Shown: positions 1 to 64,000 of the stretch, in pieces
How the letters are laid out: each line of letters begins with the position of its first letter
Numbering within the stretch: the stretch's first letter is position 1
Assembly: GCA_025923075.1 (NCBI GenBank)
Contig: JAICGN010000006.1
Location: 1-64,000, forward strand
Length of the DNA stretch: 64,000 bases
DNA from: Chitinophagaceae bacterium
GTDB lineage: Bacteria > Bacteroidota > Bacteroidia > Chitinophagales > Chitinophagaceae
Direction: 5' to 3'
The notes under the pieces: model-generated
Database searches by the model: none
Seen by the model: the letters and a program-made list of their open reading frames with translations, nothing else
Told to the model about the DNA's origin: nothing
Translations under genes and position numbers: made by a program

Positions 1-1800
1 TGCCGTCGTTTCATGCACTGTGTTTGATTTTCCTTCTTCAAATACGGTTCTCCTGCCCGCATTATCATATAAAATCCGGCTGCTGTCTGTCACAAAACCA
101 ATTCCATCATTGTAAGTAAAAAATGCCCAGTGCGGCGAAGTCGAATCAAAAACATTTTTCCCAAACGGAAAAGATGGGGCTGGAAAATGTAATTGCCGAA
201 CCAAAGTTCCAGCCATGTCCAGTTGATTAACTGTATTGTCAATGACGACATTTCGTTTAGTCAAACTACCGCCAAGCCACAGTACCGGTATTCGATAGTC
301 ATCAGCCCTCTTTCCGGTTATCGGTAAATAATGCCCATGGTCGGCAGAAATAATTACAACCGTATTTTCCCAAACAGGCATTTTTTTCAATTGATTTACA
401 AAACTGTACACAATCGAATCGGTATAGTGAAGTGAGTTCAGGAATTTTGTTTCTTTATCATTTCCATTAAATACAGTTGGTACAGGCGTTTCAAAGGGTT
501 CATGGCTGCTAAGTGTAAGCCACGTGGTAAAAAATGGTTGTTTCATTTTTGAAATATCTGCTACAAGTCTTTTCATCACCACATCGTCATGTGCCCCCCA
601 TTTGGAGTTCATGTCTGCTGCATTAAAATCCGCTTTCGTAATTAGATGCTGGAACTCTTGTGCACTTAAATAACTTTTAATATTTGCAAACTCGGGTTCA
701 CCTCCATAATAAAATTGGGTTGAGTATCCATTTTCCAAAAAAATATTTCCCAGACCTGACAGCTTAATAGTTTTTTCCGGATAGTTTACAATTGATCCTT
801 TTGGTAATGCAGGATAGCTGCTCAAGATCGCACTAATACCTTTATCTGTCCGGTCACCCGAGGAATAACAATTGCTAAAATAAATACCTTCCTTGAAAAG
901 CCGGGGAAAACATTGAATTACAGTCTTTCCCTCAACAGTTTTATTCAAAACTTTTTCTGTAAAGCTTTCCCAAACAATAAAAATGACATTGGGTTTTAGT
1001 GAACCTGAGTCATCGAGTACCTGTTCTGCCCTTCCTTCCGCAACATACAACGACTTTACAATTGCATCAGCTTCCTTATCTTTCATGTATTTATAAAGAT
1101 TCCCGTTCAGCTTATTTATTTCCAAAACCGAATACATAAAATTCCATGAGGCATTTACAGCTGCATTGTTTGCGTACTGATTACTGCAGAAATAGACGCT
1201 GCTTTGGTTTAGCGGGGATAGTTGGAATCCGCCACGGATCGGGATAATAAGCGCTCCGCTAAAAAGTAGCACTAACAAGACTTGAATAAAACGATGATTG
1301 TTATCGGCCAGTAAGGGGATTGATTTTGAAATTACCTTACTGAAGAACCAGAGTAATAAAAGATAAATGAAAATGAAACCTATGAGGATAAATAGAATCG
1401 GAAGATGACTGATTGATGCCCATACTTCTTTTGGCGTTGATAAATATTTTAATGGTGTTGAATCAATCCTTGTTCCCCATGCCTTAAAACTTTCGGAGTC
1501 AATAATTACCAAAAGCAATTGTATAAAAAGCAGGATCCCTGTATAAATAAAGTATATATTTCTCTTTCTAAAAAATGGAATAAATAAAGCCGCAATTAAA
1601 AAAAAACAAACTAAAACTGTAAAGTAGGCAGCCATTGAAAGATCCATCTTTAACCCATACCACAAGCTTTGCAACAATAGTGATGAGGAAACTTCCTTTG
1701 CGTATTGTGAGGTTGTCAAAAGGAAAAAGACCCTGGCTACTTCAAAAAAAGTCACCCAGGCAAAAATATAAATGAGAAGAAAAACCACTTTTTTCAGCAT
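1..1800 (-). CDS. LTA-synthase-like sulfatase-family membrane protein (partial, C-terminus beyond window)
   Basis: The frame is open over 600 codons from an ATG at 1800 and runs off the window start, so the C-terminus is missing. The N-terminal ~200 residues hold about five hydrophobic helices. An extracytoplasmic alkaline-phosphatase-fold domain follows, with the features of the sulfatase/phosphoglycerol-transferase family: NVIFIVWESFTE with the metal/nucleophile region, SGDRTDKGISAILSSYP, and ISADHGHYLP near the C-terminal end. Such proteins transfer phosphoglycerol or phosphoethanolamine groups onto envelope glycans or lipids; the substrate cannot be told here. It lies on the same strand as nusG but is separated from it by a strong terminator, so it is probably transcribed independently. 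The family is clear; the specific activity is not. Confidence 0.85.
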   Translation of the reverse strand, partial: MLKKVVFLLIYIFAWVTFFEVARVFFLLTTSQYAKEVSSSLLLQSLWYGLKMDLSMAAYFTVLVCFFLIAALFIPFFRKRNIYFIYTGILLFIQLLLVIIDSESFKAWGTRIDSTPLKYLSTPKEVWASISHLPILFILIGFIFIYLLLLWFFSKVISKSIPLLADNNHRFIQVLLVLLFSGALIIPIRGGFQLSPLNQSSVYFCSNQYANNAAVNASWNFMYSVLEINKLNGNLYKYMKDKEADAIVKSLYVAEGRAEQVLDDSGSLKPNVIFIVWESFTEKVLNKTVEGKTVIQCFPRLFKEGIYFSNCYSSGDRTDKGISAILSSYPALPKGSIVNYPEKTIKLSGLGNIFLENGYSTQFYYGGEPEFANIKSYLSAQEFQHLITKADFNAADMNSKWGAHDDVVMKRLVADISKMKQPFFTTWLTLSSHEPFETPVPTVFNGNDKETKFLNSLHYTDSIVYSFVNQLKKMPVWENTVVIISADHGHYLPITGKRADDYRIPVLWLGGSLTKRNVVIDNTVNQLDMAGTLVRQLHFPAPSFPFGKNVFDSTSPHWAFFTYNDGIGFVTDSSRILYDNAGRRTVFEEGKSNTVHETTA

Positions 1801-1892
1801 GACATAAAAATCAAACTGTATAGAACTGATCTAATTTGCGAAAGTAGAAAATATTTTGTCGGAAACTCGGATCAATAAAGCAATAAATCATC

Positions 1893-1928
1893 AAAAAAAA
1901 GCAATCCCGTTTCGGAATTGCTTTTTTA
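1893..1928 (-). terminator. Intrinsic terminator after nusG
   Basis: The hairpin AGCAAT/ATTGCT has an inner CCG/CGG extension and lies between an A-run and a T-run, so it could work on both strands. It sits just after the nusG stop and before the sulfatase gene, and so marks the end of the tuf-secE-nusG transcript. Confidence 0.8.
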
Positions 1929-1944
1929 TAAATCAATAAAATAA

Positions 1945-2526
1945 TTAGCTGATCTTTTCCACCTGCATATAATTCAATTCCACAGGTGTTGAACGACCGA
2001 AGATCTTCACCGTAACTTTCAATTTTTTCTTTTCATCGTTTACTTCCTCAATCACTCCATTAAAATCATTGAACGGCCCTTCTATGATCTTGATAGTTTC
2101 TCCTACAATAAATGGCTCACTCATACTTACACCGCCTGCTTCAGCCATTTCATCCATTTTACCAAGCATCTTATTCACTTCAGCTTTGCGTAATGCAATC
2201 GGGTGTTCTTTTCCGAGGAAATGAATTACGTTCGACGTATTCTTTATGGTATCGCGAAGATCATCTGAAAGTTTTCCATCCTGGATCTCGATCATGACAT
2301 AACCGGGGTAGTAGTTACGTTCACGCATCACTTTCTTTCCATTCTGTACCTTATAGACTTTCTCTACTGGCAGGAAAACCTGCTTTACAATCTTATCCCA
2401 ACCGCCACGTGATACTTCCTTGTCAAGGTATTCTTTTACCTTTCTCTCTTTACCGCTCACTACACGGAGCACATACCACTTTGACTCAGCGGCCTGCGGT
2501 GTATCTGTTGTATTTGTCGTTTCCAT
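1945..2526 (-). CDS. nusG: Transcription termination/antitermination factor NusG
   Basis: This 193-residue protein begins its NGN domain at SKWYVLRVVSGKERKVKEYL (about residues 15-120) and ends with a KOW domain around GETIKIIEGPFNDFNGVIEE (about 140-190). NusG binds the RNA polymerase clamp and links transcription to ribosomes, Rho or antitermination complexes. The gene starts one base downstream of the secE stop, so the two are cotranscribed. Unusually, the usual downstream rplK-rplA-rplJ-rplL-rpoBC genes are absent: a terminator and a sulfatase gene follow. Length and domain order are normal for Bacteroidota NusG. Confidence 0.97.
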   Translation of the reverse strand: METTNTTDTPQAAESKWYVLRVVSGKERKVKEYLDKEVSRGGWDKIVKQVFLPVEKVYKVQNGKKVMRERNYYPGYVMIEIQDGKLSDDLRDTIKNTSNVIHFLGKEHPIALRKAEVNKMLGKMDEMAEAGGVSMSEPFIVGETIKIIEGPFNDFNGVIEEVNDEKKKLKVTVKIFGRSTPVELNYMQVEKIS

Positions 2527-2527
2527 A

Positions 2528-2719
2528 TTAGAAAATATTATAAATAAACTTCAGGGCAACATTTGTAACAAAGTCCATTCCTGCTACCAGCGCTGTAATA
2601 ACCAAGGTAGCCGCAATAACGATCATAGTCGATTGCTGGAGTTGTGTCCACGTCGGCCAGGTTACCTTTTCCATCAGCTCTTTGTAACTCTCTCTGAAAT
2701 AAGTTGCGATCTTGTTCAT
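2528..2719 (-). CDS. secE: Preprotein translocase subunit SecE
   Basis: This 63-residue single-span protein has the conserved amphipathic stretch YFRESYKELMEKVTWPTW followed by one transmembrane helix (about residues 30-58). SecE clamps SecY in the SecYEG channel of the inner membrane. Its size matches the short one-helix form found in most bacteria other than Enterobacteria. It lies between tRNA-Trp and nusG, a classic conserved order. Confidence 0.95.
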   Translation of the reverse strand: MNKIATYFRESYKELMEKVTWPTWTQLQQSTMIVIAATLVITALVAGMDFVTNVALKFIYNIF

Positions 2720-2723
2720 AGTC

Positions 2724-2795
2724 TTAATTTGCTAATTTGATAATATGCTAATGCGCTAATATTAATTTCATTCGTTAGTCTGATTAGCAAATTAA
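2724..2795. repeat. Inverted repeat between secE and tRNA-Trp
   Basis: TTAATTTGCTAAT (2724-2736) is the exact reverse complement of ATTAGCAAATTAA (2783-2795), with about 46 bases between. The spacer and flanks carry further GCTAAT-like units. This is AT-rich intergenic filler inside the tuf-secE transcript; it has no T-run, so it is probably not a terminator. Confidence 0.6.
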
Positions 2796-2821
2796 CTAAT
2801 CAGCACATCAGCACATTAACG

Positions 2822-2895
2822 TGGCACGGGTACTAGGATTCGAACCCAGACTGAAGGTTTTGGAGACCTCTGTACTACCGTTATACTATACCCGT
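2822..2895 (-). tRNA. trnW: tRNA-Trp (CCA anticodon)
   Basis: On the minus strand the acceptor strand ACGGGTA pairs with TACCCGT, followed by discriminator G and an encoded CCA. The anticodon arm GAGGT/ACCTT closes the loop CTCCAAA, which gives anticodon CCA. The T loop reads GGTTCGAATCC. It lies between tuf and secE, its usual place in Bacteroidota. Confidence 0.97.
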
Positions 2896-3012
2896 AGAAA
2901 GCTAAAAGCTATTCCGTATTACCGAAACAGCTTTTAGAATCGTATGTTGCAAAGATAAAAAATCTTTGTATTTCAATCAAAGCTAAAAGCTTACAGCTTT
3001 ATAGCTTATTCT

Positions 3013-4200
3013 TTATTTCAAGATCTCAGTCACCTGGCCCGCACCGACGGTACGGCCACCTTCACGGATCGCAAACTTCAAACCTTTTTCCATCGCAATT
3101 GGCTGGATAAGTTTTACAGTCAGCGAGGTATTATCACCAGGCATAACCATTTCAGTACCTGCTCCTAATTCTACTTCACCAGTCACGTCAGTAGTTCTGA
3201 AATAGAACTGGGGGCGATATTTCTGGAAGAATGGAGTATGGCGTCCACCTTCTTCTTTGCTCAGTACGTAAACTTCGCATTTGAAATCAGTGTGCGGAGT
3301 GATAGAACCTGGCTTGCAAATAACCATCCCGCGGCGGATCTGCGTTTTCTCAATACCACGAAGCAACAAACCTGCGTTATCTCCTGCTTCACCCTCATCA
3401 AGCAACTTGCGGAACATTTCTACTCCTGTCACCGTAGATGTCAGCGGAGTAGGTATCAAACCTACGATTTCAACCCCTTCACCCACTTTAATACGACCTC
3501 TCTCGATACGGCCAGTGGCAACAGTACCACGACCAGTGATAGAGAAGACGTCTTCAACAGACATCAGGAATGGTTGATCAACCGGGCGAGGTGGCAATGG
3601 AATATAACTGTCAACAGCAGCCATCAATTCATCAATAGCAGAAAGCCATTTTTCCTCACCAGCCAGTGCACCAGTTGCAGAACCTTTAATGATTGGAGTA
3701 TTGTCACCATCGAAACCATAGAAAGTCAATAATTCACGGATCTCCATCTCTACCAGTTCCAATAGTTCAGGATCATCAACAAGATCAACCTTGTTCATAA
3801 ACACAACCATGCGAGGTACACCCACCTGGCGAGCCAAAAGGATGTGCTCTTTAGTTTGCGGCATAGGTCCGTCAGTAGCAGCCACCACAAGGATAGCTCC
3901 GTCCATCTGCGCGGCGCCTGTGATCATGTTCTTAACATAGTCAGCGTGACCAGGGCAGTCAACGTGAGCATAGTGACGGTTAGCCGTCTGGTACTCAACG
4001 TGAGCCGTATTAATTGTGATACCACGTTCCTTTTCTTCCGGTGCGGCATCGATCTCATCATATTTTTTTGCTGTTGCCAAACCTCTCTTTGAAAGAATGG
4101 TTGTAATGGCAGCAGTCAGGGTTGTTTTACCGTGGTCGATATGGCCAATGGTACCAACGTTAACGTGGGGTTTGTCCCTCTTAAAGGTCTCTTTTGACAT
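3013..4200 (-). CDS. tuf: Translation elongation factor Tu
   Basis: At 395 residues this is full length. It carries all GTPase motifs: GHIDHGKTT (P-loop), the [12 protein letters not shown] switch region, [20 protein letters not shown] and NKVD. Domains 2 and 3 follow to the typical C-terminus [13 protein letters not shown]-Tu delivers aminoacyl-tRNA to the ribosome. It is preceded by four tRNA genes and followed by tRNA-Trp, secE and nusG, the same order as the thrU-tyrU-glyT-thrT-tufB block of Enterobacteria. Only one copy lies in the window. Confidence 0.99.
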
Positions 4201-4372
4201 GTTATCGGTTTTTAAAGTTGTTTTTTATAATTATGTGCCCGGCAGCATCACTTCTATTTAGCTTCTGTTGCGTCGCACTCTTCTACGTTCTAAAATTCTA
4301 TTCAACTGTGAGTGGTCAGTAGCGAGTTGTGGGTTTCACACTCACCATTGGCAATTCACCATTCACCCTTTG

Positions 4373-4444
<72 letters not shown>

Positions 4445-4473
4445 GTGGCTCAGCCGAGAGTTCAAAGTGCACA

Positions 4474-4494
4474 GTTCGGAGTCGGACTCTGAAC
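4474..4494. repeat. Near-perfect palindrome between two tRNA genes
   Basis: GTTCGGAGTC (4474-4483) and GACTCTGAAC (4485-4494) form a 9-of-10 inverted repeat with a one-base centre. It sits in GAGTC/GACTC-rich spacer between tRNA-Thr(GGT) and tRNA-Gly. It could be a processing hairpin or filler. Confidence 0.5.
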
Positions 4495-4525
4495 TCCCGA
4501 CTCAGGACTCCAGACTTTGAATCAG

Positions 4526-4598
4526 AGCGGGAGACGAGGCTCGAACTCGCCACCTATAGCTTGGAAGGCTATCGCTCTACCAAATGAGCTACTCCCGC
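4526..4598 (-). tRNA. trnG: tRNA-Gly (TCC anticodon)
   Basis: Minus strand: acceptor GCGGGAG pairs with CTCCCGC; anticodon arm ATAGC/GCTAT encloses CTTCCAA, anticodon TCC; T loop AGTTCGAGCCT. Confidence 0.96.
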
Positions 4599-4645
4599 AG
4601 TCAACTTGAAATTCAAGATTCTCAAATCTAAAATTGAAAGATCTG

Positions 4646-4728
4646 TGGGCAAGGATGGATTCGAACCACCGAACTCGTAAGAGGGCAGATTTACAGTCTG
4701 CTGCCGTTGGCCACTTGGCTACTTGCCC
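4646..4728 (-). tRNA. trnY: tRNA-Tyr (GTA anticodon)
   Basis: Minus strand: acceptor GGGCAAG pairs with CTTGCCC, discriminator A; anticodon arm GCAGA/TCTGC encloses CTGTAAA, anticodon GTA. A long class II variable arm (CCTCTTACGAG) is present, as expected for bacterial tRNA-Tyr. Confidence 0.96.
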
Positions 4729-4743
4729 GAGTTAAAGAAACTG

Positions 4744-4816
4744 AGCCACTTGTCGGAATCGAACCAACGACCTACTGATTACAAATCAGTTGCTCTACCA
4801 GCTGAGCTAAAGTGGC
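4744..4816 (-). tRNA. trnT: tRNA-Thr (TGT anticodon)
   Basis: Minus strand: acceptor GCCACTT pairs with AAGTGGC; anticodon arm ACTGA/TCAGT encloses TTTGTAA, anticodon TGT; T loop GGTTCGATTCC. It is the first intact tRNA of the tuf transcript. Confidence 0.96.
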
Positions 4817-4837
4817 ATATATTACCTCGTTTTTTAT

Positions 4838-4907
4838 GCCACTTCGCTGTTACCAACGACCTTCCCGGTTTGTCATCGGGATGCTCTACAAGCTGAACTA
4901 AAGTGGC
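4838..4907 (-). pseudogene. Degenerate tRNA remnant upstream of tRNA-Thr(TGT)
   Basis: This 70-base stretch keeps the acceptor stem GCCACTT/AAGTGGC and a D arm (TAGTTCAGCTTGTAGAGC) almost identical to the neighbouring tRNA-Thr(TGT). Its anticodon arm TCCCG/CGGGA has a nine-base loop that contains TGAC, and the T arm has lost the TTCGA loop (GTTGGTAACAGCG). It is best read as a decayed duplicate. A role as a processing element in the tRNA leader is possible but unproven. Confidence 0.7.
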
Positions 4908-5045
4908 ATTTAATCATGCCCGCCTTTGCACAGAGCTACGGCGGTCGAAGCAATAAAGAGCTACCCCAAATTCTTAGGGGAGGCAAAGGTAAGGGAATTT
5001 GATATTTGGAAAAATCTTTGGAGTGAATTTTTGTGTTGATAATGA

Positions 5046-5080
5046 GAAAGAAAAGATCCCACTACCGTGGGATCTGAGTT
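5046..5080 (-). terminator. Intrinsic terminator after hpf
   Basis: The perfect 9-bp stem AGATCCCAC/GTGGGATCT (5054-5075) has a four-base loop. On the minus strand it is followed by TTTCTTT, directly after the hpf stop. Confidence 0.85.
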
Positions 5081-5082
5081 AT

Positions 5083-5382
5083 TTATGCTGCTTGTTTTTG
5101 TTTTTTCTTTTTTATTTGGGTTAGTAAGGAGTCAAACGCTTCATCAAATGACTCCTCGAATGATTTAGTTGTTGTTTTTGCAAAAAAATAATGTCTGGGT
5201 ACGTGTACTCTGATCTCTGCGATCTTGTCTTTAATGGTATGAATCACGTTATCGAGTTTCAGAAACACATCAACTTCTACAATGCGGTCGTGGAAAATCT
5301 TAAGCTTTTCTAATTTCTGATTAATGTATGCCACTAGTTTTTCGTCCGCATTGAAACGAACTGTTTGAATCTTCACGTTCAT
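5083..5382 (-). CDS. hpf: Ribosome hibernation promoting factor, short form (HPF/RaiA family)
   Basis: The 99-residue product from the ATG at 5382 starts MNVKIQTVRFNADEKL and has the beta-alpha-beta-beta-beta-alpha pattern of the HPF/RaiA family, including the basic stretch HVPRHYFFAKTTTKSFEES. These proteins bind the 30S decoding site and store ribosomes as inactive particles. An in-frame start at 5469 would add 29 residues unrelated to the family, so 5382 is preferred. The C-terminal dimerisation domain of long HPF is missing. The gene lies upstream of the tRNA-tuf block on the same strand and ends in its own terminator. Confidence 0.9.
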   Translation of the reverse strand: MNVKIQTVRFNADEKLVAYINQKLEKLKIFHDRIVEVDVFLKLDNVIHTIKDKIAEIRVHVPRHYFFAKTTTKSFEESFDEAFDSLLTQIKKKKQKQAA

Positions 5383-5539
5383 AGAATCGCATTTTTTAGG
5401 TGAAACAATAAATAAAGAACTAAAATAATTCTCGCTAGATTTTTTTACATAGGCTTGTTTTTGGTTCACTACAAGTTAAAATTAAAATGATTTTTTTCCA
5501 AAAAATTTCCGGAAAATTTATTGCTGTTATCATGTTAAA

Positions 5540-6445
5540 TCAGGCTTTTGGATGAGCTTTTTTATACACGTTTTTCAGTTTTTCGATCGTATTATGTGTA
5601 TAAACCTGTGTACTTGCAAGGCTGGCATGACCAAGTAGTTCTTTTACTGCATCTAAATTCGCTCCATTATTCATCAGGTGAGTTGCAAAAGTATGTCTTA
5701 GCACATGTGGGCTTTTTTTATCCAGGGTCTTTATTTCATTTGTTAAGATACTTCTTACCAGGTTATACGCATATTTGGGATATAGTTTTTTTCCCTTAGG
5801 ACTTACCAATAGAACATCATCACTTTTATCAAACACTTTCCTTTTCTTATCTATGTATTCTTTAATTACCTCCAGTAACTCCACCCCTGCCGGTATGATC
5901 CTTTCTTTATTCCCTTTTCCTAAAATCTTTAATTGTTTCCTGGAAAAATCAACTTGCCTTTCTTTGAGACTGATTAATTCACTTAACCGCATTCCGGTAG
6001 AGTAAAAAACCGTGATCAGCATCCTGGTATTTAGTCCGTCCCAATCCTCCGTGTTGGTCTTTAGAGATTTAGTCAGATCAGCCAGGTCTCTTTCCTTTAT
6101 AAATACAGGCAAACGCTTGCTTATTTTAGGAGAAATTATGTTGCCCATCGGGCTGTTCTCAATTCTGCCCTGTTTCAATTGAAACTTAAAAAATGATTTT
6201 AATGTTGATATTTTGCGGTTGATCGTTCTTGATGTTACATCTTCATCCTTCATTGATGCTAACCAGCTACGGACAAAAGTTGCAGAAATTTCTTCGAGGT
6301 TGAATGTACCGAACTGTTTCCCAAGAAAGCCGCAAAACTGGACCAGGTCATCGTGGTAAGAACGAATGGTGTGCGACGAATACCGCTTTTCAAATTTCAG
6401 GTAATCAATGAAGAATTGGATTTCCGGTAAAAAGGTGTTTTTCAT
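5540..6445 (-). CDS. Tyrosine recombinase XerC/XerD-like
   Basis: The 301-residue protein has an N-terminal SAM-like core-binding domain (residues ~1-90) and a C-terminal catalytic domain. All catalytic residues of the family are visible: Arg in GMRLSEL, His and Arg in HVLRHTF, His in LGHASLAST and the nucleophile Tyr in QVYTH. Xer recombinases resolve chromosome dimers at dif. The genomic place, between rpsU and hpf rather than beside mobile elements, favours a housekeeping Xer protein. No dif-like site was recognised. XerC and XerD cannot be told apart from this sequence alone. Confidence 0.9.
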   Translation of the reverse strand: MKNTFLPEIQFFIDYLKFEKRYSSHTIRSYHDDLVQFCGFLGKQFGTFNLEEISATFVRSWLASMKDEDVTSRTINRKISTLKSFFKFQLKQGRIENSPMGNIISPKISKRLPVFIKERDLADLTKSLKTNTEDWDGLNTRMLITVFYSTGMRLSELISLKERQVDFSRKQLKILGKGNKERIIPAGVELLEVIKEYIDKKRKVFDKSDDVLLVSPKGKKLYPKYAYNLVRSILTNEIKTLDKKSPHVLRHTFATHLMNNGANLDAVKELLGHASLASTQVYTHNTIEKLKNVYKKAHPKA

Positions 6446-6460
6446 TCCACCTCTAAACTA

Positions 6461-6502
6461 CAAAAACAAATAGCTACAAAGCATATTGCCTTGTAGCTAT
6501 TT
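6461..6502 (-). terminator. Intrinsic terminator after rpsU
   Basis: The 12-bp stem AAATAGCTACAA/TTGTAGCTATTT (6468-6479 with 6491-6502) is followed on the minus strand by a T-rich tail (GTTTTTG). It separates rpsU from the Xer gene. Confidence 0.8.
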
Positions 6503-6522
6503 AAAATTATTTAGCGGGTATA

Positions 6523-6720
6523 TTAACTTTCTATTTTTCCGCTGGCAATTTTTTGCTTATACACAGCTTTCAAAACCTGTCCGCGACGTCGTACCGAGGG
6601 TTTGGTATACGATTGGCGTTCCCGAAGCTGAAGAAGGATCTTGCTTTTTTCAAACTTCTTTTTGTACTTTTTGAGTGCCTTGTCAATGTTTTCGCAATCT
6701 TTCGAGTCGATGATGAGCAT
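6523..6720 (-). CDS. rpsU: 30S ribosomal protein bS21
   Basis: The 65-residue basic protein starts MLIIDSKDCENIDKALKKYK and contains the bS21 signature RERQSYTKPSVRRR. It binds the small subunit near the 3' end of 16S rRNA. The start at 6720 is fixed by a strong Shine-Dalgarno sequence, AAAGGAGGT, about nine bases upstream; an upstream in-frame extension to 6885 has no family similarity. Strong Shine-Dalgarno sequences are exceptional in Bacteroidota, and rpsU is the known exception, tied to autoregulation by bS21. Confidence 0.95.
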   Translation of the reverse strand: MLIIDSKDCENIDKALKKYKKKFEKSKILLQLRERQSYTKPSVRRRGQVLKAVYKQKIASGKIES

Positions 6721-6727
6721 GATTAAT

Positions 6728-6739
6728 ATACCTCCTTTG
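6728..6739 (-). promoter_or_regulatory. Strong Shine-Dalgarno sequence of rpsU
   Basis: The minus strand reads AAAGGAGGT ahead of the rpsU ATG. Other genes checked in the window show only A-rich leaders, so this site stands out. In Flavobacterium, bS21 is reported to help occlude the 16S anti-Shine-Dalgarno, so a free site of this kind allows autoregulation. Confidence 0.8.
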
Positions 6740-6819
6740 GTATTTTTTATTGGGCAGCAAAGATAAGAGGCAAAGCTCAAAAACGGAAATGAAAGTGGAA
6801 AATGGGTTAATTTGCCCCC

Positions 6820-7410
6820 ATGTTTACCGGAATAATTGAGACACAAGGGGTAATTAAGAAAGTAATTGCCAAAGGTACGAACCAAATCTTCTGGATCAAA
6901 TCTCCCGTTTCTTCCAAACTAAAGGTCGATCAAAGTGTGGCCCATAATGGCGTATGCCTTACCGTGGAGGAAGTAAAAAACAACCGGCACCGGGTGACGG
7001 CCATTGCCGAAACCCTGGCAAAAACAAATTTGGGTGACTGGGATGCCGGGACTCAAATTAACCTTGAAAGATGTCTAAGAATAAATGATCGCCTGGATGG
7101 CCATTTCGTGCAGGGACACGTGGACGCAACGGCCATGTGTATTGATAAAAAAGAAAAACACGGAAGTTGGGAATTTAGTTTTGAATTTCCCGCTGAATTT
7201 AATTCATTGATTATTGAAAAAGGATCTATCACCGTGAACGGAATCAGTCTGACGGCTTTTAATGTAACGGATAGTAATTTTGACGTCGCGATCGTCCCCT
7301 ATACATTTGACAATACTAATATGCGCCTGGTGAACGCAGGACAAAAAGTGAACATTGAATTTGATATGCTTGGGAAATACATCGACCGGAAATTATCTTT
7401 GAATAAATAA
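6820..7410 (+). CDS. ribE: Riboflavin synthase alpha chain
   Basis: The 196-residue protein has the two lumazine-binding repeats of riboflavin synthase. The first starts MFTGIIETQGVIKKV and includes HNGVCLTVEEV; the second follows DGHFVQGHVDATA and includes NGISLTAF. It converts two 6,7-dimethyl-8-ribityllumazine molecules to riboflavin and a pyrimidine by-product. Its length is normal. It is divergent from rpsU, and the acyltransferase frame follows its stop directly in the same reading frame. Confidence 0.96.
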   Translation: MFTGIIETQGVIKKVIAKGTNQIFWIKSPVSSKLKVDQSVAHNGVCLTVEEVKNNRHRVTAIAETLAKTNLGDWDAGTQINLERCLRINDRLDGHFVQGHVDATAMCIDKKEKHGSWEFSFEFPAEFNSLIIEKGSITVNGISLTAFNVTDSNFDVAIVPYTFDNTNMRLVNAGQKVNIEFDMLGKYIDRKLSLNK

Positions 7411-7416
7411 ACAACC

Positions 7417-8535
7417 ATTACTAACCCAATTTCAATATCCCAAAACCAGGGAATAGTCCGCAGAATCCATTATCCGGCGCTGGATGGATTAAGAGGAATT
7501 GCAATCATCCTGGTCATCCTCTATCATAACTTCAGCTTTATTGAATATTTCAATTACGGATGGCTTGGCGTGGACCTGTTCTTTGTCCTTTCCGGCTTTC
7601 TTATTACCAATATTCTGTTGAATTCGGTTACATCAGAGAATTATTTTAGAAACTTCTATGCCCGGCGTGTTTTAAGGATTTTTCCGCTTTATTATTTGTC
7701 TCTTCTTTTGTTTTTATTCCTTATCCCGGCGATCAACCCTTTACTCCTCGATATGTCTTATTATAAACAGCACCAGGTTTGGTTCTGGACATATCTTCAA
7801 AACTGGCCTCTTATAATTAAAAATGATGAAAGTGGCATTGCGTTGAATCATTACTGGTCATTAGCAATAGAAGAGCAATACTACTTGCTATGGCCATTCA
7901 TGATATTGCTATTAAAGAAACCCAAAAGAATAGTTATTCTATGTGTCTTATTGTTGGTGTTTGTAATCGCGGCCCGATTTTATATTTGGGAAAACAAAGA
8001 ATATTACCCTGCGTATGAAAGGGCATTCCTTTTTACCAGGCTTGATGGGATTTTAATTGGGTCCATGCTGGCTGCCATTTATAAAATCAGTACGCAACTT
8101 TTAAGAAAGTACTTTACTTTTTTCCTTCTGGCGCTCACTGCCGTGAATTATCTTTTTTATTTATACAAACAGCATCAAAGCCCCGATTTTCCCGTTTGGG
8201 CAATAGCTGGTTTTACTACATTCTCATTCATTTTTGCCATAGTTGTTTATGAAGCCATAATGAAAGAAAACAGGGTTGTAAATTATATCCTTACAAATCC
8301 TGTTTTGCGTTTCCTTGGAAAATATTCTTACGGTTTTTACATTTTTCACTGGCCAGTATTTCTTTTAGTAAAGCCACATACAGATAAGTTACTGGAAGAT
8401 TATATCAACTCTTATGGATACTTAACAATGGTACTTTCGTCGCTGGTTGCAACGCTGGCAGGGCTGCTGGTAAGTGTCGCCAGTTACCATCTTTTTGAAA
8501 AACATTTTTTGAAACTGAAAAAGTACTTTGATTAG
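7417..8535 (+). CDS. Acyltransferase family 3 (OafA/YrhL-type) membrane protein, non-standard start
   Basis: The product resembles O-acetyltransferases of the acyltransferase-3 family: YPALDGLRGIAIILVILYHN, then GWLGVDLFFVLSGFLIT and NHYWSLAIEEQYYLLWP, with about ten membrane helices. Such enzymes acylate surface sugars. The first GTG is at 7570, but the conserved ALDGLRG block lies upstream of it and is fully open back to the ribE stop. No ATG, GTG or TTG is available there. ATT at 7417 would give MTNPISISQNQ, a reasonable N-terminus, so it is taken as the start. Alternatives are another rare start, a sequencing error, or a gene that lost its start. Confidence 0.75.
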   Translation: MTNPISISQNQGIVRRIHYPALDGLRGIAIILVILYHNFSFIEYFNYGWLGVDLFFVLSGFLITNILLNSVTSENYFRNFYARRVLRIFPLYYLSLLLFLFLIPAINPLLLDMSYYKQHQVWFWTYLQNWPLIIKNDESGIALNHYWSLAIEEQYYLLWPFMILLLKKPKRIVILCVLLLVFVIAARFYIWENKEYYPAYERAFLFTRLDGILIGSMLAAIYKISTQLLRKYFTFFLLALTAVNYLFYLYKQHQSPDFPVWAIAGFTTFSFIFAIVVYEAIMKENRVVNYILTNPVLRFLGKYSYGFYIFHWPVFLLVKPHTDKLLEDYINSYGYLTMVLSSLVATLAGLLVSVASYHLFEKHFLKLKKYFD

Positions 8536-8591
8536 CGCTCTTAAAGCCTATGTTTATCTCTGTTATTCATCATGGGTGGTTCAAACCTAAA

Positions 8592-8780
8592 ATGAATAAA
8601 AGTTGGCACTAATCCAATCGAAGGATTCTTTCTTTGTTTGCACAGTCTGGTCTTCTGCTTTCTGCTTTCAGTTCCGGTCTGCAGGAAGTAAGGAGTGAAA
8701 TTCAAGATTTCAGGGAACAATTACAGGATTCGCAGGCTGCCCGAAGGATCGACAATGTTTATTATTATAAAAAGGAATGA
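8592..8780 (+). pseudogene. Small ORF interrupted by an in-frame stop (possible decayed gene)
   Basis: The frame begins with ATG at 8592, meets TAA at 8610 after six codons, and then stays open to 8780. The open part reads like the end of a secreted or membrane-anchored small protein, with a hydrophobic stretch (LLLSAFSSG) then a charged helix (VRSEIQDFREQLQDSQAARR). Its TGA overlaps the next ATG by four bases, the normal look of a coupled gene pair. A TTG at 8634 could instead start an intact 48-residue protein. Confidence 0.3.
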
Positions 8781-9025
8781 ATTACGGCAATCGTAAATTA
8801 TCTTTATACCTAAATAACGACTTCCTGCCTATGCAAAAAACCATACAGCTTATCCCTGTTTATAACGACCGGGAATACATAAAACTACGTATCCCTGAAC
8901 CTGATCTCCTGGTAAAAAATGCTTCATTCCCATATGAGTTCCTTATCCCTGCCGATCAGTCTCTGATCAAAGATCCCGTTCCATTTTTTTTACAATTTGC
9001 TTCCACACGTCTGGCAAAAAAGTAA
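8777..9025 (+). CDS. Small hypothetical protein in the envelope-glycan region
   Basis: The 82-residue product (MNYGNRKLSLYLNND...) has no signal peptide, no membrane helix and no family recognised by eye. It has a low-charge, beta-rich look (TIQLIPVYNDREYIKLRIPE). It overlaps the preceding small frame by four bases (ATGA) and ends six bases before the start of a large membrane protein, so it looks like part of the same transcript. It could be the C-terminal part of a split gene. Confidence 0.5.
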   Translation: MNYGNRKLSLYLNNDFLPMQKTIQLIPVYNDREYIKLRIPEPDLLVKNASFPYEFLIPADQSLIKDPVPFFLQFASTRLAKK

Positions 9026-9031
9026 ATATTG

Positions 9032-10552
9032 ATGTCAAATAAGATTCCAAATAAACTAGCTGATCAGTATACCGGGAATATCTACCGGATTACTTTTTTT
9101 GCCTCGGTATTGATCCTGCTTTGTCTTATTGCATTTCGATTTATGCTCATCTTCACATACAATGGTGAAATAGGCGGTATCGATAACAATTTTGTGTATG
9201 GAGTGATAAGATCAATGGCAGGATATAATATTTACCCAAACCCCGAAGGTTTTCCCTATGCGGTAAATCCATATTCACCGCTCTATTATAATCTGTGCAG
9301 CGTTACTGGCAATATTTTCAATGTAAATATTGAAGATCCGATAAACATTTATCGCCTTTGTCGCGCTGTCTCTCTTCTGTGTGATCTCTTAACCTGTATT
9401 GTTTTTTTTCAAATAGTAAAAAAAACAGATGGAATAAAAAAAGAAATTGCGTTACTGGCCACGTCAATTCTGGCCTGCATCTTATGTTATGTTGGCTATA
9501 CTTATTCCCGTGCGGATAGTCTTTTTCTTCTTTTTTATACTTTGCTTATTTCTATTATAGTGAAAAAAAATCCCAACAATGGATATGTTCATACTTTGAT
9601 GCTGGCATGCCTATCTGTCGGTTGTATTTTTTCAAAACAAAATGGCGTCATCGCACCTGTACTTGTCGTAACAGGCTTATTGATGGATAGAAAAAGCAAA
9701 TTGATTCCCAGGTATTTGTTCTTCTTTTCTTTTGTGATAACTGCGATATTGCTTTTCTATCTGATCATTGTTAATTATACACACTTGCTGGAGCATACAG
9801 TTTCGGGGATAAATAATCAACTTGACTTATCCTGGTTTTATGTAACAATTTTTAAGCGTCTTGCTGATTCGTTGATAATACTCTTACTATATGCCGGTCT
9901 TGTACTCTCATTAAAGTGGATCCTGGGTAAGGCACAGTTGTTTCAAAAAAAAATCGGTGTTTTATTTATTTTCCAAACAATATTCAGCCTGGGTATTAGT
10001 CTGAAATGGGGATCATCAATCGGCTATTTCAATGAAAGTTTCTTGTTGGCAATCCTGTTAATTAGTTATTATGCCGCGGAAGCAATTGAAATGCGCGAGA
10101 AGAAATTTTTGACAGTTAGTTTGCCCCTTTATCTCCTGTTCTTTATTCATGTTTGCGCCCAGGGATATCTCTTTTTTTTGCAGGATCAAAAAGAAAAAAA
10201 ACAGATCTATTTGGAGCAAAAAGAGATCAGGAACTATTTACAACCAAAATTGTCCGGGAAATATCTACTCGACCTTGGAAATGAAAATGGCAATTTTTTA
10301 AAGACGCTTTTTTATAAAGAATCATTTGTCCCTAATTACGATGTTGTGTCCTGTTGCACTTTTCCACGCAATACATTTAACTATTCAACCATGTTGAATG
10401 ATTTGCAAAAAGGGAATGTGAAATTTTTGATCATTCCGGAAAAAGAATCCCTTCAGGAAATATGGGGAATTTCTCTCGATCAATTTAAAAAAGACACTGT
10501 GATTTATGGGCAAACCGTTTTCAGTTACACAGGATCCGATAATAAACAATAA
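9032..10552 (+). CDS. Polytopic membrane protein, GT-C glycosyltransferase-like
   Basis: The ~506-residue product starts at the ATG 9032 (a TTG lies one codon earlier). It has around a dozen hydrophobic helices after a short cytoplasmic N-terminus. The first loop carries acidic residues and an aromatic-rich segment (NPYSPLYYNL), as in GT-C/family-39 enzymes that use polyprenyl-phosphate sugars, followed by a C-terminal non-membrane domain of about 120 residues. Its neighbours (acyltransferase, GT2 enzyme, other large membrane proteins) support a role in surface glycan assembly. The exact family is not certain. Confidence 0.7.
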   Translation: MSNKIPNKLADQYTGNIYRITFFASVLILLCLIAFRFMLIFTYNGEIGGIDNNFVYGVIRSMAGYNIYPNPEGFPYAVNPYSPLYYNLCSVTGNIFNVNIEDPINIYRLCRAVSLLCDLLTCIVFFQIVKKTDGIKKEIALLATSILACILCYVGYTYSRADSLFLLFYTLLISIIVKKNPNNGYVHTLMLACLSVGCIFSKQNGVIAPVLVVTGLLMDRKSKLIPRYLFFFSFVITAILLFYLIIVNYTHLLEHTVSGINNQLDLSWFYVTIFKRLADSLIILLLYAGLVLSLKWILGKAQLFQKKIGVLFIFQTIFSLGISLKWGSSIGYFNESFLLAILLISYYAAEAIEMREKKFLTVSLPLYLLFFIHVCAQGYLFFLQDQKEKKQIYLEQKEIRNYLQPKLSGKYLLDLGNENGNFLKTLFYKESFVPNYDVVSCCTFPRNTFNYSTMLNDLQKGNVKFLIIPEKESLQEIWGISLDQFKKDTVIYGQTVFSYTGSDNKQ

Positions 10553-10580
10553 AGTAAAGTGAATAAATAACATAACCAGT

Positions 10581-11297
10581 TTGCAAACTAAACTATCCAT
10601 AATAATTCCTTGCTATAACGAAGGGAAATTGATTTCCCGTGTATTGGAGAATATATTACAAACAAAACTTGATCACAACCTGGAAAAAGAGATCATAGTT
10701 GTAAATGATGGATCAACCGATACGTCAGCCGATGCAATTAATTCTTTTTGTAATAAAGGCCTGCCGGTAATTGCAATACATCAATCGAAAAACATGGGCA
10801 AAGGGTCAGCTATCCGAACTGCCTTGCAAAAGGTCACCGGTAATATTATCGTTATCCAGGATGCAGACCTTGAATATGATCCTGACGATTATACTAGATT
10901 AATCGGTCCAATAGTAGAAGGGCATGCCGATGTTGTTTATGGGTCCCGGTTTATGGGAAGTGGACCACACAGAGTTTTATTTTTCTTTCATACTATCGGC
11001 AATAAGTTTCTTACATTTTTATCGAATGTTTTTACAGGGCTAAATCTTACTGATATGGAAACCGGGTACAAAATGTTTAAGACTGATGTATTGAAACAAA
11101 TAAATTTGAAGGAAGATCGCTTTGGGTTTGAGCCGGAAGTAACTGCTAAGGTGAGCCGTGTGAAAAATATACGAGTCTATGAAGTTGGCATAGCATATTA
11201 TGGCAGAACTTATGCCGATGGTAAAAAAATAAAATGGACCGATGGACTTTATGCTATCTGGTGCATTTTGAAATACAATATCTTTTCCCGAAAATGA
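10581..11297 (+). CDS. Glycosyltransferase family 2 (polyprenyl-phosphate sugar transferase-like)
   Basis: The 238-residue protein has a GT-A fold start (KLSIIIPCYNEGKLISRVLE), EIIVVNDGSTD, the linker MGKGSAIRTAL and the metal-binding motif QDADLEYDPDD. The later ETGYKMF and FGFEPEVTAKV blocks are typical of DPM1-like enzymes that move a sugar to a polyprenyl phosphate. Such products feed GT-C enzymes like its membrane neighbours. The start is TTG at 10581, because no ATG precedes the first beta strand. The stop overlaps the next small frame (ATGA). Confidence 0.9.
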   Translation: MQTKLSIIIPCYNEGKLISRVLENILQTKLDHNLEKEIIVVNDGSTDTSADAINSFCNKGLPVIAIHQSKNMGKGSAIRTALQKVTGNIIVIQDADLEYDPDDYTRLIGPIVEGHADVVYGSRFMGSGPHRVLFFFHTIGNKFLTFLSNVFTGLNLTDMETGYKMFKTDVLKQINLKEDRFGFEPEVTAKVSRVKNIRVYEVGIAYYGRTYADGKKIKWTDGLYAIWCILKYNIFSRK

Positions 11298-11437
11298 ATG
11301 TGAGTACAATTGCAAGTAAAGATCCTGACGGGCTGCATTCGCTCCAAGTGATTGCAAAGCCCATAGCAAAAGCCATTGATAGATTATTAGGAAATAGTAC
11401 GAGCCTTTCTATAATTGTTACAGGAATAAAAAAGTAA
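11294..11437 (+). CDS. Short ORF of 47 residues after the GT2 gene
   Basis: It starts at an ATG that overlaps the GT2 stop and ends just before the next membrane-protein gene. The sequence MNVSTIASKDPDGLHSLQVI has no recognised family. It resembles the N-terminal leader of some class I methyltransferases found next to GT2 genes, so it may be a truncated remnant. Coding status is uncertain. Confidence 0.3.
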   Translation: MNVSTIASKDPDGLHSLQVIAKPIAKAIDRLLGNSTSLSIIVTGIKK

Positions 11438-11440
11438 ATA

Positions 11441-13114
11441 ATGCTCACGACACTCCTCGCATGGATATATATATCATTTCTTAGCTGGATGTGGGGCGTT
11501 CTTTTTTTACAATTCATAAAAAAAATCACAAAAAGCGAACTACAACTTTCGCATTTCAGCATCATTTGTATTACAGGTCTTTCAGCTATTACCATAATTG
11601 CTGGTATTATTTCATTATTAATTCCATTGGGTGAGTGGTGGGTCCAATTTTTATTTATACTCCCGTGCATTGGGTTGTTTTTTAAAAAAAAGCCACCGGC
11701 TTTTTTCTCCGCATTGAAAAAAGAATTTCAAAACCTACATATAATTTCAATCATCTTATTAACAACTTGCCTCCTTTTGATCCTGGTAATGAGCACCTGG
11801 ACAATCATTCATCCCGACACACTGGGCTATCATGCACAAACAATACAATGGATCGAAAAATATAGAGCGGTCCCTGGCTTAGTTAACCTGCATGTTCGCT
11901 TCGGTTACCAGGGACTTTGGTTTGTTGATGCTGCTTTGTTTGGTTTTAGTTTTACGGGGAAAGAAGGAATTACTTTTTTAAACTCGACAGTACTATTTTG
12001 GTTTTTTATCTTTATTACCAACCGTATCAATTACAATTTCTTTAAAGAAGGGAACAACCTATACGGAATATTATGGACGGCCTTGCTAGTAATAAGTATA
12101 TGGAGTTATACCCAGGTGCGGCTGACTGCTACTTCTGCAAGCCCCGATTTCATCGCATCGCTTTATGTATTGTCAATCGTCTATATCTTGTTCCAAAAAA
12201 ATGATTTACTCAATTGGCTTCTTGCCGCATTTTTAAGTCTTGTCGCAATAACAATTAAACTGTCAGTAGCTCCTATTTTCTTAATAGCAGCCACTGGCGC
12301 AATTATATTTTTAAAAGAACGAAAGGTTAAGCTGCTACTTACTTTAGTAATAATTTCTACAATTATTTTCCTGCCGTTCGTTGTACGAAATATCATTACT
12401 TCGGGGTACGTTGTGTTCCCTTCGACTATACTCGATATCGCAGAGGTCGATTGGAAATACGGCCGGCAACTTACTATCAGTGAAAAGAATTATATAACTG
12501 TTTACGCTAAAAAACCCGGAGTTACAACTAAAGGTGAAATTGATTCCGTTGCCCGGATGAGCCCTCCAGAATGGGTTCCCGAATGGTGGCAAAATTGTTC
12601 CGCGGCAGATAAGTCCATCATGGTTCTTTTGTTTTTTTCGATCCTTGCTGCATTGATCCTGCTAAGGAAAATTATACAATCAGGTTTTGTCGCCATATTC
12701 CTTTTGACCACGATGTTACTGGGAATTATTTTTTGGTTCGTGAATGCTCCTGATCCAAGATTCGGCTTTGGACAAATGATTGGATTCATTTCAGTAGTCG
12801 CTTATTTAGTTTTTCTTAATAAGAACCCAAGCCTTAATAAAACAAAATTAATATCAATTGTATTTTTTGTTTCTGGTGTAATCTCAGCTTACACGGTCTA
12901 TCGTTTCACAAATTTCTTTCAGCTTTCACAATTACTATCGCCATTAGGAATTGAAAATGTGGAATTCCGCAGTTTTGATTGTCATGGTATAAGAATCAAC
13001 CAACCTTCAGGGAACAATGATTTTGGTAAGACCCCGGTGCCATGCACAGACCTTGGCTGTGAAAATTTTATCCCACGAGGAAATGATATTAAAGACGGGT
13101 TTAGGTCAAGGTAA
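11441..13114 (+). CDS. LIC_10190-like polytopic membrane protein
   Basis: The 557-residue protein has about 12 predicted membrane helices and ends with a soluble tail (RSFDCHGIRINQPSGNNDFG). The loop STWTIIHPDTLGYHAQTIQW, with Asp and His after the early helices, resembles LIC_10190-type and GT-C proteins of surface-polysaccharide clusters. The C-terminal CHGIRI and CENFIPRGNDIKDGFR segments look like the conserved tail of that group. It probably acts in glycan transfer or export; the substrate is unknown. Confidence 0.65.
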   Translation: MLTTLLAWIYISFLSWMWGVLFLQFIKKITKSELQLSHFSIICITGLSAITIIAGIISLLIPLGEWWVQFLFILPCIGLFFKKKPPAFFSALKKEFQNLHIISIILLTTCLLLILVMSTWTIIHPDTLGYHAQTIQWIEKYRAVPGLVNLHVRFGYQGLWFVDAALFGFSFTGKEGITFLNSTVLFWFFIFITNRINYNFFKEGNNLYGILWTALLVISIWSYTQVRLTATSASPDFIASLYVLSIVYILFQKNDLLNWLLAAFLSLVAITIKLSVAPIFLIAATGAIIFLKERKVKLLLTLVIISTIIFLPFVVRNIITSGYVVFPSTILDIAEVDWKYGRQLTISEKNYITVYAKKPGVTTKGEIDSVARMSPPEWVPEWWQNCSAADKSIMVLLFFSILAALILLRKIIQSGFVAIFLLTTMLLGIIFWFVNAPDPRFGFGQMIGFISVVAYLVFLNKNPSLNKTKLISIVFFVSGVISAYTVYRFTNFFQLSQLLSPLGIENVEFRSFDCHGIRINQPSGNNDFGKTPVPCTDLGCENFIPRGNDIKDGFRSR

Positions 13115-13118
13115 AATT

Positions 13119-14681
13119 CTATTTGACTGAAATAAAAAAAAGGAATCGTTTTGTTTCTCCTACTAATTTGAATTCCTTGTAATCGGGAAATAAATCTTGT
13201 AATCTATTATTATTGAAGTTATAGGTCTCCTTTTCGATACAAGCAAGTATCCGTGGACCTTTCCCTTCATAAACCGTTGTGATTCTTCCATCAACCGATC
13301 TCTGCGTGATAATACGTTGGCTTAAATCCATCGCCAGATCAGCATTTGCGTCAACGTAAATAATACCATTCTTAGAAGCAATGCTGTCTGCCCTCCTCAT
13401 CAGTTCCGTGTATGCTTGCAAATCAAGCTTATCCACCAACTCCTTATTGTCAAAATTTCTATAAAAATATTGGTTGCTAATAAACCTGTCCTTTATCCAG
13501 CCTTGTTTTATATAAATAAAAAACAGTACTCCCAATAAACAAACAAATAAAGAAATAATATTCAAATTAAGCTGCTTTACCTTCTTAACAAATAATGTAA
13601 CCACTCCCGGGATAAGCAAATAACCAAGAATTTTAAAATGTCTTGAACTATAGTCAACAGGCATATTGACGAAATAAATAAAAATAAAAAAAACTGCAAC
13701 GCCCCCATATAGAACTAAATAAAATGTTTTATACCCCTTAAAAAGAACCTTGCTTTTAATGATATTCGCGAGAAAAATAAAAAGACATGCCGTGACTGCA
13801 CATAAAGAAAAAATATAATAATCTGAATTAGCATTCACAGTCCTTAAGATGATTTGTTGCAATGATAAACAGCTAAGTAAAGGCGATGCCGCCGGTACTA
13901 AAACATCGTGGAATGAAAGTGCAGGATTCCCCGTGGCGGCAGGAGTGATTCCCCTGACAAGGAAAGAAAAGTAGATAATAAGGCCTGCAATTATACCGGG
14001 AAGGAGGTATAAGAATTGCTTGGGAATATTAAGCCTATCCTGCTGTCTTTTGTTTTCTCGGGTGTTAATAATTCCTTTATATATCAGTACCATAATGCAA
14101 TAAATAAGTAAAGTTGTTTTTGCGATAAAGCAAACAAGGAATAAAATAAATATCCAGAAGAGGTCCTTAATAGACGGTGACCTGGATTTAACTACTGTAA
14201 GGGCAAACCATGGAAAGATCGCAAAAGATAATATTTCTCCTCCCTGGTAAACAACAAAGCTGTAAAAAAATGTATAGCTGGCAAAAATTACGCACAATGA
14301 GACAATACTTATTTTTTTTTCAAATCCAAAAGATCGGAACAGCTTATAAAAACCAAGCATTCCCGATATGGCACCTGCCACAGTAACAGCTATTGAGGCA
14401 GCACCAAGTGAAAGCCCGAAGAAATAATTGAATAGGGCAGGAAAAATCCATTGACCGGGCGACCACCAACTAACAAACCAGGAAACATCTTTGCTTAGAT
14501 CCATAGAAGATACTTCGGCATAATAATTAAAATTTCCTGTTGTTAAAGTGCCTTTATAGGTAAGAAATCCAGCTACACTGTCAATACTTGGAATGAGTGG
14601 GGACATAAATGTGTAAATGCAAAAGACCAACATAGAAACAACAAGAAGAATTTCAATTCTTATTTCACGATTGCCCTTCAT
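13119..14681 (-). CDS. Polytopic membrane protein, possible GT-C enzyme
   Basis: The 520-residue product has about 11 hydrophobic helices, a first periplasmic loop with aromatic and acidic residues (SMDLSKDVSWFVSWWSPGQW), and a C-terminal soluble region of about 110 residues (YTELMRRADSIASKNGIIYVDANAD). The architecture fits GT-C-fold glycosyltransferases, but no diagnostic motif was recognised. It converges tail-to-tail with the preceding membrane-protein gene (four bases apart). Confidence 0.6.
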   Translation of the reverse strand: MKGNREIRIEILLVVSMLVFCIYTFMSPLIPSIDSVAGFLTYKGTLTTGNFNYYAEVSSMDLSKDVSWFVSWWSPGQWIFPALFNYFFGLSLGAASIAVTVAGAISGMLGFYKLFRSFGFEKKISIVSLCVIFASYTFFYSFVVYQGGEILSFAIFPWFALTVVKSRSPSIKDLFWIFILFLVCFIAKTTLLIYCIMVLIYKGIINTRENKRQQDRLNIPKQFLYLLPGIIAGLIIYFSFLVRGITPAATGNPALSFHDVLVPAASPLLSCLSLQQIILRTVNANSDYYIFSLCAVTACLFIFLANIIKSKVLFKGYKTFYLVLYGGVAVFFIFIYFVNMPVDYSSRHFKILGYLLIPGVVTLFVKKVKQLNLNIISLFVCLLGVLFFIYIKQGWIKDRFISNQYFYRNFDNKELVDKLDLQAYTELMRRADSIASKNGIIYVDANADLAMDLSQRIITQRSVDGRITTVYEGKGPRILACIEKETYNFNNNRLQDLFPDYKEFKLVGETKRFLFFISVK

Positions 14682-14709
14682 GGCCCGAAAATAATTATAA
14701 TAAAGACAA

Positions 14710-16566
14710 TTAAATAGATTTGCCTTTCAGGGTTGATTTGATCGCTTCATCCATTAATCTTTCTGCATATGGTCTTGAAATCTCATTCAGCTCCTCGGTC
14801 TTTTTCTGAACAAGATCTTTATCATTTGTGGAGATAGCTTCTCTTAACTCAGCTACTGCATTATTTGTTCTTTTTATCTCTTCTGACAATAAGAAAGATT
14901 GATTCTTACTGATGAATCTTTCTGTGGTTTCTATCAAGAGCTGCGCTTCTGCCTTTGCTTCCACGATTGCCCTTGTTTGAATATCCTCTTTTGCATGCTG
15001 GATGGATTCGGCAAGCATTTTTTCCACTTCTGCATCAGTCAATCCATATTGAGGCTTCACTTCGATACTTTGTTCAACACCACTACGAAGCTCTTTAGCT
15101 TTTATATTCAGAATTCCATCAGCATTGATTAAAAAGGAAACTTCCACTTTTGCCAAACCAGCAGGCATTGCGGGAATACCTGATAAATTGAATTCAGCCA
15201 GCTTGCGATTATCGTTTACCAAATCCCTTTCGCCCTGGTACACAGAAATCCGCATACCGTTTTGTCCATCTTTCTGTGTCGTATATTGACGAGCTGCTTT
15301 TGACGGAATTTTTGAATTGCGTGGTATCAATACATCCATTAAACCGCCCATTGTTTCAATACCTAATGAAAGCGGGGTAATATCCAGCAATAAAAAATCT
15401 TTATTATTACCAGCAAGGATATCGGCCTGGACGGCAGCTCCCAACGCGACCACTTCATCGGGATTTAATTCATCATGCACATCGCGACCAAAAAATTTGC
15501 TGACTGCTTCTTTTACCACTGGCACCCTCGTCGACCCCCCAACCAGCACCACTTCATCAATTTCTTTTGAGCTAAGACCGGCATCAGCCAGCGCATTTTT
15601 GCAACACTCAATTGTTTTATCGAGGAATGGTTTGATCAGGTTTTCAAATTCACCTCTGTTTAGTTCAAGCTGCTCGCCCCCGGCCTCTCCTTTAAATTTT
15701 GTATTACTGCTTAAATGTTTTTTTGCCTCTTCGGCTTTCAATCTTAATTCTTGTGCCAGGCCTTTATGAACCATTAATTCTTCTTCTTTGATACCTTGCT
15801 GATTTATCCAATACTTTACAATACCGAGATCAAAATCATCGCCGCCAAGATAAGTATCCCCATTTGTTGAAAGCACTTCAAAAATTCCGTTGCTGATACG
15901 CAGTATAGAAATATCAAACGTACCACCCCCAAGATCATAGACCGCAACGGTTCTTGTCTCATCATTCCTCATCCCTAGTCCATAAGCAAGACTAGCTGCG
16001 GTTGGTTCGTTCACTATTCGTAACACATCCAGACCGGCTAATTTGCCCGCGTCCCTGGTCGCCTGCCGTTGGGCATCATTAAAGTAGGCGGGCACCGTAA
16101 TTACAGCCTTAGTCACCGGCGTTTTTAAAATATGTTCCGCTCTTTTCTTTAACTCAACAAGTATATAGGATGATAACTCGACAGGTGAGTAAAACTTTTC
16201 TCCTACCAGTATTTTCACAAGACTCTCTGTATTATCATCAATTACCTTATAGGTAAAAAAAGATGATCTTTCCTTAAGGTCATTGTATGATTTTCCCATC
16301 AACCTTTTTACAGAGAAAATGGTGTTTTGGGGTTCAGTGATAAGATATTTCCTAGCTTCATCGCCAACTGTTATTGAACCCATTTTATCAAAATGAATTA
16401 TAGATGGTACCAGTGCATTTCCATCGTGCTCTTTAAGCACAACCGGTTGGCGGTTTTCAGGATGAATGATTGCCACCAGGCTGTTTGTGGTTCCAAGATC
16501 AATTCCAACAATCATCTCCTGTTGCTGTAAACTTCCTGTGGCTATATTAATTGCTATTTTGCCCAT
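14710..16566 (-). CDS. hscA: Hsp70-family chaperone HscA-like
   Basis: The 618-residue protein has an N-terminal extension ([18 protein letters not shown]) before the ATPase start [15 protein letters not shown], as in HscA proteins. The nucleotide-binding domain shows [16 protein letters not shown] and [16 protein letters not shown]. The substrate domain starts at [15 protein letters not shown] and the helical lid ends at [10 protein letters not shown]. HscA helps transfer Fe-S clusters from IscU. No hscB, iscU or fdx lies nearby, so the HscA name rests on the N-terminal extension and length (shorter than DnaK, no long acidic tail). DnaK paralogy cannot be fully ruled out. Confidence 0.85.
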
Positions 16567-16659
16567 CGATGAATAAATTCAAAAGTAAAAAGTAAAAAAT
16601 CAAAAGTTAATACGGGCAAAAGTATCGAAGTAAAAAAGGAATCCCTTACGAAGTAGGAA

Positions 16660-16692
16660 ACAAAAAAAGCCCCTGATAAAGGGGACTTTTTT
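16660..16692 (-). terminator. Intrinsic terminator after the porU2-like gene
   Basis: The hairpin CCCCT/AGGGG with flanking AG/CT pairs has T-runs on both sides; on the minus strand GGGGCTTTTTTT follows the PorU2-like stop and precedes the hscA start. Confidence 0.75.
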
Positions 16693-16717
16693 GAATTTTT
16701 ATTTTTGGCTTTTTACG

Positions 16718-19700
16718 TTACCTCATTAAATACATTTTACCATATCCCTTGTTGAAGTATTTATCAGTATTATCATCTTCCGCCTTATACTTATCTAATG
16801 ATCGTCCATTCAGATTAGTTATAACACGGTAAAGGTAAATACCATTCGCAAGCTTCTGGCCATATTGATCGGTTCCATCCCACTTGAATTCTGTAATATT
16901 CCTTCCAATATGTAATGGCCCCAATTCATCTTTTGTGATTTCCCGAACTATCTTTCCTGTGATGGTCATGATCTGTATCCTGATATTCTGTGGCACCTCG
17001 GCTCCCGTTATTGTAAACACAAAGGCGGTGGAAGTTGTAAATGGATTCGGGTAATTCAGCATATTTGAGATCATCGGTTTATTGATAACCTGGAAACTGA
17101 CCTTATATTCTATGTTTCCTGCCGTATTTCCGCTCCTGTCCTTACCTGTGACCGTCAATTCATAATCTCCATCAAGCGGGAAATAAGGCAGGAAGTCGAT
17201 CGTAGCTGTATTGTCAGGATTCGGCGCATTCCCAGCTGCAGTAAATTTCAATGTATCGCTTGTATTAAAGAAGAATGAACGCCTGACGCCATTTGGATAA
17301 AGTACCTGTATCCTGGCGCCACTGGTATCATCTAAAATCATCCATTTACTTTCGTCTTTAAGCTTGATTGTGATGTGCGGTTTAGATGCTACAATGTCGC
17401 GGTTAAGAATATGAACTCCATCGAAGGTCACATCAAGCAATGGATTTACGTTATCGGATTTTACATAGAAATTCCGGTACATGAAATTATTAAAATGGAA
17501 CTGCTCGGGCTGATCGTTATCCGGATTCACATCAAGATAAAAAGTGTTTTGTCCACGTAATCCGGTCGTATTTATTGGACTTCTGACGTGTAAGGTATCT
17601 CCGTTGAGTAGTGGTCTGAACCTGGATAACGGTACAGTATCTTGCACATTGTTTTGGTTTGTCACGATCATTTTCGCTCTGAGGCTATCAAAATTAGCCT
17701 CGCTGATATTTTTAAAAGCAATTTTAAAATCAAGTGGTTCGCCTGCTTCCAGTGTATCCTTAAACTGTAAGAATATATTCGGCGCTATCGCACCTTCCGG
17801 TACCGGAACATAGGTGATTCGCCAGTATCGCAACTGGTAAGGAGTCAGATGGACCGAATCCATATTTCTCATCTTTAGTTTTAAGAAGGGATATTGTACG
17901 GCATCAATTGTAGAAATATCATAATTCTGCTGGTGTAATGCAAGACCGCTGACTAGATTCGTTTCGGCACCGGCATTGTCAATTCCAATAATATCAACCG
18001 ATGGCATATCATCTGAATTCACTTCGTCGGATGATCCTCTCCATATCAGCTCTTTCCATTGTTTGGCTGCTCCAAATACAGGGGAAGTTATATAACCTAA
18101 GGTATCAGGCGTAGGGCAATCAACACTCATTAGTATTCGGTCATAAATAGTATTGGTAAATTCCATCTGTGACGGAAACGCAGCCTGGCTGTTTTTCTTG
18201 AATACAAAAATAAATGCCGTTGTGGTATCATAATTATCAATAGTTGTAAAACCCTGGTTCTTTAATGTATGATACAGAGACACACCCGAACCCAACCAGG
18301 TAGTATCATTACGCCATACATCTGCATAAGTATTTGCGTTATGGTCATAGGGATATGTATTGCTGCGAACAACTACATACGCCCCGTCGGGAACGACATT
18401 TTCAAGAAAATTCATAGCTTTTCTTCTTGAGGCCGTGTCAGCTAATGAGTACAGAAAGTTATGAGTTCTTAATCCGCCACAAACCGCCAGCGAACTTCCA
18501 TACAAACCTCCTGTACCGCTGCTAAAATCATTCTCCATAGGCTGAAACGATTTTGGATCGTATACATTTATCATCAGTTCATTATAATTACAGCCCCCGT
18601 TATGAAGAATTTCTCCATTGACAGTAATAGTGAAATCAGCATCTCCCTGTCCACCGGAAGGATACATGGCCGAACGTATAAACAGGTTGTTGATAACAGT
18701 CTTGTAGGTCCAGTTTCGGCTGGAAGAATCGATTTTTAACCTTTCCTGCAATGATCTAGTATGCTGAAAGAAATGTGATTGATTAAACCCAAGGTCACTA
18801 TTTGGCAAATAAACAAACGAAGCTTCATTCCACTTTGTCGCATTTCCTGCGCCGTCTAATGGTGATACTCTCCAATAATATACAGTACTATCAGTAAAAG
18901 TAATTCCCGGATTAAATTCCAGTAATCCTCCAATAGAAGTCATATTTACAGAACGCTTTATTGACGAATTAAAAAAGTCAGTTGTGTCTATCTCCATCCT
19001 GTATTGTTTCGAGGGGCTCAATGGATTTGCAGTTGACGCATACAACTTGATGTTTTGCTTGTTGATAATAGCATAATTTAAAGGATAAACAGGCCTTATA
19101 TCATCTTCGAAAATAAAAAACTCTTTTGTTATGGTGTTATTGGTCTCATATAGCTCATCAACTACATTATCAGCATCAATAGTTACGGTGATCTTATTAA
19201 GCCCCTTATCGGTTAGCGGGTCTATATCTATAAATATAGATAACGAATCCTGAAAGCGAATACCCGGGATGGTATCTTTAAATACTACGACGGGGGTGTT
19301 GTTACCAGGGAAAGTTCGTTCAACTTTTACTGCGATGGGTTTATTGGTAGCTCTCCCGATATTCATATAGCGGGCATCAACTTTAAATTTCAAATCAGCA
19401 ATTGTTATAAAGGACGGCGAGATCTTTACCATTGGGTCTTCAATCACATAGTCCGGTTTCAAATGCGTATTCGGACGAATGGCAGGGTCGCCATGAAATG
19501 TGTTTTGTTCCGTATGCATTCGGGCATAAAAATCCAACTGTGAGGTCTGAGTAAATACATCAGCGACTGCTTGTTTTAAAATTTCCCCATAGGTGCGGCC
19601 ATACAATGTTCTTGACTCGTTTGTATACGTTTTGGTATTATAAATGTCAAGATAATGCGGAATACCAAAGTGTGAGCTCGCAAGAAATGCAATGGCGCCC

Positions 19701-21793
19701 TTATTTGGGGTAAGCAGCCATCTTTCTGAAAGTGTCTGCTGCGTGTAAAACCTTGCGGGAGTATAATCAAAAAAATTACCGGCTAAACAACCCATCGCAA
19801 TAAACAAAGGATACTTTCCCTGGTTATTATACTGTTCTGGATCATCAAGATTAAAATCAAGCACAGTGGATGAAGAGTGACCAAAATATGTGACCTGGTT
19901 AATCCCCTCCGCGAACAAGTCTTTTATTCTCTGGTCAGCAAGCTGTTGTATTGTTTCAGCCGAGGTTTTCCTGAATGTTGATACGTTCCCACCAAACAAA
20001 GTATCTGAAATGATTTGTTTGTATTTATTCATATATCCGGTCAGTTGTGTAACAAGGGCATCTTCACTTCCACCAATTACATGAACCACATTTTTCATCC
20101 AGGCCTTGTCCTGCGTTAAAGGTGATGAACTTGCTTGTGCTGCTTCATATTCCTGGACCTTCGCTAAATAGGTTGCTATTTCAGCGCCATTAATTACTGA
20201 CAATCTTCCTATCGGCGTAAGGGGTATTTGTGATCTTACGTCAGCACTCATCAGGATATCGGAAGCCGGAGTTCCAAACGTGGGAACAATATTCAATTTG
20301 TCGGATTCAGGGGTTGCTTCGGTGTAGCGGTATTGATCATAGGTCATTGCATGACCCACCATAAACGCAAATTTTGGTGCTACTGAAAAATTAGCCCTGC
20401 CCCAACGCAAGAAATTCCTGATTGAATTCGGATGTTTCTTTATTCCAAAAGCGAACTGGTCAACCAGTTCGTCGATGTCGCAGATTTTAGCATTGTAAGC
20501 GCCACCAGCCAACGAACTACGATACGCCCTGTAATTCTCTACCGGGTTGGAACCACCGGGACCCGTAAATAATGATGGGTGAGATATGATCAGGTAATCA
20601 CCCTGGTTAGCAATTAAATTATAGTTGATGAAATTTCTTGGCTTAAAATTCCCTGCAGTAAGAATATTTGAGGCATCAAGACTAATTAATATAAGTTTCC
20701 TATCAACCAATGAAGGTTCCAGGGCGAATTTCAAAAGTGCCGGATTTGAAATATCGCCTATATATCTTCGGCCATTAGTAATATCATACAAAACAGGTGA
20801 CGTTGAACCATAATTGAAATTGGCTATCTCAAGATAATTGCCCGAAGGATTGGCTGCCAATTCAAATTCAAAATTGATTGCACCCCCAAAATTAAAAATC
20901 CTCGGATAAAGGAGCTCGTACTGTGCAACTACCAACCTGTCATACACGTAGCCGCTGTAATTTGAAATCGCAATCGTATTAGTTCCATTTATTAATGAGG
21001 CCAGAGGAACATTTACCGATACTTTTGCCTGGTTCAGATAATCAAGTTGCTGGCCGTAAATACTATCCGTATTTAGCCCTATTTTAAACTGCCGCTGGTT
21101 AATGCCATTACCAAAAAGATTAATTCTGAACGTGGCGTCAGGCCCAGATATGGATGGGTATAATGTATGCGTCTCTGAAAACAATTGGCCGGGATAAATA
21201 TCCCAGCAAACCCAGCTTTCTCCTCTATCATAAGATGATGAATGAACATATTCTCCGGCGTCTATATAATAGCCAGTATTAATATAATCTTTATAATACT
21301 TCCCTTCTGTAAACATAAAATATGGTTCCGGAGGAAGAATATTACCGGCAACATTATTAACGGCATCCTGCATGCGCAAGTTTCCTCCCGCAGGATTGAT
21401 TGTAAGGAAAAACGCCGCCGTATCAGTCTGAAAGCTATGCTTGCTACTTAAAATATAACTTCTGTCACGATAAAGTGTACTGTCGGGTCGCCCATCATTT
21501 TTTTCACCCCAGAATTCAATGAAATCTCCCCCACCCAAAGGTCCCGAAGATACTGATGTATATAGGGCCACTTCTCTCCCATTTCTCCAAAGTTGAAAAT
21601 GTTCTGCTGGAGTGTTTCCAATGCCTATAGAAGTGAGGGTGGCCTGCGAAATTCTGTAGAGCCCCGTTTTACCTACCGGAAACTTGTAATAAGTTTTACT
21701 GTAGTCAATCCATTCATTATTGTATGGAAATGGTTGAGCCGTTGCAAACAATCCGGACATCGCAATCAGCAGTGTTAGTAAAAATTTTTTCAT
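16718..21793 (-). CDS. porU2: C25-family cysteine peptidase, T9SS sortase PorU2-like
   Basis: The 1691-residue secreted protein has a signal peptide (MKKFLLTLLIAMSGLFATAQ), an N-terminal beta-rich domain to about residue 390, and a gingipain-type C25 peptidase domain. Its likely catalytic pair is His639 (YFGHSSS) and Cys669 (AMGCLAGNF). Several immunoglobulin/CARDB-like repeats follow, then a FlgD-like/T9SS C-terminal domain from about residue 1574 (LNYPNPFTTST to YRVITNLNG). PorU cleaves T9SS sorting signals and attaches cargo to the cell surface. This protein is longer than classical PorU (about 1100-1300 residues), which fits the PorU2 group. A PorV2-like barrel is encoded directly upstream. 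Whether it is an active sortase is unproven. Confidence 0.85.
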   Translation of the reverse strand: MKKFLLTLLIAMSGLFATAQPFPYNNEWIDYSKTYYKFPVGKTGLYRISQATLTSIGIGNTPAEHFQLWRNGREVALYTSVSSGPLGGGDFIEFWGEKNDGRPDSTLYRDRSYILSSKHSFQTDTAAFFLTINPAGGNLRMQDAVNNVAGNILPPEPYFMFTEGKYYKDYINTGYYIDAGEYVHSSSYDRGESWVCWDIYPGQLFSETHTLYPSISGPDATFRINLFGNGINQRQFKIGLNTDSIYGQQLDYLNQAKVSVNVPLASLINGTNTIAISNYSGYVYDRLVVAQYELLYPRIFNFGGAINFEFELAANPSGNYLEIANFNYGSTSPVLYDITNGRRYIGDISNPALLKFALEPSLVDRKLILISLDASNILTAGNFKPRNFINYNLIANQGDYLIISHPSLFTGPGGSNPVENYRAYRSSLAGGAYNAKICDIDELVDQFAFGIKKHPNSIRNFLRWGRANFSVAPKFAFMVGHAMTYDQYRYTEATPESDKLNIVPTFGTPASDILMSADVRSQIPLTPIGRLSVINGAEIATYLAKVQEYEAAQASSSPLTQDKAWMKNVVHVIGGSEDALVTQLTGYMNKYKQIISDTLFGGNVSTFRKTSAETIQQLADQRIKDLFAEGINQVTYFGHSSSTVLDFNLDDPEQYNNQGKYPLFIAMGCLAGNFFDYTPARFYTQQTLSERWLLTPNKGAIAFLASSHFGIPHYLDIYNTKTYTNESRTLYGRTYGEILKQAVADVFTQTSQLDFYARMHTEQNTFHGDPAIRPNTHLKPDYVIEDPMVKISPSFITIADLKFKVDARYMNIGRATNKPIAVKVERTFPGNNTPVVVFKDTIPGIRFQDSLSIFIDIDPLTDKGLNKITVTIDADNVVDELYETNNTITKEFFIFEDDIRPVYPLNYAIINKQNIKLYASTANPLSPSKQYRMEIDTTDFFNSSIKRSVNMTSIGGLLEFNPGITFTDSTVYYWRVSPLDGAGNATKWNEASFVYLPNSDLGFNQSHFFQHTRSLQERLKIDSSSRNWTYKTVINNLFIRSAMYPSGGQGDADFTITVNGEILHNGGCNYNELMINVYDPKSFQPMENDFSSGTGGLYGSSLAVCGGLRTHNFLYSLADTASRRKAMNFLENVVPDGAYVVVRSNTYPYDHNANTYADVWRNDTTWLGSGVSLYHTLKNQGFTTIDNYDTTTAFIFVFKKNSQAAFPSQMEFTNTIYDRILMSVDCPTPDTLGYITSPVFGAAKQWKELIWRGSSDEVNSDDMPSVDIIGIDNAGAETNLVSGLALHQQNYDISTIDAVQYPFLKLKMRNMDSVHLTPYQLRYWRITYVPVPEGAIAPNIFLQFKDTLEAGEPLDFKIAFKNISEANFDSLRAKMIVTNQNNVQDTVPLSRFRPLLNGDTLHVRSPINTTGLRGQNTFYLDVNPDNDQPEQFHFNNFMYRNFYVKSDNVNPLLDVTFDGVHILNRDIVASKPHITIKLKDESKWMILDDTSGARIQVLYPNGVRRSFFFNTSDTLKFTAAGNAPNPDNTATIDFLPYFPLDGDYELTVTGKDRSGNTAGNIEYKVSFQVINKPMISNMLNYPNPFTTSTAFVFTITGAEVPQNIRIQIMTITGKIVREITKDELGPLHIGRNITEFKWDGTDQYGQKLANGIYLYRVITNLNGRSLDKYKAEDDNTDKYFNKGYGKMYLMR

Positions 21794-21819
21794 CGAAGTA
21801 AATTTATCAGGGGTTCGGA

Positions 21820-22935
21820 CTATTTTTTCTTTTTGTTTTTATCATTCACCATATCCAGCTTTAATGAAAACACATGAGTAAACAATGGATTGGATTGATT
21901 AGCCAGGTTAGTAAAGGCATAATCTATTGTCACATTTGAAATCTTAAATCCGGCGCCGGCACTCGGTTGGTATATCCATACTTTTTTCAAATTCAGTGTG
22001 TCTCCATCAGCTAATGCTTGCTGAAAATTATTGATACCCGCTCTTACATAAAATATGTTATTGATATTACATTCAAGCCCGATTTTTGGGTCGGCACTGA
22101 CGGGGTCAGCACTTAGCAATGTATTGCGTTTACCATCAAAAGTCAGATCCATATTTGCTTCTGCAAGCAAGCTAACTTTCTTGCTTATTTTGAAATCTCG
22201 GGCAACACCTAATACAAGTCTTGGTGCAGTGAGCTCAGTAGATTTTACGGGTATCTCGTTATTCGTTAAGTATAAGATTTCTTTTTCCTTTTCGGTAAAA
22301 GTAAATGACCACGTATTGAAAGTTGTTGTGATATCTCTTCCGGCAACTCCAAATTTCCATTTTCCCTGGACTATTTGAACGCCGGCATCGAGGCCAAAGC
22401 CCCATGCTTTCGCAAACTTGCCAACACTGCGATGTATAACTTTAGCATTTACTCCAAACTGAATATTTTTATTACTGCTTTCTTTTAGTTTTTGCGCAAG
22501 CGAAAAAATAAAAGCATAATCTGCTGAAGAGAATGCCTGGATATTATTGTAATTGATCGATCCGTCCGGTTCTACCAGGAATAAAGTATTCATGATATCA
22601 TCTACTGCAAAGCGAAGTCCCGTAATGGCAAAAGTTCTTTTATTATTTGTAGTGGGGAATGCAATGCTGGCGAAATCATATTTGCCAATTCCGGCAAAAT
22701 ACTCGGCATGCATTAAGTTTAACTCCGGATTGTTTTTTACCCCAACGAGGCCTGCCGGGTTCCAATAACCCGAAGTTCCATCTTGTACTGATGCCACTTG
22801 TGCGCCCCCCATGGATAGGCCTCTTGCACCTGCGCCTATGTTCAGGAATTCATTGGAATATTTTCTGAACTGTGAATAGCTTGTCAGAGAAATAAAAGTA
22901 ATGAATAGGGTGAGACAGATGTGTGGTCGTTTCAT
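21820..22935 (-). CDS. porV2: PorV/PorQ-family outer-membrane barrel, PorV2-like
   Basis: The 371-residue protein has a signal peptide and the family start FLNIGAGARGLSMGGAQVAS followed by SGYWNPAGLVGV, the hallmark of PorV/PorQ/FadL-like barrels. PorV carries T9SS cargo from the translocon to the PorU sortase. Its gene is 26 bases upstream of the PorU2-like gene, so the pair is an operon and likely an attachment complex. The C-terminus ends in a lysine-rich tail (NDKNKKKK), unusual for a barrel that would normally end in an aromatic strand. Confidence 0.85.
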   Translation of the reverse strand: MKRPHICLTLFITFISLTSYSQFRKYSNEFLNIGAGARGLSMGGAQVASVQDGTSGYWNPAGLVGVKNNPELNLMHAEYFAGIGKYDFASIAFPTTNNKRTFAITGLRFAVDDIMNTLFLVEPDGSINYNNIQAFSSADYAFIFSLAQKLKESSNKNIQFGVNAKVIHRSVGKFAKAWGFGLDAGVQIVQGKWKFGVAGRDITTTFNTWSFTFTEKEKEILYLTNNEIPVKSTELTAPRLVLGVARDFKISKKVSLLAEANMDLTFDGKRNTLLSADPVSADPKIGLECNINNIFYVRAGINNFQQALADGDTLNLKKVWIYQPSAGAGFKISNVTIDYAFTNLANQSNPLFTHVFSLKLDMVNDKNKKKK

Positions 22936-23131
22936 GGTTCCAATTTTCGGATAAGCATTCTTAAGACAGTTTTCTTCATAAGGTCGGTCGGCCTGTAAAA
23001 ATAGATTTTAAGCGCTGAAATTCATAGGAATCAGCCAAAAATCCAGACTTTGAAAACGAATTAGTTAGAAAAATATTGCCGTTTCACCCTTGGTTTCTTT
23101 TTACTTTACATTTGTGGCCAAATCTTTTAAG

Positions 23132-24409
23132 ATGAAACTCTTAGACGAGCTCAGGTGGAGGGGTATGATTCAGGATTTAATGCCCGGAACTGAAGAACAA
23201 CTGAACTCAGAAATGACCTCAGGATATGTCGGTTTTGATCCTACTGCTGACTCACTACATATTGGCAGCCTCGTGCCTATTTTATTGTTAGTGCATTTAC
23301 AAAGAGCCGGGCATAAGCCAATTGCGCTGGTTGGCGGCGCCACAGGCATGGTCGGCGATCCCAGTGGTAAGAACGAAGAAAGAAATCTATTGAATGAAGA
23401 AACATTGCGTCATAACGAGGAGGGAGTAAAGAAACAACTGATGCAGTTTTTGGATTTTGATTCGTCAAAACCAAACTACGCCGAAATGGTGAACAACTAT
23501 GATTGGTTTAAAGAGATGTCCTTTCTGTCATTTATTCGGGATGTAGGCAAGCATATTACGGTAAATTATATGACCAGTAAAGACAGTGTAAAAAAAAGAC
23601 TGGAGGGTGAAACAGGAATGAGTTTTACTGAATTTACTTATCAGTTGGTACAGGGTTATGACTTTTACTGGCTTTACAAAAACAAAAATGTAAAACTACA
23701 AATGGGTGGTAGTGATCAGTGGGGCAATATCGTAACCGGTACAGAACTCATAAGAAGAAAGGGCAGTGGCAACGCCTTCGCATTTACCTGTCCTTTGATC
23801 ACAAAAGCAGATGGCGGCAAGTTTGGCAAAACGGAAAAAGGGAACATATGGCTTGACCCTGCAAAAACCTCCCCTTATCAATTCTACCAATTTTGGCTGA
23901 ATGCAAGTGATGATGATGCTGAAAAATGGATCAGGATATTTACATTTCTAAATAAAACAACTGTTGAGTCATTGATCGTTGAACATAAGAAAGACGGCGC
24001 AAAAAGAATACTCCAAAAAAAACTCGCCGAAGAAGTGACAAAATTTGTACATGGCGAAAATGAATTGAAGAAGGCAATTGAAACAACAGCTAAATTATTC
24101 GCCAATCAACATGGTGCTGCTGAAGACCTGACAATAGAAGAGTTGGAAGGGATGGAAGGAATAGTCAAGATTGATTTTGCAAAAGATAAGATCTCGTCCG
24201 GAATCGATGTTGTTACATTTTTAGCAGAAACAAAAATCTTTCCGAGTAAAGGTGAAGCTAGAAAAACGGTTCAGGGCGGAGGTATAAGTATTAATAGAAA
24301 AAAGATTGACAATTTTCAGCTATCAATTGAAAATAGTTTGTTGTTGCACAACAAATACATTCTTGTACAAAAAGGGAAAAAGAATTACTACCTCGTAAAC
24401 TGCAACTAA
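23132..24409 (+). CDS. tyrS: Tyrosyl-tRNA synthetase
   Basis: The 425-residue protein has the class I signature region [15 protein letters not shown] (HIGH-like), the GSDQWGN tyrosine-site motif and the KMSKS-like loop KFGKTEKG, and ends with an S4-like RNA-binding domain ([18 protein letters not shown]). It charges tRNA-Tyr. The ATG at 23132 ([12 protein letters not shown]) gives the usual N-terminus; an in-frame GTG at 23090 would add 14 unconserved residues. It is divergent from the PorV2-like gene. Confidence 0.97.
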
Positions 24410-24475
24410 CTTTAACACCATGGTTTACTAATTCAATTTCATTTGTTGATATTTTTGCATTTATAAAAGGAATCG

Positions 24476-25078
24476 ATGAGAGTCTTCTTGATTTTTGTTT
24501 CTCTTTTTTTCTTCAATTCTTGTATTGCGAGCGATTCCACCTATACCATAAAGATTAATTTTCTGTATGGCTCAAGGCCTGCCAAAGGATACCATAAGCA
24601 GGAATCAAAATTGTTTGGCGGAATAAAAGGCGGTCATGTAAATATTGAAGCGGGGGGTAAAGTACTTGACTTTACACCGGGCAATAATCCGCTTTTTCCC
24701 CAAAATAAAAAACCAAGCGGTGGTTTTAGTATCAATCAATCTGTTTCCTGGGACGGGGATGATAAATGGAAAACTATAATTGTCCCTGTGTCCGAAAAGC
24801 AATACATGGAATTACAGGAACTATTTGATTCGGTTGCCGCGCAGACTCCTTATGACTATGCAATCTTTGGAATGCGATGTGCGGCAGCCAGCTATGACGT
24901 ATTGAGTAAAATCGGTTTATTTAAAGAATATTCAAACACAAAAAATGTTACTACACATTTTTATCCAAAGCTGTTGCGAAAAAAAGTTTTGAAATGGGCC
25001 GACGAAAATAATTATACGATCATCTCGAATGAAGGCAGATCTTCAAGAAAATGGGAATCCGACAAAGGATTGCTATAA
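24476..25078 (+). CDS. Secreted hypothetical protein with papain-like His/Cys arrangement
   Basis: The 200-residue product starts with a hydrophobic signal (MRVFLIFVSLFFFNSCIAS) that may be lipoprotein-type at Cys17. The mature part has GGHVNIEAGGKVLDF and later FGMRCAAASYDVLSKIG. A His in an early strand and a Cys at a helix start recall permuted NlpC/P60 or DUF4105-type peptidases, but no family could be fixed. Its last six bases overlap the end of the SGNH hydrolase gene on the other strand. Confidence 0.6.
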   Translation: MRVFLIFVSLFFFNSCIASDSTYTIKINFLYGSRPAKGYHKQESKLFGGIKGGHVNIEAGGKVLDFTPGNNPLFPQNKKPSGGFSINQSVSWDGDDKWKTIIVPVSEKQYMELQELFDSVAAQTPYDYAIFGMRCAAASYDVLSKIGLFKEYSNTKNVTTHFYPKLLRKKVLKWADENNYTIISNEGRSSRKWESDKGLL

Positions 25079-25738
25079 ATTTTTAAGCACTTTCCACATT
25101 TCCTCTGCCACTAATTGATTGCCTTTCGCATTTAGATGAACTCTATCAGTAGTTAGAATACCACGATCCTTATTGTCTGAGTTATTTTTGAGATTGTAAT
25201 CAAGGAATGCTTTTCTCAGATCAACGATTCGGAGTTCATTCTTTTTGGCAATTCGCCTGATGATATTACTATATTCATTCATATCACCATCCTGCGGGTT
25301 ACTGAAATCCGTCTTCTCCCCTATCGCTGCCGGGGTGCACAGAATTATCTTACTGTTTTTTGCTTTTAATTTATCAATGATTGCCTGGTAGAATTTTTCA
25401 AACTTATCCGCATCGGTGCCTGTGCCCGAAGAAGATTTGTGCCAAACATCATTCACACCAATGTAAATCACAACCACATCGGGATCCTTGGCAAGCACAT
25501 CGTTTTCGATTCGTAAATACAGATCATATACTTTATTGCCGCCAATTCCTGCACCAATAAATTCATAACGATCGGCCTTCCCTTCTCCTTTACACATGCT
25601 GTCAATCTTCATGATGTAACCACCCGCATTTACACCTGCCTGTGTTATTGAATCACCAAAGAAAACAACTCTAGTCTTCTTTTGAGAAACAAAAGATGTT
25701 ATTAGCATAACAATTATTGAAAAGAAAAGAACCTTCAT
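25073..25738 (-). CDS. SGNH/GDSL hydrolase (lysophospholipase/esterase-like)
   Basis: From the ATG at 25738 the 221-residue protein has a signal peptide (MKVLFFSIIVMLITSFVS) and all visible SGNH blocks: FFGDSITQAG (block I Ser), a Gly in block II (GAGIGGNKV), GVNDVWH (block III Asn) and DRVHLNAKGN (block V, with Asp and His). It likely hydrolyses ester bonds of lipids or glycans in the periplasm. An in-frame start at 25819 would overlap the cyanophycinase stop and its terminator and is not favoured. Confidence 0.88.
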   Translation of the reverse strand: MKVLFFSIIVMLITSFVSQKKTRVVFFGDSITQAGVNAGGYIMKIDSMCKGEGKADRYEFIGAGIGGNKVYDLYLRIENDVLAKDPDVVVIYIGVNDVWHKSSSGTGTDADKFEKFYQAIIDKLKAKNSKIILCTPAAIGEKTDFSNPQDGDMNEYSNIIRRIAKKNELRIVDLRKAFLDYNLKNNSDNKDRGILTTDRVHLNAKGNQLVAEEMWKVLKNL

Positions 25739-25763
25739 GAAAATACATTTGACACAATTTAAA

Positions 25764-25793
25764 ACAAAAAAGCATCCGCCGTTGGCCGATGCT
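25764..25793 (-). terminator. Intrinsic terminator after cyanophycinase
   Basis: The minus strand forms AGCATC-G-GCC/GGC-G-GATGCT (25771-25793) followed by TTTTTTG. It sits between the cyanophycinase stop and the SGNH hydrolase start. Confidence 0.85.
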
Positions 25794-25815
25794 GACTGCT
25801 GCAAACCTAAAAGGA

Positions 25816-26709
25816 TCACTCAACATCTACACTCTTCTTAATAACTGCACCATCACTTGCTTCCATTAAAAATTTTCTTTCACTGATAATGTACCCATTC
25901 CCTTTCTCACAAAAATGAACTTTCAAGTTTTCGATCGAGATCGGGTTCCCATCCGGAATATCACCAATATTGTTGTGCAATATGTCATGGCCATCAATAA
26001 TCACAACCAGTCCGCTGCCGATTGCTTCCATCTTATCTCCTCCTGTAATTAACATGCCGGTATCTTCACCAAGCCCAATTCCAATACAACTGGGGTTAGT
26101 AGCAACCGCCTGCGCCAGCCTTCCAAACCTCCCCCGTTTTTCAAAATGAGAATCGATAATTACCGGATCAATAAATCCAAGCCCCGTAGTGATCTTTACT
26201 TCGCCTTTTAAATGGGCCCTTGTCGCATTCCCTTCGTAGATCATTGTTTTACTCATCGCCATTGCACCCGCTGATGTTCCGGCAATCACAAAGGCCTCGG
26301 TCATATAACGCCGCTTCATGATCGCAAGAAACTCTGTACCTCCATCTGTAACGCTTAACCGTAATTGATTTCCCCCGCTGAACATAACCGCATCGCAGTT
26401 TTTTATTCGTTCGAGGTACTCTTTATTCAGCGTATCCTGCCTGGTACGAACATGCATTATGTCAACATTCATGCAACCGATCTTTCCAAATGCGTTCCGG
26501 TAATTCTCCCCTACCTCCATTGGAATAGTAGAAGCGGTAGTGATGATCTCAATTCTTGCGTTGGGACCACCAGCTTCCTGTACCACGCGGCGTAAGATGC
26601 CAAGCTCAAAAAAATTAAGATTACTGCGAAAGACTTCCCCGGCTTCAAGATCGGTGCCTTTATCTTCAGCACCACCGATTGCAATAAGTTTTCCTTTAGG
26701 AATGCTCAT
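25816..26709 (-). CDS. cphB: Cyanophycinase-like S51 serine peptidase
   Basis: The 297-residue protein begins KLIAIGGAEDKG and carries the nucleophile motif GTSAGAMAMS with the following HLKGEVKITTGLGFI and SHFEKRGRFGRL blocks of cyanophycinases. These cytosolic enzymes cleave multi-L-arginyl-poly-L-aspartate to beta-Asp-Arg dipeptides. No cyanophycin synthetase (CphA) is encoded in the window, so the substrate could be imported polymer, internal storage made elsewhere, or another beta-linked peptide. Confidence 0.92.
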   Translation of the reverse strand: MSIPKGKLIAIGGAEDKGTDLEAGEVFRSNLNFFELGILRRVVQEAGGPNARIEIITTASTIPMEVGENYRNAFGKIGCMNVDIMHVRTRQDTLNKEYLERIKNCDAVMFSGGNQLRLSVTDGGTEFLAIMKRRYMTEAFVIAGTSAGAMAMSKTMIYEGNATRAHLKGEVKITTGLGFIDPVIIDSHFEKRGRFGRLAQAVATNPSCIGIGLGEDTGMLITGGDKMEAIGSGLVVIIDGHDILHNNIGDIPDGNPISIENLKVHFCEKGNGYIISERKFLMEASDGAVIKKSVDVE

Positions 26710-26954
26710 TTAAAGGGTTTGATTAGCGACAAATATAATCAGGATGACTATAACGTATTTGTCGTTGCTGGCATTTTGTTAATATGTGGAAAATTATGGG
26801 CCTTGCCGTATGAGTTTTATTAAGCCTCGTTGGGACGCACAGCCTGCGCTGAGCGAAGCGAAGTGTTCATCTGAGCATTTACGCGAGCCTGGTTAAAATG
26901 GGAAACTTGTTAAAGGATTATTTTCCGCTGCTTTCGGACAGCAACCTTGAAAAT

Positions 26955-27671
26955 TCATCGGCACGGAATTACAACATCGTGATGCGCATTGTCAAACTCA
27001 GGGCTAACAAAAGGAATTCCCAGATTCATTCCACGAAGGATTAATAACACGGCCATAAAAAAAAGCAGTGCAGGAACAGCCTTGTGGATCTTCTGACGAA
27101 TAGATTGATTTAGATAATTTCCCATTAATACTGTTGCAAACATCATCGGAAATGTACCCAAGCCAAAAAACAACATGAACATACCGCCATCAAGCGGGCT
27201 GGATAAAATAATCGATGAAGTTAGCGCCAGATAAACAAGACCGCAGGGAAGAAAACCGTTCAGTACGCCAATATAAAATGACGAGCTGAGTTTTTTCGAC
27301 TGAAATAATCTACCAAGTTGCTGCCGCAACAACCCAAATGGTTTACTCAATATTGTGACTGTAGAAAAATGAAAATATTTTTTTGGAAAAAGAAGATACA
27401 GCAGAATGACCGTTCCCAAAGCTATCGATAAGCCACTTTGCCATCTTGCTGCAATCATCAAATTGCCAAGTGAACCAAACAGTAAACCCATGCCGGCATA
27501 AGAAAAAATACGACCACTGTTATAGATTAACCCTCCGGAAATACGTGAAAGACCGCTTTTCTGTGACGCGGGCAATGATAATGCTAATGGTCCGCACATA
27601 CCAACGCAATGCAGACTTCCTGCGAATCCCATTACAAAAGCTGATCCTATCAATTCAGTACTGATCGGCAT
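26955..27671 (-). CDS. Sulfite exporter TauE/SafE-family protein of the cco cluster
   Basis: The 238-residue membrane protein starts at ATG 27671 with MPISTELIGSAFVMGFAGSL and the motif HCVGMCGPLALSLP, typical of the heavy-metal/SafE-like proteins attached to cbb3 clusters. About six membrane helices are visible. A paired Cys motif (CVGMC) suggests metal handling, plausibly copper for oxidase assembly. It ends the cco operon, starting one base after the ccoH stop. The N-terminal 23 codons of the longer frame would overlap ccoH and are not used. Confidence 0.8.
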   Translation of the reverse strand: MPISTELIGSAFVMGFAGSLHCVGMCGPLALSLPASQKSGLSRISGGLIYNSGRIFSYAGMGLLFGSLGNLMIAARWQSGLSIALGTVILLYLLFPKKYFHFSTVTILSKPFGLLRQQLGRLFQSKKLSSSFYIGVLNGFLPCGLVYLALTSSIILSSPLDGGMFMLFFGLGTFPMMFATVLMGNYLNQSIRQKIHKAVPALLFFMAVLLILRGMNLGIPFVSPEFDNAHHDVVIPCR

Positions 27672-27672
27672 T

Positions 27673-28110
27673 TTAAAAAAATAACTTTTTCTCGAAATAA
27701 TATTTGACCCCATCAACCTCCCATGATAACTTGAGTTCATACTTGCCTTTCATTGCTGCAGGCAAGGGTTGTGTAAATTCATTTTCATTTATGTTGATTG
27801 ATTTTCTGAAATCTCTTTTAGCATCCGCCGGATAGTAGAGATAAAAATCAATTATCTTTTCCTTATTCCTCATTTCCGCTGGAAAGCTTATACTTAACTC
27901 AGATGCATATTTTTCTACAATAAGCGATGTTGAAAGTTTTGCCGTATTCGCAGCCTGATCGATCACCTCTTGATACTTCAATTCCTGGTCGTAATAGTCT
28001 TTGGTGACAAGGTCAAACTTCTCGCTGCTTGCTTTAAAAACAAGAAATCCCATGCCTGCAACAAATACTATATAAACGAATGCAATTTTATAACCCCACG
28101 ATAATTTCAT
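27673..28110 (-). CDS. ccoH: FixH/CcoH-family cbb3 oxidase assembly protein
   Basis: The 145-residue protein has one N-terminal membrane helix (YKIAFVYIVFVAGMGFLVF) and a periplasmic domain with KDYYDQELKYQEVIDQ, the conserved FixH core. FixH/CcoH stabilises the cbb3 oxidase during maturation. The gene is ten bases downstream of ccoG. Confidence 0.88.
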   Translation of the reverse strand: MKLSWGYKIAFVYIVFVAGMGFLVFKASSEKFDLVTKDYYDQELKYQEVIDQAANTAKLSTSLIVEKYASELSISFPAEMRNKEKIIDFYLYYPADAKRDFRKSININENEFTQPLPAAMKGKYELKLSWEVDGVKYYFEKKLFF

Positions 28111-28120
28111 AAATTATTTT

Positions 28121-29554
28121 TTAATAGCCCGGTCCGAGAAATGTTGTTTTAATTGTTTCTATTTTTTTATCGCCCTGGTAAACACCAAGCTCAATTGGTG
28201 TTTTTCGTTTTTCTATTAACTGTCTTTCTATTTTTACAAAGAAAGAGGTTTGGAAATAAGACTCTTTGGGTACGATCAAATCTTTTTGAACCACCGTTAT
28301 CTCGCCTTTCATATTTTCCAACTTCATCGTCACAGGTATTTCCTTTCTTGTTTTGTTCACCAACTTTATATTATACAAATTGCTGACCCGTCCATCCGGC
28401 AGGGTCTGAAACATTTGCCCTGCTGTTCTCAGTATTCTTGCATCCACATCATCACGGGTGAGCAGCATTACGACAAGTGCTGATGTCAATAGCAGCAGTA
28501 CGAAAGAGTAAGCAGCAATCCGCCAGTTGAATTTTGTCTTTTTACTGTGCGCAATATTTTCTTCCGATTCATAACGGATCAGGCCGCGGGGACGACTCAC
28601 TTTATCCATTATTGCGTTACATGCATCAATACAAGCTGTACAGTTTACACATTCCAGTTGTGTACCATTCCTGATATCAATCCCCGTCGGACATACCCTC
28701 ACACATGCCGAGCAATCAACACAATCCCCCGTATCCCATACTCCCGCCTTTTCTTTCTTAATTTTTCCTCTCGGCTCTCCTCTTACATAATCGTAGGCAA
28801 CGACGATTGATTTTTTATCAAGCAATACACCCTGCAATCTTCCATAAGGACAAACAACGATGCAGACCTGCTCACGAAACCAGTAATACACAAAAAAGAA
28901 TACAGCGGAAAAAACAAGCAGGGAAATAAACGTAACCGGGTTGGCCGCCACACCTTCTTTGACCATTGCCAGTACTTCGTCCATCCCGATTATATAAGCA
29001 AGAAAAAAATTGGCAATGAGGAAAGAGATAAAATAAAAAACGGCCATCTTGGTTATCCGTTTACGAATCTTATAGACATTCCATGGCATATCTTTCAACC
29101 TTCGCTGTTCGGTCATGTTGCCATCCAGCCAATATTCAATTCTTCTAAACACCATTTCCATAAAAATGGTTTGCGGGCAGGCCCAACCGCAAAAAACTCT
29201 TCCAAATACTACAGTGAAAAATATGATGAACACCATGAATGTAAGCAGGCCGATAGCGAAAATGAAAAAATCCTGCGGCCAGAATACCTGTCCGAAAAAA
29301 ATAAACTTACGCTGTATCACATTGAAAAGAAACAGCGGCTCTTCATCTATTTTTACAAATGGAAGTGCAAAGAAAAAAATAAGATAAATTATGGAAGCAA
29401 CGGTTCGGAGATTATAAAATTTTCCTTTGGGTTTTTTAGGAAAAATATAATTCCGCTTACCCTGTTTATCGATTGTCGCAACTGAATCACGGAAGCTTTG
29501 ATCAAGGAATTCCTTTTTTTCCTCCACTATCTCCGAAAAATCTCTTTCTTCCAT
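28121..29554 (-). CDS. ccoG: Cytochrome c oxidase accessory protein CcoG (FixG)
   Basis: The 477-residue protein has membrane helices around residues 50-70, 85-110, 160-190, 200-225 and 340-365. Ferredoxin-type Cys motifs are seen: FCGWACPQT, CIVVCPYGRLQ, CVDCSACVRVCPTGIDIRNG and CVNCTACIDACNAIM. A C-terminal immunoglobulin-like domain follows. CcoG is thought to reduce copper during cbb3 assembly. It lies between ccoP and ccoH in the operon. Confidence 0.95.
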   Translation of the reverse strand: MEERDFSEIVEEKKEFLDQSFRDSVATIDKQGKRNYIFPKKPKGKFYNLRTVASIIYLIFFFALPFVKIDEEPLFLFNVIQRKFIFFGQVFWPQDFFIFAIGLLTFMVFIIFFTVVFGRVFCGWACPQTIFMEMVFRRIEYWLDGNMTEQRRLKDMPWNVYKIRKRITKMAVFYFISFLIANFFLAYIIGMDEVLAMVKEGVAANPVTFISLLVFSAVFFFVYYWFREQVCIVVCPYGRLQGVLLDKKSIVVAYDYVRGEPRGKIKKEKAGVWDTGDCVDCSACVRVCPTGIDIRNGTQLECVNCTACIDACNAIMDKVSRPRGLIRYESEENIAHSKKTKFNWRIAAYSFVLLLLTSALVVMLLTRDDVDARILRTAGQMFQTLPDGRVSNLYNIKLVNKTRKEIPVTMKLENMKGEITVVQKDLIVPKESYFQTSFFVKIERQLIEKRKTPIELGVYQGDKKIETIKTTFLGPGY

Positions 29555-29620
29555 GATTCAATTTTTGTCACGATCAAAGATTTAATTACTTGGTAGTTTT
29601 GGTTTGTAGAGATTCTTTTT

Positions 29621-30517
29621 TTACAGCGGTGTCTTTTTTACCGATGTATCAGCAGGCATTGTTGCCTCATACAAATTCCCCTGCGGCGCCTTTGCATTAG
29701 CAGGGTTGCTCCCCTGCAACGACAAAATAAAACTTGAGATGTTTCTTATATCTGCAGGTGAAAATGTTCTACCCCATGCCTGCATTCCTTTATCGGGCAC
29801 CCCAACAGTAATTGTTTTGAAAACATCACCAAGCGAACCGCCATGCAGCCAATACTTATCGGTAAGGTTTGGACCAACTGCATTGCCTTCACCATTGCCG
29901 CCATGACATGGTAAACAGGTGCCGCTAAAGATCTTCCTGCCTTCTGCAATTCCTTTTTCATCTGCCAGCGTTACCGTTTTTTCATCAAAAGTCTCTTTGT
30001 TATTCTTCCTGAACTCTTCCATTTTTGCTGCGGCTATCCTCATTTCTTTATCATATTCCTCTAGTGGTGTTGGTCCTGTTTTTATAACATGAAAACGAAA
30101 CATATAAATAACAGCTACAATAATTGTAAAATAAAAACCCCATTTCCACCACGGTGGTAATGCATTATCGAGTTCTTTGATGCCATCATAATCATGATCC
30201 AAAAGAACATCTGCCTCTCTTTCTATCGGGGCTGCTTTAGTAAAGACTTTTTTATCCAGTTCACTCCACCATTTTCTTAAGCCGGACTGGCGATGCACCG
30301 TGCCTGATTTTAGGTCCGCTACTTTTTGATATTTGTTTTTTAGCGTTAATAAATAAATGGTCAATGTAAATGCGATCACAACAAAAGCAATAACGCTATA
30401 AAGAAAGTATTCCATGCCTCCGGTTAAACCAACTAACCCCTTTGCGTTTGCGGGTGCATTGAATAAGATCATAGCCCCTGCCATAAAAAAAAATCGTGAT
30501 ATAAAATGCTTTCTCAT
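29621..30517 (-). CDS. ccoP: cbb3 oxidase cytochrome c subunit CcoP (single haem)
   Basis: The 298-residue protein has an N-terminal hydrophobic helix, a second helix at about residues 35-57, the N-terminal CcoP segment DHDYDGIKELDNALPPWW and a membrane helix after it. One haem-binding motif is visible: Cys201-x-x-Cys204-His205 (TCLPCHGGNGEG). Classical CcoP has two haems; only one CxxCH is seen here, so electron entry to the oxidase differs. The gene is four bases downstream of ccoQ. Confidence 0.9.
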   Translation of the reverse strand: MRKHFISRFFFMAGAMILFNAPANAKGLVGLTGGMEYFLYSVIAFVVIAFTLTIYLLTLKNKYQKVADLKSGTVHRQSGLRKWWSELDKKVFTKAAPIEREADVLLDHDYDGIKELDNALPPWWKWGFYFTIIVAVIYMFRFHVIKTGPTPLEEYDKEMRIAAAKMEEFRKNNKETFDEKTVTLADEKGIAEGRKIFSGTCLPCHGGNGEGNAVGPNLTDKYWLHGGSLGDVFKTITVGVPDKGMQAWGRTFSPADIRNISSFILSLQGSNPANAKAPQGNLYEATMPADTSVKKTPL

Positions 30518-30520
30518 AGT

Positions 30521-30736
30521 CTAAACCCGTTTTAAATTATTTGTTGTACACGTTGCCGGCAAATGTTCCTCATTATCAAGCGGAATTCTGCTTATCTCAT
30601 TCGCTTTTGATTTATCCATTTTCTTCACGTAATAAAGCAACACTACAAAAAACAAAAAGAAAATAACCAGTGATATCATGGGATAAATATTGATCCCATC
30701 AATTGATTCTGCATATTGTTTTACAAACTTGAACAT
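30521..30736 (-). CDS. ccoQ: cbb3 oxidase small subunit CcoQ-like
   Basis: The 71-residue product has one membrane helix (PMISLVIFFLFFVVLLYYV) and a short polar tail, the usual make-up of CcoQ/FixQ. The identity rests on size, topology and position between ccoNO and ccoP. Confidence 0.8.
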   Translation of the reverse strand: MFKFVKQYAESIDGINIYPMISLVIFFLFFVVLLYYVKKMDKSKANEISRIPLDNEEHLPATCTTNNLKRV

Positions 30737-30739
30737 ATC

Positions 30740-32914
30740 TTAATTTTTATTTTCAACGATCCGATCGCTATCGGATTTGGTTTTTTCAGTATCAGTTCCC
30801 AGTCTTTGCAGGTAGGCGATCACCGCCAGTATCTCTGCATTTGGCTTTACGCGTATGCTATCTTTCAATAAATTGTTCTGGATTTTTGCCGCTTGACGCA
30901 CCAGGTCCTCGTTTGCGATATACTCATATCCTTCTTTATACGGAACTCCGATCGTACGCATTGCTTTGATCTTCGCGGAAGTGCTGGCCGTATCCAATTC
31001 TTTGTCCAGCATAAATGAGTAAGCGGGCATAATTGTGCCTGGCGATATGGCCTGCGGATCATCCATGTGATTAAAATGCCATGAATCAGATTTTTTTAAA
31101 TTCATTGTTCCTTCTCTTGCCAAATCCGGCCCCGTTCTTTTTGATCCCCACTGGAATGGATGATCATAAACAAACTCGCCTGCTTTGGAGTACTCGCCAT
31201 AGCGTTCTGTCTCAGACCGGAATGGTCGTATCATTTGCGAGTGACAAGTATAACAGCCCTCCCTCCTGTAGATATCCCTTCCCTGTAACTCAAGTGGTGT
31301 ATAAGGTGTTACACTGGCTATTGTCGGCACATTGGATTTAATAAGAAATGTCGGGACCAATTCGATGATGCCTCCAATAAGAATTACGATCAAAGTAGCA
31401 ATGAGAAAAGGAATGGGTTTTCGCTCGACCCGCCGATGCCAGTGCTCACCAACATGCTGCGTATAATTCTTTTCCAACGCCGGCGCCTCTGCATCCTCGT
31501 TTGCAACAAGTTTACCTTTTGCAACAGTCATAAATAAATTATACATCATAAGTATGGCGCCAGTCAGAAATAGTATGCCGCCAAAAGCACGAACCGCATA
31601 GAAAGGTTTCATGTAAGTGACTGTTTCAATAAACTGGTATTTCAGTTGACCTGCATCTGTAAATTGCTTCCACATAGACGCTTGTTGAAAACCTGCCCAA
31701 TACATTGGTACTGCGTAAAAAATAATTCCAAGCGTTGCGATCCAGAAATGGAAGCCGGCAAGACGTTTTGAAAAAAGCTCTGTTCTAAAAATCCTTGGAA
31801 TCAGCCAATAAAGAATACCAAATGTCAACATACCATTCCAGCCCAAGCCACCTACATGTACGTGCGCAATCGTCCAGTCAGTAAAGTGGCTGATTGCATT
31901 TACAGTTTTCAATGAAAGCATCGGGCCCTCGAAGGTTGCCATACCATAAGCAGTAACAGCCACCACCATAAATTTTAAGACCACATCTTCCCTTACTTTA
32001 TCCCATGCGCCACGAAGTGTAAGTAAGCCATTGATCATACCACCCCAGCTTGGGAAAATAAGTGTGAATGAGAAAACAATCCCTAATGATTGCGCCCAGT
32101 TAGGAAGCGAGGTATATAACAAATGGTGCGGGCCAGCCCAGATATACAGGAATATCAATGCCCAAAAGTGAATGATGGAAAGCTTGTACGAAAACACAGG
32201 CCTGTTTGCAGCTTTTGGCATAAAATAATACATCAGGCCGAGATAGGGTGTAGTAAGAAAGAAGGCAACAGCATTATGCCCATACCACCATTGCACCAGT
32301 GCATCCTGAACACCTGCATACCACGAATAACTATGAAATACACTAACCGGGAACTCAAATGAATTTACAATATGTAATACCGCGACGGTAACAAAAGTTG
32401 CTATATAAAACCAGATAGCGACATATAAATGCCTTTCTCTTCTTTTCAAAATTGTTGCAAACATGTTCCAACCAAACACAACCCAAATGATGGTGATTGC
32501 AATATCAATTGGCCATTCAAGCTCTGCATATTCTTTTCCGGTTGTCATTCCGAGGGGCAAAGTAATCGCAGCAGCAACAATAATTAATTGCCAGCCCCAG
32601 AAATGAATTTTGCTAAGCATATCGCTTGCCATCCTGGTTTTTAATAACCGTTGAAGCGAATAGTAATAGCCCATAAAGATGCCGTTACCCACAAAGGCAA
32701 ATATGACCGCATTGGTATGTAATGGACGAAGTCGTCCGAAGGTGAGACCGATAGTTTCTTTACCGGCAGTACCAGTCATGTTCCATTGAGGAAATACCAT
32801 GAGCAATGCCACCCAAAGACCTGCCAACATGCCGACAACACCCCAAATAATTGTGGCATAGGCGAAATTGCGAACGATCTTATTGTCATACTGAAATTTT
32901 TCCAGTGCTTGCAT
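30740..32914 (-). CDS. ccoNO: cbb3 cytochrome oxidase, fused CcoN-CcoO
   Basis: The 724-residue protein joins subunit I (CcoN, residues 1-~480, about 12 helices) and subunit II (CcoO, from about residue 510). The CcoN part shows GRLRPLHTNAVIFAFVGNG, WWYGHNAVAFF (haem-copper ligand region), GPHHLLYTSLPNW and HVHVGGLGWNGM. The CcoO part carries one haem motif, Cys554-x-x-Cys557-His558 (REGCYTCHSQMIRPF), and GPDLAREG. It reduces oxygen with high affinity and pumps protons in the inner membrane. The fusion is common in Bacteroidota. Confidence 0.96.
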   Translation of the reverse strand: MQALEKFQYDNKIVRNFAYATIIWGVVGMLAGLWVALLMVFPQWNMTGTAGKETIGLTFGRLRPLHTNAVIFAFVGNGIFMGYYYSLQRLLKTRMASDMLSKIHFWGWQLIIVAAAITLPLGMTTGKEYAELEWPIDIAITIIWVVFGWNMFATILKRRERHLYVAIWFYIATFVTVAVLHIVNSFEFPVSVFHSYSWYAGVQDALVQWWYGHNAVAFFLTTPYLGLMYYFMPKAANRPVFSYKLSIIHFWALIFLYIWAGPHHLLYTSLPNWAQSLGIVFSFTLIFPSWGGMINGLLTLRGAWDKVREDVVLKFMVVAVTAYGMATFEGPMLSLKTVNAISHFTDWTIAHVHVGGLGWNGMLTFGILYWLIPRIFRTELFSKRLAGFHFWIATLGIIFYAVPMYWAGFQQASMWKQFTDAGQLKYQFIETVTYMKPFYAVRAFGGILFLTGAILMMYNLFMTVAKGKLVANEDAEAPALEKNYTQHVGEHWHRRVERKPIPFLIATLIVILIGGIIELVPTFLIKSNVPTIASVTPYTPLELQGRDIYRREGCYTCHSQMIRPFRSETERYGEYSKAGEFVYDHPFQWGSKRTGPDLAREGTMNLKKSDSWHFNHMDDPQAISPGTIMPAYSFMLDKELDTASTSAKIKAMRTIGVPYKEGYEYIANEDLVRQAAKIQNNLLKDSIRVKPNAEILAVIAYLQRLGTDTEKTKSDSDRIVENKN

Positions 32915-32919
32915 GAATT

Positions 32920-33102
32920 TTATTTTGGTTTTGATATTGACGGAGAAGTTTTTTCTGCAACAGGCTTATCATCAAATAACATTCTCACTGATGGTGTATA
33001 ATCATCATCATATTGCCCTTTTCTAACTGACCAGATAAAGGCAACCAGGAATCCACCGGCGATAAGAATACTAAATGCAATAAGGAGAATTAAAACGCTC
33101 AT
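32920..33102 (-). CDS. ccoS: cbb3-type oxidase assembly protein CcoS
   Basis: From the ATG at 33102 the 60-residue product starts MSVLILLIAFSILIAGGFLV, one membrane helix, then FIWSVRKGQYDDDYTPSVRM, which matches the CcoS core GQYDD. CcoS is needed for cofactor insertion into the oxidase. It is the first gene of the cco operon, six bases before ccoNO, with a candidate activator site and -7 box directly upstream. Confidence 0.9.
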   Translation of the reverse strand: MSVLILLIAFSILIAGGFLVAFIWSVRKGQYDDDYTPSVRMLFDDKPVAEKTSPSISKPK

Positions 33103-33123
33103 CGCTGGGTTATATTTAGGAGG

Positions 33124-33167
33124 CAAATGTATTTTTCAATTTTCCGGTTGGTTATGACGATTGTCAG
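33124..33167 (-). promoter_or_regulatory. ccoS-ccoNOQPGH promoter with FNR/CRP-type site
   Basis: The plus-strand sequence ATGACgattGTCAG (33154-33167) is an inverted repeat of the xTGAY-N4-RTCAx type. On the minus strand a perfect -7 box TACATTTG ends at 33124, 36.5 bp from the site centre, which puts the site near -41.5. No -33 TTG is evident, as expected for an activator-dependent promoter. Inference from spacing. Confidence 0.7.
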
Positions 33168-33193
33168 CCATTTTCATGAGCATTATCAATTAG

Positions 33194-35641
33194 CTAAAGC
33201 CCTTTTCTTTTCGCGGAAAATGAGGTTGCTAATGTTACGAATGTTACGATGCTGATCGAACTTACAGGCATTAAAATGGCCGCAATCAGGGGGGATAGTG
33301 ATCCCTGCACTGCAAAGCTTAACCCGACGATATTGTACAATATTGAAAGAATAAAGCTCCATGTTATCACAGTTCTTCCTGATCTCGCATACTCAATGAA
33401 CCGATGGAGTTTACTTACTTCGTTACTGTCCAGAATGGCGTCGCATGCGGGAGTGAATTGACTGGTGTTCTCACTTACCGCTACCCCAACATCACTTTGC
33501 TTTAACGCACCGGCATCATTTAACCCGTCGCCAAGCATCAACACTTTTGCTTTTGAGTTCTTTGTCTTTAATTCCTTGATAAAATTCAATTTCTCTTGAG
33601 GCGATTGATGAAAGTGAATGGAGGCTCGTTTACCAAAAAACGATTCGAGTTTACTCTTCTCTGCATCATTATCTCCGGAAAGAACCTGAAGATTATATTT
33701 CTTTGCTAAGAGATACGTGATCATTTCAGGAACTCCATCACGATATTGATTGCTTATTCTAAATACCCCTTTTTTAAATCCGCTTATAGAAAGATATACT
33801 TCGCCGCTCCGTGAAAGGGATGACGACGCATGATGGCGATCAATAAACTGTCTTGAGCCAAGTTTTACCTGCCGGCTGTTAATCGATCCCATTATTCCCT
33901 TCCCGGCTATTTCTTTAAAATTTATCGCTTGCAGCGGCTGAACAGAATAAGTAAGCATTAAGTACTGTTTTATGATCCTGCTTAAAGGATGAACAGATTC
34001 TTTCACCAATGAATAGATCATATTGATCTCCTCATCCGGCAATTTTTCTCCTTCATAAAATACATTTGCCTGTGATGAATGAGTCAGCGTTCCAGTTTTA
34101 TCAAAAACTATTGTGTTAATACGGGACAGCGCTTCGATCACCGAAGAATTTTTCAGGTAAAATTTATTTTTACCAAAATGACGGAGCATATTGCCAAAAG
34201 TAAAAGTTGCCGAAAGAAGCAATGAACATGGACAGGCAACGATTAGTGACGCGGTAACTGAAAGCCAGATCTTAGATGGATCATATAATGACCAATATAA
34301 TGCCGCGCAGCCGGCAATGATAAAAAGGGTAAGAGTGAAATAGCGACTCCAAGGATGAATAAAAGATTTGTCCTTATTCTTCTGCCTGGTAAAAACATCG
34401 TTGTTCCAAAGCTGAGTGATATAACTTTGATCAACAGGATTTACAATTTCCATCGTGATTGTTTCTCCCAGTTGTTTACCACCTGCATAAACTAACTCAG
34501 TTCTTCTTTTTAATAACGGGTTGTTTTCACCCGAAACAAAGCTGTAATCAATATATCCCTCACCATCTAAAATAACCGCATCTGCAGGGATCATTTCATT
34601 TTGACGAACCAGTATCTGGTCGCCCTTTTTTAAAGCACTGATCGTCGAAGTTTCTTCCTTTCCATTTTTCAGTAACGTAACCCCCAGCGGAAAATAGGAT
34701 TTATAATCACGATCGAATGAAAAGCTATCGTATGTTTTATCCTGGAACCAACGACCAACAAGCATAAAGAAAACAATACCGGTCATTGAGTCAAGATAGC
34801 CCGCGCCTGTACCGCTTAAGATTTCATATACACTTCTGCTGAACGTAACAAGAATTGCCAATGCAATTGGCGCATCGATATTCAGCCATTTCTGGCGAAT
34901 GCCTTTCCATGCGGACGTAAAAAACTCACTGGCACTGTAAAAAAATACCGGTATCGATAAAGCAAGCTTCAAATAACTAAAAACTTTCTGCAGATCGGCC
35001 TGGCCAATATTGCCCGACGAAAAATATTCAGGGAAGCTCAGCATCATGATATTGCTTAAGCAAAATCCTGCAACGCCGATCTTGAAAATCCTTTTATGAT
35101 TTACCTTTTTATGATGTTTTGTTCCGCCCTCATTTAGACTTATATAAGGTTCATACCCAATGAACGCAAGCAGCTCGACAACTTTTCTCAACGAAATTTT
35201 CGCCGGATCAAAGGCAATAAAGATTTCCTTTCGCTGAAAATTCGTTTTAGAGAAAAAAATCCCCTGGTCGATCGTATGTAGATTTTCCAGCAACCAAATG
35301 CAGGACGCACAATGGATTTGTGGCAGATAAAAATTGACATGACACTGGCTGTGATCGGCAAAACGAAGTAATTTCCCTTTTATTTCTTCATTCTCTAAAT
35401 AAGCAAAACGTTGTGAACTGAATTTGCCTTTTATTTTAATTCCTGGCTTTTCACTTAGTTCATAATAAGCACAAAGCCCGTTGTCCTGCAAAAGCTGGAA
35501 AACGAATTTGCATCCGTCGCAACAGAAATATTTGTTATCGGTGTGAATGGTAGCATCGCAGGTTTCCCCGCAATGGTAACATGTAGTAGTAGTCTTTTTG
35601 CCTAAAGGAGGTTTCGCTTCTTGTACCCAGCTATCTTCCAA
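33194..35641 (-). CDS. ccoI: P1B-type copper ATPase CcoI (FixI)
   Basis: The 815-residue protein opens with a Cys-rich module (CYHCGETC, YFCCDGCKFVFQLL) and a heavy-metal-binding domain (HCASCIWLLENL). Further on come the membrane CPC motif (ACPCSLLLSA), the phosphorylation loop DKTGTLTH and the hinge MLGDGLNDAGALK. It exports copper to the periplasm for the cbb3 oxidase. It is on the same strand as the cco operon but separated by a promoter. Its own long, structured leader lies upstream. Confidence 0.95.
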   Translation of the reverse strand: MEDSWVQEAKPPLGKKTTTTCYHCGETCDATIHTDNKYFCCDGCKFVFQLLQDNGLCAYYELSEKPGIKIKGKFSSQRFAYLENEEIKGKLLRFADHSQCHVNFYLPQIHCASCIWLLENLHTIDQGIFFSKTNFQRKEIFIAFDPAKISLRKVVELLAFIGYEPYISLNEGGTKHHKKVNHKRIFKIGVAGFCLSNIMMLSFPEYFSSGNIGQADLQKVFSYLKLALSIPVFFYSASEFFTSAWKGIRQKWLNIDAPIALAILVTFSRSVYEILSGTGAGYLDSMTGIVFFMLVGRWFQDKTYDSFSFDRDYKSYFPLGVTLLKNGKEETSTISALKKGDQILVRQNEMIPADAVILDGEGYIDYSFVSGENNPLLKRRTELVYAGGKQLGETITMEIVNPVDQSYITQLWNNDVFTRQKNKDKSFIHPWSRYFTLTLFIIAGCAALYWSLYDPSKIWLSVTASLIVACPCSLLLSATFTFGNMLRHFGKNKFYLKNSSVIEALSRINTIVFDKTGTLTHSSQANVFYEGEKLPDEEINMIYSLVKESVHPLSRIIKQYLMLTYSVQPLQAINFKEIAGKGIMGSINSRQVKLGSRQFIDRHHASSSLSRSGEVYLSISGFKKGVFRISNQYRDGVPEMITYLLAKKYNLQVLSGDNDAEKSKLESFFGKRASIHFHQSPQEKLNFIKELKTKNSKAKVLMLGDGLNDAGALKQSDVGVAVSENTSQFTPACDAILDSNEVSKLHRFIEYARSGRTVITWSFILSILYNIVGLSFAVQGSLSPLIAAILMPVSSISIVTFVTLATSFSAKRKGL

Positions 35642-35718
35642 TTCTAATTTTTTAATGTTTACAAAGATTGAGACATTGATATCTTTTAAACCTGAGCCGC
35701 CTCAGCGACAAGTCTGAC

Positions 35719-35850
35719 TTATATCAAAACCGAAGCCCCCTGATGAGTCAGGGGGCTGTGTAATTGAAACGAAAACCAACGATTGCCCATCCTGTGATGG
35801 GAAAGAGATTTTACCCTTTATAGCATAAGAACTGTGTATAGTGTCCTTGA
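35719..35850 (-). ncRNA. Candidate structured leader or small RNA upstream of ccoI
   Basis: A promoter ends at 35856 on the minus strand, so transcription should start near 35850, about 210 bases before the ccoI start. The leader forms CCCATC/GATGGG (35786-35801) and then a perfect 10-bp stem AGCCCCCTGA/TCAGGGGGCT (35734-35757), followed by TTCGGTTTTGATAT, a weak terminator-like tail. It could be an attenuator or an independent small RNA. A 23-codon ORF (35719-35790) overlaps both stems. Confidence 0.45.
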
Positions 35851-35855
35851 GAGGT

Positions 35856-35899
35856 CAAAATTAGCCGGTGCGAGTTTTTATAGTTATGACGTTTATCAT
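35856..35899 (-). promoter_or_regulatory. Promoter with FNR/CRP-type site upstream of ccoI
   Basis: The palindrome ATGACgtttATCAT (35886-35899) is followed on the minus strand by a perfect -7 box TAATTTTG ending at 35856, again 36.5 bp from centre to box end. Confidence 0.65.
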
Positions 35900-35993
35900 C
35901 CGTCACATTGATACTCCTCAGAACAAAATAGCCGCTCCAAATGATGGAAACGGCTACTGGATACAAGCAATCGAGAAAATCAATCGCGGGATT

Positions 35994-36737
35994 CTAATTT
36001 AGAACTTCCGTCTGCAATTGTTTAAACAGCTGGATTGCTCTAGGAAACAAAATATTATTCTCAAGATGTACATGCTGATGAAGATCCAGCTCAAAGGCTT
36101 TCAGTGCAGCAAAACACAAACGATAGGTAGTACAAGCATCCGGCGGCGGAGTATAATCATTAGAAAGAATTCTTATATCATTCAACAGTGTGCCTGCGTG
36201 ATCATGCTCTTGCTCCATTACAGTAATCGGTGACTGGAGGTAAGTAATGTTTAGTTGTAGGATTGCAGTTTCGTTATCCGCCATTTTTTCCAATTCTTTT
36301 ATTCTTGGAAATAGAATCACCTCCTCTTTCTTCATGTGGCCTTCCATTTCTTCTTTGACTGCTGCAAACGTTTCAAGTATTTTATAAAGGTCGGCATGTC
36401 TTTCACCGTGCTTGGAAGATACTTTTTGCAAATAAGCATATATCTGGGGCATTTCATTCTTCACATACGCATGATGGGTTTGAACAATATAATCGGAAAG
36501 CTGTGCCAGACTCATTTTATCAAAATCGATTACGCCCGTGTTGCTTTCGTTTCCAAAAATATTTTCAAGCTCCCCGCTTATCTGCGATACCTCAAGTTGC
36601 TGTTCTGTGCAGGCTTGTTCGAGGGAACGTTTCCCTTTACAACAAAAATCCAAATGATATTTTTCGAATACAGAAGCAGCCTTGTGATTGCTGTTCACTA
36701 TCTGTGCCAGCGAAAGAGAGGCCAGAGGTCTATTCAT
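35994..36737 (-). CDS. ric: Iron-sulfur cluster repair di-iron protein Ric (ScdA/YtfE family)
   Basis: The 247-residue protein has a DUF542 N-terminal domain with FEKYHLDFCCKGKRSLEQAC (CC motif), followed by a hemerythrin-like HHE domain with His at TIHAYVKNE-type helix positions (QTHHAYVKNE, GERHADLYK, HMKKEEVILFP, EHDHAGTLL, LHQHVHLENNILFP). Ric proteins repair Fe-S clusters after nitric oxide or oxidative damage. A second copy lies at 46987. Its position beside nos and cco, and its own FNR-type promoter, fit a nitrosative-stress role. Confidence 0.95.
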   Translation of the reverse strand: MNRPLASLSLAQIVNSNHKAASVFEKYHLDFCCKGKRSLEQACTEQQLEVSQISGELENIFGNESNTGVIDFDKMSLAQLSDYIVQTHHAYVKNEMPQIYAYLQKVSSKHGERHADLYKILETFAAVKEEMEGHMKKEEVILFPRIKELEKMADNETAILQLNITYLQSPITVMEQEHDHAGTLLNDIRILSNDYTPPPDACTTYRLCFAALKAFELDLHQHVHLENNILFPRAIQLFKQLQTEVLN

Positions 36738-36754
36738 AATAATTTATTTTCAGA

Positions 36755-36798
36755 CAAAATTGGCTATACCTCGTTATGATCTTACTGACAATAATCAT
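36755..36798 (-). promoter_or_regulatory. Promoter with FNR/CRP-type site upstream of ric (first copy)
   Basis: The plus-strand site CTGACaataATCAT (36785-36798) is followed on the minus strand by CAATTTTG (5 of 6 conserved -7 positions) ending at 36755, at 36.5 bp from the site centre. Confidence 0.6.
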
Positions 36799-36806
36799 TT
36801 CCCGAC

Positions 36807-37322
36807 CTAATTGTTATCAGACACCGGAATCCTTTTTGAAATTGACAGGTGATTCTGCCGTTTTTGCCAGATAAAGCTTTTATCATCATTTAACAGGATC
36901 AACCAGGCAGCAATCGACACTGTAATTGAAAATGGGAATGCTGCTCCGACCATGAGCGGCGCAATGCTTAGCAGGAAAATAATCGCTCCAAGACAGACGG
37001 CTGTGATCCACCAACCTCGCAACAACATGCCGAATGCAATCAGAAATTGTCCAATGGCGATCAGTGGAATTACAATATGATTATGACGACTGAACCACCC
37101 ATTGATAAAATCGCTATATACCGGTATAGCCAGGTCAGCATAAAGCTGGTAAGTGTCGGGTTTAGTAATACCTATATACATGTTGGTGCCAGCTGCCCAG
37201 AAAAAAAGCAACGCGAATAACACTCTTGCCCATTTTGTCCTTTTCCATGCCACAATAAGAAATATGACACTGACCAATTGAGAAATCAGATAAGGAACTA
37301 GATATTGTTCAAGACTGTTCAT
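36807..37322 (-). CDS. Hypothetical membrane protein
   Basis: The 171-residue product has about five hydrophobic helices and a short polar tail. No family was recognised; it resembles small DoxX-like membrane proteins in size and topology only. Its start overlaps the end of the SRPBCC gene by 14 bases, so the two are cotranslated and perhaps act together. A separate promoter serves the downstream ric gene. Confidence 0.6.
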   Translation of the reverse strand: MNSLEQYLVPYLISQLVSVIFLIVAWKRTKWARVLFALLFFWAAGTNMYIGITKPDTYQLYADLAIPVYSDFINGWFSRHNHIVIPLIAIGQFLIAFGMLLRGWWITAVCLGAIIFLLSIAPLMVGAAFPFSITVSIAAWLILLNDDKSFIWQKRQNHLSISKRIPVSDNN

Positions 37323-38436
37323 AAACCAAAGATTTACTTGTTCTCAGTTGCGCATCTCTTTCACAAATGCTTTTTAAATGTTTGAGTTGCGTTTTCTGCA
37401 TCACTGCATGAATTGGCGGCATCCATAAAGTTCCTAACAACCATTCTTTGACGGGAGGTTGAGATTTCATTCTTGCTCTGGTAACGAGGTGCGTACAGTC
37501 ACTGCCGACAGGTTCAAGTATAAATGCCCAGGTAGATGAAAAAGGTTCTCCTAAACGTTGCGATTCACCGCCAAGTATGAAGTGTTTTTCTTCCTCCATT
37601 TCATATACATCAAAAAAACTGTCGCCTTTAGGTGTCGCCCATAATTTGTCACCCGGTTTTCTTATTTCCCATCCTTCAACAATATGATCGATACTTGGTT
37701 TGCCATCATTATCCAGCGCATCGATACTATACCATCCGGCACGATCACAACCCAACTGCATTAAGTAGCGCCACACAAGTGAGGGTGGTGCTTCAATATC
37801 GATAGAATGGGTTGACTGATACTTGCAATTTTGCAGTCGTTCATCACCTGGAAATGTCCTTTCATCGTCATCCGGCCTTTTAAATTTTCCTAATAAAACT
37901 TCTGTCTGGTGCATCATTGTGCTTCGGATCAATTGTGAAGCAACACCGATGATACTGTAATAACGTTTCAACTTTTTCCAGCTGTTTTCATCTGTTGCAG
38001 TTGTTCTTAATTCCAAAGTAATAACACTACCTTCTTCATAAGGTTCAACCAATATGCTCCATGATAACTTTCCATAACCCGGCGTATTGAAATTCCTAAA
38101 TTTTTCAGGAGTAACATGGGTAAAGGGAATATTCAGATGCCAGAATTTTCCAACAGAAGCGACCACCACCTCGCTACCGGGAATTTCTTCGGCAACAAAG
38201 AAACCCGTTCCACTGTTTGTTATCTGGTCCACACCAATTCTTCTGTCGCGCTCTCTTAGTTTTCCTCGTAATTGATCAGGTAAGGTGCGGATGTCGAACA
38301 ACAATCTAATCCAGGGCACTTGGCCCATGTCAAAATGCCGGATTGTTTCCCATGCTTTCGCCGGCTTTGCTGTTACAAAAATCCTGTGAACTTCCGTGTG
38401 ACGGGGATATGGAAGATATTTTTGGATAAGACGCAT
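37309..38436 (-). CDS. Two-domain SRPBCC (START-like) protein
   Basis: The 375-residue protein has two ligand-binding-fold halves. The first (residues ~15-180) holds the typical VTAKPAKAWETIRHFD helix-strand start. The second (~210-350) starts with YQSTHSIDIEAPPSLVWRYL. SRPBCC domains bind hydrophobic ligands or catalyse simple reactions, and this one has no recognised substrate. No signal peptide was seen, so it is cytoplasmic or membrane-associated through its partner membrane protein. It lies between ric and the nosY side of the nos operon, with a possible FNR-type site upstream. Confidence 0.7.
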   Translation of the reverse strand: MRLIQKYLPYPRHTEVHRIFVTAKPAKAWETIRHFDMGQVPWIRLLFDIRTLPDQLRGKLRERDRRIGVDQITNSGTGFFVAEEIPGSEVVVASVGKFWHLNIPFTHVTPEKFRNFNTPGYGKLSWSILVEPYEEGSVITLELRTTATDENSWKKLKRYYSIIGVASQLIRSTMMHQTEVLLGKFKRPDDDERTFPGDERLQNCKYQSTHSIDIEAPPSLVWRYLMQLGCDRAGWYSIDALDNDGKPSIDHIVEGWEIRKPGDKLWATPKGDSFFDVYEMEEEKHFILGGESQRLGEPFSSTWAFILEPVGSDCTHLVTRARMKSQPPVKEWLLGTLWMPPIHAVMQKTQLKHLKSICERDAQLRTSKSLVYEQS

Positions 38437-38479
38437 ATGGGTATAATTATTATGATCAATATCGTCGGAGTTAACAACT

Positions 38480-38523
38480 GTAATTTAGTTTTGATACTAA
38501 CAAGTGGAAATGACAGGTATCAA
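38480..38523 (-). promoter_or_regulatory. Weaker FNR/CRP-type promoter upstream of the SRPBCC gene
   Basis: ATGACaggtATCAA (38510-38523) is a good site, but the -7 box at the expected spacing on the minus strand is only TAAATTAC (4 of 6). It is the least convincing member of the set. Confidence 0.4.
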
Positions 38524-38562
38524 TAAATGGTATGATTTCGGGCAAACCTCCCCGATTACTTG

Positions 38563-39210
38563 TTACAGGCTTGTTTTAAATGATTTGTTTTTGTAAAGTA
38601 TCATTGCAATTGATAAAAACCCGGCAACTAAAAGGCCGGTATCTTCTTTCATACCAAGTGAAAATGCAGCGCTGAACCCAATTAACGACCAGAGAAAAGG
38701 GATAACGATAACCCAGATTGATATTTTTGAAACAGAAAACAGTAAAATGCCAAAAGTAAAAATAGTTGTGGGACAGGGTAATCCAAAAGTGGGAGAAGCC
38801 GGATATATGTGGTCCCACCAATAACCCAACAGCGGATAGATCAAAAGTGCATATACAATAAGAATAATTCCCAGTATTCCGTACGTATCGGTTGTCAGTC
38901 TGAAGCGTAGATGATTTTTTATGAATCCGAAATATAAAAAAATAATTGCCTGCATTATAAACAAAGTCCCAAACACCGTAGCCGCCTTATTGATCCGGGA
39001 AAAAAATACAAGGTGATAGATGATACCCATCCATAACCAGAATAAAGCCAGTATGCACACAATTGCTTTATTCGAATAAGTTTTACTTCGGATTGAAAAA
39101 TAGACGGCAACAAGAGCAAGCAGTATAAAAAATACCTGTACTGGCCAAACGGCGATATTGTATTGCCGGAATACATCGAGAAATTGTTCGATGGTAAAGG
39201 GAAGTTTCAT
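38563..39210 (-). CDS. DUF6064-like membrane protein
   Basis: The 215-residue product has about six hydrophobic helices and starts MKLPFTIEQFLDVFRQYNIAVWPVQVF, which matches the DUF6064 style (FTxEQFLxVFxxYNxAVWP). Its function is unknown. It follows nosY by 14 bases on the same strand and so is probably the last gene of the nosL-D-F-Y transcript, which suggests a link to copper or nitrous oxide metabolism. Confidence 0.75.
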   Translation of the reverse strand: MKLPFTIEQFLDVFRQYNIAVWPVQVFFILLALVAVYFSIRSKTYSNKAIVCILALFWLWMGIIYHLVFFSRINKAATVFGTLFIMQAIIFLYFGFIKNHLRFRLTTDTYGILGIILIVYALLIYPLLGYWWDHIYPASPTFGLPCPTTIFTFGILLFSVSKISIWVIVIPFLWSLIGFSAAFSLGMKEDTGLLVAGFLSIAMILYKNKSFKTSL

Positions 39211-39224
39211 CCGGATCAGAATAT

Positions 39225-39992
39225 CTATAAATCTTTTCTTTTAAAAACCCGTAACGCCAACCAAAGTGGAATGACGATCCAGAGTAGCATGATGCCGGCT
39301 GTAAAAAGAGTACCTGCGCCGCTGCCAAAAAAATCTTTGTACAGGGCACCAGTATACCCCATTAATGCACTAACATCCATTTTGAGCATGATTGAAATAC
39401 GGCCAAGATCAATCGGATTCAGAGCAGAAAGGACAAGTGTGATCTTTTCAAGAGGGTAATCGCTGAAATTGAAAAGAATTAAAAGTATCAGCCCATCATA
39501 GATCAATGCAAAATAAAACCAAAGCAATAAAGCGAAACCAATGCCTCTTGCTTTATCTCTTGCCATTACTGAAGTAAGGAAGGCCAGTGATGTAAACACA
39601 AGCGTTAGAGAACATCCCGTAAACAAAAGTGAGAACCCAATACTATCGGGTGAAAAAAACAATACAGGAACTCCCACACCAATCAGGAAACTACTCAGGA
39701 GTGAAAGCCCTACACCAGCATATTCGCTCAGTAAAATTTTACGTCGGCTCATCGGCTGGGAAAGCATCAATTCGATAAACTCATACGAATTATAATAATG
39801 AATAGTTGTGAATATCATACTGATCAGGGGCACCACTATAAGGATAATGTTTAATAAACTCAGGATGGCCTTACTGCTATTCTCTTCCATATTGAAGAGA
39901 CTGAAGGAAACAAGAAAAAGAAATGCAGTGTATGCAAGAATTACTTTGCTTCTTACAATATCGTAAAGAACATATTTTGATAGCTTAAGCAT
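39225..39992 (-). CDS. nosY: NosY-like ABC transporter permease
   Basis: The 255-residue protein has six hydrophobic helices. Its N-terminus (LSKYVLYDIVRSKVILAYTAF) and YNSYEFIELMLSQPMSRRKI block are typical of NosY-type permeases. With NosF and NosD it forms the membrane system needed to mature the copper centre of nitrous oxide reductase. It is 25 bases downstream of nosF. Confidence 0.9.
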   Translation of the reverse strand: MLKLSKYVLYDIVRSKVILAYTAFLFLVSFSLFNMEENSSKAILSLLNIILIVVPLISMIFTTIHYYNSYEFIELMLSQPMSRRKILLSEYAGVGLSLLSSFLIGVGVPVLFFSPDSIGFSLLFTGCSLTLVFTSLAFLTSVMARDKARGIGFALLLWFYFALIYDGLILLILFNFSDYPLEKITLVLSALNPIDLGRISIMLKMDVSALMGYTGALYKDFFGSGAGTLFTAGIMLLWIVIPLWLALRVFKRKDL

Positions 39993-40017
39993 AAATCATC
40001 GCCATTTCTTAGTTTAC

Positions 40018-40785
40018 TCAATAAATTCTCTTTTCATTTTTTATTTCAAACATCCTGTCGATCCATGCACTATTGAATTTTTCTCCTTTCATAATCCTTG
40101 CAATCGCTTTACCAAGTTTCAATTCGCCTGTTTCCTCCCGTAGCTGTTCAATCGCTTTAAAAAATTCCATACTCCCTTCCTGCAGATACATGATATGAGT
40201 TGTTAGTTCATCCAGGTCGCTTAAAATATGTGACGTGATCAGGATGAGCTTATTTTTATTTTTTTCTTTCAGGATTTTTTCCTTTAAAATCTCCGAGGAC
40301 AACGGATCAAGGCCGGCGGTCGGTTCATCCAGTATCAATACATCTGGATCAAAAAGAAACGCAAGAGCAGCGCTCACCTTTTGTCGTGTACCACCCGACA
40401 AGGTCCGCATCGGTTTTTCAAAAATTTCTTTTAGCCCGAATTTGTTGATCAATTCTTTATCAAGATTATCGGCAGTTACATTTCGAATATTCCTCAACAT
40501 TCTAAAAAGCTGTCCTACTTTCATATTATCAGGATAACGGCCAATCTGGGGCATATACCCGATTTGAGAACGATAAGAAGGATCTCCATTGATCAGTTCG
40601 TCACTGAAAAATATTTGTCCACTATCAGCTTTTACCATACCAAGTATGGCTTTTATCAATGTTGTTTTACCAGACCCGTTCGGCCCAATCAGCGAGATCA
40701 CCTGTCCTTTTTCAAATTGCGCAGTAATATCCTTGAGTGCCGTCAGCTTTTTAAATTTTTTATTTATATGCTCTATCCTGATCAT
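40018..40785 (-). CDS. nosF: NosF-like ABC transporter ATPase
   Basis: The 255-residue protein shows Walker A GPNGSGKTTLIKA, a Q-loop at GYMPQIGRYP, the signature LSGGTRQKVSAAL and Walker B DVLILDEPTAGLDP, then the switch His in ITSHILSD. It powers NosY. Its start overlaps the nosD stop by four bases, a tightly coupled arrangement. Confidence 0.95.
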   Translation of the reverse strand: MIRIEHINKKFKKLTALKDITAQFEKGQVISLIGPNGSGKTTLIKAILGMVKADSGQIFFSDELINGDPSYRSQIGYMPQIGRYPDNMKVGQLFRMLRNIRNVTADNLDKELINKFGLKEIFEKPMRTLSGGTRQKVSAALAFLFDPDVLILDEPTAGLDPLSSEILKEKILKEKNKNKLILITSHILSDLDELTTHIMYLQEGSMEFFKAIEQLREETGELKLGKAIARIMKGEKFNSAWIDRMFEIKNEKRIY

Positions 40786-42014
40786 AACTTATTGGGTTTT
40801 ATCATTGGCTTATCATCAGTAAGATTTTCGGAAGCAAGACTAGGGATGGCCTTTTCCGCTTTATCAAGCAATGAGACCATAAAGCTTCTCAATAATATCA
40901 ATGAATTTGGGTTTTGCTCGACGATCATGGAGTACATACTTACAGGATGATAAGGAACATCGCCTACTCCATCCCGGTTCCTGTCATAACCCTCATACTT
41001 ATCCCAATAATTTTTATAAAATTTATTCAGCACCAACGAGCCGTTTGTCGCTACGTCAAAACTGTTACCAAAGAAATTGTTCTGAAAAAATTTATTATCG
41101 TCGCAACTTGCCTGTACCTTAATAGCCCAGCCGTTCTCTTTAAAAATATTTTGTTCAATTTCTATCCGGCTGCTGCCTTCCATGTGTATGGCTACTGTAT
41201 TTTGAATGAACTTATTGTTTTTGATGTAACTGTTTGAAATGTCTTTTAACAAAATGCCGTATGCACTGGGTCCCCAGTTTTTTTCAAATACATTGTTTTC
41301 CATCCGCACATTTTTAGTGTACATCACCGCTACCCCTGCCCCGTTATTTCTAAAGGTGTTGGCAAGATAAGAGTTGTCGTGCGAAAACATGAAATGCAGT
41401 CCGTAGCGGATATTGTTCTCACTTAAATTTTTTTGGATGGATGATTGGGTAACAAATTCAAAATAGATCCCATCACGGTGGCCTTCGATCAAATTATTTT
41501 CGATCTGCATGTTTGAACACTTCCAAAGGTGTATGCCATTGCCTGAGGAATGCTCCGATTTGTTGTTCCCTTTGATCGTATTATTCCGGACGACAGAATT
41601 AATCGTGTTAGCCAAATGAATTCCGAACGAAGTATTAACGATACTATTGTTTTCAATGAGAATATTGGTCGCATCAATTATTTTCAAAGCGGCGTAATCA
41701 TTCATTGCCGAATAACCCGCGTTGGCAAAATGGATGCCGCGGATCACAATATTCTTCCCTGTGAGCGTAAGGATTTCATTTTTGTTTTCACCATCCAGCA
41801 CCGGGTGATCAATCCCAATTAAATAAACTGCCTTATCGATTACAAGCGTACCCTCCTTGTATATCCCTTTGTTCAACAAAATGGTATCTCCATCTTGTGC
41901 CTTGTTAATCCCCTGGCGTAACGTGCTGATAGCTTTATCTTTTCCAACTACGATTTTATTAGCAAATACGTTGCCTGTAACAAAAAGGAACAATATGGTC
42001 AATAAGTTTTTCAC
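40782..42014 (-). CDS. nosD: NosD, periplasmic beta-helix copper-centre maturation protein
   Basis: The 410-residue protein has a signal peptide (MKNLLTILFLFVTGNVFA) and a right-handed parallel beta-helix of repeated N-rich turns (IENNSIVNT, VVRNNTIKGN, IENNLIEGH, MENNVFEKN). NosD works with NosFY to supply sulfide or copper for the CuZ centre of NosZ. Its start overlaps the nosL stop by four bases. Confidence 0.95.
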   Translation of the reverse strand: MKNLLTILFLFVTGNVFANKIVVGKDKAISTLRQGINKAQDGDTILLNKGIYKEGTLVIDKAVYLIGIDHPVLDGENKNEILTLTGKNIVIRGIHFANAGYSAMNDYAALKIIDATNILIENNSIVNTSFGIHLANTINSVVRNNTIKGNNKSEHSSGNGIHLWKCSNMQIENNLIEGHRDGIYFEFVTQSSIQKNLSENNIRYGLHFMFSHDNSYLANTFRNNGAGVAVMYTKNVRMENNVFEKNWGPSAYGILLKDISNSYIKNNKFIQNTVAIHMEGSSRIEIEQNIFKENGWAIKVQASCDDNKFFQNNFFGNSFDVATNGSLVLNKFYKNYWDKYEGYDRNRDGVGDVPYHPVSMYSMIVEQNPNSLILLRSFMVSLLDKAEKAIPSLASENLTDDKPMIKPNKL

Positions 42015-43048
42015 TTGATCAGGATATTATAGAGGGTAGCCCAATTGGTAACCCGGCTTCCTTCTATCTCCGCAGATTTCTTCCTGGCTTCTGCTGCGTT
42101 TTTAAATGCGGCAGCATTTCCGCCCATCGGACTTTTGAACTGGCTGCTTACGACAAATTCTGCCGACTTTACTTTTACAAATTCACCGGGAGCATTATAC
42201 TGAACAAATAACGTTTGGTGAATATTACTTAGTTCCACACCGCGGCGTTCTAAAAATACAGCTATGCAATGTGTGTCATCAAACTTGTATACCTTTCCTT
42301 TTTTAGTTACGATCTCGGCTCCGAATCTTGGATCCACAATGGTCATTTTACATTCTGCACATTGATCTTTTCCTAAATTAATTTTTTCGGCTTTTGGATT
42401 ACATCCCATAAGAAGGCAAGTAATGAATGCAACGGTTGCCGAAAGCTTGGTATTAGCGTGTGCCATTTGTTTTTGTTTTTTGGTTTTCCGCCATTCCACA
42501 AACCAGATAATAAAAAACAGGGCGGTTACCCCTACTACCACCCACCCTCCCGTATCGGGATAAGAATAGGAATCAAAGTTCAGCAGTTTTTTGTGACCGA
42601 TAAGAGGTGGTTGATAAGACAAACCAGGAACCTTGATGGCGGCTGCCGGATCCAGGTCGTGTCCATATTTATAGCCCCAAATATAAAAGTCCACCAATGC
42701 GGCCACACCCCCAATCACAGAAAGAACCAGATAAATGAAGAGCAATTTTCGGCTGCCCGTAAATGCAACAGCTAATCCAAACAAAATAAAGAACCCTAAA
42801 ATATAGATAAGAAAAGAGAACTCCGGAAACATTTCTGCTTCAATATGCTTCATCCCGATGTAGTGATTCAAACCATTGATTATGTCGACCTGCCCGGTAA
42901 TTTTATTTAACCAGATCTGCATCGATAACCCTTCCGGATATTGTGGAGCAATCAGGTAAATGGACCATGCTGGAACAAAAAACATAGTGATCAACGCTAA
43001 AGATCCAATCGCTATAATAATCCGGGAAGTATTGCTCATCTTTTTCAT
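42011..43048 (-). CDS. nosL: NosL fused to an N-terminal multi-helix membrane domain
   Basis: The 345-residue protein has about four membrane helices in residues 1-~195, then a lipoprotein-like segment (ATVAFITCLLMGCNPK), then a NosL domain (CAECKMTIVDPRFGAEI, YKFDDTHCIAVFL, SQFKSPMGGNAAAF). NosL is a copper(I) chaperone for NosZ. Classical NosL is a stand-alone outer-membrane lipoprotein of ~180-200 residues, so this one is a fusion or a readthrough of two original genes. The internal lipobox suggests the NosL half could once have been a separate lipoprotein. Confidence 0.9.
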   Translation of the reverse strand: MKKMSNTSRIIIAIGSLALITMFFVPAWSIYLIAPQYPEGLSMQIWLNKITGQVDIINGLNHYIGMKHIEAEMFPEFSFLIYILGFFILFGLAVAFTGSRKLLFIYLVLSVIGGVAALVDFYIWGYKYGHDLDPAAAIKVPGLSYQPPLIGHKKLLNFDSYSYPDTGGWVVVGVTALFFIIWFVEWRKTKKQKQMAHANTKLSATVAFITCLLMGCNPKAEKINLGKDQCAECKMTIVDPRFGAEIVTKKGKVYKFDDTHCIAVFLERRGVELSNIHQTLFVQYNAPGEFVKVKSAEFVVSSQFKSPMGGNAAAFKNAAEARKKSAEIEGSRVTNWATLYNILIK

Positions 43049-43070
43049 AAAACCTTATTAGTAAACAAAA

Positions 43071-43093
43071 TCCGGAAGGGTTGAGCTTCCGGA
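43071..43093 (-). terminator. Hairpin between the fasciclin gene and nosL
   Basis: TCCGGAAG/CTTCCGGA (43071-43078 with 43086-43093) is followed on the minus strand by TTTTG. It lies 33 bases after the fasciclin stop, so nosL-D-F-Y may be partly attenuated from nosZ transcription. Confidence 0.6.
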
Positions 43094-43125
43094 AAGATTG
43101 CCAACCTGAAAGTCCTTTGTTTATG

Positions 43126-43692
43126 TTATTTGGAAGGAGGCAACAGCACCGCATCGATGACGTGTACGATGCCATTTGCTGCAGGTATAGATAAAACCAC
43201 CGTTGCGGAGTTATTTATAATCACCTTACCATCCTTTTTTGTTATTGTAACATTGTCACCGTTTACCTGATTTAAAGTTTGCCCATCCTCCATCATCTCC
43301 GTTTTTAAAGTCCCGACATATACATGGTATTCCAAAATATCCTTTAACTGGGCTTTGTTTTCGTCTTTCATCAGGTTATCCAATGTCTCCTTTGGAACTT
43401 TATCAAAAGCTGCATTTGTAGGAGCAAAAACTGTAAATGGCCCGGCATTGGACAGTGAATTAATAAGGTCTGCTTGTTTTAAAGTTGCTACAAGCGTTGA
43501 ATGATCCTTAGAACCATTTGCGATTTTGACAACATCTTTCGCGGATACATCATCCCTTACCGAAGCTTGTCCGCCCGTTTCGACAGCGGTTTCATTTACA
43601 CCAGCGGTTTTTTCGGTTTCTGTACCCGTTTCATTACAGGAAAAAATGATGATCGTGGAAACCGATAATACGATGTTTACTATTTTTTTCAT
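43126..43692 (-). CDS. Fasciclin-domain lipoprotein inside the nos cluster
   Basis: The 188-residue product has a lipobox at the end of a short signal (VSTIIIFSC) and one fasciclin domain (DHSTLVATLKQADLINSL, GPFTVFAPTNAAFDKVP, LEYHVYVGTL, GIVHVIDAVLLPP). Fasciclin domains are adhesion or ligand-binding folds in the envelope. Lying between nosZ and nosL, it may be an accessory to copper or haem protein handling, but no function is known. Hairpins flank it on both sides. Confidence 0.9.
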   Translation of the reverse strand: MKKIVNIVLSVSTIIIFSCNETGTETEKTAGVNETAVETGGQASVRDDVSAKDVVKIANGSKDHSTLVATLKQADLINSLSNAGPFTVFAPTNAAFDKVPKETLDNLMKDENKAQLKDILEYHVYVGTLKTEMMEDGQTLNQVNGDNVTITKKDGKVIINNSATVVLSIPAANGIVHVIDAVLLPPSK

Positions 43693-43715
43693 ATCAATAA
43701 CTTGGTTTGGTTAAA

Positions 43716-43747
43716 AAAACGGCAGGCCAAGGGGCACCTGCCTTTTT
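43716..43747 (-). terminator. Hairpin after nosZ
   Basis: GGCAGG/CCTGCC (43721-43742) has A/T tracts on both sides (CCTGCCTTTTTC on plus, CCTGCCGTTTTTTT on minus). It lies between the nosZ stop and the fasciclin gene and probably terminates most nosZ transcripts. Confidence 0.75.
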
Positions 43748-43758
43748 CTTATTTATTT

Positions 43759-45789
43759 TTATTGTTTGCTTGTAGCCTTTAATGTATCCTTGACGGGAGT
43801 GCCTTCTGTGGTTACTGCCGGCTTGTTAGTACCCGTACTGAAATGCAATGCAACATTGGAACCAGCAGGAGACACTCTTAAGTAACCAGACATCTCCTGG
43901 TGAAGTGCAGAACAGAAATCTGTACAATAAAACGGGAATATGCCACTTCTGTCGGCCACCCACTTAAGTGATTGTGTTTCGCCGGGCATGACCAAGATCT
44001 CAGCATTATTAGCTCCTTTTATAGCAAACCCATGCGGCACGTCCCAATCCTGCTCAAGGTTTGTTATGTGGAAATAGACCTCATCACCTACTTTCACTCC
44101 CTCAATATTGTCAGGTGTGAGATGGGAGCGAATAGCCGTCATCCATACATGCACCTGGTTGCCGTTCCGTTCTACTTTAGTCTGGCCTTCGCCTTTAGAA
44201 ACATAGGCATGTGTGTTCTCTTCAATTTTGTATATTTTCCTTTGCTTACTTTGTATCAAAGCAGCAGGTAACGCTTCGGCATAGTGCGGCTCGCCAGTCG
44301 TGGGAAAGTCAAGAATCAATTTCATTTTCTCGCCGCTGATATCATATAACTGTGCGCTTTGCGTCAGTTCTGGCCCGGTTGGCAAATAACGATCTTTAGT
44401 AATTTTATTATAAGCGATCATGTACTTACCGTGAGGCTTTGCTGTCGGTCCGCCAGGTACGGATAAGTGACCAACAGAATAGTAAGTAGGTACACGGTCA
44501 AGCACCTGAAGATCACTTAATCTCCATTTCACAATTTCAGAAGAAACAAACATGGAAGTATAGGCGTTGCCTTTTCCATCAAATTCAGTATGTAAAGGCC
44601 CAAGTCCCGGTTTGGCCACTTCGCCATGCAAGGCTGCCTCGTACTTAATTATTGGAATACCATCATACTCGCCATCAAATGCTTTATCAGCAATTGCTTT
44701 CTGAATTTTGGTAAAAGAGAATACAGGAATGCTTGCTGCTAATTTACCTGAAGCCGCTATGTATTCACCGGTAGGATCAACATCTGTTCCGTGAGGTGAT
44801 TTTGGACAGGGAATTACATATAGCATATCCGGACAGTCAGCAGGATCTAATACTGCTACTTCTGTTCTAATAGTCGAACGGGCAGTATGAGTATTTTCAT
44901 CATATACATTATGGGCATATTTTACCGATTGCGTTTTTGCTCTACCAGCTTTTAAATATTCTTCAGCTTTCTTCCAGTTGACAGCAATAACAAAGTCTTT
45001 GTCGTTCTTAGCAGAATTCTGTTCAAGTAGCGTGTTTGCCCTTTCTGAATTATAACAACTGAAGAAAAACCAACCGTGCGATTTGCCTTTGCCCGCACGC
45101 GAAAGATCAAAGTTCACTCCGGGAGTACGAATCTGGAACGCGATATTCATTTCTCCCGAGGTTGGATTGACTGATATAAAGCTTATTGAGCCTTTGAAAT
45201 TCTGTTTGTAAGTATTGATAGGGACATCGCCATTTTGATCATCGAGCGGCACGCTGAAGCGGGTTGCTGCTACAATGTATTCGGAATTTTCGGTAATAAA
45301 AGGTGAAGCATGATTACCTGCGCTATTGGGTATTTCCAATATTTCCGATGTACGGAATGTAGTAAGATCAATACGGGCGATGCGTGGGGTGTTGTTACCA
45401 TTGGCAAAAGCCCATCGCCCATCATGTTCTCCTTTAGTTTGTGAAAGAGCGATATGATGTTGATCATCCCAGGGTACAAAACCGTGAGAAGTGTTCAACA
45501 TCGGCTTTGTTTCTTCGCTAAAACCATAACCGCTTTCGGGAGATTGGGAGAACACAGGTATGATACGGAATAGACGCCCGGATGGAATACCATAGACAGC
45601 TACCTGTCCGTTGAATCCGCCTGATACAACGTTATAAAATTCGTCGTATTTACCAGGGGCAACGAAAGTCTTTGAGGCATCGCCACTTGCCGCAGATTGC
45701 GCCGTCTTGGGTTTACAACTTTGCATTGAGACGAGGCAAGCAGAGATCAATATCAAAACCGCATGGGTTTTGAAGTAATTAAATTTCAT
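43759..45789 (-). CDS. nosZ: Nitrous oxide reductase, Sec-type (clade II) lipoprotein NosZ
   Basis: The 676-residue protein has a Sec lipoprotein signal (LISACLVSMQSC) with no twin-arginine motif, the mark of clade II enzymes. The beta-propeller CuZ ligand region is visible (DDQHHIALSQ, GNHASPF, GKSHGWFFF, KSPHGTDV, PLHTEFDGK). The C-terminal cupredoxin CuA site has Cys622, Cys626, His630 and Met633 (YCTDFCSALHQEM). It reduces N2O to N2 with electrons from cytochrome c. It is the second gene after the shared cytochrome promoter, and fasciclin, nosL, nosD, nosF and nosY follow. Confidence 0.97.
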   Translation of the reverse strand: MKFNYFKTHAVLILISACLVSMQSCKPKTAQSAASGDASKTFVAPGKYDEFYNVVSGGFNGQVAVYGIPSGRLFRIIPVFSQSPESGYGFSEETKPMLNTSHGFVPWDDQHHIALSQTKGEHDGRWAFANGNNTPRIARIDLTTFRTSEILEIPNSAGNHASPFITENSEYIVAATRFSVPLDDQNGDVPINTYKQNFKGSISFISVNPTSGEMNIAFQIRTPGVNFDLSRAGKGKSHGWFFFSCYNSERANTLLEQNSAKNDKDFVIAVNWKKAEEYLKAGRAKTQSVKYAHNVYDENTHTARSTIRTEVAVLDPADCPDMLYVIPCPKSPHGTDVDPTGEYIAASGKLAASIPVFSFTKIQKAIADKAFDGEYDGIPIIKYEAALHGEVAKPGLGPLHTEFDGKGNAYTSMFVSSEIVKWRLSDLQVLDRVPTYYSVGHLSVPGGPTAKPHGKYMIAYNKITKDRYLPTGPELTQSAQLYDISGEKMKLILDFPTTGEPHYAEALPAALIQSKQRKIYKIEENTHAYVSKGEGQTKVERNGNQVHVWMTAIRSHLTPDNIEGVKVGDEVYFHITNLEQDWDVPHGFAIKGANNAEILVMPGETQSLKWVADRSGIFPFYCTDFCSALHQEMSGYLRVSPAGSNVALHFSTGTNKPAVTTEGTPVKDTLKATSKQ

Positions 45790-45828
45790 ATGGTTATTAT
45801 TTAAATAAAGAGAATAGTTGCAATATTT

Positions 45829-46299
45829 TTATTTAACCCCATCATTGGATCGCATAAATTCCAGGATCTGTCGTGCGTCGTCCTTTGTGATATTTTGATT
45901 AGGCATTCGAACAAGACATTGCTCCAGTAATTTTTGCGCTTCCGGATCCGTCTCCAGCATCATGTCCACGTTCGTAATCATATTCATGATCCAATGTGGC
46001 TCACGTCTTTTCGTAACTCCCGCCCAGCCGGGACCGACCAGCCTTTCGTCGGTTAGCTTATGACAGCTCTGGCATTTTAGATCATAGGTGCTCTTTCCTG
46101 TTTTTACCCATTCCTGATTCAAAGGAGTTGTCAGCGTTACATCCTCTGGTTTAATTTCTGTGCCATGAGTTTCGGGCTGATCCTTCGCCGCCTCCTGACC
46201 TGTTGTTTCTTCTGTCGGTTTTTCTTCACTATTGCAGGCTGCAAAAAACAACGAACCCGAAATAAGAAGTGCAAGTGCTAATAATGATTTCCGTTTCAT
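45829..46299 (-). CDS. Mono-haem cytochrome c lipoprotein upstream of nosZ
   Basis: The 156-residue lipoprotein (LISGSLFFAACNSEE) has an acidic linker followed by a class I cytochrome c with KCQSCHKLTDERLVGPGW and a distal Met in RMPNQ. It is the likely electron donor to NosZ. It is the first gene of the nos transcript, with the candidate FNR-type promoter upstream, and is divergent from rrf2. Confidence 0.9.
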   Translation of the reverse strand: MKRKSLLALALLISGSLFFAACNSEEKPTEETTGQEAAKDQPETHGTEIKPEDVTLTTPLNQEWVKTGKSTYDLKCQSCHKLTDERLVGPGWAGVTKRREPHWIMNMITNVDMMLETDPEAQKLLEQCLVRMPNQNITKDDARQILEFMRSNDGVK

Positions 46300-46355
46300 T
46301 TTGATCTGAGTTTATTGTTAGTGAATATCAAAAGATACACACATCTTTTAATTCG

Positions 46356-46399
46356 CAAAAATATTTGTGTGCACACCGTTCTACCATGATATGTGTCAA
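46356..46399 (-). promoter_or_regulatory. nos operon promoter with FNR/CRP-type site
   Basis: The plus strand reads ATGATatgtGTCAA (46386-46399). The minus-strand -7 box TATTTTTG (46356-46363) fits TAnnTTTG exactly, with centre-to-box-end spacing of 36.5 bp. A perfect palindrome GTGTGCACAC (46367-46376) lies between site and box and could be a second operator. Confidence 0.75.
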
Positions 46400-46407
46400 A
46401 AAAAGGA

Positions 46408-46451
46408 ATGATTATAATCACCTTGAAAAGAAGGCTTCCCGATTAATTTTG
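46408..46451 (+). promoter_or_regulatory. rrf2 promoter with FNR/CRP-type site
   Basis: ATGATtataATCAC (46408-46421) is followed by TAATTTTG (46444-46451), a perfect -7 box at the 36.5-bp spacing. Its centre is 22 bp from the nos site, so each promoter has a proximal site at about -41.5 and a distal one at about -63.5. Confidence 0.7.
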
Positions 46452-46464
46452 AAAAACTTTTTTC

Positions 46465-46905
46465 ATGATTTTGTCCAAATCATTTGGATATGCATTGCGG
46501 GGTATATTATATATAGCAGCCATGCGGGATGAGAATCGAAAAGTACAGATCGACGAGATCGCAACGAAATTAGCTGTTCCCAAACATTTCCTGGGAAAGA
46601 TCATGCAACAGATGGTTAAAGCGGGCCTCTTAAAATCCACGAAAGGCCCGTACGGCGGATTTTCCCTTTCAGCTGAAACACTTGCGATGCCTGTAATGCG
46701 GCTCGTCGAGATTACAGATGGCATGGAACAATTTAGTATGTGTGTTCTGAAATTAAAATATTGCAACGGTTTAAATCCCTGTCCTCTCCATTATGAAATG
46801 GAAGAGGTAAAAAAGGACTATTTAGATGTTTTTACCAAAAACACTTTTGGAGATCTACTGAAAGACAGTAAAAGCGACCTTCTTAAGAGTCTCGCCGTTG
46901 ATTAA
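46465..46905 (+). CDS. Rrf2-family transcription factor, NsrR-like cysteines
   Basis: The 146-residue protein has the Rrf2 winged helix (SKSFGYALRGILYIAAM, KLAVPKHFLGKIMQQMVKAG, STKGPYGGFSL) and three cysteines at 93, 100 and 106 (SMCVLKLKYC, NPCPLHY) in the region where NsrR/IscR hold an Fe-S cluster. Such proteins sense NO, iron or Fe-S status. Placed between nos and ric2 and driven by a candidate shared FNR-type operator, it probably senses NO. The spacing C-x6-C-x5-C differs slightly from E. coli NsrR. Confidence 0.85.
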   Translation: MILSKSFGYALRGILYIAAMRDENRKVQIDEIATKLAVPKHFLGKIMQQMVKAGLLKSTKGPYGGFSLSAETLAMPVMRLVEITDGMEQFSMCVLKLKYCNGLNPCPLHYEMEEVKKDYLDVFTKNTFGDLLKDSKSDLLKSLAVD

Positions 46906-46920
46906 CTTAATTTTTTTTTG

Positions 46921-46964
46921 ATGATGAAAGTCATGTTTTACTTTTTTTTATCTCTTTAATATTG
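46921..46964 (+). promoter_or_regulatory. Promoter with FNR/CRP-type site upstream of the second ric gene
   Basis: ATGATgaaaGTCAT (46921-46934) is followed by TAATATTG (46957-46964; 5 of 6 -7 positions), spacing 36.5 bp. Confidence 0.6.
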
Positions 46965-46986
46965 ATTGTGATTAGGGATTAGCAGT

Positions 46987-47739
46987 ATGCATCAAAATAT
47001 TTATACTATAGAACCTTCCTCTTTTGTAACAGATATTGTGATTCATGATTACCGAACAGCAGATGTATTTAGAAAATATGGTATAGATTTTTGTTGCGGT
47101 GGTAAGTGGTCGCTGGATATAGTTTGTCAAAATAAGAATCTGAGTACAGAAGACATCATAGAAGAACTTAGCAAGATTGTAAGGCAAACTGGTTCCAATG
47201 CAGCACTTGATTTTGATAACTGGGATATCGATTTTTTGGCTGATTACATTCTTAATGTGCATCATCGTTACCTGAAAAGAGCATTACATGAAGTCAAAGA
47301 GCAAGTCACCAAATTTTTGGACGGACACCGCAAGAAATTTTCAGAGCTTGAAGAGCTGGAAACTATCATTAATCGCTTCATGAAGGAAATTCCACCGCAT
47401 ATGAAGCAGGAGGAAGAGATATTCTTTCCGTACATAAAACAAATTCACCATGCACACAAGCACCGTGAATCGTATGCAAGGCTCCTAATACGAACGCTAC
47501 GGAAGCCTATTGAAGAAGTCATGCTAAAAGAACATGAAGCAACGGGATCAAACCTGCATCGATTAAGGACAATCACGAATAATTATACTCCACCGGATAA
47601 AGCATGTATAGCCCATAAGGTAACATTTGCAAAATTAAAAGAACTGGATAATGACCTCGTCCAGCACATCCATCTTGAAAGCAATATCCTTTTTCCCAAG
47701 GCAATACAAATGGAGAAGGAATTATTACAGGATAACTAA
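46987..47739 (+). CDS. ric: Iron-sulfur cluster repair di-iron protein Ric, second copy
   Basis: The 250-residue protein has the DUF542 start FRKYGIDFCCGGKWSLDIVC with the CC motif, and the HHE domain with NVHHRYLKRAL, HMKQEEEIFFP, EHEATGSNLH and LVQHIHLESNILFP. It parallels the copy at 35994 but is clearly diverged, so both may be retained with different triggers or partners. Same expected function: repair of NO- or oxygen-damaged Fe-S clusters. Confidence 0.95.
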   Translation: MHQNIYTIEPSSFVTDIVIHDYRTADVFRKYGIDFCCGGKWSLDIVCQNKNLSTEDIIEELSKIVRQTGSNAALDFDNWDIDFLADYILNVHHRYLKRALHEVKEQVTKFLDGHRKKFSELEELETIINRFMKEIPPHMKQEEEIFFPYIKQIHHAHKHRESYARLLIRTLRKPIEEVMLKEHEATGSNLHRLRTITNNYTPPDKACIAHKVTFAKLKELDNDLVQHIHLESNILFPKAIQMEKELLQDN

Positions 47740-47782
47740 TATACAATAGTCTTTTCGTATTTGCCGTTAATCATCTTTCTCT

Positions 47783-47826
47783 TTGATCTAAATCATCAAT
47801 TACGATACGTTGAAATAATAGATTTG
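47783..47826 (+). promoter_or_regulatory. osmC promoter with near-perfect FNR box
   Basis: TTGATctaaATCAT (47783-47796) matches the FNR consensus TTGAT-N4-ATCAA in nine of ten positions. The -7 box TAGATTTG (47819-47826) is perfect, spacing 36.5 bp. The osmC ATG is 17 bases further. Confidence 0.8.
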
Positions 47827-47842
47827 CTCAAAGGATTCTGAT

Positions 47843-48316
47843 ATGCCATTAAAAAATAATAAGCCGGTTATATTTACTACAGACCTTCAATGGTCCGGTG
47901 ACATGAATGCAATAGTGAGTTCGCATTCACTAAAATCCTTTCTCGTCTCAACATCGCCGGAATTTGGTGGACCAGAGAGTGAATGGACGGCGGAGCATTT
48001 ATTCTTAAGCTCTATTATAAGTTGTTTCATGAGCACCTACCTGGTATTTGTAAATAAAATGAAAATTGAGAATACTGGTTTTGAATGCACTGCCACGGGC
48101 CAGGTAGAATTAGTAGATGGTAAATATAAATTCACTTATATACATATTTATCCGAAAGCATTTGTCGGTAATGATGCTGACGTGGAGAGAGCAAAAGTGG
48201 CTATGGTAAAAGCCAAAAAGTATTGCCTTATTTCGAATTCAGTGAATGCCGAAATCGTGCAACATCCTGAGGTCGTAATTGCAAAACAACATGCCCTGAT
48301 CAACTCAGCTGCTTAA
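47843..48316 (+). CDS. OsmC-family protein
   Basis: The 157-residue protein has the OsmC/Ohr fold with both reactive cysteines, SCFMSTY and KYCLISNSV, plus the preceding GPESEWTAEHLFLSSII helix. OsmC/Ohr proteins reduce organic peroxides; others carry out thiol chemistry of unknown target. The gene starts a two-gene unit with the flavodoxin, both under an FNR-type promoter. Confidence 0.88.
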   Translation: MPLKNNKPVIFTTDLQWSGDMNAIVSSHSLKSFLVSTSPEFGGPESEWTAEHLFLSSIISCFMSTYLVFVNKMKIENTGFECTATGQVELVDGKYKFTYIHIYPKAFVGNDADVERAKVAMVKAKKYCLISNSVNAEIVQHPEVVIAKQHALINSAA

Positions 48317-48346
48317 ATCAATACTTCAATTATCAAAACTAAAACC

Positions 48347-48883
48347 ATGAAAGGACTTGTAATCTACAAAGGCAAATACGGAGCCACTAAACAATATGCG
48401 ATGTGGATAGGACAAGAATTGAAATTGTCAGTAGCCTCAGCAGACCGTTTCCCGTTGGATGAATTATCGAAATACGATTATTTCATTCTAGGGTCAAGTG
48501 TCTACATCGGCCAGCTTGAAATAAAAAACTGGCTGAAGAAAAATTTCAAAATACTGCAGAATAAAAAGATATTTCTCTTCCAGGTAGCGGCCTCACCCAC
48601 TAACCAACTAGAAAAAAGAGAAAGCTATAACAAAGCATCTCTTTCTGCAGATATTCTGAGAAAGATCCAGTTTTATTATTTGCCGGGCAGAATGATCATG
48701 AGAAATCTTTCTGCATGGGACAGGTTCATGCTTAAAATGGGTGCAAGACTTACAAAAGACCCGGTTGAGAAAAAAAAGATGCTGACTGATTTCAATGATG
48801 TAAAAAAAGAAAATATAGATTTAGTTGTGAAAGCAGTGCAGCATTTTACAAACATCTATAAACCCGAACTTGCCTATACGTAA
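48347..48883 (+). CDS. Flavodoxin-domain protein (HemG-like)
   Basis: The 178-residue product has the flavodoxin start MKGLVIYKGKYGATKQYAMW and a second FMN-site loop ILGSSVYIGQL, as in menaquinone-dependent protoporphyrinogen oxidase (HemG) and related flavodoxins. It may link menaquinol or NAD(P)H to haem synthesis under low oxygen. It is 30 bases downstream of osmC. Confidence 0.8.
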   Translation: MKGLVIYKGKYGATKQYAMWIGQELKLSVASADRFPLDELSKYDYFILGSSVYIGQLEIKNWLKKNFKILQNKKIFLFQVAASPTNQLEKRESYNKASLSADILRKIQFYYLPGRMIMRNLSAWDRFMLKMGARLTKDPVEKKKMLTDFNDVKKENIDLVVKAVQHFTNIYKPELAYT

Positions 48884-48953
48884 CCATTCAATCGTCCGAT
48901 CAAATTTGAATTTATTTTTTCCCTAACATTAGTTTACTTTGAGAGCTAAATAA

Positions 48954-50207
48954 GTGCCATTTACTATGCTTGACCTGGAGCACATGACATCCCTTTTTGA
49001 GAATGCAACGGAAGGAATTATTCTTACGAACGGACGGGGGCTTATTGTACTTGCCAATCCTGCCGCTGAAAGAATGTTTGGTTATAGTCCAACTGAACTA
49101 GAGAATTTGCCTGTAGAAACCTTGATCCCTGGTAACTTCAGACCGGGGCATAAAGCATTGCGTGAAGGATTTCATAAAAATCCATCTAACCGGTCGATGG
49201 GAGCCGGCCGAGACCTGTTTGCACTAAAAAAAAATGGCGAGGAATTTCCCGTTGAAATAAGTCTAAGTCATTACAAAAAAAATGATGAGCTTTTTGTTAT
49301 CGCGTTTATTGTTGATATTACCTTAAGAAAAGAAGTTGAGCAAAATCTTGTGAAAAAACAAAATGAATTGGAAAAAGTAACATTTGAAATCAGGAAACTG
49401 AATACTGAACTTGAAAAGAAGGTAGACGAACGAACGCATATTCTCAAAGAGGCCCTGGAAAAACTGGAACAATCACAAACGGAACTACACGAAGCGCTGG
49501 ACAAAGAAAAACAGCTTAATGAAATAAAAAGTCGCTTTGTGTCCATGGCGTCACATGAATTCAGAACACCACTTAGTGCCGTACTTTCTTCGGCAGCTTT
49601 ACTCTCCAAATATACAAAAGAAGATGACCAGGAAAAAAGGAATAAGCATATTGACCGGATCAAAGATTCTGTAAAACATCTTAATGACATTTTGGAGGAT
49701 TTTCTTTCCTTAGGAAAACTGGATGAGGGACGCATAAGCGCCGATCCTCATGAATTTAACCTTCACGAAATGATGAATGAGACACTAGCCGATATGAAGG
49801 TAGTATTAAAGCCCGGACAAAAATTCGATTTTAAGTACGAGGGAGAAGAAAAAATAAATGCCGATAAAAAATTATTGAGAAATATTCTGATCAACCTGAT
49901 AAGCAATGCAGCTAAATTTTCCGAAGAGGATACGCCTATTGCAATTTCGGTAAAGGGTGACAAGGAAAGAAGTACCATCGCTGTAGCGGACAAAGGCATT
50001 GGTATTTCTAAAAAAGACCAGGAACATTTGTTTACCATGTTTTACAGGGGATCAAATGTTACTAATATACAAGGGACGGGCCTTGGTCTCCACATTGTAA
50101 AAAGGTATCTTGACCTGATAAACGGCACCGTAAATTTGCAAAGCACATTGGGAAAAGGAACGTCTATTACCATCACATTTCCAAACGATACAAACAATAA
50201 TTCATGA
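48954..50207 (+). CDS. PAS-domain sensor histidine kinase, FixL-like haem-pocket spacing
   Basis: The ~417-residue soluble kinase has an N-terminal PAS domain (residues ~10-125), a coiled coil, a DHp domain with phospho-acceptor His201 (SHEFRTPLSA) and an HATPase domain (NILINLISNAAKFS, DKGIGISKKD, GTGLGLHIVKRY). In the PAS domain His66 (RPGHKALR) and Arg86 (GAGRDLF) lie 20 residues apart, like His200 and Arg220 of FixL, which bind haem and sense O2. The start is GTG 48954 or ATG 48966. Its stop overlaps the response-regulator ATG by four bases. Confidence 0.85.
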   Translation: MPFTMLDLEHMTSLFENATEGIILTNGRGLIVLANPAAERMFGYSPTELENLPVETLIPGNFRPGHKALREGFHKNPSNRSMGAGRDLFALKKNGEEFPVEISLSHYKKNDELFVIAFIVDITLRKEVEQNLVKKQNELEKVTFEIRKLNTELEKKVDERTHILKEALEKLEQSQTELHEALDKEKQLNEIKSRFVSMASHEFRTPLSAVLSSAALLSKYTKEDDQEKRNKHIDRIKDSVKHLNDILEDFLSLGKLDEGRISADPHEFNLHEMMNETLADMKVVLKPGQKFDFKYEGEEKINADKKLLRNILINLISNAAKFSEEDTPIAISVKGDKERSTIAVADKGIGISKKDQEHLFTMFYRGSNVTNIQGTGLGLHIVKRYLDLINGTVNLQSTLGKGTSITITFPNDTNNNS

Positions 50208-51259
50208 AATCAATTCTTGTTATAGAAGATAACAAAGACATCAGGGAAAACACAGCAGAGATACTGGACCTTGCCGGATACAAAACTTTTACTGCCGAAA
50301 ATGGCAAGAAGGGAGTTGACATTGCAGTTAGAGAAAAACCAGATGTAATTGTTTGTGATATCATGATGCCCGAGCTCGATGGATACGGTGTACTTCACTT
50401 ATTGAGAAAAAATGAAACCACACAATCCATTCCATTTATATTTTTAACAGCAAAAACAGAAAGAAGCGATTTTCGCAAAGGAATGGAAATGGGCGCTGAT
50501 GATTATGTTACTAAACCATTTGAGGATATCGAGCTGCTGAATGCAATTGAGATCAGGCTGAAAAAAGCAGAGATACTTGGGAACAAATATGCTTCATCAC
50601 AGCAAGGCCTGTCACAGTTTATAAAAGACGTTAAGGATAGTGGTTTAATGAAGCAGCTTGCCGATCAGTATAATGTTGAGTCATACGGCAAAAAACAATC
50701 ACTTTACCAGGAAGGCAAGCGACCAAAACTTTTGTACTATGTAGTAAAGGGAAAAGTAAAAGGGTTTAAAACTCACGAAGACGGTAAAGAATACATTACT
50801 GACCTTTTCAGCGAGGGTGATTTTATTGGTTATCCGGCTTTAATCGAAGATAAAAACTATGATGACAGCACGGTGATTCTTGAAGATGCCGAAATCATGC
50901 AAATACCCCGGGAAGATTTTCATAAAATGGTGTTTGGCGATCTTAGCATTGCTGCCAAATTCATTCGCATCATCACAAAAAATGTAAAAGAAAAGGAAGA
51001 AAGGTTGCTCAATCTTGCTTACAGCTCTTTACGCAAACGCGTTGCAAAGGCACTTGTTGATATACAGGAGAAATTTAATACTGGCGGACAGAATAAACCT
51101 ATTGAAATATCAAGGGAAGATATTGCACACTATGTGGGGACAGCAACCGAATCGTTGATAAGAACCCTGAGCGATTTTAAAGCTGAAAAATTAATTGAAA
51201 TAAAAGAAGGAAAGATCGTGATCGCAAATCTTGATAAACTAAAAAATCTCCTATATTAA
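50204..51259 (+). CDS. Response regulator fused to a Crp/FNR-type effector
   Basis: The 351-residue protein has an N-terminal receiver domain with phospho-acceptor Asp52 (VIVCDIMMP) and Lys104 (VTKPFED), then a cyclic-nucleotide-binding-like domain (GDFIGYPALIED) and a C-terminal HTH-Crp domain (REDIAHYVGTATESLIRTL). Glu316 and Arg320 match FNR Glu209 and Arg213, which read TGA half-sites. No Cys cluster for [4Fe-4S] is seen, so phosphorylation, not direct O2 sensing, is likely. It is cotranslated with the kinase and is a candidate regulator of the palindromes described in this window. Confidence 0.9.
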   Translation: MKSILVIEDNKDIRENTAEILDLAGYKTFTAENGKKGVDIAVREKPDVIVCDIMMPELDGYGVLHLLRKNETTQSIPFIFLTAKTERSDFRKGMEMGADDYVTKPFEDIELLNAIEIRLKKAEILGNKYASSQQGLSQFIKDVKDSGLMKQLADQYNVESYGKKQSLYQEGKRPKLLYYVVKGKVKGFKTHEDGKEYITDLFSEGDFIGYPALIEDKNYDDSTVILEDAEIMQIPREDFHKMVFGDLSIAAKFIRIITKNVKEKEERLLNLAYSSLRKRVAKALVDIQEKFNTGGQNKPIEISREDIAHYVGTATESLIRTLSDFKAEKLIEIKEGKIVIANLDKLKNLLY

Positions 51260-51313
51260 ATAACTAAGATAGTTTTAATTTTTCAGGGCCCTTTTCTGCT
51301 TCTGAGCATCCGC

Positions 51314-51871
51314 ATGGATACAAATTTTTTTAAATACCTGCAGCAACTTGAAGTAATGGCTTTTTTTTCCGGCTTCCCATTATTATATGCACTAGTAATT
51401 GTTGTAGTCGGCTATTTACAAAAGAAACCGGAAGTAAAAAAGAAATTGATTTCATTGTTGCCATATACCTATGCGGTTGTAGGCACCTTATATATCGGCT
51501 TGCAAATAAGAAACCTTTATCCGAACTATGCCTTTGAAAATATCAAAAATTCTATTTTACACCCATTCTTATTTTTCTGGGCATGCCTATCAATTTCATT
51601 CTATTTGCCAGTGATTAACAAAAGGATAGTTTTATCATTACTACATAGCCTTGTATTTTTTTTTATCCTCTTGAAAGACCTTTTTATAAATATTTCCCAA
51701 AAGTCTGGTGAGGATAATAGTATTGTTAGGAATGATATGAAAATTTATACGGATAGTTTATTACTGAATACCGGCGTTTATTTTTTGACTATTCTTATTG
51801 TCTTTTTTTTAGTTCCGTTAATAAAGAAACTCAAAACTTTGAGGTCACACAAAATACCCAACCGGTTTTAG
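51314..51871 (+). CDS. Hypothetical membrane protein
   Basis: The 185-residue product has about four hydrophobic helices and a basic C-terminal tail (KKLKTLRSHKIPNRF). No family was recognised. It follows the kinase-regulator pair by 55 bases on the same strand and may be cotranscribed. Confidence 0.6.
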   Translation: MDTNFFKYLQQLEVMAFFSGFPLLYALVIVVVGYLQKKPEVKKKLISLLPYTYAVVGTLYIGLQIRNLYPNYAFENIKNSILHPFLFFWACLSISFYLPVINKRIVLSLLHSLVFFFILLKDLFINISQKSGEDNSIVRNDMKIYTDSLLLNTGVYFLTILIVFFLVPLIKKLKTLRSHKIPNRF

Positions 51872-51938
51872 TGAAACTATAGAACACATTGAATCACACC
51901 TCCCCACCGGTAACTAACAGTTGAATATTAGACTCTAG

Positions 51939-52005
51939 TGTGACAAAAGTCACAGTCAGTAGTGACAACTGTCATTACCGCCAATTCAGTTCCTGAATAT
52001 TTTTA
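51939..52005 (+). promoter_or_regulatory. yceI-operon promoter with two tandem CRP/FNR-type sites
   Basis: TGTGACaaaaGTCACA (51939-51954) is a perfect palindrome and AGTGACaactGTCATT (51961-51976) is a close copy, with centres 22 bp apart. The -7 box TATTTTTA ends at 52005, 36.5 bp from the second centre. The gene start is at 52047. Confidence 0.75.
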
Positions 52006-52046
52006 CGTCGTCTCTAGAAATCATTTTTAATGTTAAAATAATTTAT

Positions 52047-52862
52047 ATGAAACATCTGAATAGCAAAACATTATTAATTGCCTTGCTTATCATTAGTGGT
52101 TACGGGTATTTTGTTAGCTGCACCCGCAACGATTCTTTGATTGTTCCGTTGCAACTAAACCCACCTTTTACTGCATCACGAGGTAATAATGTTCATTTGC
52201 CGGGAAATATGACTGCAGGAAATACGACTGAGTGGAAAATGGATAAATCTCACTCCAGTGTACTTTGGTCAACCAATTATGTAGGGGCTGCCGGTTTGCT
52301 CACCGGTCGTTTTAACCAATTTGGAATGCACGATGTAACAACTGCTAAGATGCTAACTTATCCAGCTAATGGTCAACCTCTAAAAGATACTTCATGGGCT
52401 TTTTATGAAAGTGATCCAGCCAAAACCTATTTCAATGGATATGTACAGATCAATACATCAAATACCGGCGAACCGGGTAGAGATACAGGTTGTAATGTTG
52501 CCGGAATGAATACAGTTAAAATAAGACAGGGCATCCAAAATCTTAGCGATACAAACCTGGCCAAAATCAAAACTACCAAGGTTGAATTCGATCCGAATAG
52601 TAACGGATATATAGTTACTCTGGATCTTACCTGGCATAATAAATATAGTTCCACTGTTGCTTTGACGCCGATAACAAAATCTATAGTTGGTCATCTTTCT
52701 TATGTAACCAAAAAAACTGTAACTCCTGCAACCGGCACGCCATATGATGTTTTTGGCCTGCAATTAAAATTCAGCTTCAACTGCAGGGACTTTGAAATTA
52801 CCAGCACCAGTATTTCGGACAAGATTGACATTGAATGCAACATGAATTTTAACAATAAATAA
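52047..52862 (+). CDS. YceI-like lipoprotein
   Basis: The 271-residue product has a lipobox-like end of the signal (FVSCTRND) and a YceI-like lipocalin-fold domain (WKMDKSHSSVLWSTNYVGAAGLLTGRFNQF). YceI proteins bind isoprenoid or quinone-like molecules in the periplasm. It is the first gene of an operon with a cytochrome-like lipoprotein and a DUF5777 barrel, so it may carry redox lipids or electrons. Confidence 0.85.
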   Translation: MKHLNSKTLLIALLIISGYGYFVSCTRNDSLIVPLQLNPPFTASRGNNVHLPGNMTAGNTTEWKMDKSHSSVLWSTNYVGAAGLLTGRFNQFGMHDVTTAKMLTYPANGQPLKDTSWAFYESDPAKTYFNGYVQINTSNTGEPGRDTGCNVAGMNTVKIRQGIQNLSDTNLAKIKTTKVEFDPNSNGYIVTLDLTWHNKYSSTVALTPITKSIVGHLSYVTKKTVTPATGTPYDVFGLQLKFSFNCRDFEITSTSISDKIDIECNMNFNNK

Positions 52863-52876
52863 TTTATCAAAAATCA

Positions 52877-53278
52877 ATGATCATGAAACGTATCATTATT
52901 ATATATACAGGCCTTATGTTCATTTTAGTGATTGTTTTATCCAGTTGCTATAAGGATATAATTGTACCAGAAATGGCTTCAGGGCCAGATGACTTACCTC
53001 CGCAGCAGGTAAGTTACATAGGCGAGTTGGCGCCCATGTTTAATACAAGTTGTGCAGTTGCCGGATGCCATGTTACAGGAGCTCATAAACCCTATCTTAC
53101 TACGGCTGTATCCTATGGAGAAATTGTAAATGGTGGTTACGTGAACCTGGCTAATCCAAAAGAAAGTAAGCTTTATCAAATGATTACCGGAGAGATGGCA
53201 CAATACATGCCAGCTCCCGTTAAAACAAACACACAAAAAGTATACGACTGGATCAGAAATGGTGCCCCGAATAATTAA
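52877..53278 (+). CDS. Cytochrome-like lipoprotein with CX4CH motif
   Basis: The 133-residue lipoprotein (VIVLSSCYKD) has APMFNTSCAVAGCHVTGAHK, a C-x4-CH rather than CxxCH haem motif, and ends with YDWIRNGAPNN typical of Bacteroidota cytochromes of this type. The wider spacing suggests a non-standard haem attachment or a planctomycete-type cytochrome C domain. It is 14 bases downstream of the YceI-like gene. Confidence 0.8.
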   Translation: MIMKRIIIIYTGLMFILVIVLSSCYKDIIVPEMASGPDDLPPQQVSYIGELAPMFNTSCAVAGCHVTGAHKPYLTTAVSYGEIVNGGYVNLANPKESKLYQMITGEMAQYMPAPVKTNTQKVYDWIRNGAPNN

Positions 53279-53299
53279 TTGACTTTAAAATTTAGTACA

Positions 53300-54355
53300 A
53301 TGACATTCAAAATATATAAATCAAGAATTCTGCCAGCATTAGCAGCACTGATGATAGTTGGCCTGTTAATGCCAGTTGGGGAACTGATCGCGCAAGATGA
53401 TACTGTGGCAACTAGTGATGCTCCGGCCGTGAAAAAACCAAAGCCGGTAAAAAACACTTTCCAAAGTATTTGGATCATTGACAACCAAACCGTTATGGTA
53501 CCGATCAAAAAAACATTTGAAATGGATATTATGCACAGGTTTGGAACTGTTGAAAATGGATATGAAGATTTCTGGGGATTTTTTGCTCCTTCTAATATTC
53601 GTTTAGGATTCAACTATTCTCCGGCAAATAAATTGAACATTGGTATTGGTGTTACAAAAACAACTGCAGCAGTTATTCCTCATCAATCCATTTCTTCTGT
53701 TTCCGGACCCATTTGGGATGCGAATCTTAAATATTCAATCATCACGCAAACAAAAGACAAATACCCGGTTAGTGTCAGTTATTACGGAAATGCTTCCTAT
53801 AACACAAAACCGGATCCCAACAATGATATATACACCAATTACAGTGACCGGCTTTCTTTCTTTCATCAGATATTAATAGCAAGAAAGGTGAATGACAAAC
53901 TTTCCGTGCAGGTAGCTCCAAGCATTTCTCATCAAAACGTCGTAAACGGTTATTTTACAAAAATGAATGATTCTACGCTGAAGATTGAGCCGGATATGAA
54001 TTTTAATCACTATGCCATAGCTTTATCTGCAAGATATAAGGTGACTGACGTTACATCAATTCTGATAAATTATGATCAGCCGATAACTCAACATGCACAA
54101 AATAATCCTAATCCAAACCTGTCATTCGGTGTAGAGTTTAATACCAGCAGCCACTCATTCCAATTGTTCTTTACTAATTATTTCTATCTGAATCCTCAAA
54201 CCAATAATCTTTATAACAGAAATTCTCCATTTAGCTATACTCAGGAGTATTATACTAAAGATCCATCAACCGGCGAGCCGGTTTTGAACCAGAAAAGTTA
54301 CGAGGGTGGTAAGTTTCTCATTGGCTTTAATATTACAAGGCTGTGGAATTATTAA
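53300..54355 (+). CDS. DUF5777-family beta-barrel protein
   Basis: From the ATG at 53300 (a TTG at 53279 is also in frame) the 351-residue protein has a signal peptide, then IMHRFGTVENGYEDFWGFFAPSNIRLG and alternating strand patterns of an outer-membrane barrel. DUF5777 proteins are found with YceI/cytochrome genes in many Bacteroidota; the function is unknown. A strong terminator follows. Confidence 0.8.
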   Translation: MTFKIYKSRILPALAALMIVGLLMPVGELIAQDDTVATSDAPAVKKPKPVKNTFQSIWIIDNQTVMVPIKKTFEMDIMHRFGTVENGYEDFWGFFAPSNIRLGFNYSPANKLNIGIGVTKTTAAVIPHQSISSVSGPIWDANLKYSIITQTKDKYPVSVSYYGNASYNTKPDPNNDIYTNYSDRLSFFHQILIARKVNDKLSVQVAPSISHQNVVNGYFTKMNDSTLKIEPDMNFNHYAIALSARYKVTDVTSILINYDQPITQHAQNNPNPNLSFGVEFNTSSHSFQLFFTNYFYLNPQTNNLYNRNSPFSYTQEYYTKDPSTGEPVLNQKSYEGGKFLIGFNITRLWNY

Positions 54356-54391
54356 GAATTCTGTTCTTTTAAGAAAGGAACCCCTAAGTGT

Positions 54392-54422
54392 AAAAACCCT
54401 GGTTGGAAATCAGGGTTTTTTT
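54392..54422 (+). terminator. Intrinsic terminator after the DUF5777 gene
   Basis: AAAACCCTG/CAGGGTTTT with a nine-base loop followed by TTTTTTTA ends the yceI-cytochrome-DUF5777 operon. Confidence 0.9.
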
Positions 54423-54531
54423 ATTGATAGAGGTTAAAAGTCGCATATCAATGAACTTTTAAAATTCGTAATTTTAAACTGAATACCAATTTTTCCTTTA
54501 ATAAATTAAACGGCAAAAGAGTTATACAGGA

Positions 54532-55053
54532 ATGAAAAGGTTATCGGGCAGTTATATTATCTTACTTCTTTTATTAGCTTGCCGGCATCAGTCAGGCAAA
54601 AAAAATGAAATCCCGAATGATAATAGTAAGAAAGAACATAAATCGTTAGCCAAACCTCCGACGATTTTTTCTGATACATTGAAAATAGATTCACAAGCCG
54701 CGGTTTTTTATTACCCGGATTCTCTACAGTTAGAAAAAATTAGAGCTAGGTTAGATACTTCCACTTTTGATGCAATAATGCATGAATACTTCTACCAGGT
54801 CAGGTACGTGCATAAAGTATTGAATGAATATCGGCCCAGGATAAATATTGTTGAAGCGAGGAATGTCCGATACCTGCTTTTTATCAAAGCCGATGAAAGC
54901 AGTGAACTAATTGACCTGGATACAAAATTCGATCCTTATGGATTACTTGTCTTTGATCCTCAAAAAAGCCCGAGTCAGTTAGAATTGACCAATGCTGAAA
55001 GTGAAATTGGATTTTACTTTGCTGATACAGGTAAGACAGGGGCATCAAACTGA
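54532..55053 (+). CDS. Hypothetical lipoprotein
   Basis: The 173-residue product has a signal ending in a lipobox (LLLLLACRH) and a mature part without recognised family (LEKIRARLDTSTFDAIMHEY). It is a single gene after a terminator, and no partner is evident. The 308 bases after it hold no ORF, only a lone candidate FNR-type half-palindrome at 55139. Confidence 0.55.
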   Translation: MKRLSGSYIILLLLLACRHQSGKKNEIPNDNSKKEHKSLAKPPTIFSDTLKIDSQAAVFYYPDSLQLEKIRARLDTSTFDAIMHEYFYQVRYVHKVLNEYRPRINIVEARNVRYLLFIKADESSELIDLDTKFDPYGLLVFDPQKSPSQLELTNAESEIGFYFADTGKTGASN

Positions 55054-55362
55054 TTTTTATGATTACCGGTGTTTTTAGGCTTAAATTATTATCCTCATTA
55101 CTCAAAAAACAAAACTTAGGTTTTGGTCATAAAGTGGTCTGATTAAAATCATAAAAATGAAATATTTACATCAGATAGAGAGTAAATGCTGGAGGGTACT
55201 TTTACATAGAATTAGTTCTTATTTAACGGAAGAAAGTTGTGCTTAGTTCATAAATTCATATTCGCAATAGGCAACTGGAAATAAAAGGCGAGTATAAAAC
55301 GAATATATTGTACGCAACGATTCTCCAGGACTATCTATCTATTATAAATAAAACAAATAAAT

Positions 55363-55770
55363 ATGAAACCTCTTGTAATCATTGCAGTCATTATGACCGG
55401 CATGCTGGGTGCTAGTTTCACCTTTGAAGCGTTTCAGGAAAAGAAACCATGGCCTGTACCTGAAAATTATAAAAACATGAAAAATCCTGTAGCTACTGAT
55501 GCCGCGTCAATTGCTGAGGGGAAAGCCCTATGGGGAACACACTGTAAATCCTGCCATGGAACAAAAGGAATGGGTGATGGTCCAAAAGCGGCACAGCTAA
55601 AAACAGAAGCTGGTGATTTTACCAAAGCGGATGTCCAGGGACAGAGCGATGGGTCATTATTTTATAAAACATCTGAAGGAAGAGATGATATGCCGGGTTT
55701 CAAGAAAAAAATTCCGGATGCCGATGAGCGTTGGAGTATTGTAAACTATATGAGAACGTTCAAGAAATAA
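55363..55770 (+). CDS. Mono-haem cytochrome c (paralogue 1)
   Basis: The 135-residue product has a signal peptide (MKPLVIIAVIMTGMLGASF) and class I cytochrome with CKSCHGTKGMGDGPKAAQLK and a distal Met in RDDMPGF. It is a clear paralogue of the cytochrome at 59440-59841 (same KWPVPxxYKNMxNPVxxDAAS start), and together they flank the Fe-S/NrfD module. It probably receives electrons from that module and passes them to periplasmic reductases. Confidence 0.9.
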   Translation: MKPLVIIAVIMTGMLGASFTFEAFQEKKPWPVPENYKNMKNPVATDAASIAEGKALWGTHCKSCHGTKGMGDGPKAAQLKTEAGDFTKADVQGQSDGSLFYKTSEGRDDMPGFKKKIPDADERWSIVNYMRTFKK

Positions 55771-55790
55771 TTTGAAATTTGAACTGAGGT

Positions 55791-55818
55791 AACCGCCGGA
55801 AATTATTTTCCGGCGGTT
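55791..55818 (+). terminator. Intrinsic terminator after cytochrome c paralogue 1
   Basis: The 11-bp stem AACCGCCGGAA/TTCCGGCGGTT is followed by TTGTATTTT, a weak T-tail. Confidence 0.75.
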
Positions 55819-55862
55819 TGTATTTTACACTATTACGAATCTGCGCCTTGTTTCTTTCTTAT

Positions 55863-55876
55863 TTGATAATAATCAT
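55863..55876 (+). promoter_or_regulatory. Lone FNR-type box upstream of the NrfCD-like module
   Basis: TTGATaataATCAT matches the FNR consensus in nine of ten positions, but no TAnnTTTG box is found at the standard spacing, so its promoter use is uncertain. It lies about 80 bases before the next start. Confidence 0.5.
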
Positions 55877-55955
55877 ACCATTAACTGATTAAAATACTAG
55901 TGCCTCTTTTAAGGGAAATTTATCTTACACCCGGATCATGAATAAAAATTTAATA

Positions 55956-56219
55956 ATGGAAACAAGCAAAAAAGATAATTCAAGAAGAAAGTTTTTATGG
56001 GGAGGGTTAGGTGCTCTCTCCACTATCTCTACATTAAAGTTCATCATTCCTAAGAGACAAAAAAATGTTATCCCTTGCGCTCCTGCTACCACTACCACCA
56101 AAATGCTTACGGAAGATGGAAAACTTGTTGAAGTAGACATAAGCAAGATCAAAAAAACGGGAGTAAAGGTTTCTGACAAAGATGTTATTACCTGGGTAAA
56201 AAATAAACCAACGTTTTAA
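55956..56219 (+). CDS. Small twin-arginine-like protein of the NrfCD module
   Basis: The 87-residue product starts METSKKDNSRRKFLWGG, with a twin-arginine-like signal, followed by a short mature part (LTEDGKLVEVDISKIKKTGV). A possible start at 55938 would add six residues. Its last segment repeats the theme KLxxxDGExxEID seen in the next Fe-S protein, so the two may have shared origin or pair in the complex. Confidence 0.6.
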   Translation: METSKKDNSRRKFLWGGLGALSTISTLKFIIPKRQKNVIPCAPATTTTKMLTEDGKLVEVDISKIKKTGVKVSDKDVITWVKNKPTF

Positions 56220-56228
56220 TATAATACA

Positions 56229-57155
56229 ATGGAAAAAAAAGATACCTCAAGAAGAGATTTTTTAATTACCGGCTTGCTGGCAAGTGTTGCCGTAGGTTGT
56301 TCAGATAAAAATCCTTTTGTCGCTGATGACCAGCAGGTAACGCTTTCCGGGGAAAAAGTAAAATTACTTTCCGCGGACGGTGAAATCATTGAAATTGATA
56401 AAGCCTTACTAAAACCAGTTCCTGATTTACCTCAAGTATCAAACAGTGAAGCAAGGAAAGGAATTGCAGGGAAGAAATTTGTCATGGTGATTGACCTTTC
56501 CCGTTGCAAGAACTTAAAAAAATGTCAACAAGCCTGCAACCATGCTCACTTTGTGGAGGATGCACAAAATTGGATAAAAATACATCCCATGCAGGATGCT
56601 GAACATTCAGCTCCGTACTGGCAACCGACTACCTGCATGCATTGTGATGAACCACCATGCGTAAAAGTGTGCCCGGTAGATGCAACATTTAAGAGACAGG
56701 ACGGAATTGTATTAATTGACAGCGACCGTTGTGTTGGTTGCCGTTTTTGTATGGCTGCTTGTCCCTATTCAACAAGAGTTTTTAATTGGGAAAAACCGGA
56801 GTTACCAATTGAAATTGAAAAAAAACATTATTCCTGCGAAACGAGTATTCCACAAAAGAAAGGTACAGTTGGCAAATGTGATTTCTGCCCAGATATGGCA
56901 AGAAAAGGAGAATTGCCACACTGCGTATCCGCATGTCCGAATGGTGTATTTTTCTTTGGAGATATGTATGAAGATTCTGTAACAAACGGACCTGAAACTT
57001 TCCGTTTCAGTGATCTGATACGTGATAAAGCAGGTTATAGATTGATGGAAGATCTGGGTACTAAACCAAGTGTATATTACCTGCCGCCTGTAAACAGGAA
57101 TTTTAAATTTGAAGATGGATTGAAAATTGAAGAAGAAGCTAAATCTAAATCATAA
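56229..57155 (+). CDS. DmsB/NrfC-type four-cluster Fe-S protein with Tat signal
   Basis: The 308-residue protein has a Tat signal (TSRRDFLITGLLASVAVGC) and four ferredoxin-type Cys groups: CKNLKKCQQACNHAH, CMHCDEPPCVKVCPVDATF, CVGCRFCMAACPYSTRVF and CDFCPDMARKGELPHC. Such proteins pass electrons between a membrane quinol-oxidising NrfD subunit and a partner. No molybdopterin catalytic subunit is encoded nearby. It is followed 11 bases later by NrfD. Confidence 0.92.
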   Translation: MEKKDTSRRDFLITGLLASVAVGCSDKNPFVADDQQVTLSGEKVKLLSADGEIIEIDKALLKPVPDLPQVSNSEARKGIAGKKFVMVIDLSRCKNLKKCQQACNHAHFVEDAQNWIKIHPMQDAEHSAPYWQPTTCMHCDEPPCVKVCPVDATFKRQDGIVLIDSDRCVGCRFCMAACPYSTRVFNWEKPELPIEIEKKHYSCETSIPQKKGTVGKCDFCPDMARKGELPHCVSACPNGVFFFGDMYEDSVTNGPETFRFSDLIRDKAGYRLMEDLGTKPSVYYLPPVNRNFKFEDGLKIEEEAKSKS

Positions 57156-57166
57156 AAATTTTTATC

Positions 57167-58477
57167 GTGGAAAAACAAAATATACTTAGTGCTGATAAAG
57201 TTATCCATGACCTGTTGCCACAAAAATTCGGACTCAGAGGAAAAATATGGACCGCTACTTTGATCATTATATGTCTTATTGGAGCTTATGCATATTTCCT
57301 TCAATTAAGAGATGGGTTGGTAGTAACCAATATGGGTGATTATGTTTCGTGGGGTATTTATATTTCCAACTTTGTATTCTTTGTAGCTATCAGCCTGGTC
57401 GGATCATTGATCACCGCTATTTTCCGGTTAACTGATGTTCATTGGCGCACACCGCTTACAAGAATTTCTGAAATGATCGCCGTATCAGCCATCACGTTTG
57501 CATCATTAATTATTATTGTAGATATGGGGCGCCCAGAACGCCTGGTTAACTTATTTGCACATGGCCGCCTCCAATCACCGATTATGTGGGATGTGGTAGT
57601 GATCGGAACTTATTTCTGCATCAGTCTTTTTTTATTATACATCACTTTGCTTCCGGATATCAGGATCATGATTAAGGCAAAAGAAATGGTTGGCAAACCA
57701 TTTTCAAAACTGTACAGGTGGCTGGGTTCCTATTGGAAAGGAACAGAAGCGCAGGAAAAAATCAGGAACAGAGCCATCACGATCCTTTGTATTATCATTA
57801 TTCCCGTGGCATTTTGTATACATACAGTTACTTCCTGGTTATTTGCCACTACGTACAGACCCGGATGGGACAGCACAAACTTTGGTGCCTATTTTGTTTC
57901 AGGTGCTTTTTTAGTTGGTGCAGGCGGCGTAGTAGTAGCCATGTATGTTTTTCGCCGCGTATATAAATTGGAACAATATATAACCGAAAGGCATTTTGAA
58001 AAAATGGGCAGAATATTGGTAATGCTGGCATTGTTGTATCTGTATTTTAATGTGAACGAATACCTGGTGCCTGCTTTCAAAATGAAGAAGCCGGAAGAAA
58101 CACACTTGAGCGAGTTATTTACCGGAGAATTTGCTACTTTATTCTGGTTCGCCATCCTCATAGGAATGATCATTCCGATCATTATTATGGTGTTCAAAAA
58201 AGGAAGAAGGCCCTTGCCCATGTTTATTGCCGGGGTAATGGTAGTTATAGGCGCATGGTTTAAACGTTATCTTATAGTAACTCCAACATTGCTTCATCCA
58301 TTTTTGCCAAAGCATGATGCCCCCGAAAGATATAGTCATTATTTCCCAAGCTGGCAAGAGTGGGCTATCGCGATGGGTTCATTAGCTGGTGCCTTGCTGA
58401 TCATTACGCTATTGGCAAGAATGTTTCCTGTAATATCAATTTATAAAACGTTAACTGATGAAACTCCTCAAAAATAA
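57167..58477 (+). CDS. NrfD/PsrC-type membrane quinol-dehydrogenase subunit
   Basis: The 436-residue protein has about ten membrane helices and the NrfD/PsrC start (FGLRGKIWTATLIIICLIGAY, NMGDYVSWGIYISNFVFFVAI) with the conserved MGRPERL loop. It oxidises or reduces menaquinol at the inner membrane with the Fe-S subunit. Its end overlaps the next gene by 20 bases, so that protein is probably part of the complex. Confidence 0.92.
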   Translation: MEKQNILSADKVIHDLLPQKFGLRGKIWTATLIIICLIGAYAYFLQLRDGLVVTNMGDYVSWGIYISNFVFFVAISLVGSLITAIFRLTDVHWRTPLTRISEMIAVSAITFASLIIIVDMGRPERLVNLFAHGRLQSPIMWDVVVIGTYFCISLFLLYITLLPDIRIMIKAKEMVGKPFSKLYRWLGSYWKGTEAQEKIRNRAITILCIIIIPVAFCIHTVTSWLFATTYRPGWDSTNFGAYFVSGAFLVGAGGVVVAMYVFRRVYKLEQYITERHFEKMGRILVMLALLYLYFNVNEYLVPAFKMKKPEETHLSELFTGEFATLFWFAILIGMIIPIIIMVFKKGRRPLPMFIAGVMVVIGAWFKRYLIVTPTLLHPFLPKHDAPERYSHYFPSWQEWAIAMGSLAGALLIITLLARMFPVISIYKTLTDETPQK

Positions 58478-59351
58478 ATCAGGATCTATTTTATTTACGT
58501 TGTTGTTGGTCGGCACCGTTTGCGTTGGCCAGGATTCAACAGGAACCGAAAAAAAAGCGTTGCAATTGAATGTGTCCTACTATCTGCCGCAGAATAATAT
58601 TCCTTATGTGCTGGTAACCACAAAAACAAAAGTGGATCGAAAATTCATTGGAGTAAAAGATCTTAAAGTAAGTGTTTACCTGAACGATCCTACAGATTCC
58701 AATCTTATCCAATCTTTTCAATCCAATGCAACAGGAGAAGAAAGAATATATATACCGACTTCTTTTAAAGAAGTTTGGGATGCAGCCTCTTCCTTTACAT
58801 TTATTGCAGTGGCCGCAGCCAACAAAGAATTTGATGAAACAAAAGGCGAAGCACAAGTAACCAAAGCAAAAATTGAGATTGATACTAACAGGACCGATGA
58901 AACAAAAAATGTAATTGTCAATGTGAAACAATTGCAGAAAGGTGAATGGGTGCCTGCAAAAGACGTCGAATTAAAAATTGCCGTGAAGCGCTCATTGGGA
59001 AATCTGCCGATTGGTGATGAAGAAACATATACTACCGATTCAACGGGTTCTGTTACTGCAGAATTCAAAAGAGACAGTTTATTGGGAGATAATAAAGGAA
59101 ATTTTATTTTGGTGGCCAGGACAGAGGACCATGAAACCTTGGGGAATATTTTTGCAGAAAAAAATGTCCCTTGGGGAACAGCACCAAAGATAGATAAGTC
59201 ATTTAACAATCGGTCTCTCTGGGCGACAAGTAGTAAAACACCAGTCTGGTTACTGTTTATGGCTTATTCGATTGTTATTGGCGTGTGGGGAACCATTTTT
59301 TACCTGGTATCTTTATTATTCAAAATAAAGAAACTTGGAAAGACATTGTAG
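58458..59351 (+). CDS. Hypothetical periplasmic protein with C-terminal membrane anchor
   Basis: The 297-residue product has a signal peptide, a beta-rich periplasmic part with two repeated-looking domains, and a C-terminal helix (PVWLLFMAYSIVIGVWGTIF) with a basic tail. No family was recognised. Overlap with the NrfD gene suggests cotranslation and a complex role. Confidence 0.65.
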   Translation: MKLLKNKSGSILFTLLLVGTVCVGQDSTGTEKKALQLNVSYYLPQNNIPYVLVTTKTKVDRKFIGVKDLKVSVYLNDPTDSNLIQSFQSNATGEERIYIPTSFKEVWDAASSFTFIAVAAANKEFDETKGEAQVTKAKIEIDTNRTDETKNVIVNVKQLQKGEWVPAKDVELKIAVKRSLGNLPIGDEETYTTDSTGSVTAEFKRDSLLGDNKGNFILVARTEDHETLGNIFAEKNVPWGTAPKIDKSFNNRSLWATSSKTPVWLLFMAYSIVIGVWGTIFYLVSLLFKIKKLGKTL

Positions 59352-59439
59352 CATAAAAAACTTATTTGCCTATGAAAGTGAATGACACGCAACTATGTCT
59401 TGATTTCAAGCCTCTTTGTAATAGTAAAGATCAAACAAC

Positions 59440-59841
59440 ATAAAAAAGTACATTTCTTTATTATTCGCAAGCCTGTCTTTATTCGCCCTAATGTCCTTTA
59501 TTTCAAAATCTCAAAACGATCCGTGGCCTGTTCCTGATAAGTATAAGAATATGCCCAATCCTGTAAAATCTGATGCGGCTTCTCTTGCAAACGGAAAAGC
59601 CCTGTATTCCCAACATTGCAAATCCTGCCATGGTACAAAAGGAAAAGGTGACGGACCTAAAGCCGCACAGTTGGATACTGAAAGTGGTGATTTCACAAAG
59701 CCCGATTTTCAAAGCCAAACCGATGGCGCGTTATTTTATAAAACATTGGAAGGACGCAAGGATATGCCTACATTCAAAAAGAAGATCCTCGATCAAAACG
59801 ACATTTGGGCTGTGGTGAATTACATGAGAACGTTTAAGTAA
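59440..59841 (+). CDS. Mono-haem cytochrome c (paralogue 2), ATA start inferred
   Basis: The first ATG is at 59491, but that would leave no complete signal peptide. The upstream frame reads MKKYISLLFASLSLFALMSF if ATA at 59440 is the start, an excellent signal, followed by CKSCHGTKGKGDGPKAAQLD. It closely resembles the paralogue at 55363. An ATA start is rare; the alternatives are the ATG at 59491 or a sequence error. The last gene of the module. Confidence 0.85.
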   Translation: MKKYISLLFASLSLFALMSFISKSQNDPWPVPDKYKNMPNPVKSDAASLANGKALYSQHCKSCHGTKGKGDGPKAAQLDTESGDFTKPDFQSQTDGALFYKTLEGRKDMPTFKKKILDQNDIWAVVNYMRTFK

Positions 59842-59897
59842 TTAATAATTAAAAGAATCAGCAGTACCATCATTTACAGGCACCAGCAATTTTTAAT

Positions 59898-61430
59898 TTA
59901 AAACAATTCGTTGCATTCTTTATCAAGCACGTTTATTGTTTTTGTATAGAATTCTTTTGCTTCATCAACTGTTTGTCCAATACATACCATTCCCAATTTT
60001 CCATATTGGGAAAGTCCACCAATCATATGAAACATTACGCCGGTCTGTCTTGCCGCATCGTACAGTATTCCGTTATATGTGGCAATATCCATGAGATCGT
60101 GTGGGGTGAGCCCCTTGTATTTTTCATTAACAACATTATCAGATGCAAAGTAGCTACGCTGTTGCCCGTTTGGCATTGTGTAAACACCTTCGCGCCAATT
60201 AAATTCTCCTCTGGTTAAGAATTGGAGCATCAGAAAAGGATGAGTAGTGCCCCCTTTACGCAGGTTAATTTCTATAGCATAATGTCTCCAGCCACCCGGT
60301 TCTTTGACAGAAATAAAATCAATACTAAATCTGCCCAGGACACCTTCTGCCTGTAATTCCGCTGCAATCATTTTACCCATCACTGCTATGTCTTTATGGT
60401 ACTCACTGCTTGCCGGAAATGATGATCCTAAAAACACCTGCTCACTTTCCCCACCAAGAAACTGATCATGAGTTGAAATTATCTCCACATCACCAATAGG
60501 ATTTATCCGGCATTGTACGGATGGTGATTTTTTATAGTCTCCATTCACAAACTCTTCTGCAATACCACCCAGGGTCTTAAACTTTTGGATATAGTCTTCG
60601 TAACTAACATTTAATGCAACAGGCTTAAGATTTTCTGGCATCTTAAGCCTGATAATATGTTCAGCATTTTCAGTTCTTGCGTCAATTTCCTTGTAATAAA
60701 AAATAGCGTTTCCTTCGCCAGAGAAACCGTCATTCATTTTTACAACTGCCTTCTGCAGGGCAGGGTTATTTCTTTTCAACAGGCATAATGCAGCAGCAAT
60801 CTCGTCCTCGTTTTGCAGATTCTCAATACCGTAAGGCACTGGTATTCCAAGCTTTTTAAAGATTCTGCGACTACCGGTTTTGGTGCCAAGATATGATAGC
60901 CTGGGGTCGCAACCATAGATAGGAATATCTAATGTCAATGCCAGTTGTTTTTCAAGATTGGTCACATTGAAACAAGCCAGGTGAGCCATTTCGGGAAATT
61001 TAATTAGTTCCCTGATCCTTCTAACCAACCGTGGTCTTTCTAATATCTTTTCTGTAAGTGATTTATGGGACGCATCATAACAGCTCACCATGCTAAGTCG
61101 TTGCCGGGCATGATTTCCTGTAATTCCGGGCAACAGGTGAATGTAATAATCTATAATGCTGTTATCTATTGGTATGCTTGTAACATAAATGACCTGGGTT
61201 CTGGGCATGCGGAGCAGCATAAGTAAGCACAGCAGCCGCTCTTCATAATGCACAACACCTTTTACCGTTTTTAGCATGTCGCGGTCGAGTGTGAGGCTCG
61301 GTATAATAACAATTGTTTTTTCAGCCAAATCATTTAAAAAAATTTCATGGAAATGCTTTGCAAATCTTTCCTGTAGCATCATGAAGGCGCTATCCGTCTC
61401 GATACTCCTTTTATAATAAAGAGTTTCCAT
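59898..61430 (-). CDS. PGM1-type carboxylate-amine (ATP-grasp) ligase
   Basis: The 510-residue protein shows ATP-grasp-like features: a Lys-rich nucleotide loop (VVKMNDGFSGEGNAIFYY), an acid-rich metal site (EINLRKGGTTHPF) and a C-terminal extension (GLTPHDLMDIATYNGILYD). It is like the peptide ligase PGM1 and related carboxylate-amine ligases that join an amino acid or amine to a peptide. No peptide precursor or biosynthetic partners are seen nearby, so the substrate is unknown. It is transcribed alone. Confidence 0.75.
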   Translation of the reverse strand: METLYYKRSIETDSAFMMLQERFAKHFHEIFLNDLAEKTIVIIPSLTLDRDMLKTVKGVVHYEERLLCLLMLLRMPRTQVIYVTSIPIDNSIIDYYIHLLPGITGNHARQRLSMVSCYDASHKSLTEKILERPRLVRRIRELIKFPEMAHLACFNVTNLEKQLALTLDIPIYGCDPRLSYLGTKTGSRRIFKKLGIPVPYGIENLQNEDEIAAALCLLKRNNPALQKAVVKMNDGFSGEGNAIFYYKEIDARTENAEHIIRLKMPENLKPVALNVSYEDYIQKFKTLGGIAEEFVNGDYKKSPSVQCRINPIGDVEIISTHDQFLGGESEQVFLGSSFPASSEYHKDIAVMGKMIAAELQAEGVLGRFSIDFISVKEPGGWRHYAIEINLRKGGTTHPFLMLQFLTRGEFNWREGVYTMPNGQQRSYFASDNVVNEKYKGLTPHDLMDIATYNGILYDAARQTGVMFHMIGGLSQYGKLGMVCIGQTVDEAKEFYTKTINVLDKECNELF

Positions 61431-61676
61431 TTTTTTATACTAATTATTACATGCTATACAAAAATATTCAACAGCTCCTTACGCATTTTTCCCCAATTTG
61501 CTTAGCTTATACCTGACCAAAAGCTAACATATAAAGGTATTTTTAGGTACTACTGTTCTGGATGATGTGGGTGTGGGAAAATATGATATTGGTCATGTCT
61601 GTTCAGAAGTTGAGCAGCAATTTTCTTTTGCGGAGGATTTTCGTTGGAGTTGGTACGTCGCGGGCCCTCTGATCTT

Positions 61677-63743
61677 TTAATACGCTAAGAGGGTTTTAAT
61701 TTTCTCCCAAACTTTATCAGCGTTCGGAAGAATAGCATTTTCAAGATTCATGTTTAAAGGAATAGCAGGAATATTTGCAGCTCCCAATACTTCAACGGGG
61801 CCATCTAACCACTTAAAACATTCTTTAGAAATTCTGCCGGCCAATGCTTCAGCAAAAGAATTGTTTTGTTGTTCTTCAGTAAGCACTAAACATTTTCCAT
61901 GCTTTTTTACTGAATCAAAGGTCATTTCTTCATCTAATGGAAACAACGTTCTTAAATCGATTATCTCAATTTGTCCCGGAAATTTTTTTGCTGCTGCCTT
62001 TGCCCAATACACACCCATTCCATAAGTAATGATGCAACAGCTTTCTCCATTTTCGAGTTTATTTTTATCGGCCTTCAAGACAATATTTGCTTTTCCAAGT
62101 GGAAGGATATAATCCCTTGAGGGTTCCATTGTCTTTGCTTCTTCCGTTCCGGGAACTTTGCTCCAATACAAACCTTTATGCTCAAGCATTACTACCGGAT
62201 TTCCATCATAGAATGCCGCTTTCATCAATCCTTTCATATCTGCAACATTTGATGGATAAGCGATCTTAATTCCTTTTATTGAGAGCAATGTTGTTTCAAC
62301 GCAACCGCTATGATAAGGCCCGCCACCTCCATAGGCCCCGACCGGTACCCGAATAACTGTTGAGACCGGATATTTGCCACAAGTGAGATAACATGATTTG
62401 GAAATTTCGGAAACAAGTTGATTAAGGCCAGGGTAGATATAATCGCCAAATTGTATTTCAACGATCGCTTTCATTCCTACTGCACTCAAGCCAACAGTTG
62501 ACCCGATTATATATGCTTCCTGAATTGCTGTATTAAAAACTCGGTGATCACCAAATTGCTCAGCCAGAGTCGCAGCTTCACGAAAAACGCCCCCAAGCCT
62601 TCTACCAACATCCTGCCCGAAAAAAATACATTCAGGATGATCTTCCATTAATTCCCGAACAGCAAACAAAGCGGCATCAACCATCATGATTTTTTCCTTA
62701 CCAGCAGGGCTTCTGTCGCCTTTTTCTTCGGTCAAGGTCGTTGGTACAAAAACATGGTCAGTTGCTTTGTTGACATCCGGTTCAGAAGAATTTAGGGCCT
62801 TCATAAATTCCGCACTTATTAATTCCGCCGCCTCTGTTTCCATTTTTTCCAATTCTTCGTCACCTATTCCATTTTCATGCAAAAGTTTTTTCAACTTAGG
62901 AAATGGATCATCCATCGCGTCTTTTGCCAGATCTTGTTCAGTTCTATAAAAATCTTTTCTTACACCACTAGTGTGGTGATTAAGCAATGGAACTTTTGCA
63001 TGTACCAACCAAGGTTTTCTGCTGGTTCTAACTTCATTGATCACATTACCGATTATCTTGTAGCAATGCGTAAAATCCGTTCCATCAATTTGTATTCTAC
63101 TCAAGCCCTTGAAACCATCAGCATATTCATAAGCATTCATTGTTCGTGTCTCTTCTGCTGTGGCGCTAATCCCCCAATCATTATCCTGCACCAGATAAAT
63201 AATTGGCAATTGTTTCAGTACAGCAAATTGTAATGCCTCGCTTACTTCCCCTTCGGTTACGCTTCCGTCACCCAGTGAACAAACTACAACGGGTAATGCT
63301 CCTTCCTCACTTTTTAACAGCAATGGAGAACTAATTTTCTCAAGGTATTGAATACCTTGTGCGACACCGGTTGTCGGTATCGCCTGCATTCCGGTTGCAC
63401 TGCTTTGATGGATAATCTTTGGTTTGTCTTTCTCTTTAGAGTTGGGGTGAGAATAATATGAACGTCCACCGGTAAAAGGATCGTCAGCCTTCGTCAGTAA
63501 TTGCAGCATTAATTCGTACGGAGAATACCCAAGCCCAAGCAACATACTTTCATCACGATAATAGGGGCTCACATAATCACAATTTTCCAAATGGAACGCA
63601 GTCGCTAATTGTATTGCTTCGTGGCCGCGGGAAGTTGAATGGACATACTTACAAATTTGCCGGTTTGCATCATAGGTTTCTGCCATCGATTTTGCATGAC
63701 ACATCAGCCGGAAAGCTTTCAGTAAAATTTCTTTTTCGATCAT
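61677..63743 (-). CDS. 2-oxoacid dehydrogenase E1, alpha and beta fused
   Basis: The 688-residue protein has an alpha half (thiamine diphosphate motif GDGSVTEGEVSEALQFAVLK ending near QDNDWGIS) and a beta half (FFGQDVGRRLGGVF, EIQFGDYIYPGLNQ, PVGAYGGGGPYHSG). This is the branched-chain 2-oxoacid or pyruvate dehydrogenase E1 type. It decarboxylates a 2-oxoacid and passes the acyl group to the E2 lipoyl domain. The E2 and E3 genes are not in the window. Fusion of both subunits is common in Bacteroidota. Confidence 0.93.
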   Translation of the reverse strand: MIEKEILLKAFRLMCHAKSMAETYDANRQICKYVHSTSRGHEAIQLATAFHLENCDYVSPYYRDESMLLGLGYSPYELMLQLLTKADDPFTGGRSYYSHPNSKEKDKPKIIHQSSATGMQAIPTTGVAQGIQYLEKISSPLLLKSEEGALPVVVCSLGDGSVTEGEVSEALQFAVLKQLPIIYLVQDNDWGISATAEETRTMNAYEYADGFKGLSRIQIDGTDFTHCYKIIGNVINEVRTSRKPWLVHAKVPLLNHHTSGVRKDFYRTEQDLAKDAMDDPFPKLKKLLHENGIGDEELEKMETEAAELISAEFMKALNSSEPDVNKATDHVFVPTTLTEEKGDRSPAGKEKIMMVDAALFAVRELMEDHPECIFFGQDVGRRLGGVFREAATLAEQFGDHRVFNTAIQEAYIIGSTVGLSAVGMKAIVEIQFGDYIYPGLNQLVSEISKSCYLTCGKYPVSTVIRVPVGAYGGGGPYHSGCVETTLLSIKGIKIAYPSNVADMKGLMKAAFYDGNPVVMLEHKGLYWSKVPGTEEAKTMEPSRDYILPLGKANIVLKADKNKLENGESCCIITYGMGVYWAKAAAKKFPGQIEIIDLRTLFPLDEEMTFDSVKKHGKCLVLTEEQQNNSFAEALAGRISKECFKWLDGPVEVLGAANIPAIPLNMNLENAILPNADKVWEKIKTLLAY

Positions 63744-63793
63744 AGTGGCAAGCTAATTGGCAAAAATAAGCTGAACAGTTGTATGTGGAAATT

Positions 63794-63823
63794 AAAAAGC
63801 CATCCCGATCTGGTCAGGATGGC
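63794..63823 (-). terminator. Intrinsic terminator after the FAH-family gene
   Basis: GCCATCC/GGATGGC (63799-63823) is followed on the minus strand by TTTTTAATT. It separates this gene from the E1 gene. Confidence 0.85.
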
Positions 63824-63859
63824 CGCATGTTGGTTTTGGTCTGTACGTTTCGTCCGTTA

Positions 63860-64000
63860 TTATTTTATCTCTAACGATAATAATGAATCATCCTCAATGA
63901 AAGCCTCCAGCTCATCGCCCACCACTAATTCGCCCACACCTGCCGGCGTGCCAGTGAACACAAGGTCTCCTATATTAACCGAAAAATAATTTGAAATATA
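63860..64000 (-). CDS. Fumarylacetoacetate hydrolase-family protein (partial, N-terminus beyond window)
   Basis: The last 46 residues end with IGDLVFTGTPAGVGELVVGD, the C-terminal signature of the fumarylacetoacetate hydrolase superfamily, then an acidic tail and the stop at 63860. The family hydrolyses C-C bonds or hydrates 2-oxoacids. The rest of the gene lies outside the window. Confidence 0.88.
   Translation of the reverse strand, partial: YISNYFSVNIGDLVFTGTPAGVGELVVGDELEAFIEDDSLLSLEIK

Follow-up and report, generated by a model that had tools for sequence, protein, structure and literature searches.

The window analysed here, a 64,000-nucleotide stretch of a Chitinophagaceae genome, carries on its minus strand a nos operon that begins with the cytochrome c gene nosC (45829-46299, PF00034), continues with nosZ (43759-45789), whose product matches the Sec-dependent (clade II) nitrous-oxide reductase family TIGR04246 at 924 bits against a cut-off of 625, and ends with a fasciclin gene, nosL, nosD, nosF and nosY (39225-43692; nosF and nosY were named from reading, not from a family search). 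With TIGR04246 and TIGR04247 both above cut-off and a NosL domain (PF05573) present, this is a clade II (Sec-type) nos operon. The NosL domain lies at the end of a 345-residue protein (42011-43048, match from residue 227), the first part of which looks membrane-helix-like by eye, and the fasciclin-domain gene (43126-43692) is likewise found within the nos operon at the fetched loci L078, L079, L084, L094, L102 and L104, though not at L077. On the plus strand, a row of genes leads away from nosC: rrf2 (46465-46905, PF02082), which encodes an Rrf2-family regulator with Cys93, Cys100 and Cys106; a gene for a RIC/YtfE-type iron-sulfur repair di-iron protein (46987-47739; TIGR03652, 205.0 bits, cut-off 204.7); osmC; a flavodoxin gene; a PAS histidine kinase gene (48954-50207); and a response regulator gene (50204-51259), in whose product a receiver domain (Asp52) is fused to a CRP-type half. 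We refer to the last of these as the receiver-CRP.

Between nosC and rrf2 lie two sites of the pattern TGA-N6-TCA, namely site 1, TGATATGTGTCA (46387-46398), and site 2, the perfect palindrome TGATTATAATCA (46409-46420). Facing outward from them are two -7 boxes of the pattern TAnnTTTG, that of nos, TATTTTTG (46356-46363, minus strand), 23 nt from site 1, and that of rrf2, TAATTTTG (46444-46451, plus strand), 23 nt from site 2, i.e., the arrangement has exact mirror symmetry. A sequence-only reading of this region had placed the site centres at 46392.5 and 46414.5, 22 bp apart, had put both on one DNA face and had proposed that these Crp/FNR-type sites serve the outward promoters symmetrically. 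The coordinates bear out the spacing, which corresponds to about two helical turns, and the gap is exactly 23 nt on each side. If transcription starts 5 nt beyond each box, the starts being read from the boxes, site 1 would be proximal (-41.5) for nos and distal (-63.5) for rrf2, and site 2 the converse; an inverted TGA...TCA site centred near -41.5 is the arrangement of a class II CRP/FNR promoter. Binding of the pair by a CRP/FNR protein is suggested here by association. The rrf2 start codon lies 13 nt past its box in the window (46452-46467) and 4 nt past it in L102, so that the leader of the rrf2 message would be very short or absent. A search of 46100-46700 for sigma-70 style promoters returned one promoter-like match versus 1.5 in shuffled sequences, and a search of the same interval for terminators found none.

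The 22-bp spacing recurs throughout the window. Its 35 TGAN6TCA sites form nine pairs no more than 200 bp apart, of which five have a spacing of 22 bp, two a spacing of 194 bp and the others 113 and 172 bp; with 0.019 pairs expected per distance, five at 22 bp has a probability of about 2e-11. These five pairs, hereafter doublets, start at 33155, 35693, 35887, 46387 and 51941, and the genes behind them are those for a cbb3 oxidase (a CcoN-CcoO fusion), a FixI-type ATPase (two doublets), nos/rrf2 and yceI. The yceI promoter, for which the sequence-only reading had claimed the same spacing, indeed has a pair at 22 bp (51941 and 51963; doublet 51941-51974, plus strand) with the box TATTTTTA at gap 23. 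The cbb3 promoter doublet (33155-33188, minus strand) has TACATTTG at gap 23, and the FixI-type ATPase gene is preceded by one doublet with TAATTTTG at gap 23 (35887-35920, minus strand) and a second with AATCTTTG at gap 23 (35693-35726, minus strand), a non-canonical box read by eye. The FixI-type ATPase doublets (35693-35920) are a tandem 194 bp apart, the nearer one having the odd box; at locus L094 the tandem doublets are 167 bp apart, and AATCTTTG recurs as the odd box. The CcoN and CcoO subunits of the cbb3 oxidase form one fused protein with COX1 plus FixO domains (30740-32914). In addition to the doublets, a single site, TGATCTAAATCA (47784-47795, plus strand), with TAGATTTG at gap 23, lies before osmC inside the rrf2 gene row.

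In the whole genome from which the window is taken (4.98 Mb), TGAN6TCA-N10-TGAN6TCA occurs 13 times and its backwards control once. Site pairs with gaps of 0 to 30 nt number 29 versus 4 in the control, and the 10-nt gap alone accounts for 13 of them, the other 30 gaps together for 16 (P about 3e-14 for the excess). Chance can be excluded as the source of the 22-bp spacing, since it is shared by five of nine pairs in the window and 13 of 29 in the genome. At gap 23, a box that departs from the fixed letters at one position or none is present in nine of the 13 doublets (L001, L003, L004, L005, L006, L007, L008, L010 and L011), giving ten promoters as L004 has boxes on both sides, and only one box was found at any other gap from 15 to 35 (gap 35, L008). 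The remaining four (L002, L009, L012 and L013) have only weaker boxes at gap 23, read by eye.

Among relatives, the full pattern with a strict TAnnTTTG box (a strict doublet promoter) was found in 86 of 147 genomes of the family, at 198 places, and the control pattern in no genome. A scan of the phylum found it in 22 of 296 genomes, which divide into 8 of 11 from the same family, 4 of 5 from a second family in its order, 8 of 57 from the rest of the class and 2 of 223 others. To these we can add a motif-independent set of 80 named loci around the regulator gene, picked by the regulator alone, whose taxa include Terrimonas, Sediminibacterium, Chitinophaga, Niastella, Dyadobacter, Rufibacter and many Bacteroidota without names. 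This set holds 96 site pairs at 22 bp, no other distance from 12 to 60 having more than five; a strict box stands at gap 23 in 40, and no other gap from 5 to 45 has more than three. Of the sites lacking an upstream partner, 77 have a box at gap 45, more than 40 strict doublets would account for, so many promoters seem to carry a degenerate proximal site; at a further 17 of these single sites the box stands at gap 23. In the named set, the recognised gene closest behind a boxed doublet is that of an ATPase in 17 cases, a kinase in 14, cbb3 in 12, RIC, rrf2 and nosC in three each, the receiver-CRP in two and yceI in one, with none recognised in 37; the doublets before kinase genes would fit autoregulation. 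The paired-site geometry is therefore confirmed as real and is more general than first claimed, the sequence-only reading having neither named the regulator nor seen how general the architecture is.

We compared ten regions in which nosC and rrf2 diverge: the window, L077, L078 (Terrimonas), L094, L100, L102, L104, L144, L146 and L229. Using only the regulator as query retrieved L077, L078, L144 and L146, and also L074, which L094 extends (five of the ten regions); the shared doublets were the reason for fetching L100, L102 and L104, and the operator search yielded L229, along with L233 and L239. L141 and L078, being one stretch, were counted once. All ten have one doublet between the two genes. 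The nos box is strict in all ten and the rrf2 box in eight, with TATTTTTA in its place in L094 and L229. Pairwise likeness among the ten regions across the 65 nt that run from the distal site to the nos box is 38 to 66%, so the conserved elements stand out from diverged DNA. In the named set, strict boxes on both sides were found at three of the 96 doublets, all at nosC/rrf2 (one of the three being L141, i.e., L078), and sharing would thus be mostly a speciality of nosC/rrf2. Further doublets with strict boxes on both sides occur in L103 (near 300) and at G207:C11:986315-986410. In the named set, the nosC of L152 has a doublet upstream with no box on the nosC side, and those of L163 and L205 have no doublet with a box facing nosC; with these exceptions, not every nos operon is read from such a doublet.

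The sequence-only reading had also proposed that Rrf2 represses nos through GTGTGCACAC (46367-46376), which lies between the proximal site and the -7 box. The palindrome is present there, it is perfect, and its position would suit a repressor site. Nevertheless, perfect palindromes of at least 10 bp number 65 in the window, about one per kb, and among the 253 fetched loci GTGTGCACAC occurs in L004 and L115 only, both copies of the window stretch; no relative locus examined carries it, including the nine other divergent nosC/rrf2 regions. At chance frequency and without conservation, GTGTGCACAC was rejected as an operator, and repression through it is barely credible.

A better candidate for an Rrf2 operator is the inverted repeat AAAAGATACACACATCTTTT (46330-46349), which begins 6 nt past the nos box and would cover the nos start. 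We scored leaders against AAAAGAYRYNNRYRTCTTTT within 12 nt of the box, and 13 of 14 nos leaders reach 15 to 18 of a maximum of 18 (the window 18), the consensus being drawn from some of the scored leaders; the fourteenth, L079, scores 11. Of the other strict doublet promoters, 116 of 117 score 7 to 14, and the one that scores 18, L239, turned out to be a nos promoter. With the repeat-found L229, L233 and L239 left out, at least 15 of 18 is reached by 11 of 12 nos leaders versus none of 116 other doublet promoters. Inspection by eye found the repeat in nine of ten nos leaders behind a doublet, and the half-site letters AAAAGAYRY are kept across nos leaders. When the letters of each leader were shuffled, the best inverted repeat had a P of 0.01 to 0.39 in nine leaders and 0.99 in L079, and in L094 and L081 the best repeat picked was a different one; this test is weak, and the case for an operator rests on the shared letters. 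As a genome-wide pattern the repeat is not enriched, with 5 sites versus 4 in the control in the window's own genome (around one of them, C130:11678, no ORF of 90 aa was found among those listed) and 26 versus 40 over the family genomes. These counts do not support a genome-wide operator regulon. Eight of the 26 family sites lie directly behind a nos doublet box (G000, G004, G012, G019, G071, G084, G118 and G142).

The protein that would act there has an Rrf2 domain (PF02082, 86.7 bits, cut-off 30), and its Cys93, Cys100 and Cys106, the three-Cys pattern of iron-sulfur Rrf2 proteins, are kept in 11 of 11 other genomes. It does not qualify as NsrR by the NCBIfam equivalog model, its 48.4 bits falling far short of the cut-off of 182; sensing of NO by this Rrf2 is what we infer. 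The genome of L079, where the repeat is missing (G049, 83% complete), has no Rrf2 relative at E 1e-12. The combination of activation with NO-sensing Rrf2 repression that the sequence-only reading had put forward is thus plausible on the nos side, where the repeat stands in the leaders and is absent from the genome that has no Rrf2 relative; the operator would be a different one than claimed, and the rrf2 side of the control region has no leader repeat.

The repeat could instead work in RNA, as a 5' stem-loop affecting stability or pausing, given that it lies inside the presumed transcribed leader, where a stem could form, and that it is present in G071, whose sole Rrf2 relative is weak (E 3e-14). 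We consider this unlikely: the letters AAAAGAYRY are themselves conserved, beyond mere complementarity, the loop would have only 2 to 6 nt, a scan of 45700-47000 with Rfam gave no match, and the only genome in the comparison that has no Rrf2 relative lacks the repeat. An Rrf2 operator remains our preferred candidate for it.

The kinase at the end of the rrf2 row offers an input for the doublets. In comparisons with the PDB, its PAS domain matched FixL haem-PAS structures (2cmn, E 4e-12; also 1dp6 and 8js5), with 10jx, another histidine-kinase PAS that is not FixL, slightly better and E. coli DosP/YddU weaker. In the alignment, His66 falls on the histidine of the FixL 'SRH' and Arg86 on the arginine of 'GIGR', which we take to be His200 and Arg220 in Bradyrhizobium numbering. 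Counted by genome, the haem histidine is kept in 23 of 23 others and the distal arginine in 22 of 23 (Met in G114), so that at the sequence level this is a haem-PAS kinase with both residues of FixL. Given the FixL match and the conserved His and Arg, the kinase is likely to sense O2 through its haem-PAS domain. It is somewhat unlikely that it responds to NO, CO or redox state instead, or that its PAS has no haem, in which case the regulon would not be an oxygen regulon. Sequence does not reveal the ligand, the top PDB match is not FixL and the arginine is absent in one relative, but the haem histidine and distal arginine are conserved, the targets include the cbb3 oxidase, the FixI-type ATPase, nos and RIC, and the FNR-type proteins described below have cysteines like those of an O2-labile cluster.

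The receiver, the cNMP-binding fold and the HTH_Crp_2 domain of the neighbouring gene (50204-51259) belong to one protein, and this receiver-CRP is likely the activator of the doublets. Across 32 other genomes its Asp52, Glu316 and Arg320 are invariant, and Thr313 is kept in 30; Glu316 and Arg320 presumably stand at the positions where CRP and FNR residues read TGA. Relatives were found in 108 of the 147 family genomes, among the matches listed, namely 107 at full length (E 1e-100 or better) plus G078, with a match of residues 128-348 at a contig start. Among the matches listed, a strict doublet promoter occurs in 75 of the 108 receiver-CRP genomes versus 11 of the 39 others (Fisher P 1e-5, a value that ignores phylogeny and genome size); the 33 of 108 without one are to be read against a demanding strict pattern. 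Of the doublets listed, 46 of 136 lie within 15 kb of a receiver-CRP gene where 1.35 are expected (the linkage tests took 150 of the 198 family doublets, 48 being left out, and doublets within one genome are not independent).

In genomes without the receiver-CRP, another protein accompanies the doublets. Beside doublets in two such genomes we found an FNR-type protein, i.e., a CRP-type protein of 236-238 residues with N-terminal cysteines and the helix GTATES-IRLLSEF, and in the nine near-complete genomes that have doublets and no receiver-CRP, a full-length match to it was present in nine of nine. The proteins were read for five of these (G066, G087, G099, G125 and G146); G031, G041, G080 and G136 were assigned by match alone. 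Among the 12 best matches, all 12 have the same recognition helix and 11 have C-x2-C-x8-C (L248 has no third cysteine), a spacing that we take to be similar, not identical, to that of E. coli FNR, and an iron-sulfur cluster in these proteins would follow by inference. Counted down to E 5.8e-70, FNR-type proteins occur in 36 genomes among the matches listed, G110 (E 1.7e-59) being counted as having neither regulator. Strict doublets are found in 84 of 125 genomes with a receiver-CRP or an FNR-type protein versus 2 of 22 with neither, among the matches listed. The two exceptions are 72% and 60% complete, and in one of them, G012, the kinase gene runs off the contig end where the receiver-CRP gene would follow. 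Of the doublets listed in FNR-type genomes, 12 of 57 lie within 15 kb of the FNR-type gene where 0.38 are expected, with the same limits on the linkage test; strict doublets are missing from 8 of 17 FNR-type-only genomes, among the matches listed. A quick tree, built with one outgroup, groups the receiver-CRP proteins into a single clade (support 0.94); support for the FNR-type clade is only 0.47.

Since FNR-type proteins accompany doublets in nine genomes without it, the receiver-CRP is not needed everywhere, and this raises the question of whether, in the window's own genome, genuine doublets are bound by some other protein of the CRP/FNR family, with the receiver-CRP a mere neighbour. That genome does encode 11 cNMP-domain proteins. 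Only two of them, however, have a recognisable CRP helix-turn-helix (HTH_Crp_2 at E 0.001), and the second has a different recognition helix, SREVISR; when all reading frames of the 11 loci were checked, the TATES helix was found in the receiver-CRP only. The genome's best match to the FNR-type protein is at E 1.6e-32, versus 6e-70 or better in the 36 FNR-type genomes, and the excess of doublets near receiver-CRP genes given above also argues against a mere neighbour. Activation by another protein is, in our estimation, quite improbable, and we proceed with the receiver-CRP as the likely activator.

Taken from sequence, then, the control region is probably a shared bidirectional low-oxygen promoter, in which a FixL-like kinase acts through the receiver-CRP on the doublet and Rrf2 at 46330-46349 gates nos. 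At low O2, the FixL-like haem-PAS kinase (48954-50207) would phosphorylate the receiver domain of the receiver-CRP (50204-51259), and two phosphorylated dimers would sit next to each other on the doublet. Of these, the one at -41.5 would contact RNA polymerase (class II activation) and that at -63.5 would help to hold it; because the pair is shared by outward promoters, each site would be proximal for one and distal for the other. The rrf2 promoter would drive toward the row that ends in the kinase and receiver-CRP genes, making positive feedback possible. Bound across the nos start to the inverted repeat of 46330-46349, Rrf2 would keep nos off until a nitrosative signal frees it, so that full nos expression would need both low O2 and NO; the nos/rrf2 circuit would then be an incoherent loop turned AND gate. 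On balance, we lean toward a broader reading, namely that this is a lineage-wide low-O2 promoter code of Bacteroidota, in which promoters made of two CRP-type dimers at a fixed 22 bp, 23 nt from the phylum's -7 box, are recognised by one DNA-binding specificity that has been joined, by lineage, to two unrelated oxygen sensors (a FixL-fed receiver or an FNR-type cysteine cluster), and that the nos operon uses such a pair jointly, back to back, with the gene of its own repressor, giving a gate for low O2 and NO.

Several known systems resemble parts of this proposal. In Bradyrhizobium diazoefficiens, FixLJ provides the input to FixK2, and cbb3 is among the targets. FixK2 activates nosRZDFYLX from one TTGA-N6-TCAA box 40.5 bp from the start (PMC5582078). 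As there, a CRP/FNR-type protein would activate nos at low O2 here; in contrast, the FixK2 site is one base longer on each side than TGA-N6-TCA, and the B. diazoefficiens nos promoter has one FixK box where a 22-bp site pair here serves two promoters (PMC5582078). In B. diazoefficiens the cascade runs through two distinct proteins, FixJ and FixK; in the receiver-CRP, receiver and CRP half form one polypeptide, and this locus does not show the arrangement of a separate FixJ, with a DNA-binding domain of its own, activating a separate fixK gene. The tandem CRP/FNR (class III) promoters of enterobacteria place two dimers upstream of one promoter with variable spacing; here the spacing is fixed at 22 bp across the family. 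Activator-repressor logic is known from the enterobacterial hcp promoter, with an FNR-like site upstream and an NsrR site downstream (PMC1274295). That promoter likewise joins a low-O2 activator with an Rrf2-family repressor closer to the start, but the NsrR motif there is gATGyAT-N5-ATrCATc, while the leader repeat, if it is the Rrf2 operator, is of the type AAAGACAT-N2-ATGTCTTT and its target is nos (PMC1274295). In Alphaproteobacteria, FnrN and FixLJ-FixK are alternative O2 inputs (PMC4999443). The likeness lies in related targets being served by either an iron-sulfur FNR protein or a FixL-fed, cluster-free protein; the differences are the other phylum, the fusion protein and the paired sites with fixed spacing (PMC4999443).

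The terms nosZ, tandem and Bacteroidota do not appear in the main text of a study of CRP/FNR proteins in an anammox bioreactor microbiome (PMC8510549). Our search was confined to open-licence literature, subscription papers being outside its scope, and found nothing there on the paired-site architecture, the receiver-CRP fusion or a nos regulator of Bacteroidota. The clade II nosZ of Bacteroidota is considered to be a major sink for the greenhouse gas N2O, and the kinase and receiver-CRP give it a named candidate regulator. The site code is precise enough to be scanned for in any genome, and comes with a second candidate operator and a logic that can be tested. Additionally, a single site code on which sensor modules have been exchanged would make an evolutionary test case paralleling FnrN and FixK of Alphaproteobacteria.

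The targets outside the window would fit a low-oxygen or dormancy programme. Within the same genome, the doublets beyond the window (L006-L013) precede, among others, two universal stress protein genes and the genes for a zinc alcohol dehydrogenase and a cation ATPase, and further neighbours are S30AE-like (a ribosomal S30AE match just under cut-off), YtxH-like and erythromycin-esterase-like genes.
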